Part shown: positions 1 to 64,000 of the stretch, piece by piece
How positions within the stretch are numbered: the stretch's first letter is position 1
Layout of the letters: each line of letters starts with the position of its first letter
NCBI GenBank assembly: GCA_039680605.1
Contig: JBDKTA010000009.1
Location: 124,001-188,000, forward strand
DNA: 64,000 nucleotides
Reading direction: 5' to 3'
DNA from: Planctomycetaceae bacterium
Lineage (GTDB): Bacteria; Planctomycetota; Phycisphaerae; SM23-33
The notes under the pieces: generated by a model
Database searches by the model: none
Seen by the model: the letters and a program-made list of their open reading frames with translations, nothing else
What the model was told of the DNA's origin: nothing
Program-made: the position numbers and the translations under genes

Positions 1-693
1 CTTGCCGTTGGGGGCTGGCCAGTCCCCATCCTGCAGATCGTGACCGTTGTTGGTCAGGGCGACGGTGGGCGCCATCTCCCCGACGTGGCCATCCATGTAG
101 ACGGCGTTAGAGACGCCGCCATGGCGGAAGACCAGGCTGCCCATCCCGGTGTTGGCGGGCTTAACGATGGCCGTGGCGCAGTCGGCTTCATACGGGTTGT
201 TCTGCCAGTCCGCCCAGGTCATCATGCGGTACGGGTTGCCCTTGAGCTCGCTGCGCAGCACCCAGAACGCCTGCGGTCCCAGGCTGGTCATGCGGGCACT
301 GGCCGAGAGGGTGTTCTCGTTGCAGCCGATGCTCACCCGCAGGTTGTCGTACTGCGAGAAGGTTCCCAGCCGCCCCAGCGATTCTGTGGCCCCGTCGCCG
401 GGGCAGCGCGACACCTGCTCGGGCAGCTTGGTGTCGCCCAGCCAGTACCGCGGGATGCCCATCGTCGCGTCGAGGTGCTTGTACGAGTCCAGCATCAGGT
501 CGTTGTGCTCGCGGGTGAAGCTTTGGCTGGCCTGCTCGTAGCCGCGCAGCAGCGGCTTGCAGGCGGTCTTGCGGGCATTGCTCAGGGCGTTGCTGATGAC
601 CGGCACGAGGATGCTCGCCAGCACCGAGATGATCGCCACGACCACCAGCAGTTCGATAAGCGTGAACGCGCTGCGGTTCCGTCTGTTCGGCAT
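1..693 (-). CDS. Type IV pilin-like (prepilin N-terminal) protein, partial
   Basis: The start codon is at 693 and the reading frame stays open to the window edge, so the C-terminus is missing. Residues 7-30 form a prepilin cleavage and N-terminal helix motif (SAFTLIELLVVVAIISVLAS), as processed by a type IV prepilin peptidase. Near residue 205 the sequence HGGVSNAVYMDG fits the H-X9-DG signature of the large planctomycete family of pilin-like proteins with unknown function (DUF1559 type). The start lies 15 bp after the stop of the upstream squalene-cyclase-repeat gene, so it is probably the last gene of the ABC transporter operon. The role is likely at the cell surface or in a type II secretion pseudopilus; the substrate is unknown. 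Confidence 0.8.
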   Translation of the reverse strand, partial: MPNRRNRSAFTLIELLVVVAIISVLASILVPVISNALSNARKTACKPLLRGYEQASQSFTREHNDLMLDSYKHLDATMGIPRYWLGDTKLPEQVSRCPGDGATESLGRLGTFSQYDNLRVSIGCNENTLSASARMTSLGPQAFWVLRSELKGNPYRMMTWADWQNNPYEADCATAIVKPANTGMGSLVFRHGGVSNAVYMDGHVGEMAPTVALTNNGHDLQDGDWPAPNGK

Positions 694-708
694 CTTCAGT
701 TTCCCCAG

Positions 709-1977
709 TTACGGTTGCGTCGGGGCCTTGAGGGCCTCTTCCAGCGCGAGCATCGCGAAGGAGGTGGCCAACACGGGATGGCCTTCCCACCAGCGGTCGG
801 AGTTATTGACCCAGCTTCCATCCTTGCGCACGCGCTGGGCCAGGTGGTCGATCAGTTCGTGCCGCCAGTTGTGCCCGGCCCCTTCCGGGTCGGTGATGAC
901 GTCCTGGCCCCAGGCCCGCAACGCCTTGGCGAAGACGTGGTAGTAGTAATACAGCCCCGCCTGCGACTGCGCCTGGGGCATGTTGGGGTTGGCGTCCAGC
1001 CGCCAGTACTTGCGGATCCAGTCGAAGGCCGCCCGCACCCGCGGGTCGTCGCGCTTCACGCCGGCATAGAGGAACGACTTGAAACCGGTATACGTCATCG
1101 TGCCGTAGCTGCGGGCGCCCTGGGCGTCCTTGGGGAACCGGTAGACGAACCCCCCGTCGTTGGAGCCCTGCGACGCCCAGTCCATCCTGTTGGTCTCGGT
1201 GTTGTTCTGCAGGCGGCTGATGAAGGCCATCGCCTGCTGCATCGCCGGGTCGTCGGCCGGCACGCCCGCCTCGTGAAGGGCTTCCATCCACATCCCCACC
1301 ACGCTCAGGTCGCCCGAGGCCGCCCCCTTGGCGTACCCCAGCCCCCCCACGTTCGGGTCGTCCGCGGCGATGGCTTTACCGTCAGTCGACTCGGCGCCGG
1401 CCACGATCTGCAGGCTCTTGAGGTAGGCCGTCAAATCCTTCACGTGGGAGGCGTACTCGGGACTTTTCGCCGCCGCCAGCGCCATCAGCGCCACGGCGGA
1501 GGTGTAGCTCGATCCGCCTTCCTCAGCGACATACACTCCCCCGTCAGACTGCTTGAATGTCAGCAAAACCTCGTAGGCGCGTTTCACCGCCGGATGTTCC
1601 ACGCCATAGCCCGGATGCTGCACCAGGGCCTTGAGCACCATCGCCGTGATCGGCGGAGCCGCGGTGCTGCGCCCGGTCGACCAACTCCCGTCGCCCTGGC
1701 GCTGGCGGAGCAGGTACATCGCGCCGGCGTCGAGCAACGCCTGGGCCTTGGCGCGGTGGGCGGCGTCCAAGGCCGACTCGGGCAGGTTCGCCACGCCGCG
1801 CCACGCCGCGCCCGCCGGCGCCGGCTGCGACGCGCTTGTCCGAGCGGGCGCGGTGGCCGCGGAACTCTTGCCCGACTTGGCGCTGCTGCACCCGGTCATG
1901 CTCACGCTCAAGGCCGCCAGCAGCAACGCCGCCGCCACGCCCGACCGCCGGTTCGAGATGCTGTCAGTGATTGTCAT
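709..1977 (-). CDS. Lipoprotein with prenyltransferase/squalene-cyclase repeats
   Basis: The protein has 422 residues and starts with a lipoprotein signal peptide (hydrophobic LLLAALSV then MTGC). The mature part consists of alpha/alpha-toroid repeats of the prenyltransferase/squalene oxidase type, seen as recurring GDGSW, SDGGVY, VGGLGY and NDGGFVY turns between helices. The acidic DxDD catalytic motif of squalene-hopene cyclases is not visible, so an enzymatic terpene-cyclase role is doubtful; such exported repeat proteins are abundant in Planctomycetota and mostly uncharacterised. The start is fixed by a GGAAGGAG Shine-Dalgarno and by a TGATG overlap with the permease stop, which implies translational coupling to the ABC transporter genes. 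Confidence 0.75.
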   Translation of the reverse strand: MTITDSISNRRSGVAAALLLAALSVSMTGCSSAKSGKSSAATAPARTSASQPAPAGAAWRGVANLPESALDAAHRAKAQALLDAGAMYLLRQRQGDGSWSTGRSTAAPPITAMVLKALVQHPGYGVEHPAVKRAYEVLLTFKQSDGGVYVAEEGGSSYTSAVALMALAAAKSPEYASHVKDLTAYLKSLQIVAGAESTDGKAIAADDPNVGGLGYAKGAASGDLSVVGMWMEALHEAGVPADDPAMQQAMAFISRLQNNTETNRMDWASQGSNDGGFVYRFPKDAQGARSYGTMTYTGFKSFLYAGVKRDDPRVRAAFDWIRKYWRLDANPNMPQAQSQAGLYYYYHVFAKALRAWGQDVITDPEGAGHNWRHELIDHLAQRVRKDGSWVNNSDRWWEGHPVLATSFAMLALEEALKAPTQP

Positions 1978-4900
1978 CAGTTCATGCTCCTTCCTTCCTG
2001 CAGCAGCCTCAGGGGCTGTCGGCAGGCAGCGTTGATCGCCGGCCACACGCCGGCGATCAGGCAAAGCGCGATCGTGGCGCCGATGCCGTAAAGCAACATA
2101 TCCCAGGGAATCACAAACGTGGCGTGTACACCCCACATCTCCTTGCTGGAGGCGATGCCCGTCCACGAAATCAAAGTCCCAAACAGCAGGCTGGCCACCG
2201 TGGCCACCAGGGCGATCAGCACGCCCTCGGCCAGGATCAGCCTCAGCAGTTGCCATCGCGTCATTCCGATTCCGCGCAGGATTCCGATCTCCCAGTTGCG
2301 CACGCGCACCGACGTCATCATCGTCCCTACCACCGCCAGCGCCGACAGACCCAGCGCCATCAGCGGATAGGTCGTGAGGCTGTCGAGGATCCCGCCGGCG
2401 CGGTTCATCAGGGCGCTGGTGACGGCGTGCATATCTGTCACCGTGACCGAAGCGGCGCTGTCAATCATCAACCGCGGTGGGCCGCTCATGCCGCCGCGCC
2501 GGCCCCGTCCGCCCCCGCCCCGCCCGGCCATACCGCCCATCCCGCTTCCACCCCCACCCGGGCCGCCGCCCATCATCCCCCCGTTTGTGCCGCCGCCCCT
2601 GTTGGCCGGTCGCGATGACGGCAGGACCACTCTGGCGTTGGGATCGGCGATCCGCACGATCGGCAGTTCCAGATCCAGCGGGCTTCTGCCGTCTTCCATC
2701 TTCAGCCAGAAGTTCTTGTACGCCGCGCCGGGATACGCCGCCGCCGCCGTGGCCGTCGGAACAATCACCAGCCCGCCGACGCGACCCATCGAACGCATCT
2801 GCGAAAACTTCGTCAGCCACTGCCAACCGGGAATTTCGATCACCCCTGCGATGGTGTATTTCAGTCGCGCCGTCGCCCCGCCCATTGAATCCATCTCGAT
2901 CGTCTGGCCGACGTCGTACTTCTCCGGGGCGCGGTTGTAGAAGCTATCGGTGAGCAGACACGCGTCGCCCTGCTCCAGCCGGGCGAAGGCCTCCTTCGCC
3001 CTGCCACGTACGAAATTGGCCTGCATCATCCCATCGCGCTCGTCGAGCAGCTTATGGACATCGCAGCCGAGGTAGATCACCGTCCGGGCGAAGACACCCT
3101 TGATGACCTCGTCGGCCTTCATCACGTGCTCGGGCAAGTCCGTCACGTCCGGATGCTGCATGATCATCGCCACCACTTTCCCCGACGCCACGCCCGGCAG
3201 TTTTTCCACGGCCGCCAGCGACTCCTCCGCAATCCCGTCGGGCTGCACGGTGATCACGGCGTCGGGGCTGCGGGCGCTGAGCACGAAGGGCCTGAGCATC
3301 GACTGCCCCCAGATCTGCACCGTGACGTACAGCCCCAGGCCCACCATCAGGGCCGTCGCGCACCCGACGGTGCGCCACAGCCCCGCGCTGAGCTGCCGCG
3401 CCAGCAGGCGGTGATTCAGCCCCAGCGGCAAGGCCGCCGCCCGGGACAATACCCGCTCGCACAGCGCGATCGTAAAGGGCAGCAGCAAGGCAAAACCCGT
3501 GATCGCTGCCAGGCAACTGATCGGCAGGGCGATCGGGGCGCGCCACGTCTCAGGGACGATCTCCGTCAGCGTCACCACCGGATTGACCGCGACCAGCGCC
3601 AGCCCCACCGGGACCAGCCACGCCGGAACGCCCGCCGACTGCAGCAGCGGCGAAATGCTCATGCTCTCCAGCGGTTTGCGACGCGAGGCAAATATCGCCG
3701 GAACGATCGGCGCAGCCGCCGTGGCGCCATAGGCCGTCAGCGCCCCCAGCGCCGCCCAGAGCCCGACGTGCAGCGGTACGTCCTGCCCCGCCAGCGAGGG
3801 GATCTGCGAGACGCTCCATTTCATCACGAAAATGCCTGTCAACAATCCCAGCAGGTATCCTGCCGTCGCCACCACCAGTGCCTCGGCGGCGATCAGCCCC
3901 ACCACCCCGCCGCGCGTCATCCCCACCGCCCGCATCATCGCCAACTGCCGCGAGCGCTCCTGCAGCCCGATATTGAGCGTGCTGAATATCACGAACATCG
4001 CCGCCAGAATCGCCAGGTTCATCCCCGCGTTGCGCAGCAGCGGGAAGAATCCCGCGCCCGACCGCTGCGCCATGCCCCCCATGCGCGCCGCTTCGCTCTG
4101 AAAGTCGCTGTTGGTCTGGACGTCGATAGGTTGCTGGAGCCTGTGGGCGGCCGTCACCAACTCGTCCAGGAACCGCTCCTGAGAGACGCCATTCTTGAGC
4201 TTGAGCAATGCGCGATTGGTGGCCGGCGGCGCCCCGGTCAACCGCTGGAAGGCGTCATTGGAAACGTACATCGCCGCCAGGGTGCGGTTCTGCACCGGCA
4301 GCTTGATGACCCCGCCGATACGCACCTTCTGCCGGCCGGCGGTGGTGGTAATCTGAAACGCCGTGCCCAGGGTGCCGGCAGGAGGCTCGGGGGTTCGGCC
4401 AAATGGAGAGCCCCTTGCGGGAGTCGGCGGCGCTGCCGGCTGGGTCGTGGCCACGACCGCCAGACGTGACGCCATCGTATAATCGATCACGACCTCGTTC
4501 GCATCCGCGTCGCTGACCCACTTGCCCCGCTCCAGCGGGAAAGGCGGCTCCGGGTCGCCCGAGGCCAGCAGAGGCCACGTCATCCCCATCCTTGCCATGG
4601 GATTCATCGGCATTGCGCTGGCACTGGCGCCTAAAGCCATGGTGTCGACGCTAGCCTGGCAATACTCCCGCATGCTCTCGACGCTGCGGTGATCGCGCAG
4701 CCACGTCAGCAGTTCGGACTTGATCGGGTGTCGGGGCGCCTGAGGGCCCATGCGCATCCGATCCGCCTGCATCTGCGCCCGCGCGGCGCCATAGAGGACC
4801 ATGTCGAAGGACCCCAGGGCGTGGGCGGAACGCCCAGCGGCCATCTGCGCCTGGGCCATCGTAATGTCCTGTCCGCCGACGAAGACTACCACCATCGCCA

Positions 4901-4988
4901 CCGACGTCACCAGCGCCCCCAGCGCCAGCAGCGTCCGCAGCCAATGCCGGCAATACTGCGCCCACAGCAGTTTGACCGTCAAACGCAT
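1977..4988 (-). CDS. Large ABC transporter permease with two FtsX domains
   Basis: The protein has 1003 residues. A membrane helix near residues 17-39 is followed by an extracytoplasmic domain. A first FtsX-like membrane block around residues 320-450 contains the ERSRQLAMMRAVGMTRGGV coupling motif, and a second around residues 880-995 contains NWEIGILRGIGMTRWQLL. This is the duplicated permease layout used for lipoprotein or macrolide-type export (LolCE/MacB superfamily) rather than import. Residues near 795-832, in the second periplasmic region, are an unusual glycine/methionine/arginine-rich stretch. Its start overlaps the 3' end of the ATPase gene by 10 bp and its stop overlaps the next gene's start, so all are probably co-translated. 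The transported substrate cannot be told from sequence. Confidence 0.85.
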   Translation of the reverse strand: MRLTVKLLWAQYCRHWLRTLLALGALVTSVAMVVVFVGGQDITMAQAQMAAGRSAHALGSFDMVLYGAARAQMQADRMRMGPQAPRHPIKSELLTWLRDHRSVESMREYCQASVDTMALGASASAMPMNPMARMGMTWPLLASGDPEPPFPLERGKWVSDADANEVVIDYTMASRLAVVATTQPAAPPTPARGSPFGRTPEPPAGTLGTAFQITTTAGRQKVRIGGVIKLPVQNRTLAAMYVSNDAFQRLTGAPPATNRALLKLKNGVSQERFLDELVTAAHRLQQPIDVQTNSDFQSEAARMGGMAQRSGAGFFPLLRNAGMNLAILAAMFVIFSTLNIGLQERSRQLAMMRAVGMTRGGVVGLIAAEALVVATAGYLLGLLTGIFVMKWSVSQIPSLAGQDVPLHVGLWAALGALTAYGATAAAPIVPAIFASRRKPLESMSISPLLQSAGVPAWLVPVGLALVAVNPVVTLTEIVPETWRAPIALPISCLAAITGFALLLPFTIALCERVLSRAAALPLGLNHRLLARQLSAGLWRTVGCATALMVGLGLYVTVQIWGQSMLRPFVLSARSPDAVITVQPDGIAEESLAAVEKLPGVASGKVVAMIMQHPDVTDLPEHVMKADEVIKGVFARTVIYLGCDVHKLLDERDGMMQANFVRGRAKEAFARLEQGDACLLTDSFYNRAPEKYDVGQTIEMDSMGGATARLKYTIAGVIEIPGWQWLTKFSQMRSMGRVGGLVIVPTATAAAAYPGAAYKNFWLKMEDGRSPLDLELPIVRIADPNARVVLPSSRPANRGGGTNGGMMGGGPGGGGSGMGGMAGRGGGGRGRRGGMSGPPRLMIDSAASVTVTDMHAVTSALMNRAGGILDSLTTYPLMALGLSALAVVGTMMTSVRVRNWEIGILRGIGMTRWQLLRLILAEGVLIALVATVASLLFGTLISWTGIASSKEMWGVHATFVIPWDMLLYGIGATIALCLIAGVWPAINAACRQPLRLLQEGRSMN

Positions 4989-5758
4989 GCCGGGGCCTCC
5001 TGGCGGTCGAGGATGTCCTGGAACCGCGTCCCAAGGTCCCGCGCCGACTTGAACTGCGACGGCAGCAGGGTTTCGACCACGCGCCCGTCCTTGAGCACTA
5101 TCACGCGGTCGGCCCACATGGCCACTCCCGGATCGTGCGTCACCGTCACGATCGTGCGAGATTGCTCCTTGCACAGGCGGTGCATCAGTTCGCAGAGATT
5201 GCGGCCGCTGGCGCAGTCAAGGTTGCCCGAAGGCTCGTCGGCGAGGATGACGGTCGGGTTGGTAATCATCGCCCGCCCGATCGCCACGCGCTGCTGCTCG
5301 CCGCCGGAGAGCTGGTCGGGACGGTGGCGGCGGCGGTCCTTGAGGCCCAGCGTTTCCAGAAGAAACTCGACCTTCTGACGGTCGCCGCTTTGCCCTCGCT
5401 CCAGCAGCAGCGGCAGGCGGAGGTTGTCTTCGACGCTGAGCGTGGGAACCAGGTTGAACGCCTGGAACACCATGCCAATGCGCCTTCGTCGCAGCAGCGT
5501 CAGCGCGCGGTCCTTCAGGGTCGAAAGGTCCTTGCCGCCGATAAGGACCCGCCCCGCCGTAGGCGCAGCCAGCCCGGCGGTCAGGTGCAGCAGCGTGCTC
5601 TTGCCCGAGCCGCTGGGCCCGATCACGGCCAAGTGCTCTCCGCTGTCCACTTCGAGGTTGATATCGCGCAGCGCGTGAACCTCGTTAGGGCCGTGGCCGA
5701 AAGACATCGAAAGATCGCTAACCTCAACGGGCGGCAGGCTGGGGGGCGGAGTCGGCAT
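4979..5758 (-). CDS. ABC transporter ATP-binding protein (LolD/MacB type)
   Basis: This 259-residue ATPase has Walker A GPSGSGKS, a signature LSGGEQQRVAIGRAM, Walker B VILADEPSGNLD and an H-loop VTHDP. The sequence matches the LolD/MacB subfamily that energises FtsX-type permeases. It starts at an ATG with an AGGAG site 7 bp upstream and overlaps the permease gene by 10 bp. Together they should form a mechanotransmission-type exporter in the cytoplasmic membrane. It probably opens a four-gene operon with the permease, the lipoprotein and the pilin-like gene. Confidence 0.92.
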   Translation of the reverse strand: MPTPPPSLPPVEVSDLSMSFGHGPNEVHALRDINLEVDSGEHLAVIGPSGSGKSTLLHLTAGLAAPTAGRVLIGGKDLSTLKDRALTLLRRRRIGMVFQAFNLVPTLSVEDNLRLPLLLERGQSGDRQKVEFLLETLGLKDRRRHRPDQLSGGEQQRVAIGRAMITNPTVILADEPSGNLDCASGRNLCELMHRLCKEQSRTIVTVTHDPGVAMWADRVIVLKDGRVVETLLPSQFKSARDLGTRFQDILDRQEAPACV

Positions 5759-6064
5759 GACGAGCTCCTGAATGTAGAGACTTCATGCCGGACTCACTGC
5801 AATAAGCGCGCCAAGTGAAGCGTACCCCGAATATCGTCGCCGGCGAGATCGCAGACACCGCAAAGACATGATGCGGGATCATTCGTTATCGCCGATCGGA
5901 GCGAGATTCACCAGGCTCTTGGCGGTGTGCATAAACCATGTGCGGCCGCGACAAATAATGTGCAGCCCCTGACGTTGAGAGGCAATGACCACGGGTCGCT
6001 GCAGGGCCATTGCCCCGTCCCTCCAGCGGCCCGTGCGATGCGCACCGGCAGGGCGCGTGAATCT
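5759..6064. other. Intergenic region upstream of the ABC operon
   Basis: No convincing gene is seen here. Open frames exist but lack family features or a ribosome binding site. A GGCAATG/CATTGCC pair near 5982-6016 could form a weak stem. The segment must hold the promoter of the ABC operon and the 3' end signals of the HTH-receiver gene, but no strong sigma-70 hexamer pair or T-tract terminator was recognised. Confidence 0.4.
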
Positions 6065-6637
6065 TCAGGGTGTGGGAGCGGCGGCCTTGATCGACTCGAT
6101 CAACTGTTCGATCGGGTAAGGCCGCACCAGCCACTGGCCGTTGTCGGTCAGGGCCAGCGCCGCGACCTGGCTGCGGCGGCTCTCGCTTGCGACGACGATG
6201 ATGCGGACCTGCAGCCCGGAGTTTCGCCGTGCGTCACGGCAGAGCACGGGCGCCTGGGCGGCGACCGTGTCCAGATCTATCACCAGCACGTCGGGGCGCA
6301 GGCGGTGCGTGAGCAGACCGGCCTCGAAGGCCCCGCAGGTGAGGTGTACTTCAAAACTCTCATCGTCGCCGAGGCGATCCTTCATCTGTTCCAGCCCGTC
6401 GGCGCCGACGGCAAGGACGCGGCAGGGACCGCGGCGCAGTTCCGTCAGCGGCAAGCCGTACTCGTGCATGAAGCGGATGAGGTTCTCCATCGGGATGCGG
6501 CGCTCGCGGCTGAGCGGGATGCGAAATCCGCGCAGTTTTCCGGTGTCGAACCACTTGCTGACCGTCCGCGGCGCCACGTGGCAGATGCGCGCCACGTCGC
6601 CTGTCGTTAACAGGTGTTTTTCCCTCAGTTCCGGCAT
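6065..6637 (-). CDS. HTH-receiver regulator with degenerate receiver domain
   Basis: The protein has 190 residues. Residues 9-55 form an excisionase/MerR-like helix-turn-helix (LLTTGDVARICHVAPRTVSK followed by GKLRGFRIP), probably DNA binding. Residues ~70-188 align with a response-regulator receiver: the phospho-acceptor aspartate is kept in RPDVLVIDLD, but the acidic pair at the end of strand 1 is lost (VLAVGADG) and the conserved lysine is arginine (VRPYP). It is a paralogue of the intact HTH-receiver protein at 18550-19125. The ATG at 6637 is preferred over an upstream GTG because GGAGGT lies just upstream of it. It may act as a phosphorylation-independent regulator; targets are unknown. 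Confidence 0.75.
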   Translation of the reverse strand: MPELREKHLLTTGDVARICHVAPRTVSKWFDTGKLRGFRIPLSRERRIPMENLIRFMHEYGLPLTELRRGPCRVLAVGADGLEQMKDRLGDDESFEVHLTCGAFEAGLLTHRLRPDVLVIDLDTVAAQAPVLCRDARRNSGLQVRIIVVASESRRSQVAALALTDNGQWLVRPYPIEQLIESIKAAAPTP

Positions 6638-6700
6638 GGTGACCTCCATGTCATGTATCGTCACGCCGGAGGGTCAGCTTGATTAGCCAGGAAATCGAAA

Positions 6701-6847
6701 AACCGACGACGAGGACGAGGACGAGGACGACAAAACCAAAGAACGCTCTCGACGGGTTGTTTCCCAGACCGAACAACCGCGCGGGGCAAGCCCCGCCGCT
6801 AAAACCACATTTTCGTCCTCGTCGTCGTCCTCGTCCTCGTCGTCGGT
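6701..6847. repeat. Long imperfect inverted repeat of GACGAG units
   Basis: Arms at about 6701-6731 and 6814-6847 are purine-rich GACGAGGACGAG stretches and their complement, both bordered by AACCGACGACGAGG. About 80 bp between the arms holds a separate GC-rich palindrome (6780-6802). A transcript would form a long stem. It lies between a divergent pair, so it could insulate or regulate both genes, but no function is known. Confidence 0.7.
6780..6802. repeat. Dispersed palindrome, GGGGCAAGCCCC type, copy 1
   Basis: The 23-bp unit contains CGGGGCAAGCCCCG followed by CCGCTAA. A second copy with two compensating changes (GGAGCAAGCTCC) lies at 56701-56723. The paired changes keep the stem intact, which suggests that structure is selected or that the unit is copied as a mobile palindrome. 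Confidence 0.7.
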
Positions 6848-6932
6848 TGTTTCTTTCCTGCCCGCAAGCATCGTCGATTGTTTCTTTCTTTCCCGCAAGC
6901 ATCGTCGATTGTCTCTTTTCTTCCCCCCGCAA
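6847..6932. repeat. 31-bp tandem repeat upstream of the helicase gene
   Basis: Two near-identical 31-bp units (6847-6877 and 6878-6908), each with TTTCTTTC followed by CCCGCAAGCATCGTCGA, are followed by a decayed third unit to about 6932. The helicase start is 14 bp downstream. This may be promoter-proximal regulatory DNA or replication-slippage debris. Confidence 0.7.
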
Positions 6933-6945
6933 TGGCGTGTAAAGT

Positions 6946-9216
6946 GTGACGGTGGACCTTCTGAGCAATCTCAACGACGCCCAGTTTCAGGCTGTCACGC
7001 ACGTGGACGGGCCGCTGCTGGTGCTGGCCGGCGCGGGCTCGGGCAAGACGCGCGTTATCACGCACCGCGTGGCGTATATCATCGACCAGGGCGTCGATCC
7101 GCGCAGCGTGCTGGCGATCACCTTCACCAATAAGGCCGCCGGCGAGATGCGCGACCGCGTGGCCGCCCTGGGCGTGCCCTACGGGGCGACGGTCTCGACG
7201 TTCCATGCCCTCTGCGCGCGGCTGCTGCGGGAGTTCGCCGCCTACGCCGGCGTCAGCAACAACTACACCATCTACGACCGCGACGACCAGCTCCGCATCG
7301 TCAAGCAGGCGATGGAAAAGGCCTCCTGCGACGTCGAACGCTATACGCCGGGCGCCATCCACTCCGTCATCTCCAACGCCAAGAACGCCCTGCAGGCCCC
7401 GTCGGTCGTCGCGGCGGAGGCCGGAGCCAACCGCTTCCGAAAAGCGGCTGCCGACGTGTACGCCCAGTACGAATCGCTGCTGGCTGAGAACAATGCCCTG
7501 GACTTCGACGACCTGCTGATGCGGATGGCCTTCGTCCTGCGGGACAACCCCCAGGTGCGACAGACCCTCTCCGACCGCTACCGCTACGTCCTCATTGACG
7601 AGTACCAGGACACCAACCACGCGCAGTACCTGCTGGCCGACGCCATCGCCAAGCCCCACGGAAACATCTGCGTCACCGGCGACCCCGACCAGAGCATCTA
7701 CGCCTGGCGCGGCGCCGACATCAACAATATCCTCGAGTTCGAGCGAGACTACCCCCAGGCCCTGGTCGTGCGCCTGGAAGAGAACTATCGCTCGACCGCC
7801 CCGATCCTGGCGGCGGCCTCGCGGCTGATCGCCCACAACCACCAGCGCAAAAAGAAAGAGCTCTTCACCCGCCGCGGCGGCGGGGCCGACGTACACGTGC
7901 TCTCGACCGATGATGAGCACGCCGAGGCGCGCGAGATCGTCAAGCGCGTCCGCGGCGCCATCGACGCCGGACGCAGCGGCGGCGACATCGCCGTCTTCTA
8001 CCGCGTCAACAGCCTCTCGCGCGTGCTCGAAGATGCGATGATGAAGGCCGCAGTCCCCTACCGCGTCGCTCGCGGCGTGGAGTTCTACAACCGCAAGGAA
8101 ATCAAGGACGTGCTGGCGTACCTGCGCCTGCTGGTCAATCCCGCTGACGACCTCTCCTGCCTGCGCGTCATCAATATCCCCGCCCGGCGCATCGGCACAA
8201 CGACCATCGACCGGCTGGCGGAGATGGCCGCGACCAGGAACCTCTCGCTCATCGACGCCTGCCGTCTGGCCGACCAGGCGGGCTTGCAGCAACCCACGGC
8301 CGCTCGCGTGCGGGCCTTCGCGGCGCTGATCGACGAGTTGACGGCGGCTATCGACCAACCCGTCGCCGACGTGGTGCGCGATGTCATCACCCGCAGCGGC
8401 CTGGAGGCGATGTTGCACGAAGGGCAGGAAGAAACCGCCCAGGCCCGCTCCAACGTGGGCGAGTTGATCAGCGCTGCGGCCGAGTTCGACTCTGTCAGCG
8501 AAGGCGGCGGCCTGTCGGACTATCTGCACCAGGTGGCGTTGGTCAGCGACGTAGACCGCCTGGACGAATCGGGCGGGGCTGTCACGCTGATGACGCTGCA
8601 CGCGGCCAAGGGGCTGGAGTTTCCGGTGGTCTTTATCGCCGGCTGCGAGGAGGGCCTGCTGCCCTTCCAGCGGATGGAGAAGGTTGCGGGGATGGGGATG
8701 GAGTCGGCCCTGAACGTGGTGGACCTGGAGGAGGAGCGGCGGCTGGCGTTTGTGGGGATGACGCGGGCGAAGGAGGAGTTGTATCTCAGCCACGCGGTGC
8801 AGCGCATGGTGCGGGGCATGACCTCGCGCCAAGTGCCCTCGCCGTTCCTGGGCGAGCTGTCCGGCCCCAGCGTGACGCATGATGACCTCACGACCCCGCC
8901 GGACCTGCAGCCGCGGCGCCCGTCGCGCGGCGGGTATTATGATGATGTCGAGAACCGCCGGCGCATCGAGGCCTTCAGCGACGATCAGGACAGCCGGGGG
9001 TATGAAGAAGACGCCGATGAGACAGGCCACGGCGAAGGCTTTCCGCCCGAGTACGAGTTCCTCCAGAGCGGCAGTCTGGTGCGGCATCCCAAGTTCGGCG
9101 TCGGGCGAGTGGTGCAGATCAAGCAGCCTTGGCCCGAGACGCGAGCGATCATCGACTTCCAGACGTTCGGCCGCAAAACCATCGTCCTCCGCGTGGTGCC
9201 GCTGAAGGTGCTGTAA
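6946..9216 (+). CDS. UvrD/PcrA-type superfamily 1 DNA helicase
   Basis: This 756-residue protein has the full SF1A motif set: Walker A GAGSGKT, motif Ia ITFTNKAAGEM, motif II DEYQDTN, motif III GDPDQSIYAWRGA, motif IV LEENYRS, motif V TLHAAKGLEFPVVFIAG and motif VI VGMTRAKEEL. The C-terminal tail (VRHPKFGVGRVVQI) matches the PcrA-type RNA polymerase-contacting domain. It is a 3'-to-5' DNA translocase for repair and for clearing stalled complexes. The start is uncertain: GTG codons at 6946 and 6952 lie in front of DLLSNLNDAQ and no clear Shine-Dalgarno is present. Length is normal for PcrA. Confidence 0.95.
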   Translation: MTVDLLSNLNDAQFQAVTHVDGPLLVLAGAGSGKTRVITHRVAYIIDQGVDPRSVLAITFTNKAAGEMRDRVAALGVPYGATVSTFHALCARLLREFAAYAGVSNNYTIYDRDDQLRIVKQAMEKASCDVERYTPGAIHSVISNAKNALQAPSVVAAEAGANRFRKAAADVYAQYESLLAENNALDFDDLLMRMAFVLRDNPQVRQTLSDRYRYVLIDEYQDTNHAQYLLADAIAKPHGNICVTGDPDQSIYAWRGADINNILEFERDYPQALVVRLEENYRSTAPILAAASRLIAHNHQRKKKELFTRRGGGADVHVLSTDDEHAEAREIVKRVRGAIDAGRSGGDIAVFYRVNSLSRVLEDAMMKAAVPYRVARGVEFYNRKEIKDVLAYLRLLVNPADDLSCLRVINIPARRIGTTTIDRLAEMAATRNLSLIDACRLADQAGLQQPTAARVRAFAALIDELTAAIDQPVADVVRDVITRSGLEAMLHEGQEETAQARSNVGELISAAAEFDSVSEGGGLSDYLHQVALVSDVDRLDESGGAVTLMTLHAAKGLEFPVVFIAGCEEGLLPFQRMEKVAGMGMESALNVVDLEEERRLAFVGMTRAKEELYLSHAVQRMVRGMTSRQVPSPFLGELSGPSVTHDDLTTPPDLQPRRPSRGGYYDDVENRRRIEAFSDDQDSRGYEEDADETGHGEGFPPEYEFLQSGSLVRHPKFGVGRVVQIKQPWPETRAIIDFQTFGRKTIVLRVVPLKVL

Positions 9217-9231
9217 CGACGGGATATATTT

Positions 9232-9322
9232 ACCGCAGAGGTCGCTGAGGTCGCAGAGAAAGAATTTGGTGAAATCTTCCGTGCTGAGTCTTCCTCAGCG
9301 TCCTCTGCGACCTCTGCGGTGA
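9232..9322. repeat. Inverted repeat of CGCAGAGGTCGC type
   Basis: Arms at 9232-9261 and 9293-9322 begin with ACCGCAGAGGTCGC and its complement; internal mismatches are few. It fills the gap between two converging genes, where it could serve as a two-way terminator, although no long T-tract follows. A shorter related sequence (CGCAGAGGTCGCAAAGGACG) is at 50926-50945 after a histidine kinase gene. Confidence 0.75.
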
Positions 9323-9335
9323 ATAATTACCCGCG

Positions 9336-10652
9336 TTACGCCTTGACGATCTTGTTCTTTCCGCCTTTGACCTTCTTGGTCGCGTTTCGGGTGTCGATGA
9401 CCAGTTGGGCGCTGTCGACGATGGCCTGGTAATCGTACGAGCTGTGGTCGGTGCTGATGACCACCGCGTCATATGCAGCCAGCATTTTGGCGGAGAGCTT
9501 CTTGGAGGTCTTCTTGAGGTCGTGCTCGCGCATCTTGTGAGTGCGGGGCACGTGCGGGTCGTTGTAGTCGACCTTGGCGCCGCGATATTCCAGCAGCTCG
9601 ATCAGCTCCAGCGAGGGGCTCTCGCGAACGTCGTCGATATCCTTCTTATACGCCAGGCCCAGCACCAGCACCTTCGAGCCTTTGAGGGCCTTGCCGCGCC
9701 AGTTCAGGGCGTACATCAGCTTGTTGATGACGTACTGCGGCATCGAGACGTTGATTTCGCCGGCCAGCTCGATGAACCGCGTGCTCATGCCGTACTGGCG
9801 GGCCTTCCACGACAGGTAGAACGGGTCGATCGGAATGCAGTGCCCGCCCAGGCCCGGGCCTGGATAGAACGCCGTGAAACCGAAGGGTTTGGTCGAGGCC
9901 GCACGGATCACTTCCCAGATGTCGATCCCCATGCGGTCGAAGAGGATCTTCAGCTCGTTGACCATCGCGATATTGACGCAGCGATAGGTGTTCTCGAGGA
10001 TCTTGCACGCCTCGGCGGCCTCGCAACTGCTGACGGGCACGACCGTCTCCAGCGCTTGCTCGTAGCATGCTACAGCCGCGTCAAGCGAGGCTTTGTCGAA
10101 CCCGCCGACGACCTTGGGAATAGTTCGCGTGGAAAAGTTCTTATTGCCCGGGTCTTCTCGTTCGGGCGAGAAGGCCAGGTAGAAGTCCTTGCCCGCCTTG
10201 AGACCGCCGGCCTCGAGGACCGGAAGCATGACCTCGCGCGTGGTCCCGGGATAGGTGGTGGACTCCAGGACGATCAACTGGCCTTTTCGCAGCGTCTTGG
10301 CGATGGCGGCGGCGGTGGCCTCGATATAGGTCATATCCGGTTCCCGCATCTTCGTCAGCGGCGTGGGCACGCAGATGAGGATGCAGTCGGCCTCTTTCAT
10401 GCGGGCAAAATCGGTGGTCGGCTCGAAGAGGCCGCCGGCGATCATCTTCTTGACGACGGCCGAGGGGATGTGCTCGATGTAGCTCTTGCCGGCCTTGAGG
10501 GCCTTGACCTTTTCCGGATCGACGTCGAACCCCATGACGTTGACGCCTGAACCGGTGAATTCCCGCACCAGTGGCAGCCCCACATAACCCAGACCTACCA
10601 CGCCGACGGTGGCCTTCTTGCTTCTGATCTTGTTCACCAGCTCTTTGGACAT
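9336..10652 (-). CDS. Nucleotide-sugar dehydrogenase (UDP-GlcNAc/UDP-ManNAc 6-dehydrogenase type)
   Basis: The 438-residue enzyme should oxidise C6 of a UDP-sugar to the uronic acid with two NAD+, for surface polysaccharide synthesis. The N-terminal Rossmann motif is GVVGLGYVGLPLV (residues 16-28). The catalytic cysteine is in GPGLGGHCIPIDP, and FSPEREDPGN is typical of the WbpA/TviB branch. The C-terminal UDP-binding domain includes VLGLAYKKDIDDVRESP. The start at 10652 is chosen because the frame matches the family N-terminus. The exact sugar (GlcNAc or ManNAc derivative) cannot be fixed from sequence. No other polysaccharide genes are adjacent. Confidence 0.9.
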   Translation of the reverse strand: MSKELVNKIRSKKATVGVVGLGYVGLPLVREFTGSGVNVMGFDVDPEKVKALKAGKSYIEHIPSAVVKKMIAGGLFEPTTDFARMKEADCILICVPTPLTKMREPDMTYIEATAAAIAKTLRKGQLIVLESTTYPGTTREVMLPVLEAGGLKAGKDFYLAFSPEREDPGNKNFSTRTIPKVVGGFDKASLDAAVACYEQALETVVPVSSCEAAEACKILENTYRCVNIAMVNELKILFDRMGIDIWEVIRAASTKPFGFTAFYPGPGLGGHCIPIDPFYLSWKARQYGMSTRFIELAGEINVSMPQYVINKLMYALNWRGKALKGSKVLVLGLAYKKDIDDVRESPSLELIELLEYRGAKVDYNDPHVPRTHKMREHDLKKTSKKLSAKMLAAYDAVVISTDHSSYDYQAIVDSAQLVIDTRNATKKVKGGKNKIVKA

Positions 10653-10871
10653 TGCAGCCCTTTCTGTCAAGCCAATAGGTTATCCAGCCATTTGCTTGCC
10701 GGAATCTTATTCCCGATTATCGGCATGCAACCGCCAAAGGCACAATATCAAATTATTGCATTCACCATCGACTTTGCCATTAAGCTCGGTATAATCCGAA
10801 CCATCCGAAATAATTGCCGGCAGAACCACACAGAAACCAAAGCGTATAACCCGGTGGAGTGATTTTCGTTC

Positions 10872-11678
10872 ATGCCTCCCAGACCCAGACAACCTGCCCA
10901 GGCAGGAATGACTTTGGCCCAGAAGATTCTCCAGGACCTCAATCAATCGGCCGCTCCGAAGCGTGCGTATACCGATGGCGACCTGGCGACCGTTCTGCAG
11001 GCGCCGGCGTATCCGTCGATGGCCGAACCATCGCCCCCGCTGCGCGAGATGAGCGTCACGCAACTGGCCGCCCCGCGGCGGGCCCAGCGAATCATGCTCG
11101 ACCTGGGGATTACCACCATCGGGCAACTGCTTGATACGCCCGTGCGGAACCTGATGTCCCAGTGGAGCTTTGCCGAACAATCTTTCGCACGCCTGCAGCA
11201 GCAGCTCGTGCGACTGATGTTCCCCCAGGCTGACCCGGGCAGCCACGAGGTCGATTACGCCTCGTACGCCGCCATGGTCGCCAGCATCATCAAACCGGCA
11301 ATCTCAAACCGCCGCATGGCCCAGATCGTGCAGGCGCGGTTGGGCAGCGAAGGCAAACCCCAGACGCTGGCCGCGCTGGGCAGAACGTACGACATCACGC
11401 GCGAGCGCGTGCGGCAGATCGAGCAGGTTGGCATGGAGCAGCTCAAGGCCGCCACGACGCGCCGCCGAATGGCACGGTTCTGGAAGGAAGTCTGGACCAT
11501 TCTCGAATCATGGAAGCGGCCTTACCCGATCTCGCGGCTGGCCAAGAGCCTGGCCACGCGGATGGCTTGGAGCGAGCCGCCGCCGGTGCGCTCGCTGCAG
11601 CGGTTGCTGGAATTGCACGCGGAGTTGGAACGGGACAGCGACGGTAACGTCTGGACGAAGGGGTCCGCTTGCGAGTAA
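10872..11678 (+). CDS. Protein with alpha-CTD-like and sigma-region-4-like domains
   Basis: The protein has 268 residues. Residues ~60-105 (LAAPRRAQRIMLDLGITTIG then LLDTPVRNLM) resemble the helix-hairpin-helix of the RNA polymerase alpha C-terminal domain. Residues ~155-192 (TLAALGRTYDITRERVRQIE) match the helix-turn-helix of sigma-70 region 4. No sigma regions 2 or 3 are visible, so it is not a complete sigma factor. It may bind DNA or RNA polymerase as a regulator. The ATG at 10872 is used; an ATG at 10908 (TLAQKIL), with AGGA directly before it, is a possible alternative. A TATAAT at 10790-10795 could be its -10 element. Function is unassigned. Confidence 0.7.
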   Translation: MPPRPRQPAQAGMTLAQKILQDLNQSAAPKRAYTDGDLATVLQAPAYPSMAEPSPPLREMSVTQLAAPRRAQRIMLDLGITTIGQLLDTPVRNLMSQWSFAEQSFARLQQQLVRLMFPQADPGSHEVDYASYAAMVASIIKPAISNRRMAQIVQARLGSEGKPQTLAALGRTYDITRERVRQIEQVGMEQLKAATTRRRMARFWKEVWTILESWKRPYPISRLAKSLATRMAWSEPPPVRSLQRLLELHAELERDSDGNVWTKGSACE

Positions 11679-11752
11679 GATGGGGGCGTTCACTCTCGCT
11701 CCGGCCATGCGATGCGGCATAGGTCTGGAGGGGGACTTGCCAGGAGTATGCC

Positions 11753-12313
11753 ATGGGAGTCAAAGCTGTAGATTTGCGCAAAGGGATGGGCGTCAAGTGG
11801 GAAGGCAACGCGTGCGTGGTGCATTCGATGCAGCACGTGGCCAAGGGCAATAAGCGCTCGTACATGCAGGTCGAGTTGCGCAACATCAAGACCGGGCAGA
11901 TCCTGCCCAACCGCTTCCGCGTCGATGAGATGCTTGATGAGGCATACCTGGAACGCAAACCCTTCGAGTTCCTCTATGCCGCCGGCGACAAGCATATTTT
12001 GATGGACACCGAGTCGTTCGAGCAGATCGAGATCCCCGCCGACATCATCGGCGACCGGGCCGTCTTCCTCACCGCCAACCTGCCCGTCGAAATTTCCTTC
12101 GTCGAGGGCGTGGCCGTGCTGGCGGACCTGCCCAACACCGTCGAGCTCAAGATCGTCGAGACCCCGCCGGAAGTCAAAGGCGCCACCGCCCAGGCCCAGC
12201 TCAAAGAAGCCACCTGCGAAGGCGGCGCCCGCATCCGCGTGCCGTCGTTCATCGCCCTGGGCGAAGTCGTCAAAGTCGACACCCGCACCGGCGAATACCT
12301 CGGCCGGGCGTAG
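11753..12313 (+). CDS. efp: Elongation factor P
   Basis: At 186 residues with the three-domain EF-P layout, this protein should enter the ribosomal E site and relieve stalling at proline runs. The N-terminal KOW-like domain starts KAVDLRKGM, and the C-terminal OB domain ends VPSFIALGEVVKVDTRTGEY, a standard EF-P signature. The tip loop, where E. coli EF-P carries modified lysine 34 in PGKG, here reads HVAKGNKRSYM: the aligned residue is asparagine 33, flanked by lysines 31 and 34 and arginine 35. Which residue acts at the peptidyl-transferase centre is therefore unclear. The start has an AGGAG site 7 bp upstream. Confidence 0.93.
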   Translation: MGVKAVDLRKGMGVKWEGNACVVHSMQHVAKGNKRSYMQVELRNIKTGQILPNRFRVDEMLDEAYLERKPFEFLYAAGDKHILMDTESFEQIEIPADIIGDRAVFLTANLPVEISFVEGVAVLADLPNTVELKIVETPPEVKGATAQAQLKEATCEGGARIRVPSFIALGEVVKVDTRTGEYLGRA

Positions 12314-12347
12314 ATCGGGAGCGGGGAGAGCGGGATTACGCGGACTG

Positions 12348-12369
12348 GGGTATTGAATTGACTACAGTA
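12348..12369 (+). repeat. IS terminal inverted repeat, left
   Basis: This 22-bp end begins GGGTATTGAATTGACTAC and is the perfect reverse complement of 13348-13369. Confidence 0.88.
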
Positions 12370-12373
12370 ACCA

Positions 12374-13321
12374 CTACAGCTTGGGCTGCCTCCCCCGGAC
12401 GTGTTGGATCAGCGACCGGTAGGGCGCCGGGGCCACTTGTGCAGCCTGCTGAACCAAACGATAGAACAGCTTGCCGCGGTAATTAGAGGTCCGGCGGTAA
12501 AACCGGAAGGCGAACTCATCGAGGTAGTAGTCCAGATGATCAGCACTGATCGCGCCTTGATGCGTCCCCAGTAGCCATCGCTTCAGCAGAGAGATGACGC
12601 GGTGGGCGTACGGAAGTAGATCCTCCTCCGCGCCAGGCACGTCCAGTCGGCCCTGCTTGCCAGGCTGATGCTTGTAGCCCAAGGACCTCAAGCCGCTGTA
12701 TCCGGACCATCCATCGGTCTCCACAGCGCTACCGGGTTCCACACTGTCTGTGACGAAGGCGTGAAGACTGGTCGCCGACGCGTCCTGTATCCGGCGCATG
12801 CGGACTCGTCCACATTTGCGACCATCTCGCTCTACCGCAACCCCGATGAGTGCCTTTTTGCCTGGTTCTCGGCCTTGGCGCCCTTCCTCCAGGCCGCCCC
12901 AATATGTTTCATCTACCTGAACCAGCCCGTGCAGACGATCTCGGCCGGGACGAACCATGGCCCGCCGTAACTTATGCAACCATGCCCAAGCCGTTCGGTA
13001 GCTGCCCAGCCCCAACACGCGCTGCAGGCCCAAGGCGCTGGTGCCATTCTTCTGGCTGGTCACCCACCACATGGCGCGAAACCACGTGCTCAATGGCTTG
13101 TGGGTGTCCTGGAAGATGGTGCCGGCCGTTACCGACGCCTGAAAACCACACTCGGGACAGATCAGCAAGTCGCTCTTTCTTCGCCAGTATCGTCGCCCAT
13201 CGCACCGAGGGCAGACAAAGCCGGTCGGCCAGCGGAGCTCGAACAGATACTGCCAGCACTGTTGCGGAGTGCCGAACTGCTCCTCAAACTCTTCCAGCGA
13301 CTTTGGATAATGCTCTTCCAT
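12374..13321 (-). CDS. IS1595 family transposase
   Basis: The 315-residue transposase has an N-terminal zinc ribbon (CPRC near residue 37, CPEC near 55) and an ISXO2-like catalytic domain. The first acidic residue lies in VQVDETYWGG, the second in VETDGWSGY, and the third region is SLLKRWLLGTHQGAIS with FAFRFYRR downstream. The frame is intact from ATG to stop, so the element may still be active. It fills nearly the whole insertion sequence; its stop is only 5 bp from the left inverted repeat. Confidence 0.93.
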   Translation of the reverse strand: MEEHYPKSLEEFEEQFGTPQQCWQYLFELRWPTGFVCPRCDGRRYWRRKSDLLICPECGFQASVTAGTIFQDTHKPLSTWFRAMWWVTSQKNGTSALGLQRVLGLGSYRTAWAWLHKLRRAMVRPGRDRLHGLVQVDETYWGGLEEGRQGREPGKKALIGVAVERDGRKCGRVRMRRIQDASATSLHAFVTDSVEPGSAVETDGWSGYSGLRSLGYKHQPGKQGRLDVPGAEEDLLPYAHRVISLLKRWLLGTHQGAISADHLDYYLDEFAFRFYRRTSNYRGKLFYRLVQQAAQVAPAPYRSLIQHVRGRQPKL

Positions 13322-13347
13322 TGTCGCTCGACACTACAGGTGGGGTG

Positions 13348-13369
13348 TACTGTAGTCAATTCAATACCC
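13348..13369 (-). repeat. IS terminal inverted repeat, right
   Basis: This is the perfect 22-bp inverse of the left end. It is followed, after GGA, by the 8-bp target duplication TACGCGGA. Confidence 0.88.
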
Positions 13370-13462
13370 GGATACGCGGATTAAGAAGATTAAGAGGATT
13401 GGGAAGAAGCAAGAACCCGGTCCAAAGATCTCCTCTGCGGTCGAGCTCTTGCTTTGTTAGCG

Positions 13463-13478
13463 GTCGAGCATGCTCGAC
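13463..13478. repeat. Perfect 16-bp palindrome
   Basis: GTCGAGCATGCTCGAC is self-complementary along its whole length. It lies between the IS element and the small hypothetical gene. It could be a dimeric operator or another of the dispersed palindromes of this genome; no second copy was seen in this window. Confidence 0.5.
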
Positions 13479-13524
13479 GCGGTTTCTCAACTGACACATC
13501 CCACCAACAGCGGACAAGTCATTT

Positions 13525-13728
13525 GTGGTCTGCCTTGTGAACGAAGCGGCCGAGGACCTGCAAGTTCATAAAATATACTGTGTGCTTTATGACAAGCAGT
13601 CCCTTGAACAAGGTTTTCTCCGCGTCATTGACGACAGCGGCGAGGATTATCTTTATCCTTCGTCCTGGTTCACTCCCATCGACCCGCCGGCCAAGGTGAA
13701 GGACTCACTCCTTCTGCACGCCAAGTGA
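13525..13728 (+). CDS. Small hypothetical protein (67 aa)
   Basis: The reading frame opens at a GTG (13525); a second GTG at 13537 is possible. The core HKIYCVLYDKQSLEQGFLRV followed by IDDSGEDYLYPSSWF has the composition and pattern of small conserved bacterial proteins of unknown function, with a likely beta-rich fold. No ribosome binding site is obvious. It stands alone between the IS element and the YbaK-type gene. Function is unknown. Confidence 0.55.
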   Translation: MVCLVNEAAEDLQVHKIYCVLYDKQSLEQGFLRVIDDSGEDYLYPSSWFTPIDPPAKVKDSLLLHAK

Positions 13729-14007
13729 TGCCAGCGCCTCAGAGCCCCAACTTCCCTTCTTGATCTGCACGTCAATTCTGTCATCGCCGAAGGTCAAGGT
13801 GACATCCCATGGCTCTTGGCTGATGAGCATCTTTATGACGCGCTGCCCTGCAACGCCACAGCAGGAGAGTTTGACGAAGCCTGGCCATACATGCCGCCTC
13901 TCGATGGCATTATAACGCCCGGGCAAGGCCAGGCTTCGTTTTCCTCCACTATGTCTCCGGTTTTGCCGTTGGGCGGCCACGTATAATGATGCAGAAAGGA
14001 ACGGCCT
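13729..14007. other. Intergenic region with a possible minus-strand gene remnant
   Basis: On the minus strand, from an ATG at 13830 to a stop near 13705, a 41-residue frame ending IKKGSWGSEALASLGVQKE reads like a protein C-terminus, but it has no clear ribosome binding site and overlaps the end of the small gene at 13525. It may be a decayed gene or chance. A TATAAT at 13982-13987 is a likely -10 element for the deacylase gene. Confidence 0.3.
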
Positions 14008-14466
14008 ATGGATATCGAACGGTACATCAAGGACTCCGGAGCCCAGTACGAAAAGCATGAGCATCCGACGGCGTATACGGCCCAGGAACTGGCGGCCGAG
14101 GAGCATGTGCCCGGCGATGCGGTGGCCAAGGCCGTCGCCGTGGCGGCAGACGATCGCTGCGTGCTGGCGGTGCTTCCGGCGACGCATAAGATCGACTTGG
14201 ACCGCCTGGCCGAGGCGCTGAACGCCCGCCACTGCGTCCTGGTAAACGAGGACAGGATGGCCGATCTGTTCCCGGACGTGGAGTTGGGCGCCGAGCCGCC
14301 GTTCGGCCAACCGTACGGACTGGAGACGGTCGTCGACGAACCGCTGACGCGATGCAAGACGATCACCTTCAACGCCGGCTCGCACAACCTGGCGATCCGC
14401 ATGCGCTTCGACGACTACCGCAAACTCGCCCAACCCAAAGTCGCGGAGTTTTCGAAGCACATCTAA
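14008..14466 (+). CDS. YbaK/ProX-type aminoacyl-tRNA deacylase
   Basis: This 152-residue protein matches the YbaK/aminoacyl-tRNA deacylase fold, which hydrolyses mischarged tRNA such as Cys- or Ala-tRNA(Pro). Family features are the YEKHEHPTAYTAQELA segment near the N-terminus, VAKAVAV (the conserved lysine), AVLPATHKIDL, and the C-terminal ITFNAGSHNLAIRM, which resembles the conserved F(N/D)AGSH motif. An AAAGGA site 7 bp before the ATG sets the start. It is a free-standing editing protein; the exact tRNA substrate is not predictable. Confidence 0.85.
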   Translation: MDIERYIKDSGAQYEKHEHPTAYTAQELAAEEHVPGDAVAKAVAVAADDRCVLAVLPATHKIDLDRLAEALNARHCVLVNEDRMADLFPDVELGAEPPFGQPYGLETVVDEPLTRCKTITFNAGSHNLAIRMRFDDYRKLAQPKVAEFSKHI

Positions 14467-14518
14467 AACCACCGTCCGGGCCGGCAGCTGCCAGCGCGGC
14501 GATACCGGGGGCCGATGG

Positions 14519-14830
14519 CTATGACGCTTTCTTGAAGCGCACTCCGATGTCCCCGCGCGGAAGACGCACGATAATTTCCAGCTCGCCGCCCATGGCCTCA
14601 ACCAGACGTCGTAGCGTGGTGATCTGCATGTCGTCCTGGTTCTCGAGCTTCGACAAGCTCGGCTGAGTGATGCCCAGTTTTGACGCAAGCTCTTCCTGCG
14701 TCAGGCCGACATACTTGCGAATTTCGGCAAGCAACATCTCGGCCATCATCTCATTGGCCAGAGCGTCCGCTTGGGCCAGTTGCTCGGGCGTCATCTTCTC
14801 TCGCAGCTTCTTGAAAGGATGGTGTGCCAT
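14519..14830 (-). CDS. XRE-family antitoxin (HigA-like)
   Basis: The 103-residue protein has a helix-turn-helix of the XRE type (residues ~42-70: LTQEELASKLGITQPSLSKL) after a basic N-terminal helix, and a short C-terminal beta part (GELEIIVRLPRGD). It follows the toxin gene with a TGATG overlap, so translation is coupled. The expected roles are neutralising the toxin and repressing the operon. Antitoxin after toxin is the usual higBA order. Confidence 0.85.
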   Translation of the reverse strand: MAHHPFKKLREKMTPEQLAQADALANEMMAEMLLAEIRKYVGLTQEELASKLGITQPSLSKLENQDDMQITTLRRLVEAMGGELEIIVRLPRGDIGVRFKKAS

Positions 14831-15177
14831 CAGATCAATCCTTCTTCCCTCAGTTCATCCAGATAATCATCAAATAACGCATCGGCTAGAGGGATCATGC
14901 GATCATAAAAGCGGTCGTCGCCCGTCTTGTCGCCGCCGATCAGAAGAATCGCGCAACGTCGTGGGTCGAAAGCAAAGAAAGTTCGCAACGGCCGTCCCTT
15001 GCACTGCGTTCGCAACTCTTTCATGTTCGAGTGCCGAGAGCCATTAATCGTATCAGCGTGAGGACGCGACAATTGCGGGCCTGAATGCTCCAGCAGCCGG
15101 ACGCTCGCCTCAAGGCATGCCTGCTCGGAAGGCTCAAGCGTTTCCCACCACTGACCGAACTCGTCTGTGTATTCCAC
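14830..15177 (-). CDS. RelE/HigB-type toxin (phage-derived Gp49-like)
   Basis: This 115-residue protein belongs to the RelE/HigB superfamily of mRNA interferase toxins. Family traits are the N-terminal EFGQWWETLEPSEQA helix, MKELRTQCKGRPLRTFFAFD and ILLIGGDKTGDDRFYDRMIP, which carry the basic and aromatic residues of the Gp49-like branch. The partner antitoxin gene overlaps it by one base. It probably cleaves ribosome-bound mRNA when the antitoxin is degraded. A solo chromosomal pair with no mobile element directly adjacent. Confidence 0.85.
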   Translation of the reverse strand: MEYTDEFGQWWETLEPSEQACLEASVRLLEHSGPQLSRPHADTINGSRHSNMKELRTQCKGRPLRTFFAFDPRRCAILLIGGDKTGDDRFYDRMIPLADALFDDYLDELREEGLI

Positions 15178-15251
15178 TTCCTACACACTTGGCATTATAG
15201 CTTAAAAGCGATATGCGTCAACAGCTATATTCAGAAATCCCTCTGGACGGC

Positions 15252-16244
15252 CTACTCGTTGCCGCGGACGGCCAGGGCGGTGGGCAGGGCGATCATTTCG
15301 GCCAGGGCGACGTCGTCGTCGGTGAAGGGTTGTTCGCCTTTGCGGTAGAGGACCACCAGGCCGATCATTTCGCCGGCGGCGGGGACCAGCGGGACAGCCA
15401 GCACCGTCAGACCGGGCAGGAAATTTCGGATGGCCGGGTCGAACTCCTCGGCCCGCATTCCCGCGTCAATCACCTGGCAGATGGGTTCGGCCAGCACCGA
15501 TTCGATGATCGGCCTGGTAAGCCGACTGCAGAAATTGAAGCCGTCGGGCGTGGGCACGCCGAAGCGCCCGGCGATCTGCAACTGGGCTGAACCGTCGCAC
15601 ACCATAGCCGCCCCGAACACCGCCCCGCTTTGCCCGACGATCAGCTTGAACAGCGAGCGGAAGATATCGTCGTCGGTGCGGGCGAGGATCAGTTCGCTCT
15701 GGTATTCGATCACCATCTGCTGGCGGGCCATGCGGGAGCTGAGCGAGCGGTAGGCGGCTGTCAGCTCGGCGCAGGTGGTTTCGAGCTGGCGGGTGACGCT
15801 CTTTCGCTGGAGGTTGCTGTGGCGGGCGAGGCGTCGCAGCTGGATGCTCCGGCGCCGCGCGAGGGTCTGGTTGTCCTTCTGGGCCAGGGCGGCCGAGACG
15901 GTCTGCCGCAGGCGCTCGATGTCCAGGGGCTTTGACATGATCTCCAGCGGGCGGCGACGCGAGGCTTCGGTCATCGCGGCGGCGTCAGGGCGCCCGGTGA
16001 TGACCACGGCAGGAACGCCCGCGTCGAGGGCGTCAAGCACGTCCAGGCCGGTGCAGTCGCCCAGGTTCAAGTCGGCGACGATCAGGTCCGGGGGATGGAT
16101 GGCGGCTCGCTGGAGGGCTTCTCTGCCGCTGGCGGCGGTGATGATTCGGCAATTTTCGCTGTCGAGGGCGTCGGTCAACAGATCGCGCAGGGCGGGCTCG
16201 TCATCGACCACCAGCACCGTTCTGCGTTGTGTCGCCGTTGCCAT
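15252..16244 (-). CDS. Receiver-GAF signalling protein
   Basis: The protein has 330 residues. Residues 9-125 are a receiver domain with the acidic pair in VLVVDDEPALRD, the phospho-acceptor in DLIVADLNLGD and the lysine in IMSKPLD. A helical linker (~130-190, rich in Arg and Gln) leads to a GAF-like domain (~195-325, AVFGAAMVCDGSAQLQIAGR and LAVPLVPAAGEMIGLVVLYR). There is no DNA-binding or kinase output domain. The start at 16244 overlaps the upstream kinase gene by 44 bp, so the kinase is the obvious phosphodonor. The GAF ligand is unknown. Confidence 0.8.
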   Translation of the reverse strand: MATATQRRTVLVVDDEPALRDLLTDALDSENCRIITAASGREALQRAAIHPPDLIVADLNLGDCTGLDVLDALDAGVPAVVITGRPDAAAMTEASRRRPLEIMSKPLDIERLRQTVSAALAQKDNQTLARRRSIQLRRLARHSNLQRKSVTRQLETTCAELTAAYRSLSSRMARQQMVIEYQSELILARTDDDIFRSLFKLIVGQSGAVFGAAMVCDGSAQLQIAGRFGVPTPDGFNFCSRLTRPIIESVLAEPICQVIDAGMRAEEFDPAIRNFLPGLTVLAVPLVPAAGEMIGLVVLYRKGEQPFTDDDVALAEMIALPTALAVRGNE

Positions 16245-18513
16245 GGTTTGCCTGCTCTGCCTTGGGCAGTTGCACGTACACGGCCGTGCCTTGGCCTTTG
16301 CGGGAGCGGATGAAGATCTGCCCGCGGTTGTTCTCGACGTATCGGCGAGCCAGGGGCAGCCCCAGCCCGCGGCGGCGTCCGGCGGCCTGCAGCGAGAAAA
16401 ACGGCGTAAAAACATGCTGCAGCGTCGCCTCGTCCATGCCCGGGCCGCTGTCGGAAACGCTCACGAGCACCGCGTCGCGAACCTCGTCCAACCGCCCGGT
16501 CAGCGTGATCGTTCCGCCGCTGTCACCCAAGGCCGTCACGGCGTTGGCGATCAGCTCGGTCAGCACCCTGCGAATCTGCTGCCGGTCTGCCAGGACGGCG
16601 GGAACGTCGTCGCCAACGTGTATATCGACGAGCGGATGCGCGGCTTGAGTAGCGACCGAAGAAAATTCGCGAACGGCCTCTGCAGCCAGGGCCCGCACGT
16701 CGATCGCTTCGGGCTTGGCCGGCTCGGGGCGGGCGTACTCCATGAGGTTGGAGATGATGTCGCTGATGCGCTGGGCCTGGTCGGCGATGAGCTGCCAGGT
16801 CTGCCGCTCGGCGTCGCTGGTCGCGGCGCTGCGCATGAGCTGGGCGCGCCCCGAGACGATCGCCAGCGGATTGTTCATCTCGTGGGCCGCCCCGCCGGCC
16901 ATCTCGCCCACCGCCGCCATCGCCTGCGCCTGTGCGACCGCGTCGCGCCGTGCGGCCACCGCCTCGCCGGAGCGGGCGAACTCTTCGTTCATCTGCACGG
17001 CGCGCTCGCGCGCCTGCACGAGCACGAGCGAGTCGCTCAGCGCCTCGGCGGTCAGGGCGGCCGTGGCGGCTACCAGCGCATCGGGGGCCTCGGCCGCCCG
17101 CACGAGCACGCCCCCGACGAGCACGCCCTGGCACAGCAGCGGATAGTGCAGGTAGCGCGTGGCGTCGATCCACTCGTCGAACCCGCGCACGTCGACGCAC
17201 GACATAGCCGGAATCTGCAGCGCCTGGGGAACCTGCCGCGTGGGGCTCATCGCCGCCAGCCAGTCCCCCGCCGCCACGCTCTGCCATCGCCATCGCGGCG
17301 ACCCGTCGCAGCAGACCGCGAGCATTTCATCGCCGGCACGGTCGAGCGAATACGCCACCACCGGCCAAGCCGCACTGGGAGGCTGGCGGCAGGCCCAGGC
17401 CATCGCCTCGGCGACGGCTACCAGCACGTCGCACAGCGCCGCCCCGCCTCGCAGCGCCCCGCTGATTCGCCGCGCCTGGTCAAAGGCGTCGGCGCGGACG
17501 GTCGTCTGTTCGAGCCGCTGCAACAGAATGTCGTTGAGCCGCCCCAGTTCGGCATTGGCCCGCGAGAGTGCGGTTCCCATAAGCCCTGGCATGGCAATGC
17601 CAGGGTTCCCCGACCCGTTGAGCCCCAACAATTCCAACCGCCGCGCAACCTGCTCGGGCAGGGCCTTGCGCACCCGATCGAGCACGTCGCGCGAAACGCC
17701 GGCGGCGTCCGCCCGCTCCTCGATCCCCCACGGCCCGGAGGCCCCGGCGAGCGTCGAATATCCCAACTCGTGCGCCAGGCTGTCCGCCAGCGACAGCAGC
17801 GTGATCAGGCGGGAATCCCCCAGCGTCGCCGAGACGCCGCCGGCGGGCTGATGGCTCAGCCAGATGCTGTCCTGGATGCTGCGGCTGAAACCCCAGTGCT
17901 CGGCCAGCCGCCGCCCCACCGTCGGATGGTCGATCCCCAGAATCTGGTGCTCGCACTGGCGGATGTCGCCGCCGCGCCCGTCAGCGGCGGCTTCAAGCAC
18001 GCGCTGATAGCTCTTGGGCACCGATTGCCAGAGCGCCAGTTGCCCGATGTCCTGGAGCAGCCCGCAGGCGAAGGCCACATCGGCGCCGGCGGCGGAGGTC
18101 TGTTCGGCCAGCATCGCCCCCGCGCACGCCACGGCTACACTGTGCGTCCAGAACGCCTTGTGCTCGCCGGCGGCGCCATTGCCGGCGGCGAGCATGGGAG
18201 CCTTGAGCACGGCCGAATACACGCAGCCGGTCGGGACGGCTTGGACGGCCTGCTCGGGCGTTTCCGCTTTGCCGTATTCGGCGTTGGCACGGCGCAGCAG
18301 GGCGGCCGACAGCGAAACGTCGGAGGCGATCAGTCGCGTCAGCGGATCCGCCGCGGTGAGCCGGTCGGAGATGTCGCGACCCTTGATGAGTTCTGCCGCC
18401 CGCAGCACCACGCACGGCAGGGTCGGCAGCGGCGGGAGCTGTCGGATCATGAGATCCAGTTGGCGCAGTCCCAGCCGCCCTCCCTCGTTGATATTTCCAG
18501 CTTTGTCGTTCAC
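16201..18513 (-). CDS. HDOD domain-containing hybrid sensor histidine kinase
   Basis: The protein has 770 residues. Residues ~18-240 form an HDOD domain (LMIRQLPPLPTLPCVVLRAA, ACGLLQDIGQLALW), a degenerate HD hydrolase fold used in signalling. A middle region (~330-510) may be GAF-like. Residues ~535-600 are a HisKA domain with phospho-acceptor His544 in AAHEMNNPLAIVSGRAQLM, then HATPase_c with N-box NAVTAL, DSGPGMD and GLGLPLARRY. No membrane segment is seen, so it is cytoplasmic. The start is a GTG without a good Shine-Dalgarno; an internal ATG at residue 22 is an alternative. A perfect palindrome lies in frame at 17584-17605. Confidence 0.85.
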   Translation of the reverse strand: MNDKAGNINEGGRLGLRQLDLMIRQLPPLPTLPCVVLRAAELIKGRDISDRLTAADPLTRLIASDVSLSAALLRRANAEYGKAETPEQAVQAVPTGCVYSAVLKAPMLAAGNGAAGEHKAFWTHSVAVACAGAMLAEQTSAAGADVAFACGLLQDIGQLALWQSVPKSYQRVLEAAADGRGGDIRQCEHQILGIDHPTVGRRLAEHWGFSRSIQDSIWLSHQPAGGVSATLGDSRLITLLSLADSLAHELGYSTLAGASGPWGIEERADAAGVSRDVLDRVRKALPEQVARRLELLGLNGSGNPGIAMPGLMGTALSRANAELGRLNDILLQRLEQTTVRADAFDQARRISGALRGGAALCDVLVAVAEAMAWACRQPPSAAWPVVAYSLDRAGDEMLAVCCDGSPRWRWQSVAAGDWLAAMSPTRQVPQALQIPAMSCVDVRGFDEWIDATRYLHYPLLCQGVLVGGVLVRAAEAPDALVAATAALTAEALSDSLVLVQARERAVQMNEEFARSGEAVAARRDAVAQAQAMAAVGEMAGGAAHEMNNPLAIVSGRAQLMRSAATSDAERQTWQLIADQAQRISDIISNLMEYARPEPAKPEAIDVRALAAEAVREFSSVATQAAHPLVDIHVGDDVPAVLADRQQIRRVLTELIANAVTALGDSGGTITLTGRLDEVRDAVLVSVSDSGPGMDEATLQHVFTPFFSLQAAGRRRGLGLPLARRYVENNRGQIFIRSRKGQGTAVYVQLPKAEQANHGNGDTTQNGAGGR
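17584..17605. repeat. In-frame palindrome inside the HDOD-kinase gene
   Basis: The sequence CCCTGGCAT, four bases, ATGCCAGGG forms a 9-bp stem and encodes part of NPGIAMPGL in an otherwise helical linker between HDOD and GAF-like regions. It resembles other short palindromes of the window that are tolerated inside genes. Confidence 0.6.
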
Positions 18514-18549
18514 GCGTTTAAGCGGCGCCCGGACGATTCGTCAAGAGCC

Positions 18550-19125
18550 CTACCCTCGCACCAGGCTGATGATGCGTTGCCTGACCTGGTCGATATCGAA
18601 GGGTTTCTTGACGAAATCGTCGGCGCCGGCCTCCTTAAGTTTCTCCAACTCGGCGGGGTTCACCACGCCGGAGATGATCAGGATGCGGATGTGTTCGAGG
18701 TCGGGGTTCTCGTGGATCGTGCGGCAGACCACGTTGCCGTTGACGTCGGGCAGCATGTAGTCCAGCACCACCAGGTCCGGACGGAACTGCTGGGTCAGCA
18801 CGCCGGCGTCGTAGCCGGTGCTGGCGGTCTTGACCTCGAACCGCCCGTCGTTGCCCAGCACCTCGCGGAACAAATCCAGAATCGCCTCCTCGTCGTCGAC
18901 CACCAGCACGCGAATGATGTCGCTCTCGAGCGAATCCAGCGGGATGTTGTTGGCCTTCATGAAGTCGATCAGGGCCTGGCGAGGAATGCGGCGGAACTTG
19001 CTGCCCGGTACGCGGAACCCCTGGAGTTGTCCGCTGTCGAAGCAGCGGATGATCGTCTGCTGGGACAGCTTGCAGACGTCGGCCGCCTCACCTGTGGTGA
19101 AAACCGCTTTATGTCTCATTGTCAT
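18550..19125 (-). CDS. HTH-receiver response regulator
   Basis: The 191-residue protein has an N-terminal excisionase/MerR-like helix-turn-helix (residues ~8-55: FTTGEAADVCKLSQQTIIRC, GQLQGFRVPGSKFRRIP) and a complete C-terminal receiver domain with acidic pair VLVVDDEEAILDLF, phospho-acceptor LVVLDYMLPD and lysine in VKKPFD. The HTH-first order is the reverse of classical OmpR/NarL regulators. It opens the operon with the HDOD kinase (36 bp gap). ATG 19125 is preferred (AGGT upstream) over a TTG at 19149. It is a paralogue of the degenerate protein at 6065-6637. Confidence 0.85.
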   Translation of the reverse strand: MTMRHKAVFTTGEAADVCKLSQQTIIRCFDSGQLQGFRVPGSKFRRIPRQALIDFMKANNIPLDSLESDIIRVLVVDDEEAILDLFREVLGNDGRFEVKTASTGYDAGVLTQQFRPDLVVLDYMLPDVNGNVVCRTIHENPDLEHIRILIISGVVNPAELEKLKEAGADDFVKKPFDIDQVRQRIISLVRG

Positions 19126-19552
19126 TCTACCTATCCCCAGCCGCGCCAAGCCTGCAGTTACCCTAGGCGATGCAGTCGGCGATACTTGTGCATATTAACA
19201 TACAAACCGCCAAACGACAAGTTTTCAGGGACAAACTGGATAATTGCAACTCAATGCCTCGTTCTGGGGCGGCTTCCCTTTTCTTGCACTTTGTTGTACT
19301 TTTCACAGCGATCTCGGGGAAGCGGTCGAGGCGGCGGTATCCTGGAAAAGGCACCCGACCAAGGTAACAATTGTCTTTTCTTGTCTGTCTTGGGCCTAAT
19401 TCAGAATGCGGTATTTGCCTAACCCCTTTGGCTCCAGATACTTATATAACTCCCCCATTGTCCTCCCCTGATGCCCAGACAATGCAAGCGGCGGCGCATA
19501 TAAAAAGGGCACAACCGAAGTCGTGCCCTTTGATCTTAACCTGAGGCTGCAA
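19126..19552. other. Intergenic region with terminator and a possible 20-aa frame
   Basis: Apart from the terminator at 19501-19531, little is recognisable. A minus-strand frame at 19396-19458 (MGELYKYLEPKGLGKYRILN) has GGGGAGG just 3 bp before its ATG, which is too close for a normal ribosome binding site, so a real short peptide is doubtful. The segment should also hold the promoter of the HTH-receiver operon, but no clear hexamers were found. Confidence 0.35.
19501..19531 (-). terminator. Rho-independent terminator of the flgM-like gene
   Basis: An AAAGGGCAC/GTGCCCTTT stem with a CCGAAG loop is followed, on the minus strand, by a T-rich run. It lies 22 bp past the stop of the FlgM-like gene. 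Confidence 0.85.
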
Positions 19553-19837
19553 CTATGTTCCGGGGAGCAAATCCGCCAGTAGCCTCTCGACGGCCGCATC
19601 TATCCGCTCGGGGGTCTCGTACGTTCCGGCGGCGATTTCCTCTTTGACCCTGGCGATCAGCTCAGTGCGCACTTCGGGCACTTCGCGTATCTTCATCGCC
19701 AGCTTGGCTGCGGTAGAGATCTCGACCGTGTCGGCGGTCTGACCGAGCCGATGGATCGCGCCCTTGGATGCGATAGACCCGGTCGGTTCTACGGGACTGG
19801 GGGCTCCGGCACCTGTTACGCCATTGACATTCGCCAT
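19553..19837 (-). CDS. FlgM-like anti-sigma-28 factor
   Basis: This 94-residue protein has a disordered Gly/Ala/Pro-rich N-terminal half and a C-terminal half (DTVEISTAAKLAMKIREVPE, then VRTELIARVKEEIAAGTY) that fits the FlgM family, whose members hold the flagellar sigma factor inactive until the hook is complete. The start at 19837 has ACAGG upstream; a second ATG is at 19843. No other flagellar gene is present in the window, so it is an orphan. A strong terminator follows. It could also be an FlgM-domain protein used for another sigma factor. Confidence 0.75.
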   Translation of the reverse strand: MANVNGVTGAGAPSPVEPTGSIASKGAIHRLGQTADTVEISTAAKLAMKIREVPEVRTELIARVKEEIAAGTYETPERIDAAVERLLADLLPGT

Positions 19838-20124
19838 GGTCATCCTGTCTGCCTGTCCCGCGTCGGCACCCCAGCGTGGCAGGCACTTCATAATCATCCG
19901 GCGATCCATCCCTGGAACCACCGGTGGCGCCGCAAAGGGCTCAACGTCACCTGCCGTAAGGACCGTCGCGCATCCCTGGCGACTGCTCCCACGGCCACTG
20001 CCTGGCTGCATCTCAATGTACCATCATGCCTATCGACTGAAACTCCAGAAAATCTTGAGAACTTCAATCAATTTTCGCGCTGATCTTATTATGGGATTCG
20101 TCATGGCCAAGGGCCAATCCTTCT

Positions 20125-20288
20125 GAGGGGGGAAAGTCGCGGCGGAGGCACCAAGTATTTATCAAAGCCGTTGGCTGGCTTTGATGAATACTTGCGCCCA
20201 GAGGAGGAACCAGCCCTAAATGAAGAAGTAATTCAAGAAAACGAATTACTTCTTCATTTAGTGCCTCCGCCGCGACTTTCCCCCCTGA
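20125..20288. repeat. Structured multi-hairpin repeat, copy 1
   Basis: The outer arms, 20126-20152 and 20261-20288, are nearly perfect complements (GGGGGGAAAGTCGCGGCGG continuing to GAGGCAC). Inside are two hairpins: A (20153-20194, AAGTATTTATCAAAGCC with its complement) and B (20216-20261, CTAAATGAAGAAGTAATTC with its complement). The whole can fold as a three-way junction. Related copies are at 28508-28613 and 55427-55579. The right arm also encodes the tail of the adjacent UPF0316-like protein. Confidence 0.85.
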
Positions 20289-20907
20289 CTGAGGCGGTGC
20301 CCGGGCAGCCATCCGGTCCGGCGGCCTGGCGGAGCGGTCGCACCTGCGGCTGGGGTTTGCAGCGGCGAAGCTGGCGCCAACTGCCGTTGGCCCGGCGGAC
20401 GTCTTCCACCGTGTAGAACGCCTGGGGATTGAAGGACTTGACCACATCGAGCACTTCAGGCAGGTCTCCGCGGCGGATCACGCTGAAGATCACGTTGACT
20501 TTGCCCAGGGCCCCCTGGGCGTCGATGCACGTCACGCGGTGGTTTCGCCGGCGGAGCTCTTCAACCAACTCCTCGCCCCGTACCTGCGGGATCACCCGCA
20601 AGATGATCGTCCCCATCGCCAGCTTTTCTTCGATCATCAACCCGACGAACGTCCCGAGCCCGTACCCGCCGGCATAGGCGAAAAAGCAGATGACATTGTC
20701 GAGGTTTCGCACCACCTGGGCGATGGCCGTGATCCAGATCAGCACCTCAAAGAACCCCACCACCGGCGCCAGCAGTTTCATCCCGCGCGAAAGAAACAGC
20801 ACCCGCAGCGTCCCGAGGCTGACATCCACCACCCGCGCGGCAAATATCAGAACCGGAAGCACCCACCACCAATTGCTGTCACCCTGAAAAAACTCGTAAA
20901 GGTTCAT
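20254..20907 (-). CDS. UPF0316/DUF2179 family membrane protein
   Basis: The 217-residue protein has three hydrophobic segments in residues ~10-95 (VLPVLIFAARVVDVSLGTLR, VVGFFEVLIWITAIAQVV, FFAYAGGYGLGTFVGLMIEE) and a soluble C-terminal DUF2179-like domain (EELRRRNHRVTCIDAQGALG, NPQAFYTVEDVR). This fits the UPF0316 family of unknown function. The last ~12 residues (ESRGGGTK) are encoded by the right arm of the structured repeat, so the tail is probably not functional. ATG 20907 has CAGGAT upstream. Confidence 0.82.
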   Translation of the reverse strand: MNLYEFFQGDSNWWWVLPVLIFAARVVDVSLGTLRVLFLSRGMKLLAPVVGFFEVLIWITAIAQVVRNLDNVICFFAYAGGYGLGTFVGLMIEEKLAMGTIILRVIPQVRGEELVEELRRRNHRVTCIDAQGALGKVNVIFSVIRRGDLPEVLDVVKSFNPQAFYTVEDVRRANGSWRQLRRCKPQPQVRPLRQAAGPDGCPGTASVRGESRGGGTK

Positions 20908-21084
20908 AGTTGATCCTGCCCCCCAGCAGCGCGCCCGCCCCGCCATCATTATTATCGACCCGCCGATCCGATGCGGCCAATAAATGCAACGTCATGAGCC
21001 TCGGCGGAGTTTGCGGAAAACCAGAATCTTGCCGATGCTGTCATCGGGACTGTCCCGTTGTAATCCCGCCCGTGGCGTGGCAGA

Positions 21085-24000
21085 ATGTCGAACGTGGATC
21101 GCGGCGCATGTGACATCCTGGGGCGCGTTGGCGGCAGTTCATGTCGAGTGGTGCTGCTTCGCGGACCGGCCGGGTCCGGCAAGACACGAGCCTGCCTGGA
21201 GTTCTATCGCAGCTTCGAGCCCACCTCGACGCGGCGGTGTCTGTACCTGGTGCCCAATGCCCCGGCGGGGTCTTCCGTGCGCCGGCAGTTGCTCTCGGCC
21301 GGCGGGGGCGTGCTGGTGGCGCCGATGGTGCGGACCTTCGCGGAACTGGCTCAAGGCGTCCTGGCGGCCTCGCCGTCGCCGGGGCGGTTGATGAGCGGAC
21401 CGGCGCGCATGATCCTCCTGCGGCGGATCGTCGACGAGCTCTCGGCGAGTCGAAAGCTCGAGGCCCTCGAGAGCGTCGTCGACACGCCGGGCGTGGTGGC
21501 GGCGCTGGACCGGGCCATCGCCGAGCTCAAGCGGGCGGCGATCGAGCCAGAAACGCTGGCGCAAGCGGTGGCTGGCGGGTCGGCCAAGTGCCGCGACCTG
21601 CTCAATGTCTACCGCCTCTACCAGGACCATCTTCTGCGGCACGGGCTTTACGACGTCGAGGGGCAGATGTGGCAGGTGCGCGACGTGCTGACCTCGGCCG
21701 ACGGCGGGTTCGGGGATCGTGGCTCTGCGGGCCTGCGGCCCTGCGCGCCACGGCACCCGGAAACATCACTGCCCGGCCTGGAGACCGTAGCGGCGGTGGC
21801 AGTAGACGGTTTTACTGACTTCACGCCCACGCAGCTTGCAATCCTGTCGCTGCTGGCCCGTCGTAGCGAACGGATACTGATCACGCTGCCCTGGGCCCAG
21901 GACGGCCGCGAGCGGATGTGGCACTGGACCGCCCGCACACTGAATAAAATTCGCGAGACCTTCGGGGGCGATCTGGAAGAGATCGCCCTGGACGCTCCCG
22001 CCGGGGGGGGCGGTCTGGCTGAGCTGGCCGGAAAGCTGTTCACAGCCGACGCGCCGCCGATGGCGTCGCCGGGCGCCCTTCGCGTCGTGGCCGCGCCGGG
22101 GACCGAGGCGGAAGTCTGGGCCGTCGCTCAGGCGGTCAAGAAGCTGCTCGTCGGCGCAGACTCACAGGCTGGAAAGCCTGTGCCACCGGGAAGCATCGCC
22201 GTGCTGGCACGTTCGCTCGAGGCGTACCGCCCCACTATCGCACGGGTCTTCGCCGCCTGCGACATTCCGATCGCGCACCCGTCCGGGCCGCTGACCGACG
22301 AGCCCATCGTGCGGTTTCTGCTGGCGGCGGCCGCCATCGCGCCGCGCCAGGAGTTCGCCGACGTGCTGGCGGTGCTGCGGAGCAGCTACTTTCGTCCGCA
22401 GGCGCTGGGGGATTTCACGCCCGCCACTGCCGCCGTCGCCGAGATGATCATCCGCCAGGGCAACGTGCTGGAAGGGCGCGCCGCCTACGCGCGGGCGGTG
22501 AAGTCCTACGCAGCCAGGGCGGCCCGCGCCGAGGCGGATAATGAGGATGGCGAGGAGCCGGCTGTCAGACTGGGTCCGCTGGATTGTTCGCGCGATGAGA
22601 TCGTCAATGCCGGCGAAATGCTGGAGCGGCTTTTTGATCTGACTGACGCGGCAGCAACGAGCGGAATAGCCAAGTTGGTCGACGAGTTGCAACTTCGCGC
22701 CGCCGCGTGCGGCCATGCCGACACGCTGCTCGTGGCCCGCGACTTGCGGGCGCTGGCGGCGCTGGAAGGTGCGCTGGGGGAACTCGAAGGGGCCGCGGCG
22801 GGGATCGTGGCTGTCGGGCTGGCGCCCTCCCGCCACGGCACTCTTCCGCTGCCGCACCTTCGCAGCGCGCTGGGCGCGGCGGCGGCCAAACCGGCGCGCA
22901 CTGAGTCGCTGGTCGACGTGCTGGACGTTCTTGACGCCCGCGCGGTGCGGTACGAGCACGTCTTCATCCTGGGCCTGGGCGAAGGGCAGTTCCCCCCCGC
23001 GTCCGCCGAGAGCCCGCTGGCGGGCGAGGCGGACCGGACACTCTGGGCGGCCCGGGGCATCGAACTCGACAGCCGCAGCGACCTGACAGCCCGCGAGATG
23101 CTGCTGTTCTACCTGGCGATCTCGCGAGCGGAGCAGAGCCTGACGCTGACGTACCAGCACACCGATGCCGGCGGGCGGGCCGGGTCGCGCGGAGCGTTCC
23201 TCGAAACGCTGCTGGAGTGCATCGACTCGCCCAGCGAAAGCAAGATACCGCCGGGCGCTTTCGTGCCCCCGCAAGCCGAAATCGCCTGCCGCCAGGACGC
23301 AGTGAACGCCGGGATCGGCGGCCTCTTCGATTCCAGCAGCCCCCCCGCCGGCGGCGCCTTGGCGTGGGCGGCCGCGAACGAGCGGGCGGCGGTCTCGCTG
23401 GCGGCGCGGGGCATCTGGGCCCGCCACCGCCGATGGCTCAGCGCGCCCTGCGACGCCTACGACGGACGCATCGGCGACCCATCGCTGCTGGCGGCGCTGG
23501 GAAAGCACTTCGGCGAAGACCACGCATTTTCCGCCAGCCAGCTCAACACGTTCGGCCTGTGCCCGTGGCGGTTCTTCGGCAAGTACGTGCTGCAGTTGGA
23601 ACCGCTGGAGGAGCCGCAGCGCCGCATCGAGCCGGTCGAGCGCGGAATCTTCTGCCACGAGGTGCTTTGCCGCGTGATGATGCGCCTGCGTGACGGCGGA
23701 GCGGTGCGGCTGGCCGCTGTCGGCGCCGATGCCCTGGCGGCTGCCCTGACCGATGCGGTCGCCCAGGCCTCGGATGTGCTGGGCGCCAAGTACGCCGCCT
23801 ACCCGCGCCTGTGGGAATTGCAGCGACAGCGCATGCACCAGGATATCGGCGACTACCTCGCCGCCCGCTCATCCCAGGACGCCTTGGCCGCCGAGTCGGT
23901 GGCCTTCGAGCTGGGCTTCGGTCTCGATGCCCGTGCGGCCGAGGGCCCTGCCGATCCGGCTGGCACGAACGAGCCCGTGAGCATCGCCACGCCGACAGGG

Positions 24001-24783
24001 ACCGTGCGCGTCAAGGGCAAGATCGACCGCGTCGATCGCGTGAGCTTCGAAGGGCACGAGGGGCTGATGGTCGTCGACTACAAGACCGGCGCCCTGCCGC
24101 GACCCGACGCCATCAAGGCCGCCCAGAACGTGCAACTGCCCGTCTACATCAAAGCCGCCGAGGCGCTGCTGGGGGCCAAATGCATCGGCGGCCTGTTTGA
24201 CCACGTCAGCGGCGGCAAGGTCCGACGCCTGTTTTTCGCCGAGATCGCCTGCTCGCGGGGCAAGTACAAGATCAACGAGGCCTTCGCTGAGCAACTCGAT
24301 GAGGCCCTGGCGGCCATCGGGCGCACGGTCGAGTCCATCCGCGCTGGGCGATTCGACCTGATGCCCGCCGGCGGGTGCGACTACTGCGACTATCGCCAGA
24401 TCTGCCAGTACGTCGAGGCGCGGCAGGAGGTTAAAGCTGCCGCCGGGGAGCATGGGCGGGACGCCCATGCCACACAGCAAGAGCATGGGCGGGACGCCCA
24501 TGCCACACTGCAGGAGGGTGCCACGCACAACTCCGTTGTGCGTGTCCCTGACCGTTCCGCCGACGACTCCCAAGAGCATGGGCGAGACGCCCATGCCACA
24601 CAGCAAGAGCATGGGCGGGACGCCCATGCCACACAGCAAGAGCATGGGCGAGACGCCCATGCCACACAGCAAGAGCATGGGCGGGACGCCCATGCCACAA
24701 AGCAAGAGCATGGGCGGGACGCCCATGCCACACAGCAAGAGCATGGGCGGGACGCCCATGCCACGGGGGAGGGTCCCCCATGA
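21085..24783 (+). CDS. addB: AddB-like ATP-dependent nuclease subunit
   Basis: The protein has 1232 residues. Residues 26-33 (GPAGSGKT) are a Walker A in an otherwise degraded SF1 helicase core, as in AddB. The C-terminal PD-(D/E)XK nuclease has VVDYKTG near residue 997. A single cysteine (FGLCPWRFF, ~826) plus CDYCDYRQIC (~1097) fits the four-cysteine iron-sulfur site of AddB. It should pair with the next gene product to resect DNA ends for RecA-dependent repair. Unusual: the last ~115 residues are a tandem array of EHGRDAHATQQ units made by a 33-bp palindromic DNA repeat, and another palindrome sits in frame at 22163-22186. ATGA overlap with the next gene. Confidence 0.85.
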   Translation: MSNVDRGACDILGRVGGSSCRVVLLRGPAGSGKTRACLEFYRSFEPTSTRRCLYLVPNAPAGSSVRRQLLSAGGGVLVAPMVRTFAELAQGVLAASPSPGRLMSGPARMILLRRIVDELSASRKLEALESVVDTPGVVAALDRAIAELKRAAIEPETLAQAVAGGSAKCRDLLNVYRLYQDHLLRHGLYDVEGQMWQVRDVLTSADGGFGDRGSAGLRPCAPRHPETSLPGLETVAAVAVDGFTDFTPTQLAILSLLARRSERILITLPWAQDGRERMWHWTARTLNKIRETFGGDLEEIALDAPAGGGGLAELAGKLFTADAPPMASPGALRVVAAPGTEAEVWAVAQAVKKLLVGADSQAGKPVPPGSIAVLARSLEAYRPTIARVFAACDIPIAHPSGPLTDEPIVRFLLAAAAIAPRQEFADVLAVLRSSYFRPQALGDFTPATAAVAEMIIRQGNVLEGRAAYARAVKSYAARAARAEADNEDGEEPAVRLGPLDCSRDEIVNAGEMLERLFDLTDAAATSGIAKLVDELQLRAAACGHADTLLVARDLRALAALEGALGELEGAAAGIVAVGLAPSRHGTLPLPHLRSALGAAAAKPARTESLVDVLDVLDARAVRYEHVFILGLGEGQFPPASAESPLAGEADRTLWAARGIELDSRSDLTAREMLLFYLAISRAEQSLTLTYQHTDAGGRAGSRGAFLETLLECIDSPSESKIPPGAFVPPQAEIACRQDAVNAGIGGLFDSSSPPAGGALAWAAANERAAVSLAARGIWARHRRWLSAPCDAYDGRIGDPSLLAALGKHFGEDHAFSASQLNTFGLCPWRFFGKYVLQLEPLEEPQRRIEPVERGIFCHEVLCRVMMRLRDGGAVRLAAVGADALAAALTDAVAQASDVLGAKYAAYPRLWELQRQRMHQDIGDYLAARSSQDALAAESVAFELGFGLDARAAEGPADPAGTNEPVSIATPTGTVRVKGKIDRVDRVSFEGHEGLMVVDYKTGALPRPDAIKAAQNVQLPVYIKAAEALLGAKCIGGLFDHVSGGKVRRLFFAEIACSRGKYKINEAFAEQLDEALAAIGRTVESIRAGRFDLMPAGGCDYCDYRQICQYVEARQEVKAAAGEHGRDAHATQQEHGRDAHATLQEGATHNSVVRVPDRSADDSQEHGRDAHATQQEHGRDAHATQQEHGRDAHATQQEHGRDAHATKQEHGRDAHATQQEHGRDAHATGEGPP
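22163..22186. repeat. CACAGGCTTTCC-type palindrome inside addB-like gene
   Basis: The 24-bp unit contains the complement of CACAGGCTTTCCAGCCTGTG and lies in frame, encoding SQAGKPVP near residue 360. The same unit occurs in the addA-like gene (26208-26262) and in the lemA-htpX spacer (58247-58299). Confidence 0.75.
24448..24771. repeat. Tandem array of a 33-bp palindromic unit
   Basis: Eight units of GAGCATGGGCGGGACGCC continuing CATGCCACACAGCAA occur at 24448, 24481, 24574, 24607, 24640, 24673, 24706 and 24739. Each contains the palindrome GCATGGGCG..CGCCCATGC. Units alternate between GCGGGAC and GCGAGAC. After the second unit, 60 bp intervenes and includes another dispersed repeat (24517-24548). 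The period is a multiple of three, so the addB-like frame stays open. Confidence 0.92.
24517..24548. repeat. GCACAACTCCGTTGTGC-type repeat, copy 1
   Basis: A 32-bp unit containing the hairpin GCACAACTCCGTTGTGC is identical to 50959-50990, where it lies between a histidine kinase gene and the LarA-like gene. Here it is inside the addB-like coding frame and inside the 33-bp array. Confidence 0.85.
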
Positions 24784-27700
24784 GCGAGGCGGCGCCCAAA
24801 CTGACCGCGGTGCAGGCCCAGGCCGTTGAGAACGGCCGACAGAGCCTGGCGCTATCCAGCGGGGCCGGCTGCGGCAAGACGCTCGTGCTGGCGCTGCGGT
24901 TCACGCGGTTGCTTGAAGAACACCCCGACCCCGCCAACGCCCTGGGGCGCCTGGTGGCTATCACGTTCACCGAGAAAGCCGCCGCCGAGATGCGCCAGCG
25001 CGTGCGGCGAGAGCTGACCAAGGCCGCCCACCGCACCACCGGCGAGGCGCGCCGGCAGTACCGCCAGTGGATCTCGCAACTCCCCCAGGCGCGCATCTCG
25101 ACGATCCACAGCTTCTGCTCGGCGCTGCTGCGCAGCCGGGCCATCGAGGCGGGAGTCGATCCGGATTTTGCCGTCTGCGCCGACGAGATGCTCAGCAGGT
25201 CGATGATCGCCGACGCCGCACAGCAGGCGGTGCTCGAGGCCGTCGAGGGCGGCGGGCAGGAGATCGCCGACCTGCTGGCGGCCTGCACGTTCCAGCGCGT
25301 GCTCGACCAGGTGCGAGACCTCGTCGACATGCGCAGCCGCTTCAACCCTGCAGATTTCACCGACCCGGCCATCACGCTGAAGCGATGGCAGGACGCCCTG
25401 CCGCGGCTTCGCAGCGCCGCCTGGCAGAGGCTGGAGAATGACGCGGTCATCCGGACAGCCCTGGCGGAGCTGGCGACGTTCCATTGCACCTCGCCGGCGG
25501 ACAAACTGCTGGCATTTCACGAGCAGGCGCTGGAGCTGGGTCAGCGGCTGGTGGGCGACGCCGCGTCGCGCACACCCGAGACGTTCGAGCAGATGGCGGC
25601 AGTGCGCCCCGTGGCGGTTGGTTCCGATAAAAGCTGGGGCGGCGAAAAAGGCGCCGCCAAGGCCGTGCGAGACCAGATCAAGCTGCTGCGCGAGCGGCTC
25701 GAAACGGAATACGAGATTTTCTCGCGAGAGATCGGTCCGGCCGACAAGCAGGCGGCGGAACTGCTGGCCACGCTGGCGCAGGCCGCGGTAGCGGCGACGA
25801 AAATCTACGACGCCCGCAAGCGCGCCCGGGGATTGCTGGACTTCGAAGACCTGCTTATCCGCACTGAGGCGCTGCTGGCAGCCGACGCGTCCGTGCGCGA
25901 CAGCCTGGCCCGCCAGGCGGACCAGTACCTCGTCGATGAGTGCCAGGACACCGACGCGCTGCAGATGCGGCTGTTGAACTGGCTGATCTGCGGCCGCGGC
26001 GAGGGCGGGGCGGTTCCCGAGGGCAAGCTGTTCCTGGTAGGCGACGCCAAGCAGAGCATCTATCGCTTCCGGGGGGCGCAGGTGGAGGTTTTCGAGCAGC
26101 TCTGCACGCGCCTGGGGCGCGAGGGCAACAAGAGCTTGGACATTTCCTTCCGCACGCACCGCGCGGGGCTGGAGTTCGTCAACCATCTCTTCGCTCCGCT
26201 GCTGGAAGTGGCACAGGCTTTCCAGCCTGTGTCGGCATCACAGCCTGGAAAGGCTGTGCCACAGTACGTGCCCGTCAAGGCCAATCGAAAGGAACTGCCG
26301 CCCGGGCCTTCAGTCGAGATTCTGCTGGCCGCGCCCCAGGACGGCGGCGACGACGCCCGCACCATGGCCCAGGCCCAGGCGGTGCTCACGGCCAGGCGAA
26401 TCCACCAGATGATCGCGAACCAGGAAAGGCGCGTCTGGGACCGCCAGGCCAACGACTGGCGGGCGGTGCGCCCCGGCGACATCGCCATCCTCTTCGCCCG
26501 CATGACGCCCAGCCCGGACTTCGAGCGGGCCCTGGCCGCGTGCGACGTCCCCTACTACGTCGTGGCCGGCACGGGCTTCTTCCGACAGCAGGAGGTTTTC
26601 GACCTGCTCAACGCCCTGCGCGTCATCGACAATCCCTTCGACGACGTCTCGCTGATGGGCGTGCTCCGCAGCAGCATGTTCGCCCTGGACGACAACGCCC
26701 TGATGCACATCGCCTCGCGCTGCAGCCGCCCGTACCTACACGCGTTGCAGGCGGCGGACCTGTCCGATGCCCTGCCGCCCGGTGACGCCGCCGCGCTGCG
26801 GACGGCTGTCACGTGCATCACCCGCCTGCATGCAGCCAAGGACGCGATGGCCATCGATGCGATGATCGGCGAGCTGCTGGGCGCGACCGGATTCGAAGCC
26901 TCGCTGCTGGCCCAGGGACGCGGCAGCCGCCCCCTGGGCAACCTGAGGATGCTGATCGACATGGCCCGGCGGGCCTCGTCCGACGGGATGAGCCTGGCCG
27001 CCTTCATCGCCCAGGCCGGCGAGATGATCCTCGACGACTCGCGCTACGAGCAGGCGGCGGTGGCGGCGGAAGAGCAGGACGTCGTTCGCCTGATGACAAT
27101 CCACAAGGCCAAGGGGCTGGAGTTCCCCGTGGTGATCGTTCCGGACCTCAGTTCCGGCAGCCGCCCCTCGACCGCCGCCGTTCTGGGACGCGCCGATCTG
27201 GGCCTGACGTGCAAACCGCCCCAGCCCGATGACGGCGAAGAAGACGCGCCCACCCCGCTGATGTACGACCTGGCCCGGCGACTCGAAGCGGCGGAAGATC
27301 GACGCGAGGATCTGCGCCGACTCTACGTCGCCGTCACGCGCCACCAGGACCACCTGATCCTCGTCGGCGCCGATGTCCGCAGCGAGAGCGGGCAGTTCAA
27401 ACCCTCCTCCAGTCCGCTGGCCGAGATGGACTCGGTGCTGGGCATCGCCGCGGCGATCGACTCGGGCCAACAGACGCTGCCTTACGCCGGCGGGTTCCAA
27501 GCCAGCGTTGCCAGCCAGGCGGCGGGGGCGATGCCCCGGATAAAACCGGCGGCTCGCAAGGGGACGGCCCTGCTGGCGCAGTCGGCGAATGGGGATGATT
27601 TGGCGGCAAGAGTTCTTGACGCCGCCGGAGGGGAGAGTCTCGCCGACACGGCGGCTGAGAAACGGCCGCCATCTGGAGTTCCGGGGCTGCTGGGGGTCCT

Positions 27701-28508
27701 GCCGGCAGAGAATGCGCAACTCACGGTGGCGGTGACGGCTTTGGCGGATTTTCAAACCTGTCCCATGCTTTACCGCTGGCGCTACGAACTGGCCGTGCCG
27801 GAGATTCCCGCCCGTGCGATCATTGGCAAACAGGGCGACGGCGATGAAATCGGTGTCGCCATGCCACCGGGCCCTGCTATCGCCGGGTTCGATGCCGCCC
27901 AGCAAGGCACGCTGTTTCATCGGTGCATGGAACTGCTGAATCCGCCGGCCGCCCAGACGGCGGGCGAACTGGTGTCCGCCGCGGCGGCGCAGTTGGGGAT
28001 GGACCTGGGCTCCCAAGCCACCGAGGCCGCCGCGCAGTTGCAGGACATGCTCGACCGCCTGGTTGCCCAGCCGTTCTGGGGCGGTCTGTCCAGCAGCCGC
28101 CGGCGACTGCCGGAGCTGTCCTTCGCGTTGGAATGCGGCCGCCTGACGCTGCGCGGGCAGATCGACCTGCTGTACCAGGACGAGGGCGGATGGCACATCA
28201 TCGACTACAAGAGCGACCGCGTCACCCCGGACGACGTGCCCGCCAAGGTCGAGCACTACCGCCTTCAGATGGCCGCTTACGCCCTGGCAGCGGCGAAAAT
28301 TCTGGGCGAACCGGTGGCCGACGCGACTCTGTACTTCCTTCGCCCGGGCGTGGCGGCGTGCGTCTACGCCGGTCAAAGCGGGCAGGCGGCCCGGTCGACG
28401 ATCGACGCGGTGGCTGAGGAGTTGCTCCGCTGCCGCCGCGGCGGGCGCTTTGAGCGCCGCCGGGGCCAGTACTGCAATTACTGCCACTACCGAACCTTGT
28501 GCGAATGA
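24780..28508 (+). CDS. addA: AddA-like helicase-nuclease subunit
   Basis: The protein has 1242 residues. SF1A helicase motifs are intact: Walker A SSGAGCGKT, Ia VAITFTEKAAAEM, II DECQDTD, III VGDAKQSIYRFRGAQ, IV ISFRTHR, V TIHKAKGLEFPVVIV and VI YVAVTRHQDHL. The C-terminal nuclease has LRGQIDLLY and IIDYKSD. It also has cysteines in FQTCPMLYR and CNYCHYRTLC with the same C-x2-C-x5-C spacing as its AddB-like partner, which is not usual for AddA and suggests a second iron-sulfur nuclease. It overlaps addB by ATGA. A palindromic element is in frame at 26208-26262. The structured repeat follows directly after the stop. Confidence 0.87.
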   Translation: MSEAAPKLTAVQAQAVENGRQSLALSSGAGCGKTLVLALRFTRLLEEHPDPANALGRLVAITFTEKAAAEMRQRVRRELTKAAHRTTGEARRQYRQWISQLPQARISTIHSFCSALLRSRAIEAGVDPDFAVCADEMLSRSMIADAAQQAVLEAVEGGGQEIADLLAACTFQRVLDQVRDLVDMRSRFNPADFTDPAITLKRWQDALPRLRSAAWQRLENDAVIRTALAELATFHCTSPADKLLAFHEQALELGQRLVGDAASRTPETFEQMAAVRPVAVGSDKSWGGEKGAAKAVRDQIKLLRERLETEYEIFSREIGPADKQAAELLATLAQAAVAATKIYDARKRARGLLDFEDLLIRTEALLAADASVRDSLARQADQYLVDECQDTDALQMRLLNWLICGRGEGGAVPEGKLFLVGDAKQSIYRFRGAQVEVFEQLCTRLGREGNKSLDISFRTHRAGLEFVNHLFAPLLEVAQAFQPVSASQPGKAVPQYVPVKANRKELPPGPSVEILLAAPQDGGDDARTMAQAQAVLTARRIHQMIANQERRVWDRQANDWRAVRPGDIAILFARMTPSPDFERALAACDVPYYVVAGTGFFRQQEVFDLLNALRVIDNPFDDVSLMGVLRSSMFALDDNALMHIASRCSRPYLHALQAADLSDALPPGDAAALRTAVTCITRLHAAKDAMAIDAMIGELLGATGFEASLLAQGRGSRPLGNLRMLIDMARRASSDGMSLAAFIAQAGEMILDDSRYEQAAVAAEEQDVVRLMTIHKAKGLEFPVVIVPDLSSGSRPSTAAVLGRADLGLTCKPPQPDDGEEDAPTPLMYDLARRLEAAEDRREDLRRLYVAVTRHQDHLILVGADVRSESGQFKPSSSPLAEMDSVLGIAAAIDSGQQTLPYAGGFQASVASQAAGAMPRIKPAARKGTALLAQSANGDDLAARVLDAAGGESLADTAAEKRPPSGVPGLLGVLPAENAQLTVAVTALADFQTCPMLYRWRYELAVPEIPARAIIGKQGDGDEIGVAMPPGPAIAGFDAAQQGTLFHRCMELLNPPAAQTAGELVSAAAAQLGMDLGSQATEAAAQLQDMLDRLVAQPFWGGLSSSRRRLPELSFALECGRLTLRGQIDLLYQDEGGWHIIDYKSDRVTPDDVPAKVEHYRLQMAAYALAAAKILGEPVADATLYFLRPGVAACVYAGQSGQAARSTIDAVAEELLRCRRGGRFERRRGQYCNYCHYRTLCE
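26208..26262. repeat. Paired CACAGGCTTTCC-type palindromes inside addA-like gene
   Basis: The sequence GTGGCACAGGCTTTCCAGCC followed by a second, inverted unit forms a 55-bp inverted structure. It is in frame and encodes AQAFQPVSASQPGKAVP, near residues 477-494, just after helicase motif IV. It is very similar to the non-coding copy at 58247-58299. Confidence 0.85.
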
Positions 28509-28613
28509 TGCGGGGAAAGTCGCGCCGTTTCCATCTCTGGGCGCAAGTATTCATCAAAGCCAAACAGCGGCTTTGATAAATACTTGGTGCCTCCGCCGCG
28601 ACTTTCCCCGCAT
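28508..28613. repeat. Structured multi-hairpin repeat, copy 2
   Basis: The outer stem is a perfect 17-bp pair (ATGCGGGGAAAGTCGCG at 28508-28524 and its complement at 28597-28613). Inside is hairpin A (AAGTATTCATCAAAGCC with its complement). Hairpin B of the other copies is missing, and the left inner arm is replaced by unrelated sequence. It starts at the last base of the addA-like stop codon. Confidence 0.85.
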
Positions 28614-28635
28614 GACTGAGGCATTATAAAACCCG

Positions 28636-28663
28636 TTGAATATTGACCCCGACGCGGTATGAT
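28636..28663 (+). promoter_or_regulatory. Predicted sigma-70 promoter of the PIN/TRAM gene
   Basis: TTGAAT (28636-28641) and TATGAT (28658-28663) are 16 bp apart. Downstream, AGACCC/GGGTCT at 28681-28697 can form a leader hairpin before the gene start at 28728. Confidence 0.55.
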
Positions 28664-28727
28664 CGTGATGCAACGGGGTTAGACCCGTATTGGGTCTGAT
28701 CGTGTCTTTTAAGGACGGATATTCGAC

Positions 28728-29834
28728 ATGGTTCTGTACTTCATCCGCATGATCTTTCTGCTGATCGTCATTGCGCTGACGACGTTCTTCGCGTTCCAGA
28801 AAGACGCGGCCTCCCAGGGCGAGGTCACCTCCCGCGGGACGGCCTACATCATCCTTTATATCACCATCCCGGTGCTGGCGGCCTTTGCCCTGGTGCTGGT
28901 GGACATCCTCTGGCGCCGCAAGCGCCTGCAGATGATCAGCGGTTTGTTCTTCGGGATCATCGGCGGGCTGATTATCGCCTTCGGTCTGGGGCTGATCGTG
29001 GACCTGGTAGCCCAGATTTTCCCGGTCTTCAATCAGGACCAGGGGCTCAAGCTGGCCGTGCCGCTGGTGAAGGTGCTCGTCGGGGCCATGGCGGTCTTCC
29101 TGTGCGTGACGTTCGTGCTGCAGACCAAGGACGACTTCCGCTTTGTGATTCCCTACGTCGAGTTCGCCAAGGAGTCCCGCGGCCCGCGCCCGCTGCTGCT
29201 GGACACGTCGGTGATCATCGACGGGCGCATCGCCGACGTCGCCGCCACGGGCATCCTGGAGTCCGAAGTCATCGTCCCGCGATTCGTGCTGACCGAACTG
29301 CAGGCCGTGGCGGATTCGGCCGACAAGCTCAAGCGAAACCGCGGTCGCCGCGGACTGGACGTGCTGGACAAGCTGCAGGACAGCCCCAAGCTCAACCTGG
29401 TCATCTCGGACCTGAGCATTCCGGACGTGGAAGTCCTTACCGAGGTCGACGCCAAGCTCGTGGCGATGGCCCGCCACATCAACGCCCGCGTCGTCACCAA
29501 CGACTACAATCTCAACAAGATCGCCCAATTGCGCGGCGTGGACGTGATCAACATCAACGACCTGGCCAACGGTCTCAAGCCCGTCGTCCTGCCCGGCGAA
29601 TCGCTGAAGATCAAGGTGCTGCGCCCCGGCGAAGACTCCGGCCAGGGGGTCGGATACCTCGACGACGGAACGATGGTCGTGGCCGAGCAGGCGCGCGACT
29701 TTATCGGTCGCGAGATCACGATCGTCGTCACCAGCGTGCTGCAGACCTCGGCCGGTCGGATGATTTTCGGCAAGCTCGACGCCGATCGCACGCTGGGCCC
29801 CAACGGGCGTCCGAAGCCTTCGGCGCAGGTCTGA
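28728..29834 (+). CDS. Membrane-anchored PIN/TRAM-domain protein (YacL-like)
   Basis: The protein has 368 residues. Four membrane helices lie in residues ~1-130. A PIN domain follows (~145-275) with acidic sites in LLLDTSVIIDGR, the ELQ of VLTELQAVAD, DAKLVAMA and VVTNDYNLNK. A TRAM RNA-binding domain ends the protein (~285-355). This is the YacL layout, in which a nuclease-like PIN domain is tethered to the membrane; the acidic residues look complete, so ribonuclease activity is plausible. The ATG has AAGGA about 12 bp upstream, a wide spacing. Confidence 0.9.
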   Translation: MVLYFIRMIFLLIVIALTTFFAFQKDAASQGEVTSRGTAYIILYITIPVLAAFALVLVDILWRRKRLQMISGLFFGIIGGLIIAFGLGLIVDLVAQIFPVFNQDQGLKLAVPLVKVLVGAMAVFLCVTFVLQTKDDFRFVIPYVEFAKESRGPRPLLLDTSVIIDGRIADVAATGILESEVIVPRFVLTELQAVADSADKLKRNRGRRGLDVLDKLQDSPKLNLVISDLSIPDVEVLTEVDAKLVAMARHINARVVTNDYNLNKIAQLRGVDVININDLANGLKPVVLPGESLKIKVLRPGEDSGQGVGYLDDGTMVVAEQARDFIGREITIVVTSVLQTSAGRMIFGKLDADRTLGPNGRPKPSAQV

Positions 29835-29943
29835 GATTTGGGATTTCCGCCGGATACTGAAAGCGGCGCCCTATTCGTCTCTGGCATCGGTTGGCGAACA
29901 TGTGTAGAATAGCACAGGAACACGAGGCCCTAAGGGATTGCGC

Positions 29944-30627
29944 ATGGCCAAGATATCTCTATCGGAACATATGAAACCTGGCGCCGTCGACGAGACCGAC
30001 GCCCAGAATGCCGGACCGTTCATCACGATCTCGCGCCAGGCCGGGTGCTACGGGTTTTCGCTGGGACTGCTGCTGATGGAAATTCTCAACGAAGACATCC
30101 CCGCCTCCACGGCGACCTGGAAGATCTATCACAAGGAAATCCTCTCCAAGCTCGCCACCGAGACGAACGTGGCTGAGGAGTTCATCGAGAAGCAGCGCCG
30201 CGCCAAGCAGGGCTTTCTGGAAGGGCTGTTCCGATCGCTGTCGAAGGACCAGGCGCCCTCCGGCCAGGCGATCCGCAACCGCATTACCACGATCATCCGC
30301 GGCCTGGCGATCGAGGGGCACGCGATCCTGATCGGCCAGGGCGCCATCGGGGCCACGCAGGACCTGCCCAACGGCCTGTCGGTTCGCGTCGAGGCGCCGG
30401 AGAACTGGCGCGTCAAGCAGGTGGCGTTCCGCGAGGGGTTGGGCGAAACCCAGGCTCGCCTGAGAATCCGCGCGATGGAAGAGGAGCGGGAATATCTGCG
30501 GCGGATGTACGAAACCTCCGCCTCGCAGCGACCCCGCTTCAACGTCACCTATGATTGTTCGGTCTTTTCGCTGGCCCAGATTGCCCAGCAGGTTGTCTAT
30601 GCCATGAAACTGCTCAAGATTATCTAG
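29944..30627 (+). CDS. Cytidylate-kinase-like family protein
   Basis: This 227-residue protein fits the cytidylate kinase-like family (Cytidylate_kin2). The P-loop region reads ITISRQAGCYGFSLG, where the family usually has a Gly-Ser-Gly-rich loop, so nucleotide binding may be altered. Further family features are AILIGQGAIGATQDLPNGLS and the arginine-rich lid region REGLGETQARLRIRAMEEE. The start at 29944 has AAGGG 8 bp upstream. It is 12 bp before the next gene, so the two may be co-transcribed. The substrate is unknown. Confidence 0.75.
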   Translation: MAKISLSEHMKPGAVDETDAQNAGPFITISRQAGCYGFSLGLLLMEILNEDIPASTATWKIYHKEILSKLATETNVAEEFIEKQRRAKQGFLEGLFRSLSKDQAPSGQAIRNRITTIIRGLAIEGHAILIGQGAIGATQDLPNGLSVRVEAPENWRVKQVAFREGLGETQARLRIRAMEEEREYLRRMYETSASQRPRFNVTYDCSVFSLAQIAQQVVYAMKLLKII

Positions 30628-30639
30628 AGAGGCCTTATC

Positions 30640-31440
30640 ATGATGTACGCATTGCTCTCGCTTGTTCTGATGGCCGCCAAACCCGCCCCCGCCCCCACCA
30701 CCCAGCCCGCGACCGCCGAGAACAAGATCCTGGCGGCGGTGATGGATGTTCGAGCCAAGCAGATCGAAATCGCCGACAGGCAGTACAAGACCGCTGTCGA
30801 CAACGCCGCCAAGAGTCACGCACAGGCCGTCGATGGGGCCAACAAAAACGCCGTGAAGACTCTGATCTCGCACGCCCGGACTTTCACGCAGTCGGGCAAG
30901 CTCGCCGAGGCGATCACCGCCTACAAACTCATCTGCCGCTTTGAGCCGACGCACCCCGAGGCGCTGGCGGCCCTGAAGTCGGTGGGAATCACTCCCGAAG
31001 CCCCGCAGGCCGCCGCGGACCCGGCGACGCCGGCGGCCGGCGGCGCCACAAAGACCGCAGCGGCAGCGGGAAATCCCCCCGCGGCCCAACCCGCGGCGCC
31101 GGCGGTGGAGCACACCTGGCAGCAGGCGGTGCAGTGCCCGGTCGACAGTTCGCAGTGGATCACGGTCGTCCAACTCACCCAAGGCCAGACTGTCGATTTC
31201 ACCGTGACGGGCGCCTGGACCCTGAACGGAAAGGAAATCGGCCCCCAAGGCATCCCCGCCGAGGGAGTCGTCCTCCACGGGCGCGTCAGTACCATGCCCA
31301 ACACGCCGTTCGTCATCGAACCCAAGGGTTCCTTCAAGGCTCCGGTCGCCGGTCTGTTGCAGGTCCTCATGACCATGCCTGAGGCACGCCGCAAAGACGC
31401 CAAGGGTCGCCTGCAGATCCTGGTCGCCATCCGAAAATGA
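30640..31440 (+). CDS. Exported protein with TPR-like region
   Basis: The 266-residue protein begins with a short signal peptide (MMYALLSLVLMAAKPA). Residues ~30-125 are helical (AEAITAYKLICRFEPTHPEA resembles one TPR unit). A low-complexity Ala/Pro stretch (~130-165) is followed by a beta-rich C-terminal domain (VDFTVTGAWTLNGKEIGPQG). It has a GAGAGG ribosome binding site. The family is not recognised. It may share a transcript with the cytidylate-kinase-like gene and lies upstream of the V-ATPase operon. Confidence 0.7.
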   Translation: MMYALLSLVLMAAKPAPAPTTQPATAENKILAAVMDVRAKQIEIADRQYKTAVDNAAKSHAQAVDGANKNAVKTLISHARTFTQSGKLAEAITAYKLICRFEPTHPEALAALKSVGITPEAPQAAADPATPAAGGATKTAAAAGNPPAAQPAAPAVEHTWQQAVQCPVDSSQWITVVQLTQGQTVDFTVTGAWTLNGKEIGPQGIPAEGVVLHGRVSTMPNTPFVIEPKGSFKAPVAGLLQVLMTMPEARRKDAKGRLQILVAIRK

Positions 31441-31548
31441 GTCCTCAAGGTTACGCCAGAACACGCGACAACTACTGTAGATTGTCCCGCGCTCGTGATA
31501 TGCTCTGCAGAACGATTGGGACAGCCTACATTCTTTAGGAGCCGGTCG

Positions 31549-32181
31549 ATGGCCGAAAGCATCGAAACATTTGTAGCCAAACTGCAGTCCGAAGGCGTCG
31601 AAGCCGGACAGCACCAGGCCCAGCAGATCGTCCAGGCCGCCAACGAACAGGCGGCCAAGATCGTCGAGGATGCGCGGCGCCAGGGGCAGCAGATCGTCGA
31701 TCAGGCCAACACCGCCGCCGCCGCAAGCCTCGACCGCGCCAAGACCCAGCTTGAACTGGCCTGCCGCGACGCGGCCCTGAAGTTGCACGAAGCCGTCGTG
31801 CGCGCGGCGAAGCTGGTCCTCGTCGACGCCACCGCCAGTGAACTCGATGATCCCAGGCTCGTCGGGCAGCTCCTGCACGAGATCGTCCTGTCGTACGTCA
31901 AGGCCGAACAGGAAGGCAACCCCTGGCTGCTGATCAACGTCAAGCCCGAGATGCGCGACAGGCTTCGCGACTGGGCCCTGAAAGAGATCGGCCGCGGCGC
32001 GGTCGATCAGCTTCGCGGGCATTTCGACATCAGCGCGACGCTGGCCCAGTCCGGTTTTGAGTTCACCGTCCACGGCGCCACCGTCGAGGTCACCGCCGAT
32101 TCGGTCGCCGACGCCCTGGCACAACTGGTCGCTCCGGCCCTGCGGGAGACGCTCAGGAAGGTCATGAAAGAGACTGACTGA
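31549..32181 (+). CDS. V-type ATP synthase subunit E
   Basis: The protein has 210 residues. The N-terminal half is a long coiled coil (residues ~5-90, rich in Ala, Gln and Glu), and the C-terminal half is a globular alpha/beta domain. This is the peripheral-stalk E subunit that links the catalytic head to subunit I. The ATG at 31549 has AGGAG 8 bp upstream. It opens the V/A-type ATPase operon. Sequence divergence is high, so identification rests on the coiled-coil pattern, length and position. Confidence 0.8.
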   Translation: MAESIETFVAKLQSEGVEAGQHQAQQIVQAANEQAAKIVEDARRQGQQIVDQANTAAAASLDRAKTQLELACRDAALKLHEAVVRAAKLVLVDATASELDDPRLVGQLLHEIVLSYVKAEQEGNPWLLINVKPEMRDRLRDWALKEIGRGAVDQLRGHFDISATLAQSGFEFTVHGATVEVTADSVADALAQLVAPALRETLRKVMKETD

Positions 32182-32197
32182 AGGATTGACGGACGCA

Positions 32198-32890
32198 ATG
32201 GCCGGCGAAAATTACTTTCTGATCTCCGCCCTGCCCGATCTGGGACGGATCGGGACCGCCCCGCCGATGACCCCGGCGGCCCTGATCGAACATGTGTCCG
32301 ACCGACCTCAGGCCCGACAGGCTCTCGAAACCCTCTTCCTCGCTGACGACCTCCTGCAGCGCGCCAGCATCCTCTCCGGTCAACAGGCCGCCGCCGAGCC
32401 GATCGTGCTGACCCAAGCACAGGTTCACGACCGACAACCGCTGCCCGATTTCCTCGCCCCGCACGCCGACGCGACCACCCCCCGTGCGACCGAAGAGGCC
32501 ATCTGGGAAGCCTACTTCCGTCACGCCGCCGCCGTCGCGACGCAACTGGGCAGCGAGTTTCTCGCTCAATGGGTCGCCCACGAGGTGGCGATGCGAAACG
32601 CCCTGGCGGCCGCACGGGCCCAGGCGCTGGGGCTCGAAGCCCAACCGTATCTTGTCGCCGGCGATCTGTCGGAGGCATCCGGTTTCGACGCGCTGATCGG
32701 CGACTGGAAAGCCGCCCCCACCCCGCTGGCGGCGGACGAGGTGCTCGACCGCCATCGCTGGGACTGGATCTCAAGCCACGACGCGTGGTTTACGTTTGAT
32801 GATGACGAGCTGGTTGCCTATGGCGCCCGGCTGGGGCTGCTGGTCCGCTGGGACCGCATCCGCCGCCGGGAGAAGGCGCAGCCGGCATGA
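32198..32890 (+). CDS. V-ATPase operon protein, DUF2764-like (subunit C position)
   Basis: The 230-residue, mainly helical protein (YFLISALPDLGRIGTAPPMT at the start, DRHRWDWISSHDAWFTFDDD near the end) sits between subunits E and A. In the V-ATPase operons of several bacterial phyla this slot holds a DUF2764 protein thought to replace subunit C, the socket joining head and membrane ring. That assignment is inferred from position and general pattern, not from motifs. Confidence 0.65.
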   Translation: MAGENYFLISALPDLGRIGTAPPMTPAALIEHVSDRPQARQALETLFLADDLLQRASILSGQQAAAEPIVLTQAQVHDRQPLPDFLAPHADATTPRATEEAIWEAYFRHAAAVATQLGSEFLAQWVAHEVAMRNALAAARAQALGLEAQPYLVAGDLSEASGFDALIGDWKAAPTPLAADEVLDRHRWDWISSHDAWFTFDDDELVAYGARLGLLVRWDRIRRREKAQPA

Positions 32891-32900
32891 GGACAATCCT

Positions 32901-34631
32901 GTGAATGGACGAATTGTCGCAGTCTACGGAAACATGGTGATCGCCCAGATCGAGGGACAGGTGGTCCAGAACTCGATCGGGTACTGCTGCCGCAGCGACG
33001 GGGCTCGACTGCTCAGCGAGGTGATCCGCATCCGCGGTCAGCACGCCGACCTGCAGGTCTTTGAAGAAACGCGCGGGCTCAAGGTCGGAAACCCCGTCGA
33101 GTTCCACCAGGAAATGCTCTCCGTCGCCTTGGGACCGGGCCTGCTGGGCCAGATCTACGACGGCCTGCAGAATCCCCTGCCCAAGCTGGCCGAATCGACC
33201 GGATTTTTTCTCCAGCCCGGCCAGTACATCCACGGTCTGGACCTGGATCGCAAGTGGGACTTTACGCCCACCGCGGCCGTCGGCGACACCCTGACCGCCG
33301 CGGCGACGCTGGGCACCGTGCCCGAGGGCATCTTCACGCACCAGATCATGGCGCCGTTCACGCTGGCCGGACCATGCAAGGTCGAGTCGATCGCCGCGGG
33401 CGGTTCGTACACCATTGCCGACGAAATCGCCGTCCTGTCCGACGAGCGCGGCCAGCGGCACAGCGTCACCATGCAGCAGAACTGGCCGGTCAAGGTCGCG
33501 CTGAACATCTCGCGACGCCGCCTGATGCCCACCGAGCCGCTGGTCACCCGCGTGCGGATCATCGACACGATGTTCCCCATCGTGCGCGGCGGCACGTACT
33601 GCATCCCCGGACCGTTCGGGGCCGGCAAGACCGTCCTGCAGCAGATCACCTCCCGCCACGCCGAGATCGACGTGGTGATCATCGCCGCCTGCGGCGAGCG
33701 CGCCGGAGAGGTCGTCGAGACGCTGCGCGAGTTCCCCGAGCTGTCCGACCCGCGCACCGGCAAGAGCCTCATGGAACGCACCATCATCATCTGCAACACC
33801 TCGGCCATGCCCGTCGCTGCACGCGAGGCTTCGGTCTACACCGCCGCGACCCTGGGCGAGTACTACCGCCAGATGGGGCTCAACGTGCTGCTGCTGGCCG
33901 ACTCGACCAGCCGCTGGGCCCAGGCCATGCGCGAGCTGTCGGGGCGCCTGGAAGAAATCCCCGGCGAAGAGGCGTTCCCGGCGTACCTGGAGAGCCGGAT
34001 CGCCGGGTTCTACGAGCGCGCCGCCGCCGTCGAGCTCAACGACGGGCGCATCGGAACGCTGACCATCGGCGGGACGGTCAGCCCGGCCGGCGGCAACTTC
34101 GAAGAGCCCGTCACGCAGGGCACGCTCAAGGTGGTCGGGGCGTTCCACGGCCTCTCGCGCGCCCGCAGCGACGCGCGGCGTTATCCGGCGATCGACCCGC
34201 TGGATTCCTGGAGCAAGTACGCTGGCATCATGAATCCCGACGACGTGGCGTTCGTTCGCGGCATGCTCAAGCGCGGCAACGACGTGGCGCAGATGATGAC
34301 CGTCGTCGGCGAGGAAGGCACCAGCGTCGACGACTTTCTGATCATGCTCAAAGCCGAGTTCTTCGACGACTGCTACCTCCAGCAGAACGCCTTCGACGAG
34401 GTCGACGCCGCCACGCCCGCCGACCGCCAGAAAGCCGTCTTCGCCCGCGTCGTCGAGGTGCTCAGGCTCGAGTTCGACTTCGCCGACAAGGACCGGGCCC
34501 GCACCACGATGGTCGCCGTGGCCGACCTCTTCCGCAACTGGAACTATGCCAAGAGCGGCAGCGACGAATACCGGGCCCTTGAAGAGCGCATCGCCCGTTT
34601 CATCGCCACGAAAGGCACGACACAAGAATGA
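32901..34631 (+). CDS. atpA: V-type ATP synthase catalytic subunit A
   Basis: This 576-residue subunit carries the catalytic nucleotide sites. The P-loop is GPFGAGKT, and further conserved blocks are [20 protein letters not shown] and [20 protein letters not shown]. The insertion typical of V/A-type A subunits (non-homologous region) lies at ~120-190. The start is a GTG at 32901 with GAGG 8 bp upstream; it lies 10 bp after the previous stop. Its stop overlaps the start of subunit B by four bases. Confidence 0.95.
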
Positions 34632-35956
34632 GAAAGTACTTCAACGAGATCATGCGCATCGCCGGCAACGTCGTCACCGTCGGCGCCGAGAACGTCGGGT
34701 ACGAAGAGCTCGCGATGATCGTCTCGCAGCGCCGCTCCTCGCTGGCGCAGGTGATCCACCTCGAGAGCGACCAGGTCAGCCTGCAGGTCTTCAACGGCAC
34801 GCAGGGCATCTCCACCAGCGACCGCGTGCGATTCCTCGGCCGGCCGATGCAGGTGCCCTTCAGCGACGACCTGCTCGGGCGCGTCTTCGACGGCTCGGGC
34901 CGTCCGCGCGACGGACGCGCCGACGTCGTCGGCGAGATGATCGAGGTCGCCCGACCGGCGGTCAACCCCGTCAAACGCCTCATGCCCGACAAGATGGTGC
35001 ATACCGGTATCCCGATGATCGACATCTTCAACTCGCTCGTCGAGTCGCAGAAGCTGCCGATCTTCTCCGTCGCCGGCGAACCGTACAACGAACTGTTGGC
35101 CCGCATCGGGCTCCAGGCCAAGGCCGACATCATCATTCTGGGCGGCATGGGCCTGCGCCACGACGACTACCTCAAGTTCCAGCAGGCCTTCGACGAAGGC
35201 GGCGTGCTGGGGCGCTCGATCATGTTCATCCACACCGCCGCCGACCCGGTCGTCGAGACCCTGCTGGTGCCGGACCTGTGCCTGGCCGTGGGCGAGCAGT
35301 TCGCCCTGCAGGGCAAGCGCGTGCTGGTGCTGCTGACGGACATGACGGCCTTTGCCGACGCCCTGAAGGAAATCTCCATCATCATGGAGCAGATTCCCTC
35401 CAACCGCGGGTATCCCGGCGACCTGTACACGCAGATGGCCAAGCGGTACGAGAAGGCCGTCGACTTCGACGGCGCCGGTTCGATGACGCTGCTGGCCTGC
35501 ACGACGATGCCCGGCGACGACGTGACGCACCCCGTGCCCGACAACACCGGGTACATCACCGAAGGGCAGTTCTACCTGCGCAACGGGCGCATCGAGCCGT
35601 TCGGGTCGCTCTCGCGTCTCAAGCAGCAGGTCAACGGCAAGACGCGCGACGACCATCGCGCGATCATGACCGCCTGCATCCAGCTTTACTCCCAGTGCGT
35701 CCAGTCGCGCGAGAAGCGCGACATGGGCTTCGAGGTCTCCAAGTGGGACCAGGCCCTGCTCGACTACGGCGCCGCCTTCGAGAGCCGCATCATGGACCTG
35801 CGGGTCAACATCCCGCTGTTCGACGCCCTAGACCGCTGCTGGGAGATCCTGGCCGACTGCTTCACCCCCGAAGAGGTCGGCATCCGCCGCAGCATTCTGG
35901 AAGCACACTGGCCCAAGCCGCTGGACAAAGAAGCCCCGGCCGCCGCAACCGCATAA
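34628..35956 (+). CDS. atpB: V-type ATP synthase subunit B
   Basis: The 442-residue subunit B is the non-catalytic partner of A in the A3B3 head. Conserved blocks are [24 protein letters not shown]-like [17 protein letters not shown], and [20 protein letters not shown]. No Walker A is present, as expected. It starts at an ATGA overlap with the A gene. Confidence 0.95.
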
Positions 35957-35959
35957 CCC

Positions 35960-36631
35960 ATGGCACAGAAGGTCAAACTGACTCGCCCCGAGCTCAAGCG
36001 CCAGCGCGACGCGCTGACGCGCTTCGAGCGCTACCTGCCCATGCTCAAGCTCAAGCAGCAGCAACTCCAGAGCACCGTGCAGCAGGTGCAGCGCAAGACC
36101 ATCGAGGCCCAGCGCGACGCCGAGGCGGCGCAGCAGAGCTTCGACCGCTACAGCGCGGTGCTGGCGGATCGCGCCGGCGTCAACGTGACCGCCCTGGCCG
36201 AACCCTCGCAGGTGAAGACCACCACCGCCAACATCGCCGGCGTGACGATCCCGGTCTTTCAGGGCGTCGAGTTCGCCGCGGCGGACTACAGCCTGTTCAC
36301 CACGCCCGCCTGGGTCGACCGCGCGGTGGCCGACCTGCGGTCCATCAGCTCGCTCAGGGCCCGCGCCGAGATCCTCCATCGCCAGCAGATCCTGCTGCAG
36401 CGGGAGTTGCTCAAGATCATCCAGCGCGTCAACCTCTTCGAAAAGGTCAAGATCCCCCGCACTCGCGAGATCATCCGCGTCATCCGCATCAAGCTCGGAG
36501 ACGAGATGACCGCGGCCGTCGGACGGGCCAAGATCGCCAAGACCAAGCTGTCGGAGTCCGACTTCCACACCGCCGCCGAACCCGCCGAGCCTGAGGCCCC
36601 GGCCCAGGCGACCACGGAGGGCACGCCATGA
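35960..36631 (+). CDS. atpD: V-type ATP synthase subunit D
   Basis: The 223-residue protein has the long paired helices of the central rotor shaft (KVKLTRPELKRQRDALTRFE at the N-terminus, KVKIPRTREIIRVIRIKLGD near the C-terminus). It starts 3 bp after subunit B, without a clear Shine-Dalgarno, so translation is probably coupled. An ATGA overlap joins it to subunit I. Confidence 0.9.
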   Translation: MAQKVKLTRPELKRQRDALTRFERYLPMLKLKQQQLQSTVQQVQRKTIEAQRDAEAAQQSFDRYSAVLADRAGVNVTALAEPSQVKTTTANIAGVTIPVFQGVEFAAADYSLFTTPAWVDRAVADLRSISSLRARAEILHRQQILLQRELLKIIQRVNLFEKVKIPRTREIIRVIRIKLGDEMTAAVGRAKIAKTKLSESDFHTAAEPAEPEAPAQATTEGTP

Positions 36632-38400
36632 TCGTGACCATGCAGAAGGTCTACGTGGCCGTCGCCGCCGGCGACCGGGGGCGACTCCTCGACGGCCTGG
36701 CCGACCTGGGCGTCATGCACCTCCAGCCGGTCGATCCGTCGCTGGTCAAGGTCGACGAACCGACCGCCCGCGCCCGCGACGCCGCCCGACGCGCCATGCA
36801 GATTCTCGCCTCGGTGGAGTCCGCCGGTCCGCGACCGTCGATTGCACCGGCCCAGGCCGTTGACGAAGTCATGGAACTCTCCCGACGCTCGGCCGAGCAG
36901 ATCAGCCGCCTGGCCGCGTTGCATCGCCAGATCGAGCAGCTCGAGCCCTGGGGTGACGTGCGACTGGAACAGTTGCAGGCGCTGGCCTCAGCCGGCGTGC
37001 CGCTGCGGTTCTTCGACGTGCCTCGCGAGGCGATCGATCAGGTCAGGGCTGAACTGGTTCAAGAGGTCGCCACCCTGCCGCGAGAACACGCCTTGGTGGC
37101 CGCCGTCGACCGCGCCGGCGCCTTGCAGATTCCCGAGGCGGCTGTCGAACTGCCTCTGCCCGCGCGCGACCGCCCCTCCATCCGCGCCGAAGCCGCCCAC
37201 CTCGACGCGACCATTAAGGCCGACGCCGCACGACTGGCGCAGTTGGCCGGACTCGCCGACGACATCCGCCACCACCTGGGGCAACTGGAAGAGCGGGCCG
37301 CGTTCATGCAGGCCGATACCGGTTCGCTGGTCAGCGGGCCTCTCTTTGCCGTTCAGGGTTGGATGCCCGCCAATGACGTCGCACGACTGACCCAACAGTT
37401 GGCCGACTCGGGCATCACTGCCGCCGTCGCGGCCATGGACGCCGCCGATGACGAGACGCCGCCGACGCTGGTTCGCCCGCCGCGCTGGGCCAAGCCGATC
37501 CAGGGGCTCATGACGATGCTGGGCCTGGACCCGGGTTATCGCGAGACGGACGTGTCGGTGGCCTTCATGATCGCCCTGCCGATCTTCGCGGCGATCCTCA
37601 TCGGCGACGCGGGCTACGGACTGCTGTTCCTGCTCGCGCCAGTCCTGCTGTATCGCAAAACCGTGGCAAAAATGGGGCGGGACATGACGCACCTGATCAT
37701 GATCATCGGCGTCACGACGATGATCTGGGGCTGCCTGACCAGTTCTTTCTTCGGCATCAATTTCCTGAAATTGCTGACTGGACGCGGAGCGTTGATTGAA
37801 GTATCGATGGGGTCTGAAGCAATGCGATTCATGATGCTCCTGAGTTTCACCATTGGCGTACTGCATCTGTCCCTTGCGCAGCTTTGGCGAGCAGCGTTAA
37901 TCTTCCCGAGCCTCCAGTTCCTGTGCAAAGTAGGCTGGGCGATCTTCCTGTGGGGCATGTACGGGGTGGTGCGCATGGTGGTCCTGCAGGCCCCGTTTAA
38001 CACGGGCACCCCATGGCCGTATCTGCTGATCGCAGGGGGCGCACTGGCGATCATCTTCACCAGTCCCTCCCGCAACATCTTCCGCATGGTCCTGGTTGGT
38101 CTGGCCAACTTCCCGCTGGCAGGCATCGGAACGTTCTCCGACATCATGAGCTATGTGCGATTGATGGCCATCGGTCTGGCGGGCGCCGTTCTGGCGAGCA
38201 ACTTCAACGAATTGGGCACCAGCGCCGGTCCCATTTTTTTGATCCCCATCGTGCTTTTCGGTCATGCCCTGAATATCGGCTTGGCCATGATTGCCCTGTT
38301 CGCACATGGCGTGCGATTGAACGTGCTGGAATTTTCGAATAACTTTGGCATGGAATGGTCGGGGCACCCGTACCGGCCGTTCGAGCGAACCTCACAGTAG
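36628..38400 (+). CDS. atpI: V-type ATP synthase subunit I
   Basis: The 590-residue protein has a cytoplasmic N-terminal half with coiled coils (residues ~60-270) and a membrane half with about seven helices (~310-570). GDAGYGLLFLLAPVLL and FSDIMSYVRLMAIGLAGAVL match the conserved ion-channel region, the second holding the key arginine opposite the K ring. Typical for bacterial V-type enzymes, at the short end of the length range. Confidence 0.92.
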   Translation: MIVTMQKVYVAVAAGDRGRLLDGLADLGVMHLQPVDPSLVKVDEPTARARDAARRAMQILASVESAGPRPSIAPAQAVDEVMELSRRSAEQISRLAALHRQIEQLEPWGDVRLEQLQALASAGVPLRFFDVPREAIDQVRAELVQEVATLPREHALVAAVDRAGALQIPEAAVELPLPARDRPSIRAEAAHLDATIKADAARLAQLAGLADDIRHHLGQLEERAAFMQADTGSLVSGPLFAVQGWMPANDVARLTQQLADSGITAAVAAMDAADDETPPTLVRPPRWAKPIQGLMTMLGLDPGYRETDVSVAFMIALPIFAAILIGDAGYGLLFLLAPVLLYRKTVAKMGRDMTHLIMIIGVTTMIWGCLTSSFFGINFLKLLTGRGALIEVSMGSEAMRFMMLLSFTIGVLHLSLAQLWRAALIFPSLQFLCKVGWAIFLWGMYGVVRMVVLQAPFNTGTPWPYLLIAGGALAIIFTSPSRNIFRMVLVGLANFPLAGIGTFSDIMSYVRLMAIGLAGAVLASNFNELGTSAGPIFLIPIVLFGHALNIGLAMIALFAHGVRLNVLEFSNNFGMEWSGHPYRPFERTSQ

Positions 38401-38411
38401 GAGATCCGATA

Positions 38412-38873
38412 ATGGAATGGGCCTTTTTGGGACAACTGGGTGTAGTGCTGGGTTTTGCGATGGCTGTCATCGGTTCCGCGCTGGGGATCAGCGCCGCCGG
38501 GCGAGCCGCCGCTGGCGCTTGGGCCAAAGATGCCAAGGCTGGGCTTCCGCTGCGGTTCACCTATGTCATCTTCATCGGCGCCCCAATCAGCCAGACCTTC
38601 TACGCCCTGCTTATCATGCTGCAGTTGGCCAAAAAGATCCCCTTGGCCGGACCCAACGCCGGACTAATGCTCGCTATGGGCCTGGCCTTGGGCTGCGGCG
38701 AGCTGTTCTCGGCCTGGGGACAGGGGCTTATCGGAGCTGCAGCTTGCCGCTGCATCTCTGAGAGCGAAGGCAAGGGCTTGGCTTTTCTGCTGATTGCCAT
38801 CGGCGTCGTCGAGACCGTCGGCATCTTCACGATGGTGTTCATGCTGATGATGCTGCCCAATATCGTCGGCTGA
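38412..38873 (+). CDS. atpK: V-type ATP synthase subunit K (membrane rotor ring)
   Basis: The 153-residue proteolipid has four membrane helices, a fused double hairpin. Ion-site candidates are the carboxylate E134 in GVVETVGIF (helix 4), Q61 in APISQTFY (helix 2) and Q104 in AWGQGLIG (helix 3). In Enterococcus hirae NtpK the matching glutamine and glutamate residues bind sodium, so a Na+ ring is possible. AGGAG precedes the ATG. A strong terminator follows 29 bp downstream. Confidence 0.92.
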   Translation: MEWAFLGQLGVVLGFAMAVIGSALGISAAGRAAAGAWAKDAKAGLPLRFTYVIFIGAPISQTFYALLIMLQLAKKIPLAGPNAGLMLAMGLALGCGELFSAWGQGLIGAAACRCISESEGKGLAFLLIAIGVVETVGIFTMVFMLMMLPNIVG

Positions 38874-38902
38874 CGCACCTGACAAATGAGTTAAATACAC
38901 CA

Positions 38903-38940
38903 GCGGCCTGCACGCTCTCACGTGCAGGCCGCATTTTTAT
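38903..38940 (+). terminator. Rho-independent terminator of the V-ATPase operon
   Basis: A perfect 12-bp stem (GCGGCCTGCACG and its complement) with a CTCTCA loop is followed by ATTTTTAT. It ends the V-ATPase operon and lies just before the 3' end of the converging peptidase gene. Confidence 0.95.
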
Positions 38941-38955
38941 GTCCGGTCGGCTCGG

Positions 38956-40260
38956 TTACCTGGACGGGCTGGTCCCATTGCCATCCGCCTCGGCAGCGCC
39001 GGTCTGGCTGGCGGTTCCGTCGGCCTTGACGGCCTTGGGCTGCGCCGGGACGCTCGGCTGGGCCTTGGCGGCCTCAGGAGTCCTGGTGTTGGACGCCGTC
39101 TGCGGTACGGTCAGCGGGGCGCCCTGCGGCAGGGAATACAGCGCCGTGGCCGGCACGGCCTGCTTGGCGAGGTTGGGACCGCTGTAGCGCAGTTCCAGCC
39201 CGCTGCGGTTGCCGCCGTTGAAGTAGTCGATCTGGATGGGGTGTTTGCCGGCCGCGAGCTTGATCTCGCCGCGTTTGGTCCACATGCCGTGTTCGCCGTC
39301 GTTGTCGGCGATGAGCATCCCGCCGACGCTCAGGCGGCTTCCGTCGTCGCTGCGAAGATAGAACGTATAGACGCCCTGGACGGGGACATCCAGAAACCCG
39401 GTAAACTTGACGGCAAAGCTGCCCGCCTGGGCCATCTCCAGCCCCAGTCCGCTCGTGCGGCCGCTCTTGGTGGGCACGAGCTTGTCGAACTCGGGGACCA
39501 TTCCGAACTTGCCTTCATAGTAGGAGTACTGCAGCCCCTGCACCAGGCCCGACAGGGCGACGGGCTCCAAGGCGGGTCGCTGGCTCGGCGGCGGGCACAG
39601 GGGGCAGTAGAACTTGCCCGTCAGCGCCTCGACGACGCCCTGCACAAGCTGCGTCGTCACGCGGGCGTTGGGTCCGCTCGTCGAGCCCATGAGGTTGTTG
39701 CCGTAGAACTTGATCTTGTGATCGTAGTAATCCGCCAAGCCCATCATGTGACCCACTTCATGGGCGGCGTCCTTGAATCGCTCGCCGCCGCGCCGGCGCG
39801 GGTTCACCAGGGCGCTGGATTGCGTCGACCACACGCCGTCGATCGACGCCCCGCCGCGCGACGGGCTGTGCGTCGTTTTGCCCATGTACGCGATGGCCAC
39901 GCGACCGTCGGGGGTATGCGGCAGGCTCGACTCGCGCCCGTCGTACGGTTGAATTTCGATCCGGTGATACCCCTTGGGGAAGGGCTTGTCGGCAGGGACC
40001 GTGACCGTTTCGAGGGCGAAGACCACCCTGTGCCCGCACTGGCCGTACGCCTGGCTGCCTTCGGGACCGTTCCAGGTATCAAGGATTTCCTTATTCCACC
40101 GCTCGATCAGCGCGTCGTTTCCGCCCTTGTACGCAATGTACACCGTGACGACCATCTTGCCGTCTTTGACATCAAACGTGGTTCGGGCCGCCGCTGTGGA
40201 GCACAGGGCGGAGAAACCCACCATGACTGCCGCCGTGACGATCACCTGAGCATGCTTCAT
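38956..40260 (-). CDS. Secreted metallopeptidase with PA14 domain
   Basis: The protein has 434 residues, with a signal peptide (HAQVIVTAAVMVGFSALCST). A zinc-peptidase motif, AAHEVGHMMGLADYYDH, lies near residues 167-183; the third ligand could be the aspartate (as in snapalysin-type HExxHxxGxxD) or a nearby histidine. Residues ~245-370 form a PA14/GLEYA-type domain (GLQYSYYEGKFG, FYLRSDDGSRLSVGG, IQIDYFNGG), often carbohydrate binding. The C-terminal tail is low-complexity. ATG 40260 is preferred, with AAGGG upstream. Probably acts outside the cytoplasm; substrate unknown. Confidence 0.8.
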   Translation of the reverse strand: MKHAQVIVTAAVMVGFSALCSTAAARTTFDVKDGKMVVTVYIAYKGGNDALIERWNKEILDTWNGPEGSQAYGQCGHRVVFALETVTVPADKPFPKGYHRIEIQPYDGRESSLPHTPDGRVAIAYMGKTTHSPSRGGASIDGVWSTQSSALVNPRRRGGERFKDAAHEVGHMMGLADYYDHKIKFYGNNLMGSTSGPNARVTTQLVQGVVEALTGKFYCPLCPPPSQRPALEPVALSGLVQGLQYSYYEGKFGMVPEFDKLVPTKSGRTSGLGLEMAQAGSFAVKFTGFLDVPVQGVYTFYLRSDDGSRLSVGGMLIADNDGEHGMWTKRGEIKLAAGKHPIQIDYFNGGNRSGLELRYSGPNLAKQAVPATALYSLPQGAPLTVPQTASNTRTPEAAKAQPSVPAQPKAVKADGTASQTGAAEADGNGTSPSR

Positions 40261-40369
40261 GATCAAAACCCTTGCCTCCAGTTATGCCCGGCTGTGTGTG
40301 GGGGTACGTCCGAACATGATACCATTTCTTTCCTATTCAATGCTAAGGATTTTGCTTACGACTCGCCAA

Positions 40370-40410
40370 GCATGGCGACACTCGTTTGGGTCTCTCGCGT
40401 GTCGCCATGC
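40370..40410. repeat. TGGCGACAC-type inverted repeat, copy 1
   Basis: The 12-bp arms GCATGGCGACAC and complement flank 17 bp. The arm sequence is shared with 42702-42730, so it is a dispersed palindrome. Neither copy has a T-tract. Confidence 0.7.
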
Positions 40411-40486
40411 GCCCCCGGGACTTTCATGGTTTCTGGGAACGAAGGTTCATGAGCGACGGGGCAAGTCAGTCCCCAGCCTCTCGTAA

Positions 40487-42642
<2,156 letters not shown>

Positions 42643-42701
42643 CGGAGCGGCACGGCGACACGAGTTCTTTCGAAGCGCCGTGACGTCGCGGTCGCGCGGA
42701 C

Positions 42702-42730
42702 CATGGCGACCCGCTGCGCGTGTCGCCATG
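42702..42730. repeat. TGGCGAC-type inverted repeat, copy 2
   Basis: CATGGCGAC (42702-42710) pairs with GTCGCCATG (42722-42730); the inner CCGC/GCGT part pairs with one mismatch. It is related to the palindrome at 40370-40410. Confidence 0.7.
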
Positions 42731-42856
42731 CCACCCTCGTTTTCGGCATCCTGCCGGCGGTCGCGAGGTGGCCGTTCCCGACTTCGCCTGATGCGCCACC
42801 CGGCAAAGACTTGCAGAAGAATTCTTCCCGGCGACAATGGGGAGAAGGAGTATGCA

Positions 42857-44503
42857 TTGACTTCCGCGTCAAATAGAACGGCCGTCTTGGTCTCCTGCCT
42901 GGCCCTGGTGTGTCAGGCGGCAGCGGCGCAATCGGCGCCGGACACAGCGAAGGAGTCTCCCGCGATGGCGCCGGCCGACTTGGGTCTCCAGCGATACATT
43001 GACGAACAGGTGCGGCAGGGACGCACGCGCGTGGTGGTACCGCCCGGGCGGTATCGCATGGCGCCCCGCGACCGGCAGCACCTGGTCCTGAAGGATCTGA
43101 AGAATGTGGAGATCGTCGCCGATGGCGTCGAGATGGTCTGCACCGAGACGACGCGGGCGGTCTCCATCGTCAACTGCACCAACCTGACGTTTCGCGGCCT
43201 GACGATCGACTACGACCCCCTGCCGTTCACGCAGGGGCGGATCGTCGCGATGTCGGCCGACAAGAAGGTCCACGAGATCGAACTGTTCGAGGGGTATCCC
43301 CCTGCCGAATCGGCAAAGAACTGGAAGTACGAGATCTTCCGCCCGGACACGCGCACGCTGCGGTGCGACGACCGCTACCCGGCGAAGGTCGAGGCCGCCG
43401 GCCCGCGGCGGCTGCGGGTGACGCTGCCCAAAGGCACGCGAAGCAACCCCGAGCGCGTGGGCGACCTGGCGGTCATCGCATCCGAGCACGCCCTGCACGG
43501 CAGCGTTCCCCACGCGATTCACGCCAACGAGTGCAGGAATCTTCACCTGGAGAACGTCACGCTGTATGCGTCGAACTGCTTCGGATTCTACGAGACGGCT
43601 TGTCAAGGCAGTACGTACTTGCGATGCCGCGTCGACCGCCGTAGCCCCGACGCCGACCCCGTCAAGCGGGCCTCCCCGCGGCTGCGGTCGCTTAATGCTG
43701 ATGCCTTCCACAGCAAGTACGCGACAGTCGGGCCGAAGTACATCGAGTGCTTCGCCCGCTTCCAGGGCGACGATTGCATCGCCATCAACGGCGACTCGCA
43801 CATGATCATGACCGCGCAAGGCAGAGCGCTCCGCGTGCTGGCCAAGGGCCGCATGAACATCCAGAGCGGCGACCCGGTGGAAATCGCCACGCCCGACGAC
43901 GGCGCCTTGATGGAGGCCAAGGCCGTCACCATCGAGGCGGCAGGTGAGATTCGCGACGATGAGCGGGCCTTCTTGTCCAAACAGAAAGGCGATGAGCGTG
44001 TACTCGCGCTGCACAAGGCTGTCACCATCACGCTGGATCGCCAGGTCAAGGTGGCCAGGGGCGGCCTCATCTATGCCGCCAACCGGCTCGGCAGCGGCTT
44101 TGAGATACGCGGCTGTGATTTCGGCCAGAACCGCTCGCGTGGGCTGGTGATCAAGGCCAGCGGCGGCCTGATCACCGGCAACCGCTTCGAGGGCTGCCGG
44201 ATGTCGGCCATCCTCGTCTCGTCCGAGCGGTGGTGGCTCGAGGCAGGCAACAGCAGCGACGTGGCGATCACCGCCAACACGATCACGTCGTGCGAAGGCA
44301 TTGCCATCAACGTCGCCGGCGGCGTACACCGGAACATCTCGATCACCGGCAACACGGTCCGGGACTGCTCCGCCCCGGGCATTTTCGCCTCGCGGGTGCG
44401 CGGCCTGCAGATCAAGGACAACTCGCTTGAATTGAAGCCCTCCCGCCGCGCCGGCGCCGCGGCGAAGGAGGCCCCGCCGATCGTCCGCCTCGACTGCGAC
44501 TAG
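42857..44503 (+). CDS. Exported right-handed parallel beta-helix protein
   Basis: The 548-residue protein is read from a TTG at 42857 because GGAGAAGGAG lies 6 bp upstream and a signal peptide follows directly (TAVLVSCLALVCQAAAAQSA). The body shows parallel beta-helix rungs (NVEIVADGVEM, NLTFRGLTIDYD, NLHLENVTLYASNCFGFYE, DVAITANTITSCEGIAINV, NISITGNTVRDCSAPGI), the fold of pectate lyases and related polysaccharide-active enzymes. No specific catalytic residues could be assigned. Possibly involved in polysaccharide breakdown. Confidence 0.8.
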   Translation: MTSASNRTAVLVSCLALVCQAAAAQSAPDTAKESPAMAPADLGLQRYIDEQVRQGRTRVVVPPGRYRMAPRDRQHLVLKDLKNVEIVADGVEMVCTETTRAVSIVNCTNLTFRGLTIDYDPLPFTQGRIVAMSADKKVHEIELFEGYPPAESAKNWKYEIFRPDTRTLRCDDRYPAKVEAAGPRRLRVTLPKGTRSNPERVGDLAVIASEHALHGSVPHAIHANECRNLHLENVTLYASNCFGFYETACQGSTYLRCRVDRRSPDADPVKRASPRLRSLNADAFHSKYATVGPKYIECFARFQGDDCIAINGDSHMIMTAQGRALRVLAKGRMNIQSGDPVEIATPDDGALMEAKAVTIEAAGEIRDDERAFLSKQKGDERVLALHKAVTITLDRQVKVARGGLIYAANRLGSGFEIRGCDFGQNRSRGLVIKASGGLITGNRFEGCRMSAILVSSERWWLEAGNSSDVAITANTITSCEGIAINVAGGVHRNISITGNTVRDCSAPGIFASRVRGLQIKDNSLELKPSRRAGAAAKEAPPIVRLDCD

Positions 44504-44552
44504 GGCGCCCAGTCGTCCGCCGTGGCACCCGGTCCGCGATCCTTTGGGGGCC

Positions 44553-44566
44553 TATAATATAACATC
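44553..44566 (+). promoter_or_regulatory. -10 element next to the ACT gene start (possible leaderless mRNA)
   Basis: TATAAT (44553-44558) lies 8 bp before the ATG at 44567, which places the transcription start at or very near the start codon. No Shine-Dalgarno is present. No good -35 hexamer was found. Confidence 0.5.
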
Positions 44567-45037
44567 ATGAGCCCCCAATCACAGACCGCACGCGGGCACG
44601 AGGAGCCGTTTGCCATCCAGTTCAGCCTGTTCCTGGCTAACCGGGTCGGGCAGCTTAAGGACGTGCTGGATGTGCTCAACGAGAAGAACCTGGAAGTGCT
44701 GGGGCTTTCCATCATCGACTCGGCGGACTGGGCGGTCATCCGAATGGTGCTGTCCAACGCCTCCAAGGGACGCGTCGTCCTGCAGGAGCATCATCTGCCC
44801 TTCACCGAAAGCGCCGTCCTTCTGGCGGCGATGCCGCAGAACAATTCGCTGGAGCAGATCTGCGGACTGCTGCTGGCGGCCGAGATCAACGTACACTTCG
44901 CCTACCCGCTGACCATCCGCCACAAGGACTGGCCGGTGATGGCCCTGCACGTCGACGATACGGTCTTGGCCACCCAGACGCTTACCCAGCACGGGTTCGA
45001 GTTGCTCGGCCAGGAGGACCTGCTCGATCGGCTCTGA
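44567..45037 (+). CDS. Tandem ACT-domain protein
   Basis: The 156-residue protein contains two ACT-like units (residues ~12-75: FSLFLANRVGQLKDVLDVLN; ~85-150: LEQICGLLLAAEINVHFAYP). Free-standing ACT proteins bind amino acids and regulate metabolism. The ligand and partner are unknown. The start is set by position of the promoter rather than a ribosome binding site. Confidence 0.8.
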   Translation: MSPQSQTARGHEEPFAIQFSLFLANRVGQLKDVLDVLNEKNLEVLGLSIIDSADWAVIRMVLSNASKGRVVLQEHHLPFTESAVLLAAMPQNNSLEQICGLLLAAEINVHFAYPLTIRHKDWPVMALHVDDTVLATQTLTQHGFELLGQEDLLDRL

Positions 45038-45103
45038 AGCGGCGCGGGCCGGACGCCTGTGCCACGCATTGCCAAATGCCTGCGTGGCCGCTAGTGTATC
45101 GCC

Positions 45104-46234
45104 ATGCCAAAAACATTCGATGTGGCTATTCTGGGCGCCACGCCGGGCGGCTTGGCCTGTGCCGGCGCCCTGGCAAAGGCTTCGGTCAGCGTGGTCGTCA
45201 TCGACGCCCCCGGGCATGACGCATCCAGTCCGCTGGGCGACTGGATCGGCGCCGATACGCTGGCGCTGACGGGGCTGCCCAAGACCCTGGCCAAATCCGC
45301 CGGCGGCGAACCCTTCCGGCGCGTGTGGTATTACGGCGTCGATCCCAATAGCCGGGCCGAGTATTCTTCCCGCACCCCGGCGGGCTATCTTCTTAACACC
45401 CCCAACCTGATCGCCGCCATGTCGGCATCGGCCGTCAAGAGCCGGGTCGTCCTGCAGGCGGTCAAGTCGTGGCCTCGGATCGAACTGGCCGAAGATCAGG
45501 TGTTCCTGCAGACCGCCCACGCGACGGCCTCGCGCCCGCCCCTGGCGGCCCGGCTGCTGATCGTCGCCCAGAACAGCCCGCCGGACGTGTTGTCGCAGCT
45601 TCGGATGCCGCCGCTGACGTCGTCGCCGGGCATGGCGGCAACCGCGCTGGCGATTCCGCTGCGCGCTGGGGAGGCGGCGACGCTGGCCAAGTCGCTGCAC
45701 GTGATGCAACTGCCCGACCGCGCGTGCCTGGGGCTGTTCTTCGTGGTGGGCAAGATGCTGCACCTGCGGGTGGTGGGCCCCGGCGGCACGGCCCCGCGTC
45801 AGATGCACATGCTCTCTGGGGCGATCTCGGTCCTTCAGAAGGCGTCGCTTCTGCCGGGGCAGTTGTCCCTCTCGACGGCGCGCGGGGCGGCCTGGTCGCC
45901 GCCGGCGGGCTTGGCGATGGAAATGGAAACGCACGTCGCCAAGCGATGCCTGCTGATCGGGACGGCCGGCGGGTTCGCCGACACCATCACCGGACAGACG
46001 CTTCACGCGGATATCGTTTCGGGCCTGCTCGCTGCCGACGTGACGGTCAAGGCCCTGCAGTCGCCGCACGTGCAGGAATCGCTGCTGGCCTTCAAGAAGG
46101 TCTGGCGCAAGGCTTTGGTCGACTACCTTCGTCCGCCCAACACGTCGCTGCAGATGCTGCTGCCGCTGCTGTTCGCCAATACCCGCATCGTCGGCAAGTT
46201 CACCCGCGCGCTGCTATACGGCGAGAATATTTAG
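45104..46234 (+). CDS. FAD-dependent oxidoreductase-like protein
   Basis: The 376-residue protein begins with a Rossmann motif (VAILGATPGGLACAGALAKA, residues 7-26) ending in an acidic residue (VVVID), as in flavin-dependent hydroxylases and geranylgeranyl-reductase-like enzymes. A second conserved-looking part (KRCLLIGTAGGFADTITGQT near 285-304) matches the GD-type FAD motif in altered form. Substrate is unknown. No Shine-Dalgarno is seen. A palindrome (45061-45088, GCCACGCA with its complement) lies 16 bp upstream of the start. Confidence 0.7.
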   Translation: MPKTFDVAILGATPGGLACAGALAKASVSVVVIDAPGHDASSPLGDWIGADTLALTGLPKTLAKSAGGEPFRRVWYYGVDPNSRAEYSSRTPAGYLLNTPNLIAAMSASAVKSRVVLQAVKSWPRIELAEDQVFLQTAHATASRPPLAARLLIVAQNSPPDVLSQLRMPPLTSSPGMAATALAIPLRAGEAATLAKSLHVMQLPDRACLGLFFVVGKMLHLRVVGPGGTAPRQMHMLSGAISVLQKASLLPGQLSLSTARGAAWSPPAGLAMEMETHVAKRCLLIGTAGGFADTITGQTLHADIVSGLLAADVTVKALQSPHVQESLLAFKKVWRKALVDYLRPPNTSLQMLLPLLFANTRIVGKFTRALLYGENI

Positions 46235-46240
46235 AAAACG

Positions 46241-46303
46241 GTAATCCGTAATCAGGGATCAGTAATCAGGAGAACGGGATACTGATTACCGATTACTGAT
46301 TGC
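46241..46303. repeat. Repeats of the TAATCAG/CTGATTA type
   Basis: Several TAATC(A/C)G units on one side (46241-46269) face complementary CTGATTAC-type units (46282-46303), which can form a stem. This lies just after the FAD protein gene and overlaps the region before the next promoter. Confidence 0.6.
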
Positions 46304-46305
46304 TG

Positions 46306-46334
46306 TTGACCCTGTCTGCGGAAACAACTAGAAT
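46306..46334 (+). promoter_or_regulatory. Predicted sigma-70 promoter of the receiver gene
   Basis: TTGACC (46306-46311) and TAGAAT (46329-46334) are 17 bp apart. The leader holds a GGGGCGCACGTGCGTCCCC palindrome (46358-46376) that could regulate or terminate. Confidence 0.6.
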
Positions 46335-46419
46335 ATCGTATGTTCCGGTCCCACACAGGGGCGCACGTGCGTCCCCACGCCTGGGTCTGTCTGTTTCAGT
46401 CGCCTTGGGAGTATTGAAT

Positions 46420-46818
46420 ATGCCCAATGAATTGGCAGGAAAAAAGATTCTGCTTGTTGATGATGACCGCGATATTCTGGCCTCGCTGACGGCAGCGCTG
46501 GAAGAACTCGGTCCGGAAGTGATTACCGCCAGCGACGGCAACACGGCCGTACGCCTGGCCAACGAGAAGCAGCCCGACCTGGTGGTTCTGGACATGATGC
46601 TTCCCAAGCGCAGCGGGTTCCTGGTGCTCGAGCAGCTCAAGCCCGACAAGAACAAGGACACCCCGCCGCGCGTGATTATGATCACGGGCAACCAGGGCAC
46701 GCGCCACCGGATTTACGCTGAATCGCTGGGCGTCAACAAGTACGTCCAGAAGCCTTTCCGCGTCGACAAGCTGCTCGAAACGATCCGCGACCTGCTGGGC
46801 GCCGCCGAGGAAAAATAA
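46420..46818 (+). CDS. Single-domain response regulator
   Basis: The 132-residue protein is a receiver domain only: acidic pair in ILLVDDDRDI, phospho-acceptor in LVVLDMMLPKRSG, threonine in MITGN and lysine in VQKPFR. No output domain is present, so it should act by protein contact (CheY-like or phosphorelay). The start is set by GGGAG upstream. No kinase is adjacent. Confidence 0.9.
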   Translation: MPNELAGKKILLVDDDRDILASLTAALEELGPEVITASDGNTAVRLANEKQPDLVVLDMMLPKRSGFLVLEQLKPDKNKDTPPRVIMITGNQGTRHRIYAESLGVNKYVQKPFRVDKLLETIRDLLGAAEEK

Positions 46819-46835
46819 TCTTCACAATAAAAGGC

Positions 46836-46864
46836 TTGTGGCCGCTCAAGCCGATGGTTAGAGT
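46836..46864 (+). promoter_or_regulatory. Predicted promoter of rpsO
   Basis: TTGTGG (46836-46841) and TAGAGT (46859-46864) are 17 bp apart. A GGCTTG/CAAGCC stem (46834-46853) overlaps the -35 region. Confidence 0.45.
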
Positions 46865-46944
46865 GATGCCACGCGAACGGGAATAGAGACGATACAAAAT
46901 GAAAGGTTCCGCGCCGCAGTACGGGGCGCACAGTGACGGTTGGT

Positions 46945-47214
46945 ATGAGCATTACGGCAGAAGAAAAGACGACGATCGTAAATCAGTATCAGCTTCACGA
47001 CGGTGATACCGGTTCGGCGGAAGTTCAGATCGCCCTGTTGACGGCGAGGATCAACCACCTGACCGACCACCTCAAGAGCCACCAGAAAGATCACGCCTCG
47101 CGACGAGGCCTGCTCAAGATGGTCGGCAAACGAAGCAGCCTGCTCAAGTATCTGTCGGCCACCGCGCCAGACCGCTACCAGCAGACCATCAAGAAGCTTG
47201 GGTTGCGGAAATAG
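46945..47214 (+). CDS. rpsO: 30S ribosomal protein S15
   Basis: The 89-residue protein matches S15 in length and motifs ([47 protein letters not shown]), a primary 16S rRNA binder in the 30S platform. The ATG at 46945 gives the standard N-terminus MSITAEEK; an earlier GTG is rejected. It precedes pnp, the classic conserved pair. Confidence 0.97.
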
Positions 47215-47340
47215 CCTGTCGTGCCCGCACCGTTCCAGGGGTCGCCCATACCTTCGGTCTCGGCAACCGCTTATTGCGCTGCCGCAGAGCGTTGTCGCCT
47301 TACACCAGATTAATTACCCAGATGGGAATATTATAGAACA

Positions 47341-47359
47341 GGCTGCAACGGTTGCAGCC
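47341..47359 (+). promoter_or_regulatory. Hairpin in the rpsO-pnp spacer
   Basis: GGCTGCAAC and GTTGCAGCC are perfect complements one base apart, 51 bp before pnp. In E. coli the pnp leader hairpin is cut by RNase III and mediates autoregulation by PNPase; a similar role here is only inferred. Confidence 0.5.
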
Positions 47360-47409
47360 GCAGGTAAGAGCGCCGGCCGGGTGGCCGCCGCGAAGGAAAG
47401 AGAAGAGAA

Positions 47410-49512
<2,103 letters not shown>

Positions 49513-49532
49513 CCCGAAATATTTAATATTGG

Positions 49533-49583
49533 CATGCCTGGGCCGGTTTTGCCTTGACTAACCGCCCAGGCATGTCCGATATT
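49533..49583 (+). promoter_or_regulatory. Inverted repeat overlapping the predicted csp promoter
   Basis: CATGCCTGGGC (49533-49543) and GCCCAGGCATG (49564-49574) are perfect complements. Between and over them lie TTGACT (49554-49559) and GATATT (49578-49583), 18 bp apart. The stem could terminate pnp transcription or form an operator. The csp leader would then be about 145 nt, typical of cold-shock mRNAs. Confidence 0.5.
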
Positions 49584-49736
49584 AACATGTGCGTATGCGC
49601 TGTGTTTCTGTCGCGCAAAGGGATGCGTTTTGTAATCCCGGCGCGGCTGCGGGGTGTCCGTGGCCAAGTCGGGACTCGAGGGGCCCGTTCGGGCCTGTAC
49701 GTGTTACCGTCGCGGACAGGAAGGAGGTGGCAGGAA

Positions 49737-49982
49737 ATGGCCACCGGCAAGGTCAAGTGGTTCGACCCTAAAAAAGGCTACGGGTTTATCGTCGGGGACA
49801 ATGATCAGGATGTCTTTGTCCACTACTCGTCGATCTCCGGCGAGGGTTTCAGGGCCCTCAAGGACGGCGAAGTGGTACAATACGACCTGGTCAAGAGCGA
49901 CAAGGGATTGCAGGCACACAACGTCAGTCGCGTCGTCGTTCAACAGCCGACAGAAGCTTCAGGGCAATCCGTCCAGGCCTAG
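49737..49982 (+). CDS. Cold-shock domain protein
   Basis: The 81-residue protein is a single cold-shock domain. RNP1 (KGYGFI, residues 13-18) and RNP2 (VFVHY, ~27-31) are intact, so it should bind single-stranded RNA and melt secondary structure. A strong AAGGAGGTGG site lies upstream and fixes the start. The C-terminal tail (TEASGQSVQA) is flexible. Confidence 0.95.
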   Translation: MATGKVKWFDPKKGYGFIVGDNDQDVFVHYSSISGEGFRALKDGEVVQYDLVKSDKGLQAHNVSRVVVQQPTEASGQSVQA

Positions 49983-50111
49983 AACGCAGGTCCCGGGCGC
50001 GATGCGGCGCCGACGCAGTGGTGGCGCGCCCTTTCCTGGCGGTGTCCGTCATAGGCTGGACGCGCCTGTGCCACCCCGCCCTTGATCCGACGCTTGCGCA
50101 GGGACCCTGTG

Positions 50112-50924
50112 ATGGACTGGTGGTGTATCATTGTTGCGGCAGTTCTCGGACTGGCCGCCGGCAGCGGCCTGACCGCCTGGATCGCCCGGCGCACCTGGCA
50201 CGGCGCGCGGCGACTGGCCGCACGCACCAAGGGGCATGATCATCTCGTCGAGCTGGGGCAATTGGCCGGAGGGCTCGCACACGAAATCAAGAACCCCCTC
50301 TCGACGATCAACGTCAATCTCCAACTGCTGGCCGAAGACCTCGCTCGCCGCGGCGACGAAGACGACGTGCGATTATTCCGACGGCTCAAGCACGTCCAGG
50401 CCGAGGCCGACCGCCTGCGGGCCATCCTGGACGACTTCCTGCACTACGCCGGTAAACTCGAGCTGCACCCCTCGGCGACTGACATCCGCCAGGTCGTCGA
50501 TGAATTGACCGACTTCTTCGCTCCCCAGGCCGAGGCCGCCCGCGTCACGCTGCGCCCGCCCCGCCCGGGCGAGCCGATCCTCTGCGACATCGACGTCAAC
50601 CTGATCAAGCAGTCGCTGCTGAACCTGATGATCAACGCCATTCAGGCCATGCCCGACGGCGGCGAGCTCATCCTCCGCGTCGAGGCCCAGAAGAACCGCG
50701 CCCTGATCGAGGTCATCGACACCGGCCCGGGCATCCCCCCCGAAACCATGGGGCGCATCTTCGACGTCTATTATTCCACCAAGAAGCACGGGACCGGTCT
50801 GGGCCTGCCCACCGCGCGGCGGATCATCCGCGCCCACGGCGGCAGCATCCGCGTCGACAGCGAACCGGGCAAAGGCACGCGATTCCTGATCTCGCTGCCC
50901 CTGTCACCGGTAAAGATGAAATAA
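50112..50924 (+). CDS. Membrane-anchored sensor histidine kinase
   Basis: The 270-residue kinase has one N-terminal membrane helix (CIIVAAVLGLAAGSGLTAWI) and no periplasmic sensor. HisKA: LAHEIKNPLSTINVNLQLLA with the phospho-acceptor histidine near residue 56. HATPase_c: N-box NLMINAIQAM, G1 DTGPGIP and G2 GTGLGLPTARRI. It resembles NtrB-type kinases. The NtrC-type regulator at 52396 is the likely partner, although the LarA-like gene lies between. AGGGA precedes the start. Confidence 0.9.
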   Translation: MDWWCIIVAAVLGLAAGSGLTAWIARRTWHGARRLAARTKGHDHLVELGQLAGGLAHEIKNPLSTINVNLQLLAEDLARRGDEDDVRLFRRLKHVQAEADRLRAILDDFLHYAGKLELHPSATDIRQVVDELTDFFAPQAEAARVTLRPPRPGEPILCDIDVNLIKQSLLNLMINAIQAMPDGGELILRVEAQKNRALIEVIDTGPGIPPETMGRIFDVYYSTKKHGTGLGLPTARRIIRAHGGSIRVDSEPGKGTRFLISLPLSPVKMK

Positions 50925-50958
50925 ATCGCAGAGGTCGCAAAGGACGCTGATGATGTTG

Positions 50959-50990
50959 GGTGCCACGCACAACTCCGTTGTGCGTGTCCC
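50959..50990. repeat. GCACAACTCCGTTGTGC-type repeat, copy 2
   Basis: This unit is identical over 32 bp to 24517-24548 in the addB-like gene. It lies between the kinase and the LarA-like gene, just after a CGCAGAGGTCGC-like sequence (50926-50945). Confidence 0.85.
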
Positions 50991-51007
50991 CGAGCGTACG
51001 AGTGAAA

Positions 51008-52231
51008 ATGTTCACGAAAGTGTTTCAACCTGCCGCTTCGAAAACCACTGATGTGGATATCCCCGCTGTCGTCGCGCGGGCAGTCGCCGCTCTGGGCAAG
51101 GTCGGCGCCCTGACGCTGCTGGTCAACGACCCCCAGCGCGCCACCGACAGCGGCGCGATCCTGCGCGCCCTGCCAGAACACGTCGATCCAGCCCGAATCC
51201 GGATCCTCGTGGCAACCGGTTCGCACAAGTTTCCAGTTTCAGACCAGGCTGCTTTTGAGCGATCGCTTCTGGACGGACTTTCAGTGGAGCAGGTGCAGTG
51301 GCACGACGGGGGCAGCGCCTCGCTGCGGCCCGTCGCCGGAGCATGGCGCGTTCATCCCTGGCTGCTCGACGAGAGGCCGCTGCTGGCTGTCGGAAGCGTC
51401 GAGCCCCACTACTTCGCCGGGTTTACCGGCGCACACAAGACCGCCACCATCGGCTGTGCCGCCGTTGAGGACATCACCGCCAATCACCGCCACGCGGTCA
51501 GCCCACGCTGCCGCCCCTGCCGCATCGACGACAATCCCGTCCACGAAGGCATCGCCGGCATGCTCGCGGCCCTGACTGAACTGAGGCCGGTGCAGGCAAT
51601 CAACCTCGTGCAGGTCGGCCGCACCATCGCCGACGCCCAGACCGGCTCGCCCCTGGAGGCGCTGCCGCTGGCCGCCCCCGCCGCCATGAATGCTTTCTGT
51701 TGCCAGGCGCCCAAACTCGCCGACGCCATCGTCGCCCAGGTCGAAGGGCCCCTGGGCGTCAGCCTCTACCAGGCCGACAAGGGCATCAAGAACACCGAGT
51801 GGGCCCTGCGCGAGGGCGGGGCGTTGATTCTCGAAGCCCCCTGCCCCAAAGGCATCGGCCAGCACCAGTTCACCAACGTGCTCAAGCGCGCCGCGAGCTA
51901 TGACGAGGCCTGCGCCGTCGTCGAAAAAGACGGTTATCGGCTTGGCGACCACAAGGCCCTTCGCCTGCGATACCTGACCGACAGGAAATATCGTAACGTC
52001 AGGCTGATGATCGTCTCGCCGGGCTTGACCGACGAAGACGCCGCCCTGCTGGGCGCAACGAGATACGCCTGCGTCGGCGATGCCCTGAAAGCCGCCGGCG
52101 TCGATGCGTCGCGCAATACTGCCTACTGCGTCAAAGATGCAGGAAACGTCTGTCTCGTCGTAGCGTTCGGGGAAGTTACGTCCACGAATGTCACGAATTG
52201 CACGAATGGGAGAAACGGGATAATGGAATGA
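51008..52231 (+). CDS. LarA-like (DUF2088) nickel-dependent racemase family protein
   Basis: The 407-residue protein has the two-domain LarA layout. N-terminal GSHKFP and VEPHYFAGFTGAHKTATIGC with VEDITANH match the family's H-x-AG-(S/T)-G and PG-like motifs. LarA enzymes use a nickel-pincer cofactor to racemise or epimerise 2-hydroxy acids. The usual SGGRKxxxPG is here TGAHKTATIG, so substrate and cofactor use may differ. No larBCE genes are in the window. The final ~17 residues (STNVTNCTNGRNGIME) are encoded by a repeat. Weak ribosome binding site; ATG 51008 fits the family start. Confidence 0.8.
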   Translation: MFTKVFQPAASKTTDVDIPAVVARAVAALGKVGALTLLVNDPQRATDSGAILRALPEHVDPARIRILVATGSHKFPVSDQAAFERSLLDGLSVEQVQWHDGGSASLRPVAGAWRVHPWLLDERPLLAVGSVEPHYFAGFTGAHKTATIGCAAVEDITANHRHAVSPRCRPCRIDDNPVHEGIAGMLAALTELRPVQAINLVQVGRTIADAQTGSPLEALPLAAPAAMNAFCCQAPKLADAIVAQVEGPLGVSLYQADKGIKNTEWALREGGALILEAPCPKGIGQHQFTNVLKRAASYDEACAVVEKDGYRLGDHKALRLRYLTDRKYRNVRLMIVSPGLTDEDAALLGATRYACVGDALKAAGVDASRNTAYCVKDAGNVCLVVAFGEVTSTNVTNCTNGRNGIME

Positions 52232-52332
52232 TGGAGTGATGGAATATTGGAGGGACAGGCGCATTCCGGCATTCCAGTCCCCTTCCCGGTCTTTTCCCCA
52301 TTAGTGTCATTCGTGACATTCGTGGACATAAC
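52175..52332. repeat. Inverted repeat of CACGAATGTCACGAAT type
   Basis: Arms at 52175-52198 and 52309-52332 match at 23 of 24 positions as complements. The left arm lies inside the 3' end of the LarA-like frame. The interior holds GGAATG/CATTCC units. This could terminate the LarA-like transcript. Confidence 0.8.
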
Positions 52333-52395
52333 TCTTTCCCCGCTTTCGTCTCTGCCCAATTTGACTTTAACCGGTAAAAAGGCTACCTTCCCGCC

Positions 52396-53772
52396 ATGCG
52401 AGAACTGGACGCCAAAGCGAACATCCTGATTGTCGAGGATGAGGAAGCCCATGCCGAGGCCATGCAGGAAGGGCTCGAGCGGGTGGGGCATACCTGCACC
52501 GTCGCCAACGACGGCGCGACGGCTATCGCCAAGCTGGGCAACCGCACGTTCGACATTGTTCTAACGGACCTGATGCTGGGAGAGGGACCGGACGGCCTGG
52601 CTGTGCTCGACGCCGTCAACCGCACCTCGCCGCATTCGAAGGTCATCCTGGTGACCGCGCACTCCTCGGTCGACACCTGCCGCTCAGCCCTGCAGCAAGG
52701 GGCGTTCGACTACATCGAGAAGCCCGTCAACCTGGACGATCTTCGGGCGGTGGTCGCCCGGGCGGCCGAGGTCACCGCCCAGCGGCGCGTGATCGCCGAT
52801 CTTCGCCAGCAGCTCGATGAGAAGTTCGCCCTGGACAACATCATCGGCAATTCCCGCGAGATCCTGGGCATTCTCAACATGTTGGCTCGCGTGGCGCCGT
52901 CGGACCTTCCGGTGCTGCTGCTGGGTGAGAGCGGCACAGGCAAGGAGCTGCTGGCCCACGCGATTCACCAGAACTCGCCGCGCCACGACGAGCGGTTCGT
53001 GGCCATCAACTGCGCCGGCCTGAGCGAGACGCTGCTGGAGGATGAGCTGTTCGGGCACGTCAAGGGCGCCTACACGGGCGCCGAGGGCGAGCGCGAGGGG
53101 CGCTTCGAGCACGCCGACGGCGGCACGCTGTTCCTGGACGAGATCGGCGACATGCCCCCGGCGATGCAGGCCAAGCTGCTGCGCGTGCTGGAAAACGGCG
53201 AGGTCATCCGCGTCGGTTCCAACGAGCCCATCCGCGTCAACGTGCGGATCGTCAGCGCCACCAACTCCGACCTGGCGCAGCGCGTGGCGGCCAAGGAATT
53301 TCGCGACGACCTGTACTTCCGCATCAAGGGCGCGACAATCGAGATTCCCCCGCTGCGCCAGCGGCGCGAAGACATCCCGATCTTGATCGACCACTTCATC
53401 GAGCGCGCCAACAAGTCGCACGGCAAGAAGATCAAGGGCGTCGCTTCGGACGCGCGGCGGCTGTTGATGGCGTACCCCTGGCCGGGCAACGTGCGGCAGT
53501 TGCGCAACGTCATCGAGAACATGGTCGTGCTGGCCACGGGCGACCGCCTGGGCATCGACGACCTGCCCGACGAGATCTACCGCCGCGGCGGCGACACCGG
53601 CTCGGCGCAACTGGGCTCGCTGGCGGGAATCAGCCTCGAAGAGGCGGAAAAGGAACTCATCCGCAACACGCTGAAAATGGTCCAGGGCAACCGCGAGCAG
53701 GCTGCCAAAATCCTGGGCATTGGCGAACGCACGCTCTACCGCAAGATCAAGGAATACGGGATCGCCGAGTAA
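52396..53772 (+). CDS. Sigma-54-dependent response regulator (NtrC type)
   Basis: The 458-residue protein has a receiver domain ([14 protein letters not shown], phospho-acceptor in [10 protein letters not shown], lysine in IEKPVN), an AAA+ sigma-54 interaction domain ([15 protein letters not shown], the loop [20 protein letters not shown], ending near residue 380) and a Fis-type helix-turn-helix ([20 protein letters not shown]). It should activate sigma-54 promoters when phosphorylated, probably by the kinase at 50112. Two aromatic-swap GAYTGA loops are known in the family, so activity is likely. Confidence 0.95.
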
Positions 53773-53777
53773 ACTCG

Positions 53778-53935
53778 GCGAAAATCCGAAATCCCAAACA
53801 ACAAATCCGAAACAAGGAACAAAACCCAAAGAAACAATGTGGAGGCTCTTTCAGCCTTTTGTCTTTGTTGTCTTCTTATTGTTTGTCTTCCTGTTGTTTG
53901 TTTGTGGTTTGTTGTTTGTAGTTTCGGATTTTCGC
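53778..53935. repeat. Inverted repeat of AATCCGAAA type after the regulator gene
   Basis: Arms at 53778-53805 and 53908-53935 match at 25 of 28 positions as complements (left arm starts GCGAAAATCCGAAA). The interior is T- and G-rich on one strand. It separates two converging genes and could end transcripts from both sides. The gnd stop lies just beyond a second stem (TTCGCGAAGC with GCTTCGCGA). Confidence 0.7.
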
Positions 53936-53944
53936 GAAGCGGCT

Positions 53945-55378
53945 TCATCGCTTCGCGATAACATCCTGCACCCAATCGGTGTAGAAGATCCCCTCCTCGT
54001 CCACGCGGCGGTACCCGTGGCCGCCGAAGTAATCCCGCTGCGCCTGGATGAGGTTGGCTGGCAGCCAGTCGCTGCGATGGCTGTCCAGGTACGCCAGGCT
54101 GGCGCCGAAGGCGGGGGCGGCAATGCCAAGTTCAGCCGAGGTGGCCACGATGCGTCGCAGGTCGCCCTGGAGGCCCTCCAGGCGCTGGGCGAACTGCTCG
54201 TCGGCAAGCAGATCCGGCAGGTTGATGTCGCGGGCGAAAGCCTCGCTGATTTCCCGCAGCATCGCCGAGCGGATGATGCACCCGCCCCGCCAGATGCGGG
54301 CGATCGTCGGCAGTTCCAGGTTGTACTCGAACGCCGTCGAGGCCGCATGCATCGCCGCAAATCCTTGCGCGTATACCAGGATCATGCCCGCCTCCAGCGC
54401 GCCGGCCAGGCTTGCGGCCAGGCGCTCGGTCCGGCCGCGATACCGCTGCTGCGGTCCGCCGATCCGTGAGACGGCCGCGGCGACGCGCCGACGATAGAAC
54501 GACATGTCGCGCATGACGACAGACACGTCGATCGACGGGGCAGGCACGTGAAGTTCCAGCGTGCTCTGCGAGGTCCACATCCCCGTGCCCATTTGCCCGG
54601 CCTCGTCGAGAATCATGTCGATCAACCGCCCGCCGGTGCGATCGTCCCGGTGGCGGAAGATCTCGGCCGCCGTCTCCACCAGGTAGCTGCTGACCGCGCC
54701 GGCGTTCCACTGCTCAAACGTCTCGACCAGCCGGTCGTTGTCGAACCCCAGGCCGCGCTTCAGGACGTCATAGCACTCTGCGATCAACTGCATCAGGGCG
54801 TACTCGATGCCGTTGTGGACCATCTTGACGTAATGCCCCGCCGACCGCGGACCGATCCACGCGGCGCACGGCTGACCGTCCACATCCGCCGCGACGGCCT
54901 CCAGCAGCGGGCGCACGTGGTCGTATGCGTCCTTGGGCCCGCCGGGCATGATCGACGGACCCCACCGCGCCCCCTGCACCCCGCCGGAGAACCCGACGCC
55001 CAGCATCACAAGCCCGCTCTGGGCCAGCTCGACGAACCGCCGCTCGGTGTCGCGGAAGTGGCTGTTGCCGCCATCGATGACGATGTCGCCCTTGCCCAGG
55101 TGCGGCCGCAGGCCGGCGATCACCGCGTCGACTTCCGCGCCGGGGGGAACGAAGATCATGATGATGCGGGGCTTTCGCAGCAGGTCGGCCAGTTCGCCGC
55201 CGTGGCGCGCCGCCATGATGCGGCCGCTTCCGCCGGCCTTGGCCAGCAGCGCGTCGACGGCCCCGGCGTCGCGGTCATGCACCGCCACGGCAAAATCATG
55301 GTCGATGAGATTGAGCACGAAGTTGTGCCCCATGGAACCCAGCCCCACGACCCCCACCTGACAAGGCCCGTCGCTCAT
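53945..55378 (-). CDS. gnd: 6-phosphogluconate dehydrogenase (decarboxylating)
   Basis: The 477-residue enzyme converts 6-phosphogluconate to ribulose 5-phosphate with NADP+ or NAD+ in the pentose phosphate pathway. The Rossmann motif is VGVVGLGSMGHNFVLNL, and GNSHFRDTERR and KMVHNGIEYALMQLIAE (catalytic Lys and Asn) are family signatures. The substrate loop reads SGGVQGARWGPSIMPGG, where EE is usual in place of VQ. The ATG at 55378 is chosen because the upstream frame is repeat-encoded. Confidence 0.94.
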   Translation of the reverse strand: MSDGPCQVGVVGLGSMGHNFVLNLIDHDFAVAVHDRDAGAVDALLAKAGGSGRIMAARHGGELADLLRKPRIIMIFVPPGAEVDAVIAGLRPHLGKGDIVIDGGNSHFRDTERRFVELAQSGLVMLGVGFSGGVQGARWGPSIMPGGPKDAYDHVRPLLEAVAADVDGQPCAAWIGPRSAGHYVKMVHNGIEYALMQLIAECYDVLKRGLGFDNDRLVETFEQWNAGAVSSYLVETAAEIFRHRDDRTGGRLIDMILDEAGQMGTGMWTSQSTLELHVPAPSIDVSVVMRDMSFYRRRVAAAVSRIGGPQQRYRGRTERLAASLAGALEAGMILVYAQGFAAMHAASTAFEYNLELPTIARIWRGGCIIRSAMLREISEAFARDINLPDLLADEQFAQRLEGLQGDLRRIVATSAELGIAAPAFGASLAYLDSHRSDWLPANLIQAQRDYFGGHGYRRVDEEGIFYTDWVQDVIAKR

Positions 55379-55426
55379 GGCCGCCCCCTTTCCGCCCCAG
55401 TAATGATATCCCTTCAGTGACGGGCA

Positions 55427-55579
55427 GGGGAAAAGCCGCGGCGGAGGCACCAAGTATTCATCAAAGCCGTTGTGTGGCTTTGATGAATACTTGCCTTAAC
55501 CAACGGTAAATGGCCCTAAATGAAGAAGCAATTCACACAACGAATTGCTTCTTCATTTAGTGCCTCCGCCGCGGCTTTT
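55427..55579. repeat. Structured multi-hairpin repeat, copy 3
   Basis: Outer arms (AAAAGCCGCGGCGGAGGCAC at 55431-55450 and its complement at 55560-55579) are perfect. Inside are hairpin A (55452-55493, AAGTATTCATCAAAGCC) and hairpin B (55515-55560, CTAAATGAAGAAGCAATTC), as in copy 1. Compared with copy 1 the outer arms change AGTCGC to AGCCGC together on both sides. It lies between divergent gnd and the oxidoreductase gene. Confidence 0.88.
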
Positions 55580-55649
55580 ATCCAAGAGCGTGGCCGCGGG
55601 TGGTATGGCGCTCTATAATCTGCCGCGTCAACACTTGGAGACGACCATC

Positions 55650-56681
55650 ATGAACGTCGGCATTCTGGGCTTTGCGCATGGCCACGTCGGGGCGTATTGC
55701 GGGCAGTGGAAGAACAACCCGCAGATGGGCATCACCGTGACGGCCGGGTGGGACCACGACCCGGCGCGGGCGACGGGCGCGGGCGAGACCTTTGCCATCA
55801 AGATTTGCGGAACGCCACAGGACCTGCTGGCCCGCGGCGACGTCGATGCCGTCGTCATCGCGGCGGAAACCAACCGCCACGCGGAACTGGTCGAGCTGGC
55901 AGCCGCGGCGGGCAAGAGCATCGTTCTGCAGAAACCCATGGCGCTGACGCTGGATGAGGCCGACCGCATCGTCGCCGCCGTGGACGCCCACGCCGTGGCG
56001 TTCACGCTGGCCTGGCAGATGCGCGTGGACGCCGAGAACCTCAAGATGAAGGCGATGGTGGACTCGGGCGTTTTGGGGCGCATCTGCATGGTGCGGCGCC
56101 GCCACGGCCTGGCGACGCACACCTGGGGCGGGTTCGAGAACTCCTGGCACGCCGATCCGGCAGCCAATCGCGACATCTGGGCAGACGATTCCTCGCACGC
56201 GATCGACTTCATCTACTGGCTGCTGGGCATGCCCGCCAGCGTGACGGCAGAGCTTGCCACGCTGATCAATCCGAAGGTTCCTAACGACAACGGCATCGCC
56301 GTCTTTCGCTATGCGGGCGGACCGCTGGCGGAGGTCGGCTGCTCGTTCACGTGCGTGGCCGGCGAGAACACCACCGAGATCGTGGGCGAAAAGGGCGTGA
56401 TCGTGCAAAACTTCGGCGACGGCCCCAGCGCCAATAATCCCCGCCCCGCCGGGGCGATCAGCCTTAAATGGTTCCTTCAGGACAGCGGTCAGTGGACCGT
56501 CTCCGACGTGCCCGGCTGCGATAACCAGGGCGTGCGGATCGCGGCGTTGGCGGCCCCGCTGGCCGAGTTTCTCCAAGGCCGCCGAGGCCCCATCGCCACC
56601 GCCGCCGAAGGGCGCGACGTGTTGCGGATCGTGCTGGCAACGTACGAGTCAAGCTGCACCGGCCGACGCGTGGCACTGTAA
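55650..56681 (+). CDS. Gfo/Idh/MocA-family oxidoreductase
   Basis: The 343-residue protein has an N-terminal NAD(P)-binding fold (VGILGFAHGHVGAY) and the family's EKP-like motif as LQKPMALTLDEADRI near residue 95. A C-terminal alpha/beta domain follows (ADDSSHAIDFIYWLLGMPAS holds the conserved DxxxH-type region). Such enzymes oxidise sugars, inositols or related polyols; the substrate is unknown. GGAG precedes the ATG. A TATAAT is at 55614-55619. Confidence 0.88.
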   Translation: MNVGILGFAHGHVGAYCGQWKNNPQMGITVTAGWDHDPARATGAGETFAIKICGTPQDLLARGDVDAVVIAAETNRHAELVELAAAAGKSIVLQKPMALTLDEADRIVAAVDAHAVAFTLAWQMRVDAENLKMKAMVDSGVLGRICMVRRRHGLATHTWGGFENSWHADPAANRDIWADDSSHAIDFIYWLLGMPASVTAELATLINPKVPNDNGIAVFRYAGGPLAEVGCSFTCVAGENTTEIVGEKGVIVQNFGDGPSANNPRPAGAISLKWFLQDSGQWTVSDVPGCDNQGVRIAALAAPLAEFLQGRRGPIATAAEGRDVLRIVLATYESSCTGRRVAL

Positions 56682-56700
56682 CCGCTACCGTGAGCGGTCG

Positions 56701-56723
56701 CGCGGAGCAAGCTCCGCCGCTAA
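56701..56723. repeat. Dispersed palindrome, GGAGCAAGCTCC type, copy 2
   Basis: CGGAGCAAGCTCCG followed by CCGCTAA matches the unit at 6780-6802 except for one compensating base pair. It lies between the converging oxidoreductase and mscL genes. Confidence 0.7.
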
Positions 56724-56761
56724 CGCTGCCAGCTCTCGCCTTTGCGGAGAACCTGTACGCC

Positions 56762-57178
56762 CTACTTGGTCTTGAGGATGTCGCGAATCTCCGTCAGGAG
56801 CAGTTCCTGCTTGGTCGCGGGGGGCGCTGCCGGCGCGGGCGCGGGAGGCTTGCGCCAGAGGCGGTTGACCATCTTGACCATCACGAAGACGGCCAGGGCG
56901 ATGATGATGAACTCCACGACCGTATTGACGAACACGCCGTAGCTGATCGCCACTTCGGCGGTTGGCTTTCCGGCGGCATCGGTCGCCGCTCGCTTGAGGA
57001 CGACCTTGTAAGACGAGAAGTCCAAGCCGCCCGTGATCCAGCCCAGCGGCGGCATGATGACGTTGTTGACCAGGGACGTGACGATCTTGCCAAAGGCCAC
57101 GCCGATGATGATTCCGACGGCCATGTCCACAACATTGCCCCGCAGGGCAAAGGCTTTGAACTCGTCGATCCATTTCAT
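56762..57178 (-). CDS. mscL: Large-conductance mechanosensitive channel
   Basis: The 138-residue protein has the MscL layout: N-terminal amphipathic helix MKWIDEFKAFALRG, TM1 (NVVDMAVGIIIGVAFGKIVT), a periplasmic loop, TM2 (FVNTVVEFIIIALAVFVMVK) and a basic C-terminal helix. It forms a pentameric pore that opens under membrane tension and protects against hypo-osmotic shock. The start at 57178 has AGGTG upstream and gives the family N-terminus. Confidence 0.96.
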   Translation of the reverse strand: MKWIDEFKAFALRGNVVDMAVGIIIGVAFGKIVTSLVNNVIMPPLGWITGGLDFSSYKVVLKRAATDAAGKPTAEVAISYGVFVNTVVEFIIIALAVFVMVKMVNRLWRKPPAPAPAAPPATKQELLLTEIRDILKTK

Positions 57179-57302
57179 GAGACACCTGTCCTCTGCTCTG
57201 GGAATAGACGCCGAATTATAGCCTGTCAAAAGACTTGTCACAAAGCTGGAAAACGGCCGCCATGGCACCGCGGAACCTGGCTTCCATCATTCTGTCATTC
57301 CA

Positions 57303-58235
57303 CTACTGCAGGCTTTGCAGGCGGCGGATGCGGTCGGCGATGGGCGGGTGGCTGTCGAAGACGCTTGCGGAACGTTCCTCGAAGTGCTTGATCGGATGCA
57401 CGATGTACAGCGGGGCCGTGGCGCGGTTGGCGACCTCGAGCACTTCGGGGTCCTCGGAAAGCTTGGCCAGGGCGCTCTGCAATCCGCGGGCATTGCGGGT
57501 GAGTTCGACGCTTCCGGCGTCGGCGAGGTACTCCCGCTGGCGCGACAGGGCCATCTCGATAATCTTGGCCAGGATGGGCGCCACAATCGCCAGCACCAGC
57601 GCCAGGATCAGCAGGATGATCTGCGCCCCTCCCCCGCCGCTATCGCGGCTGTTGCTGCGCCGCCGCCCGCGCCCGCTGTACCAGAGGCTGCGCAGGAAGA
57701 CGTCGCACAGCATCACCAGCACGCCGACCATCACGGCCATCAGCATCGCGTAGCGGATGTCGTAATTCCGCACGTGTGAGAGCTCATGGGCCAGCACGCC
57801 CTGCAGTTCCTCTCGCGTGAGCTTCTCGCGCAGCCCGGTGGTGATAGCCACGGCCGCATGGGCGGGGTCACGGCCGGTGGCAAAGGCGTTCATGGCGCTG
57901 TCGTCGATGAGATAGACCCGAGGCATTGGCACGCCGCCGGCCAGGCTCAGTTCTTCGACGACGTTGAACAGTTGCGGATCGTCGCCCTTGGAAATTTCCC
58001 GGGCCGAACTCATCGACAGCAGCGCCGACGAGCCGCCATAGAAGCTGATCAGCGTCAGGATGAAGGCGATCAGACCGGCGCCGAACGCCACCGTGATCCC
58101 GAAGGCGTCCGTCCCGCCCCAGGCCCAGCCGATGAGGTACCCCACCGCGATGAAGAACAGCATGAACACGCCAATCAGCACCACGCTGTTGCGCTTATTG
58201 CGGGCGATCAACGTTCTGAATGTTTCAACTGGCAT
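57303..58235 (-). CDS. htpX: HtpX-type membrane zinc metalloprotease
   Basis: The 310-residue M48 protease has membrane helices near residues 20-65 and 165-240. The zinc site is HELSH (LAHELSHVRNYD) with the third ligand in REYLADAGSVELT. HtpX degrades damaged membrane proteins. GRGRRRSNSRDSGGGG is a flexible cytoplasmic loop. It is 63 bp downstream of lemA, a pairing seen in many bacteria. The start is the ATG at 58235; an upstream GTG in frame is less likely. Confidence 0.93.
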   Translation of the reverse strand: MPVETFRTLIARNKRNSVVLIGVFMLFFIAVGYLIGWAWGGTDAFGITVAFGAGLIAFILTLISFYGGSSALLSMSSAREISKGDDPQLFNVVEELSLAGGVPMPRVYLIDDSAMNAFATGRDPAHAAVAITTGLREKLTREELQGVLAHELSHVRNYDIRYAMLMAVMVGVLVMLCDVFLRSLWYSGRGRRRSNSRDSGGGGAQIILLILALVLAIVAPILAKIIEMALSRQREYLADAGSVELTRNARGLQSALAKLSEDPEVLEVANRATAPLYIVHPIKHFEERSASVFDSHPPIADRIRRLQSLQ

Positions 58236-58246
58236 GGGCGGCACCG

Positions 58247-58299
58247 GTGGCACAGCCTTTCCAGGCTGTGTCGGTCACGGGCTGGAAAGCCTGTGCCAC
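58247..58299. repeat. Paired CACAGGCTTTCC-type palindromes in the lemA-htpX spacer
   Basis: Two inverted units (GTGGCACAGCCTTTCCAGGC and a complementary unit ending GCCTGTGCCAC) form a 53-bp structure. It ends within the lemA stop codon. It is closely similar to the coding copy in the addA-like gene at 26208-26262. Confidence 0.85.
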
Positions 58300-58859
58300 T
58301 AGAACTTCACTTTTGGTGCTTCACGTTCGGCGGGTGCTTCGAGCTCGAAATATTCCCGGATCGTGAAACCGAACATTCCTGCCACCATGTTGCTCGGGAA
58401 CGTCTGAACGGCGCTATTGTAGATCGCCGTCGAGTCATTGTAGTGCTGGCGGGCGAAGGCGATGTTGTTCTCGGTATGGCTGAGTTCTTCCTGCAGGTGC
58501 TGGAAGTTCTCGTTGGCTTTGAGGTTGGGGTACGCCTCGGACAGGGCGAAAATCTGCCTCAGGGCGCCGGTGAGCATGTTCTCGGCCTGGGCCTTTTCCG
58601 CCACGCCGGTGGCGCTGCTGGCGGCGTTTCGCGCGGCGATGACGGCCTCGAGCGTGTTCTTCTCGTGGGCGGCGTAACCCTTGACGGTCTCGACGAGGTT
58701 GGGGATCAGGTCATAACGGCGCTTGAGCTGGACGTCGATCTGGCTCCAGGCCTCCTGCGTCATGATGCGCTTGCGCACCAGGCTGTTGTAGAGACCGATC
58801 AGCATGACCGCCCCAAGCACCACCGCCGCCAGAATGACAATGAGCAACGGGCCCATCAT
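58299..58859 (-). CDS. LemA family protein
   Basis: The 186-residue protein has one N-terminal membrane helix (LLIVILAAVVLGAVMLIGLY) and a helical bundle with typical LemA blocks (NSLVRKRIMTQEAWSQIDVQ, LKRRYDLIPNLVETVKGY, FPSNMVAGMFGF). The function is unknown, but LemA and HtpX often form an operon, suggesting a shared membrane-stress role. AAAGG precedes ATG 58859. Confidence 0.93.
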   Translation of the reverse strand: MMGPLLIVILAAVVLGAVMLIGLYNSLVRKRIMTQEAWSQIDVQLKRRYDLIPNLVETVKGYAAHEKNTLEAVIAARNAASSATGVAEKAQAENMLTGALRQIFALSEAYPNLKANENFQHLQEELSHTENNIAFARQHYNDSTAIYNSAVQTFPSNMVAGMFGFTIREYFELEAPAEREAPKVKF

Positions 58860-58994
58860 GATGTTTGCCTTTCCCTGCCGCGTCGGGAGCTCTCGGCAGC
58901 ATGCCATTATGTTACGCGGCCGGTGGGCCTCTGGCAACCCACTGCCCCGCGGCGGCTATAATTCAAAGCCTCATTGCAGGAGAGGAGAGGGTTC

Positions 58995-59981
58995 ATGAAC
59001 GCCGCATCTTTCACAGGCGTGGCGCTGCTGCTTGCCGCGGCGACGACCGCCCACGCCCAGCAGGCGGCCACCGCCCCGGCCAACGATCACGCGCGGTTCA
59101 TCCGCGATACGCTGCGAGAGGTAACCTTGGAAAAGGACGACCCATACCCGGCGGCCAGCAAACTCGCCAGCCGCGGCAGTGCGATCAGCTCGGCCCTGGC
59201 GCAAGCCCTGGCCAGCCCCGACCAGCTTGCCGCCGCCGGTGAAATACCGGGCGCCGGACCCAACGATCCGCGCGTGGAACTGCTGACCCAGTTGCGGATG
59301 CGGGCGCTGAAGATGGCCGCTACCCAGATCACGCTGGGGTTCGACCCTATCGCCGCGATCGCCCGATGGGCCGCCGCCCGAGACGACGACCGCCCCGGCG
59401 GGCGCACGCTTCCGGCACGCGTGGTGCGCCTGGAGATTCCCGTTCTCCAGCAGGTGCTCCCGGGGTACCTCTTCTACCAGATGATCGTGCCCGGTCCGCG
59501 CGTCGAGTACGGTCAGGGCGTCTGGCCGTCGCAGAATATCTTCGTGGTGGACGAAAAGGCCCGCGTCTGGCGCATCGCCCGCCCGTTGACGCTGCAGCGG
59601 TTCTTCGGCCGCGCCATGATGCCCGTGCGCGACATGGCTTCGGCCAGGCTGACAGCCGCGGCATGGGCCGTTCTGGCGTCGGTGCTGGCCAACGACGGAT
59701 ACTACCGCTTCAGCAATCCGGTGGACGACGCTGCGGCCATCGTCATGCCCGGCGGCGGATATCAGGCAAGCGCGCGGACGGCCGCAGTGGCTCAGAGCGA
59801 GGGAGGGGGCGACTCGGGCTTCCTTGAAGCGACCTTGACCTTCGACGGCGCCGGTCATCTGACGGGCGTGACGCAGAAGAACCGCCTCGTGCCGGGCGAG
59901 CGCCCCGAGGGCGTCGCCAGCCCGACCACCCGCCCCGCCGGGAAGGGACAACCCAATTCAAAGAGTGCGGATCACAGATAG
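58995..59981 (+). CDS. Hypothetical exported protein
   Basis: The 328-residue protein starts with a signal peptide (SFTGVALLLAAATTAHAQQ) after MNAA. The body is mixed alpha/beta (LPARVVRLEIPVLQQVLPGY, GQGVWPSQNIFVVDEKARVW, FYF-like YYRFSNPVDDAAAIVMPGGG). No family was recognised. GGAGAGG precedes the ATG at 58995, and a TATAAT is at 58957-58962. The C-terminus is low-complexity. Confidence 0.7.
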   Translation: MNAASFTGVALLLAAATTAHAQQAATAPANDHARFIRDTLREVTLEKDDPYPAASKLASRGSAISSALAQALASPDQLAAAGEIPGAGPNDPRVELLTQLRMRALKMAATQITLGFDPIAAIARWAAARDDDRPGGRTLPARVVRLEIPVLQQVLPGYLFYQMIVPGPRVEYGQGVWPSQNIFVVDEKARVWRIARPLTLQRFFGRAMMPVRDMASARLTAAAWAVLASVLANDGYYRFSNPVDDAAAIVMPGGGYQASARTAAVAQSEGGGDSGFLEATLTFDGAGHLTGVTQKNRLVPGERPEGVASPTTRPAGKGQPNSKSADHR

Positions 59982-59993
59982 TCGAACCACAAG

Positions 59994-61043
59994 TTACTTG
60001 CCCAGCGCTTTGAGCACGTCAGCCCACGATGCCAGGACGTTGGGGCAGATCTTCCGATCGCGTCCGGTATGACAGATGAAGATGCCCTTGGGGAACCGCG
60101 GGCCCATGTCGCCGGCGATGCAGTCGATCCCGTCGGTCTCTGTCACGCCGGCGACGGAAAATGTGCCCACGTACGCGTACGGCGGCTTGCGGTCGAACAC
60201 GTTGAACGTGTTGCTGCCCTGGCTGGAGGCGATGAGATAACCCTCGGTCTCGCTGGTGGGGTATATCGTCAAACCTTCGACATCCGGCTTGAGACCGTTG
60301 ACGCCGGTCTTGGCGGCCACCTTGATATCCTTGGCGCCGTCGGGCTCGGCGTCATAGTAGAAGATGCCCTGGCGTTCGTTGGCGACGAAGAGCGTGCCGT
60401 TGGCGTCGTCGGCCACGGCGCCTTCGGCAAAGCCCGCCCGCAGGTTGCGCACGTGCTTATGCGTGACCTTGCCCTTGCCGTCATCGAAGAGCTCGTGCTG
60501 CTCGACAGTGCTCTTTTTGGAGGTGGTGAAGAAGTAGAACTTGCCGCTCTTGCGGCTGTGATAGAGCGTGCCGCCGTAGTTGTCGCCGGTGTTGATGTTT
60601 TCGTCGTCGATGCGGACGAGCTGGCGTTTGTCCGGGTCGACCTTATAGACGCGCAGCTTGAAGTTTTTGTTCTGCCGCTGATTGTGTACGATGATATCGA
60701 CCTTCTGGCCCCCCAGGGGGAAACCTGTCCGCGAGTCGATATTGCCCGGGAACGGCGCGTCGATCGACTGCAGGAGCTTGCCCTCCATGTCGTACACGAA
60801 CACCTTATTGGCGTACTTGTCGGATGTGATGATCAGGCTCTTGCTCGCGTCTTTCGCGTCGCGCCAGAAGCACATGTCGTCCTGGTCGAACACGCCGTCG
60901 CCCTTGAGCGTCATCAGCGGCTTGACCGGCCCGCTGGCCGCGGCGGGCTGCGTGACTGGGGCCGGCGGCGGACTCTGGGCCATCAGCGCAAGGGACATAA
61001 TGGCGATCAACAACGAACCGGTGATTACGCGTCTGGCGGTCAT
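59994..61043 (-). CDS. Beta-propeller phytase-like secreted protein
   Basis: The 349-residue protein has a signal peptide (VITGSLLIAIMSLALMAQ) and a beta-propeller of the 3-phytase type. Family-like blocks include DQDDMCFWRD, NIDSRTGFPLGGQKVDIIVH, GGTLYHSRKSGKFYFF, DVEGLTIYPTSETEGYLIAS and GIDCIAGDMG. Such enzymes remove phosphate from phytate in a calcium-dependent way. AAGGAG lies 7 bp upstream. Whether phytate is the true substrate is uncertain. Confidence 0.85.
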   Translation of the reverse strand: MTARRVITGSLLIAIMSLALMAQSPPPAPVTQPAAASGPVKPLMTLKGDGVFDQDDMCFWRDAKDASKSLIITSDKYANKVFVYDMEGKLLQSIDAPFPGNIDSRTGFPLGGQKVDIIVHNQRQNKNFKLRVYKVDPDKRQLVRIDDENINTGDNYGGTLYHSRKSGKFYFFTTSKKSTVEQHELFDDGKGKVTHKHVRNLRAGFAEGAVADDANGTLFVANERQGIFYYDAEPDGAKDIKVAAKTGVNGLKPDVEGLTIYPTSETEGYLIASSQGSNTFNVFDRKPPYAYVGTFSVAGVTETDGIDCIAGDMGPRFPKGIFICHTGRDRKICPNVLASWADVLKALGK

Positions 61044-61133
61044 GGATGACTCCTTCTGAGAGGGTTTAACCCACAGCGCGGCACGTGACGGCCGCGGAAC
61101 TTCAAAATCCCGCCCGCACGCGTTTGGCCGCCA

Positions 61134-62357
61134 CTATTCATAGCGGAGAGCGGTCACCGGATCGAGCCGGCTGGCGCGGTAGGCGGGGTAGAGGCCGCTG
61201 ACGAGCCCGACGGCCGTCGCGACGGCGATCGACAGCACCACCACCCACCACTGCAGTCTGGCGTCGAGGGCGACGAACGATTCGACCGCTGCTGCGATTC
61301 CGGCCATCAGCCCCCAGCCCAGCAGCAGGCCCGCCAGCCCGCCGCCGAGGGTCAGCACCAGCGCCTCGACGAGGAACTGGAGCATGATGTCCCAGTCCTT
61401 GGCGCCCAGGGCCTTGCGGATGCCGATCTCGCGCGTGCGCTCGGCGACGGTAGCGAGCATGATGTTCATGATGCCGATGCCGCCGACGATGAGGCTGATG
61501 CCCGCCACCGTGCCCAGGAACACCGTCAGGACCACGCTGACGGTCTTGAACGTTTCGAGGAACTCGGTGATGTTCTCGACGTTGAAGTCGTCTTTGGCGT
61601 CGGGGCGCAGACGGTGGCGCTGGCGCAGGAGCTTGCCGATCTCTTCCATCACCGGCGCGAGCTGTTCCTTGGTCTGGGCCTCGACGGCGATGTACTGCAC
61701 GAACGTGCGGGCGGGGGGCAGTTGCTTCATCGCCGTCGTGTACGGGATGAAAACCTGGTCGTCGGGATTCATGCGCCCCTGGGAGCCCTTGGGGCGCGTC
61801 ACGCCGATGACCTGGAACCCGATGTCGCGAATCTTGATCGTGCGGCCGACGGGGTCCTGGCTTCCGAAGATCTCCGTGGCGGTAACGGGGCCGATGACGG
61901 CCACGCGGGCGCCGCGCGCGACCTCCATGTCGCTGAAGACGCGTCCGCCCTGGAGGGTGTAGTTCTGGATGGAGAACATCGACGGCGCCACGCCGGTGAT
62001 GCCCGCGGTATTGGAGTTTCGATTTCCGGACTTCACCTGCCCGCTGTTGAGCGAGGCGGGGCTGACCGCCTTGACGCCCGGAAGGGAGAGAATGGCCTCG
62101 GCGTCTTCGGGGGTGAGCGTCTGAACGCTGCTGCGGGCGCCCATCCCGGGCCCGCCGCGCTGGCCGGGCCTGACGAACAGCAGGTTCGTCCCCAGGGCGC
62201 TGATCTGCCCGCTGATCTTGTTGGAAAAGGCGCTGCCCAGGCTGAGCATGGCGATGACCGCCCCGACGCCGATGATCACCCCCAGCATCGTCAAGGCGGT
62301 GCGGAGCTTGTTCATCGCCAGCGAGTTCAACGAGATTTTCAGCGTCGTCAGCAGCAT
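61134..62357 (-). CDS. MacB-like ABC permease
   Basis: The 407-residue permease has an N-terminal helix (LRTALTMLGVIIGVGAVIAM), a large MacB periplasmic domain (~45-270) and three C-terminal helices of the FtsX domain (LTVFLGTVAGISLIVGGIGI, ERTREIGIRKALGAKDWDIM). It forms a tripartite exporter with the adjacent ATPase and fusion protein. The ATG is one base after the ATPase stop. It probably exports a small molecule or peptide. Confidence 0.95.
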   Translation of the reverse strand: MLLTTLKISLNSLAMNKLRTALTMLGVIIGVGAVIAMLSLGSAFSNKISGQISALGTNLLFVRPGQRGGPGMGARSSVQTLTPEDAEAILSLPGVKAVSPASLNSGQVKSGNRNSNTAGITGVAPSMFSIQNYTLQGGRVFSDMEVARGARVAVIGPVTATEIFGSQDPVGRTIKIRDIGFQVIGVTRPKGSQGRMNPDDQVFIPYTTAMKQLPPARTFVQYIAVEAQTKEQLAPVMEEIGKLLRQRHRLRPDAKDDFNVENITEFLETFKTVSVVLTVFLGTVAGISLIVGGIGIMNIMLATVAERTREIGIRKALGAKDWDIMLQFLVEALVLTLGGGLAGLLLGWGLMAGIAAAVESFVALDARLQWWVVVLSIAVATAVGLVSGLYPAYRASRLDPVTALRYE

Positions 62358-62358
62358 G

Positions 62359-63018
62359 TCACACCATCTGCCCGTCGCGCAGGTGAATCTTGCGCGGGCA
62401 GTACTCCGCCACGTCCGATTCGTGCGTGACGATCAGGACGGTGCGCCCTTCTTCGGTGTTCAGCCGCGTCATCAGGTCCATGATGTCGTGGCTGGTCGCC
62501 GAGTCGAGATTTCCGGTCGGCTCGTCGGCGAGCAAGATCGCCGGGTCGGTCACCAGCGCCCGGGCGATGGCCACGCGCTGGTTCTGCCCGCCGCTGAGCT
62601 GGCTGGGCCGATGCCCCATCCGGTCGCCCAGGCCAAGCCGCTCGAGCATGGTCTGGGCGCGCTTCCGCGTCGAGCGCGAGGCATGCTGGTACAGCAGCGG
62701 CAGCTCGACGTTCTCCAGGGCGGTCAGCCGCGGCAGGAGGTTGAAACTCTGGAACACAAACCCGATCTGGCGGTTGCGCACCTCTGCCAGGCGGTCCTTC
62801 GACAGACCCGCGACGTTCTGGTCGGCCAGGAAATAGCTGCCGCTGTCGGGGCTGTCTAGGCAGCCCAGGATGTGCATCAGCGTGCTCTTGCCGCTGCCGG
62901 AGGACCCGACGATGGCGGCCATCTCGCCGGTGCGAATCTCCAGCGAGACGCCCCGCAGGGCCCGGATCTCCTGCGAGTCCATCCGGTAGGTCTTGGTAAT
63001 GTCTTCCAGGCGGATCAT
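62359..63018 (-). CDS. MacB-like ABC ATP-binding protein
   Basis: The 219-residue ATPase has Walker A GSSGSGKS, Q-loop FVFQSFNLLPRL, signature LSGGQNQRVAIARAL, Walker B ILLADEPTGNLD and H-loop IVTHES. The sequence is typical of MacB/LolD ATPases. The ATG at 63018 gives the standard N-terminus IRLEDITKTY. The gene sits between the fusion protein and the permease gene. Confidence 0.95.
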   Translation of the reverse strand: MIRLEDITKTYRMDSQEIRALRGVSLEIRTGEMAAIVGSSGSGKSTLMHILGCLDSPDSGSYFLADQNVAGLSKDRLAEVRNRQIGFVFQSFNLLPRLTALENVELPLLYQHASRSTRKRAQTMLERLGLGDRMGHRPSQLSGGQNQRVAIARALVTDPAILLADEPTGNLDSATSHDIMDLMTRLNTEEGRTVLIVTHESDVAEYCPRKIHLRDGQMV

Positions 63019-63024
63019 AATTCG

Positions 63025-63072
63025 TGTCGCGGGCGTCTCGCCCGCGCGTTGCGAGGGCATCTTGCCCTCGCC
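63025..63072. repeat. Two adjacent palindromes between fusion protein and ATPase genes
   Basis: CGCGGGCGTCTCGCCCGCG and GCGAGGGCATCTTGCCCTCG are two GC-rich hairpins in tandem in a 71-bp intergenic gap. They may uncouple expression of genes within the operon or be dispersed palindromes. Confidence 0.7.
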
Positions 63073-63089
63073 GGCAGAGTTCGTTACGT

Positions 63090-64000
63090 CTATTTTGCTG
63101 TCGCCGCACGAGTCATGCGGCGAGCCACTCCTGTCGGATTGCTCCGCGTCGCGGGGCGGCTGGTCGCCGAGCGGCCGTCGTTGCTCCAGCGCGTGTTCAC
63201 GCCGCTGCGGGCGGCGACTTCTTCGCCTTCCTTCAGACCGCTGAGCACCTCCGACCAGATGCCGTCGTTGAGCCCGAGCGTGACGTCGCGGCGGACGGCC
63301 TTGCCCGCCGTCATCACTTCGACAAATGTCTGCTCGCGATCGTACTGGAGGGCTGCGTTGGGGATCAGCAGCGTGTCGCTCCTTCGGTTGGCCAGGATGG
63401 TCACGTTGGCGCTCATCTTGGGGCGCAGGCGGTCCTTGCCCTCGCCGAGGACCTCGATCTTCACCGGGAACGTCACGACGTTGGACTCGCTGGCCCCGCG
63501 GGGCGTGATCTGCACCACCTTGCCGGTGAACCGCTTGCCCGGATAGGCGTCGGCCGTGATGGTCACTTCGTGTCCGAGGCGGCCGCTCTCGACCAGGCGC
63601 CCGATGTCGCTCTCGTCGACCGCCGCGACGACGAAGAGGCGCGACAGGTCGCTGACGGTCATCAGCGTCGTGCCGCCGCCGACGTTCTGGATGCCGCTGG
63701 CGACGATCTGCCCGACCTGCACCGTCCGCGACGTCACGACCCCATCGATGGGCGAGTAGATCCGGGTGTCCGCCAGGCGCTGCTGCGTGTCGGCCAGATC
63801 GACCTTGGCGCTGGCCAGGTTCGCCTGGGCCAGGTCCACGTCGGCCTGGCGGAGGTTGACGGCCAGTTCCATGCTCTTGACGGCTTCCTGCTGCGCCAGG
63901 GCGACCTGCAGCGCCGCCTCGGCCACCGCCGCGCTGGAGACTTCGGTCTCCAGTTCGTTGCGGGTGCTGACCTTGTTTTCGAACATCTGCCGCGTGCGGG
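63090..64000 (-). CDS. MacA/HlyD-type membrane fusion protein, partial
   Basis: The reading frame continues past the window end, so the N-terminus is missing; 303 residues are visible. Coiled-coil helical hairpin (VKSMELAVNLRQADVDLAQA, ANLASAKVDLADTQQRLADT), lipoyl-like half (TRIYSPIDGVVTSRTVQVGQ) and beta-barrel (TITADAYPGKRFTGKVVQIT, PKMSANVTILANRRSDTLL) are in the order of MacA-type adaptors. It links the MacB-like permease to an outer-membrane channel. The C-terminal tail is Arg/Thr/Ser-rich. Confidence 0.92.
   Translation of the reverse strand, partial: RTRQMFENKVSTRNELETEVSSAAVAEAALQVALAQQEAVKSMELAVNLRQADVDLAQANLASAKVDLADTQQRLADTRIYSPIDGVVTSRTVQVGQIVASGIQNVGGGTTLMTVSDLSRLFVVAAVDESDIGRLVESGRLGHEVTITADAYPGKRFTGKVVQITPRGASESNVVTFPVKIEVLGEGKDRLRPKMSANVTILANRRSDTLLIPNAALQYDREQTFVEVMTAGKAVRRDVTLGLNDGIWSEVLSGLKEGEEVAARSGVNTRWSNDGRSATSRPATRSNPTGVARRMTRAATAK

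Follow-up and report, generated by a model that had tools for sequence, protein, structure and literature searches.

Correia/NEMIS, ERIC, QMITE and Chunjie elements are strongly folding type II miniature inverted-repeat transposable elements (MITEs) (PMC10969869, PMC2229807). The CIR elements of Caulobacter and Brucella consist of two long hairpins and a linker and are described without a closing 5'-3' stem (PMC2229807). The repeat family analysed here, from a planctomycete genome, resembles the type II MITEs in that its members are shorter than 500 bp, carry no gene, bear terminal inverted repeats, lie mostly between genes and fold stably; younger copies have target duplications, and some copies have lost their ends. 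It differs from them in its closed three-way junction, whose two inner hairpins are perfect, in having an outer-arm sequence that is replaced between genera while pairing is kept, and in arms that are conserved better than the tips. With CIR elements, compared by description, the family shares two long hairpins joined by a linker; however, the planctomycete element is closed by an outer stem of 19-22 bp.

Three copies in the window

The window is the whole 64,000-nucleotide stretch of DNA that was analysed and lies in contig 9 of the 5.23-Mb assembly of the home genome. Three repeat copies, very far from chance, are present where a first-pass annotation had placed them, and a family model made from 31 genomic copies matches exactly these three window loci (E values of 5e-35, 8e-32 and 4e-11). 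The architecture comprises a tip, an outer arm, two perfect inner hairpins, A and B, with a free linker between them, the other arm and a second tip.

The structured core of copy 1 (20127-20285, plus strand), with hairpin A first, comprises the left outer arm AAAGTCGCGGCGGAGGCAC (20133-20151), hairpin A with an 18-bp stem and a 7-nt loop (20152-20194), hairpin B with an 18-bp stem and an 8-nt loop (20217-20260), and the right outer arm GTGCCTCCGCCGCGACTTT (20261-20279). Its right tip, TGACTGAGGCGGTGC, survives at 20286-20300 and its left tip is lost (locus L001; 4 mismatches on the right, 8 on the left). The copy folds at -111 kcal/mol versus a shuffled mean of -47.5 (z = -14.9), and none of 200 shuffles was as good, whether RNA or DNA folding parameters were used.

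Copy 2 (28510-28611, minus strand) is inverted relative to copies 1 and 3. It retains hairpin A (28544-28586), a full outer arm (28587-28605) with a short partner (28516-28524), and the A-side tip ATAATGCCTCAGTCAT (28612-28627), all on the minus strand. It has no hairpin B, and one of its outer arms has lost half its length; a 17-bp closing stem is kept. Copy 2 is an internal-deletion derivative. The first-pass description, loss of B with retention of a 17-bp outer stem, stands, to which the inverted orientation and the shortened arm have to be added.

Copy 3 (core 55428-55579, plus strand) contains hairpin A (55451-55493) and hairpin B (55517-55559); its left tip, ATATCCCTTCAGTGACG, lies at 55406-55422 and its right tip is lost (locus L026). 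Tips are thus found outside the arms on the right of copies 1 and 2 and on the left of copy 3. The stems and compensated changes reported earlier for the outer arm and hairpin B are both real: in copy 3, C-G replaces T-A in the outer stem, a change shared with two more genomic copies, and C-G replaces T-A in hairpin B (GCAATTC/GAATTGC), which no other genomic copy shows. The earlier placement of all copies between genes is nearly correct, the exception being copy 1, whose right arm supplies the last codons of a DUF5698/DUF2179 gene (20254-20949).

The window holds other repeats. A long palindrome with GTAAC...GTTAC ends (9213-9339) shows no 8-bp duplication by eye; two further intergenic palindromes with arms of 42 and 44 bp (52174-52333 and 53778-53935) are unrelated to the family; and a 33-bp tandem repeat with GGGCGGGACGCCC (24412-24797) corresponds to the repeated EHGRDAHATQQ at the C-terminus of an AddB-like nuclease ORF ending at 24783.

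Copy number and distribution

BLAST located 33 near full-length and 7 partial copies of 100-200 bp in the home genome (G000), about 40 in total, and a 13-base arm pattern occurs there 68 times, with no occurrence in the reversed control. Many genomic copies with covarying stems had been predicted, and this is what we find, with pair-preserving changes within the genome and above all between genera. The copies tested are all intergenic or overlap a gene end by ~26 nt, as judged by crude codon-usage gene calls. Their placement in divergent, tandem and convergent gaps roughly follows gap length, and their orientation relative to flanking genes is unbiased (7 versus 9 in tandem settings). An excess in divergent gaps that appeared strong against the window alone was discarded: once 20 more stretches of 20 kb were added to the window as background, the observed share was 46% and that expected by length 34.5% (p = 0.09).

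A BLAST search of 59 relatives gave no DNA match to the family, and the home-genome arm was absent from the viral contigs and named genomes searched. A covariance-model search of 120 genomes yielded 20 matches in G023 (the metagenome-assembled genome, MAG, of Planctomycetales bacterium isolate CSMAG_1105) and 4 in G005, both from other genera of the host's family, and none in the remaining relatives. The hits that the G023 arm gave in viral contigs were dismissed as chance 17-mers. Within the searches made, the family is confined to three genera of one planctomycete family.

Element ends and target-site duplications

The extent given by the first-pass annotation is too short, as tips and 8-bp target duplications lie beyond the arms. 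Alignment of flanks in the home genome places GTAATGCCTCAGTYAYGGGG outside the arm on one side and CCCCRTAACTGAGGSATTAC on the other, also given as GTAATGCCTCAGT.../...ACTGAGGSATTAC, and the full element there measures ~190-197 bp. These tips, together with the adjoining arms, make up terminal inverted repeats (GTAANNNTTCAGCC-type in G023); the terminal repeat GTAATGCCTCAGTYAYGGGG is itself short and imperfect. We had first read the tips as a separate host palindrome, and the 8-bp duplications identified them as element ends. Among the seven home-genome copies with the best-preserved tips, four are flanked by direct repeats matching at 8/8 positions (CCCCTGAC, GCCAAACG, GCAGACGC and CCCGTGGC) and one by a 7/8 repeat (GCGCCGCA/GCGCCGGA). 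In G023, where the tips read GTAAGAGTTCAGCC... and ...GTGAATAGTTAC, 16 of 26 elements match at at least 7 of 8 flank bases versus 0.15% of mis-paired flanks, and flank identity is 0.78 at length 8 versus 0.27-0.36 at lengths 3-7 and 9-12. The repeats represent target-site duplications, and the units therefore inserted as mobile DNA. One or both tips are missing from about half of the home-genome copies, and most of the tail-less copies show no target duplication. A search for tips and duplications in the G005 copies found neither, so these copies are assigned to the family by their fold.

The G023 elements, 121 to 441 bp long, have the same tips, and hairpin A or B is missing from some short members that show good target duplications, indicating a modular interior. 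Some G023 elements (e.g. L164, L166, L184, L196) contain the extra palindromes CCTGCCTGCCGGCAGGCAGG and GGTGGCACGGTCAAGCC...GGCTTGACCGTGCCACC, which sit in the hairpin B loop or the linker and extend elements up to 441 bp. In the home genome, an element at contig 25:94099-94241 (L118:1500-1645) combines the same tips with a different hairpin interior containing GGGCGTCCCGCCC palindromes and has a 7/8 target duplication, read by eye (CCTGACGA/CCTGACAA); the shared tips suggest that one enzyme moves several cargoes. At contig 5:75881-76032 (L005), a 10-bp direct repeat, CTATCAGGCC, surrounds a copy without a right tip, a hint that an element truncated at one end was inserted.

The fold across genera

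Within the home genome, pairing holds in 96.8% of cells and both partners are changed at four pairs, the high conservation leaving little power. The alignment of the three genera, made without fitting it to the structure, is decisive: both partners changed in 33 of 52 pairs, and pairing holds in 94.9% of cells versus 41-46% with partners slid; cells count sequences rather than events, the independent unit being the genus plus four differing G005 copies. From genus to genus the sequence turns over and the internal pairing persists. In the outer stem, 13 of 19 pairs changed and 99.5% are paired, with no G-U pairs despite the 13 changed pairs; in G005, hairpin A is poorly preserved. Changes on one side of a pair comprise 13 of G-U and 14 of A-C type, small counts that give no RNA strand signature.

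Search for the mobilizing enzyme

IS66 elements have 20-30-bp repeats starting with GTAAGCG and make 8-bp direct repeats (PMC11946415). The tips of our elements also begin with GTAA and are flanked by 8-bp direct repeats; however, only GTAA is common to the two, and a search of both element-rich genomes, G000 and G023, found no IS66 domain. Among the movers compared, an IS66-like enzyme would best fit the tips and the 8-bp duplications, and we regard it as a candidate that is plausible but on balance doubtful. An IS66 partner was sought in G000, G023, G005 and 35 family genomes, where only one complete element had readable ends; this element, in G005, was rejected as its ends differ (GTGTCCGTTCC). 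The window itself contains a complete IS1595-family element (12345-13372; transposase on the minus strand, 12374-13321, PF12762) that is bounded by inverted repeats GGGTATTGAATTGACTACAGTA and has duplicated 8 bp of its target (TACGCGGA); the duplication length is alike, but its ends do not match the MITE tips. About 15 matches to Y1 (HUH) transposases, with no known target repeat assigned, were detected in the home genome, and the eight of these loci that were read have no convincing element end nearby. When the tips were used to search G023 for an autonomous element, none of the inspected hits was a transposase-bearing copy, and those without a covariance-model match are further members or derivatives of the family. 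No autonomous partner sharing the ends was found in these assemblies, of a kind (MAGs) that often misses IS copies; a full-length partner would be expected to have ends GTAANNNYTCAGYC.

Possible constraint after insertion

Among G023 elements whose duplication can still be recognised, the outer stem has 3 mispairs in 374 versus 16 mismatches in 160 for the duplicated target (p = 1e-6), and the left arm, counted without four copies that have replaced blocks, shows 0 changes in 440 sites versus 42 in 494 in the adjoining tip. Single-copy changes per site in the home genome, where the outer-stem figures were taken from alignment counts, amount to 0.08 in the outer stem, 0.28 in stem A, 0.35 in stem B and 0.62 in the linker (p = 0.005 for the outer stem versus stems A and B together). 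About half of the home-genome tips are indistinguishable from random sequence, and the arms are still intact. Near-frozen arms next to decaying tips and duplications suggest in-place selection, copy-to-copy homogenisation or a combination of the two. An assembly artefact, though conceivable in MAGs, is unlikely as the whole cause of arm constancy, since the contig names point to a k-mer of 141 and the arms are short beside it.

Discussion

The family is short, has no transposase gene of its own, is dispersed in many copies and is flanked by target-site duplications that stand out in register and mis-pairing controls. We are confident that its members are MITEs and that the transposase moving them duplicates 8 bp, and the exact duplications bear out the first-pass suggestion of a non-autonomous, MITE-like mobile unit. 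The same annotation had offered a structured RNA as an alternative, in which the RNA fold is selected, as in a dispersed regulatory RNA or mRNA-processing signal, and mobility is secondary. The very stable fold, the strong pair-preserving change and the outer arms almost unmutated after insertion would agree with such an RNA, as would the observation that RNase III cuts Correia/NEMIS elements when these are transcribed (PMC10969869, PMC2229807). Yet the balance of G-U and A-C types, the lack of G-U pairs in the cross-genus outer stem, the unbiased orientation, the distribution over all gap types roughly by length and an Rfam search with no match at the gathering score all speak against it; RNA as the primary nature of the family is improbable, and a stand-alone RNA unlikely. 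Still less credible is the annotation's REP half, in which a RAYT (Y1) transposase would mobilise a palindrome of REP/BIME type: the family does share with REP/BIME systems its many intergenic palindromic copies, and Y1 matches are present in the home genome, but target duplication is not expected of Y1 transposases, and no Y1 gene was linked to the element at the loci read. REPs are hairpins of 20-40 bp tagged with GTAG/CGTC (PMC3733652), unlike an element of ~190 bp with three helices and GTAA/GTAT tips. Origin of the copies by duplication of larger segments or operons can practically be dismissed; we found no support for it, each copy has flanks of its own, and the target duplication measures exactly 8 bp.

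What keeps the arms near perfect after insertion is a separate matter. Copy-to-copy gene conversion or arm-templated repair, in place of selection, may account for them, an explanation we hold tentatively: each genome has dozens of identical arms of 19-22 nt, and palindromes undergo templated correction. Against this, the arms are short for homologous conversion, and arm-templated repair by itself would maintain pairing without preserving the sequence of an arm, and yet the G023 left arm is unchanged. Alternatively, purifying selection might maintain the outer arm of every copy, with the inserted palindrome serving the host at the DNA level as a cruciform or protein-binding site, strand-symmetric and free of G-U pairs; we judge this rather unlikely.

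For the MITE family, we envisage a DDE-type transposase, provided in trans, that works on the tips together with the arms next to them, and a source lineage that retains the nested fold, amplification either needing or tolerating it. After insertion, tips and target duplications decay, and the outer arms stay nearly perfect, presumably through in-place selection or copy homogenisation. The family is unusual in that its three-way fold is closed, its outer arm is exchanged between genera with pairing preserved, its interior is modular and its arms are nearly frozen once inserted.

Target duplications and cross-genus covariation document a palindromic MITE family in uncultured planctomycetes. The target duplication also acts as a clock that separates pre-insertion from post-insertion constraint, making it testable whether structured MITEs, once landed, are retained for a function. 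Were selection on every copy to prove true, the family would be a genome-wide exapted structural element and not inert debris.
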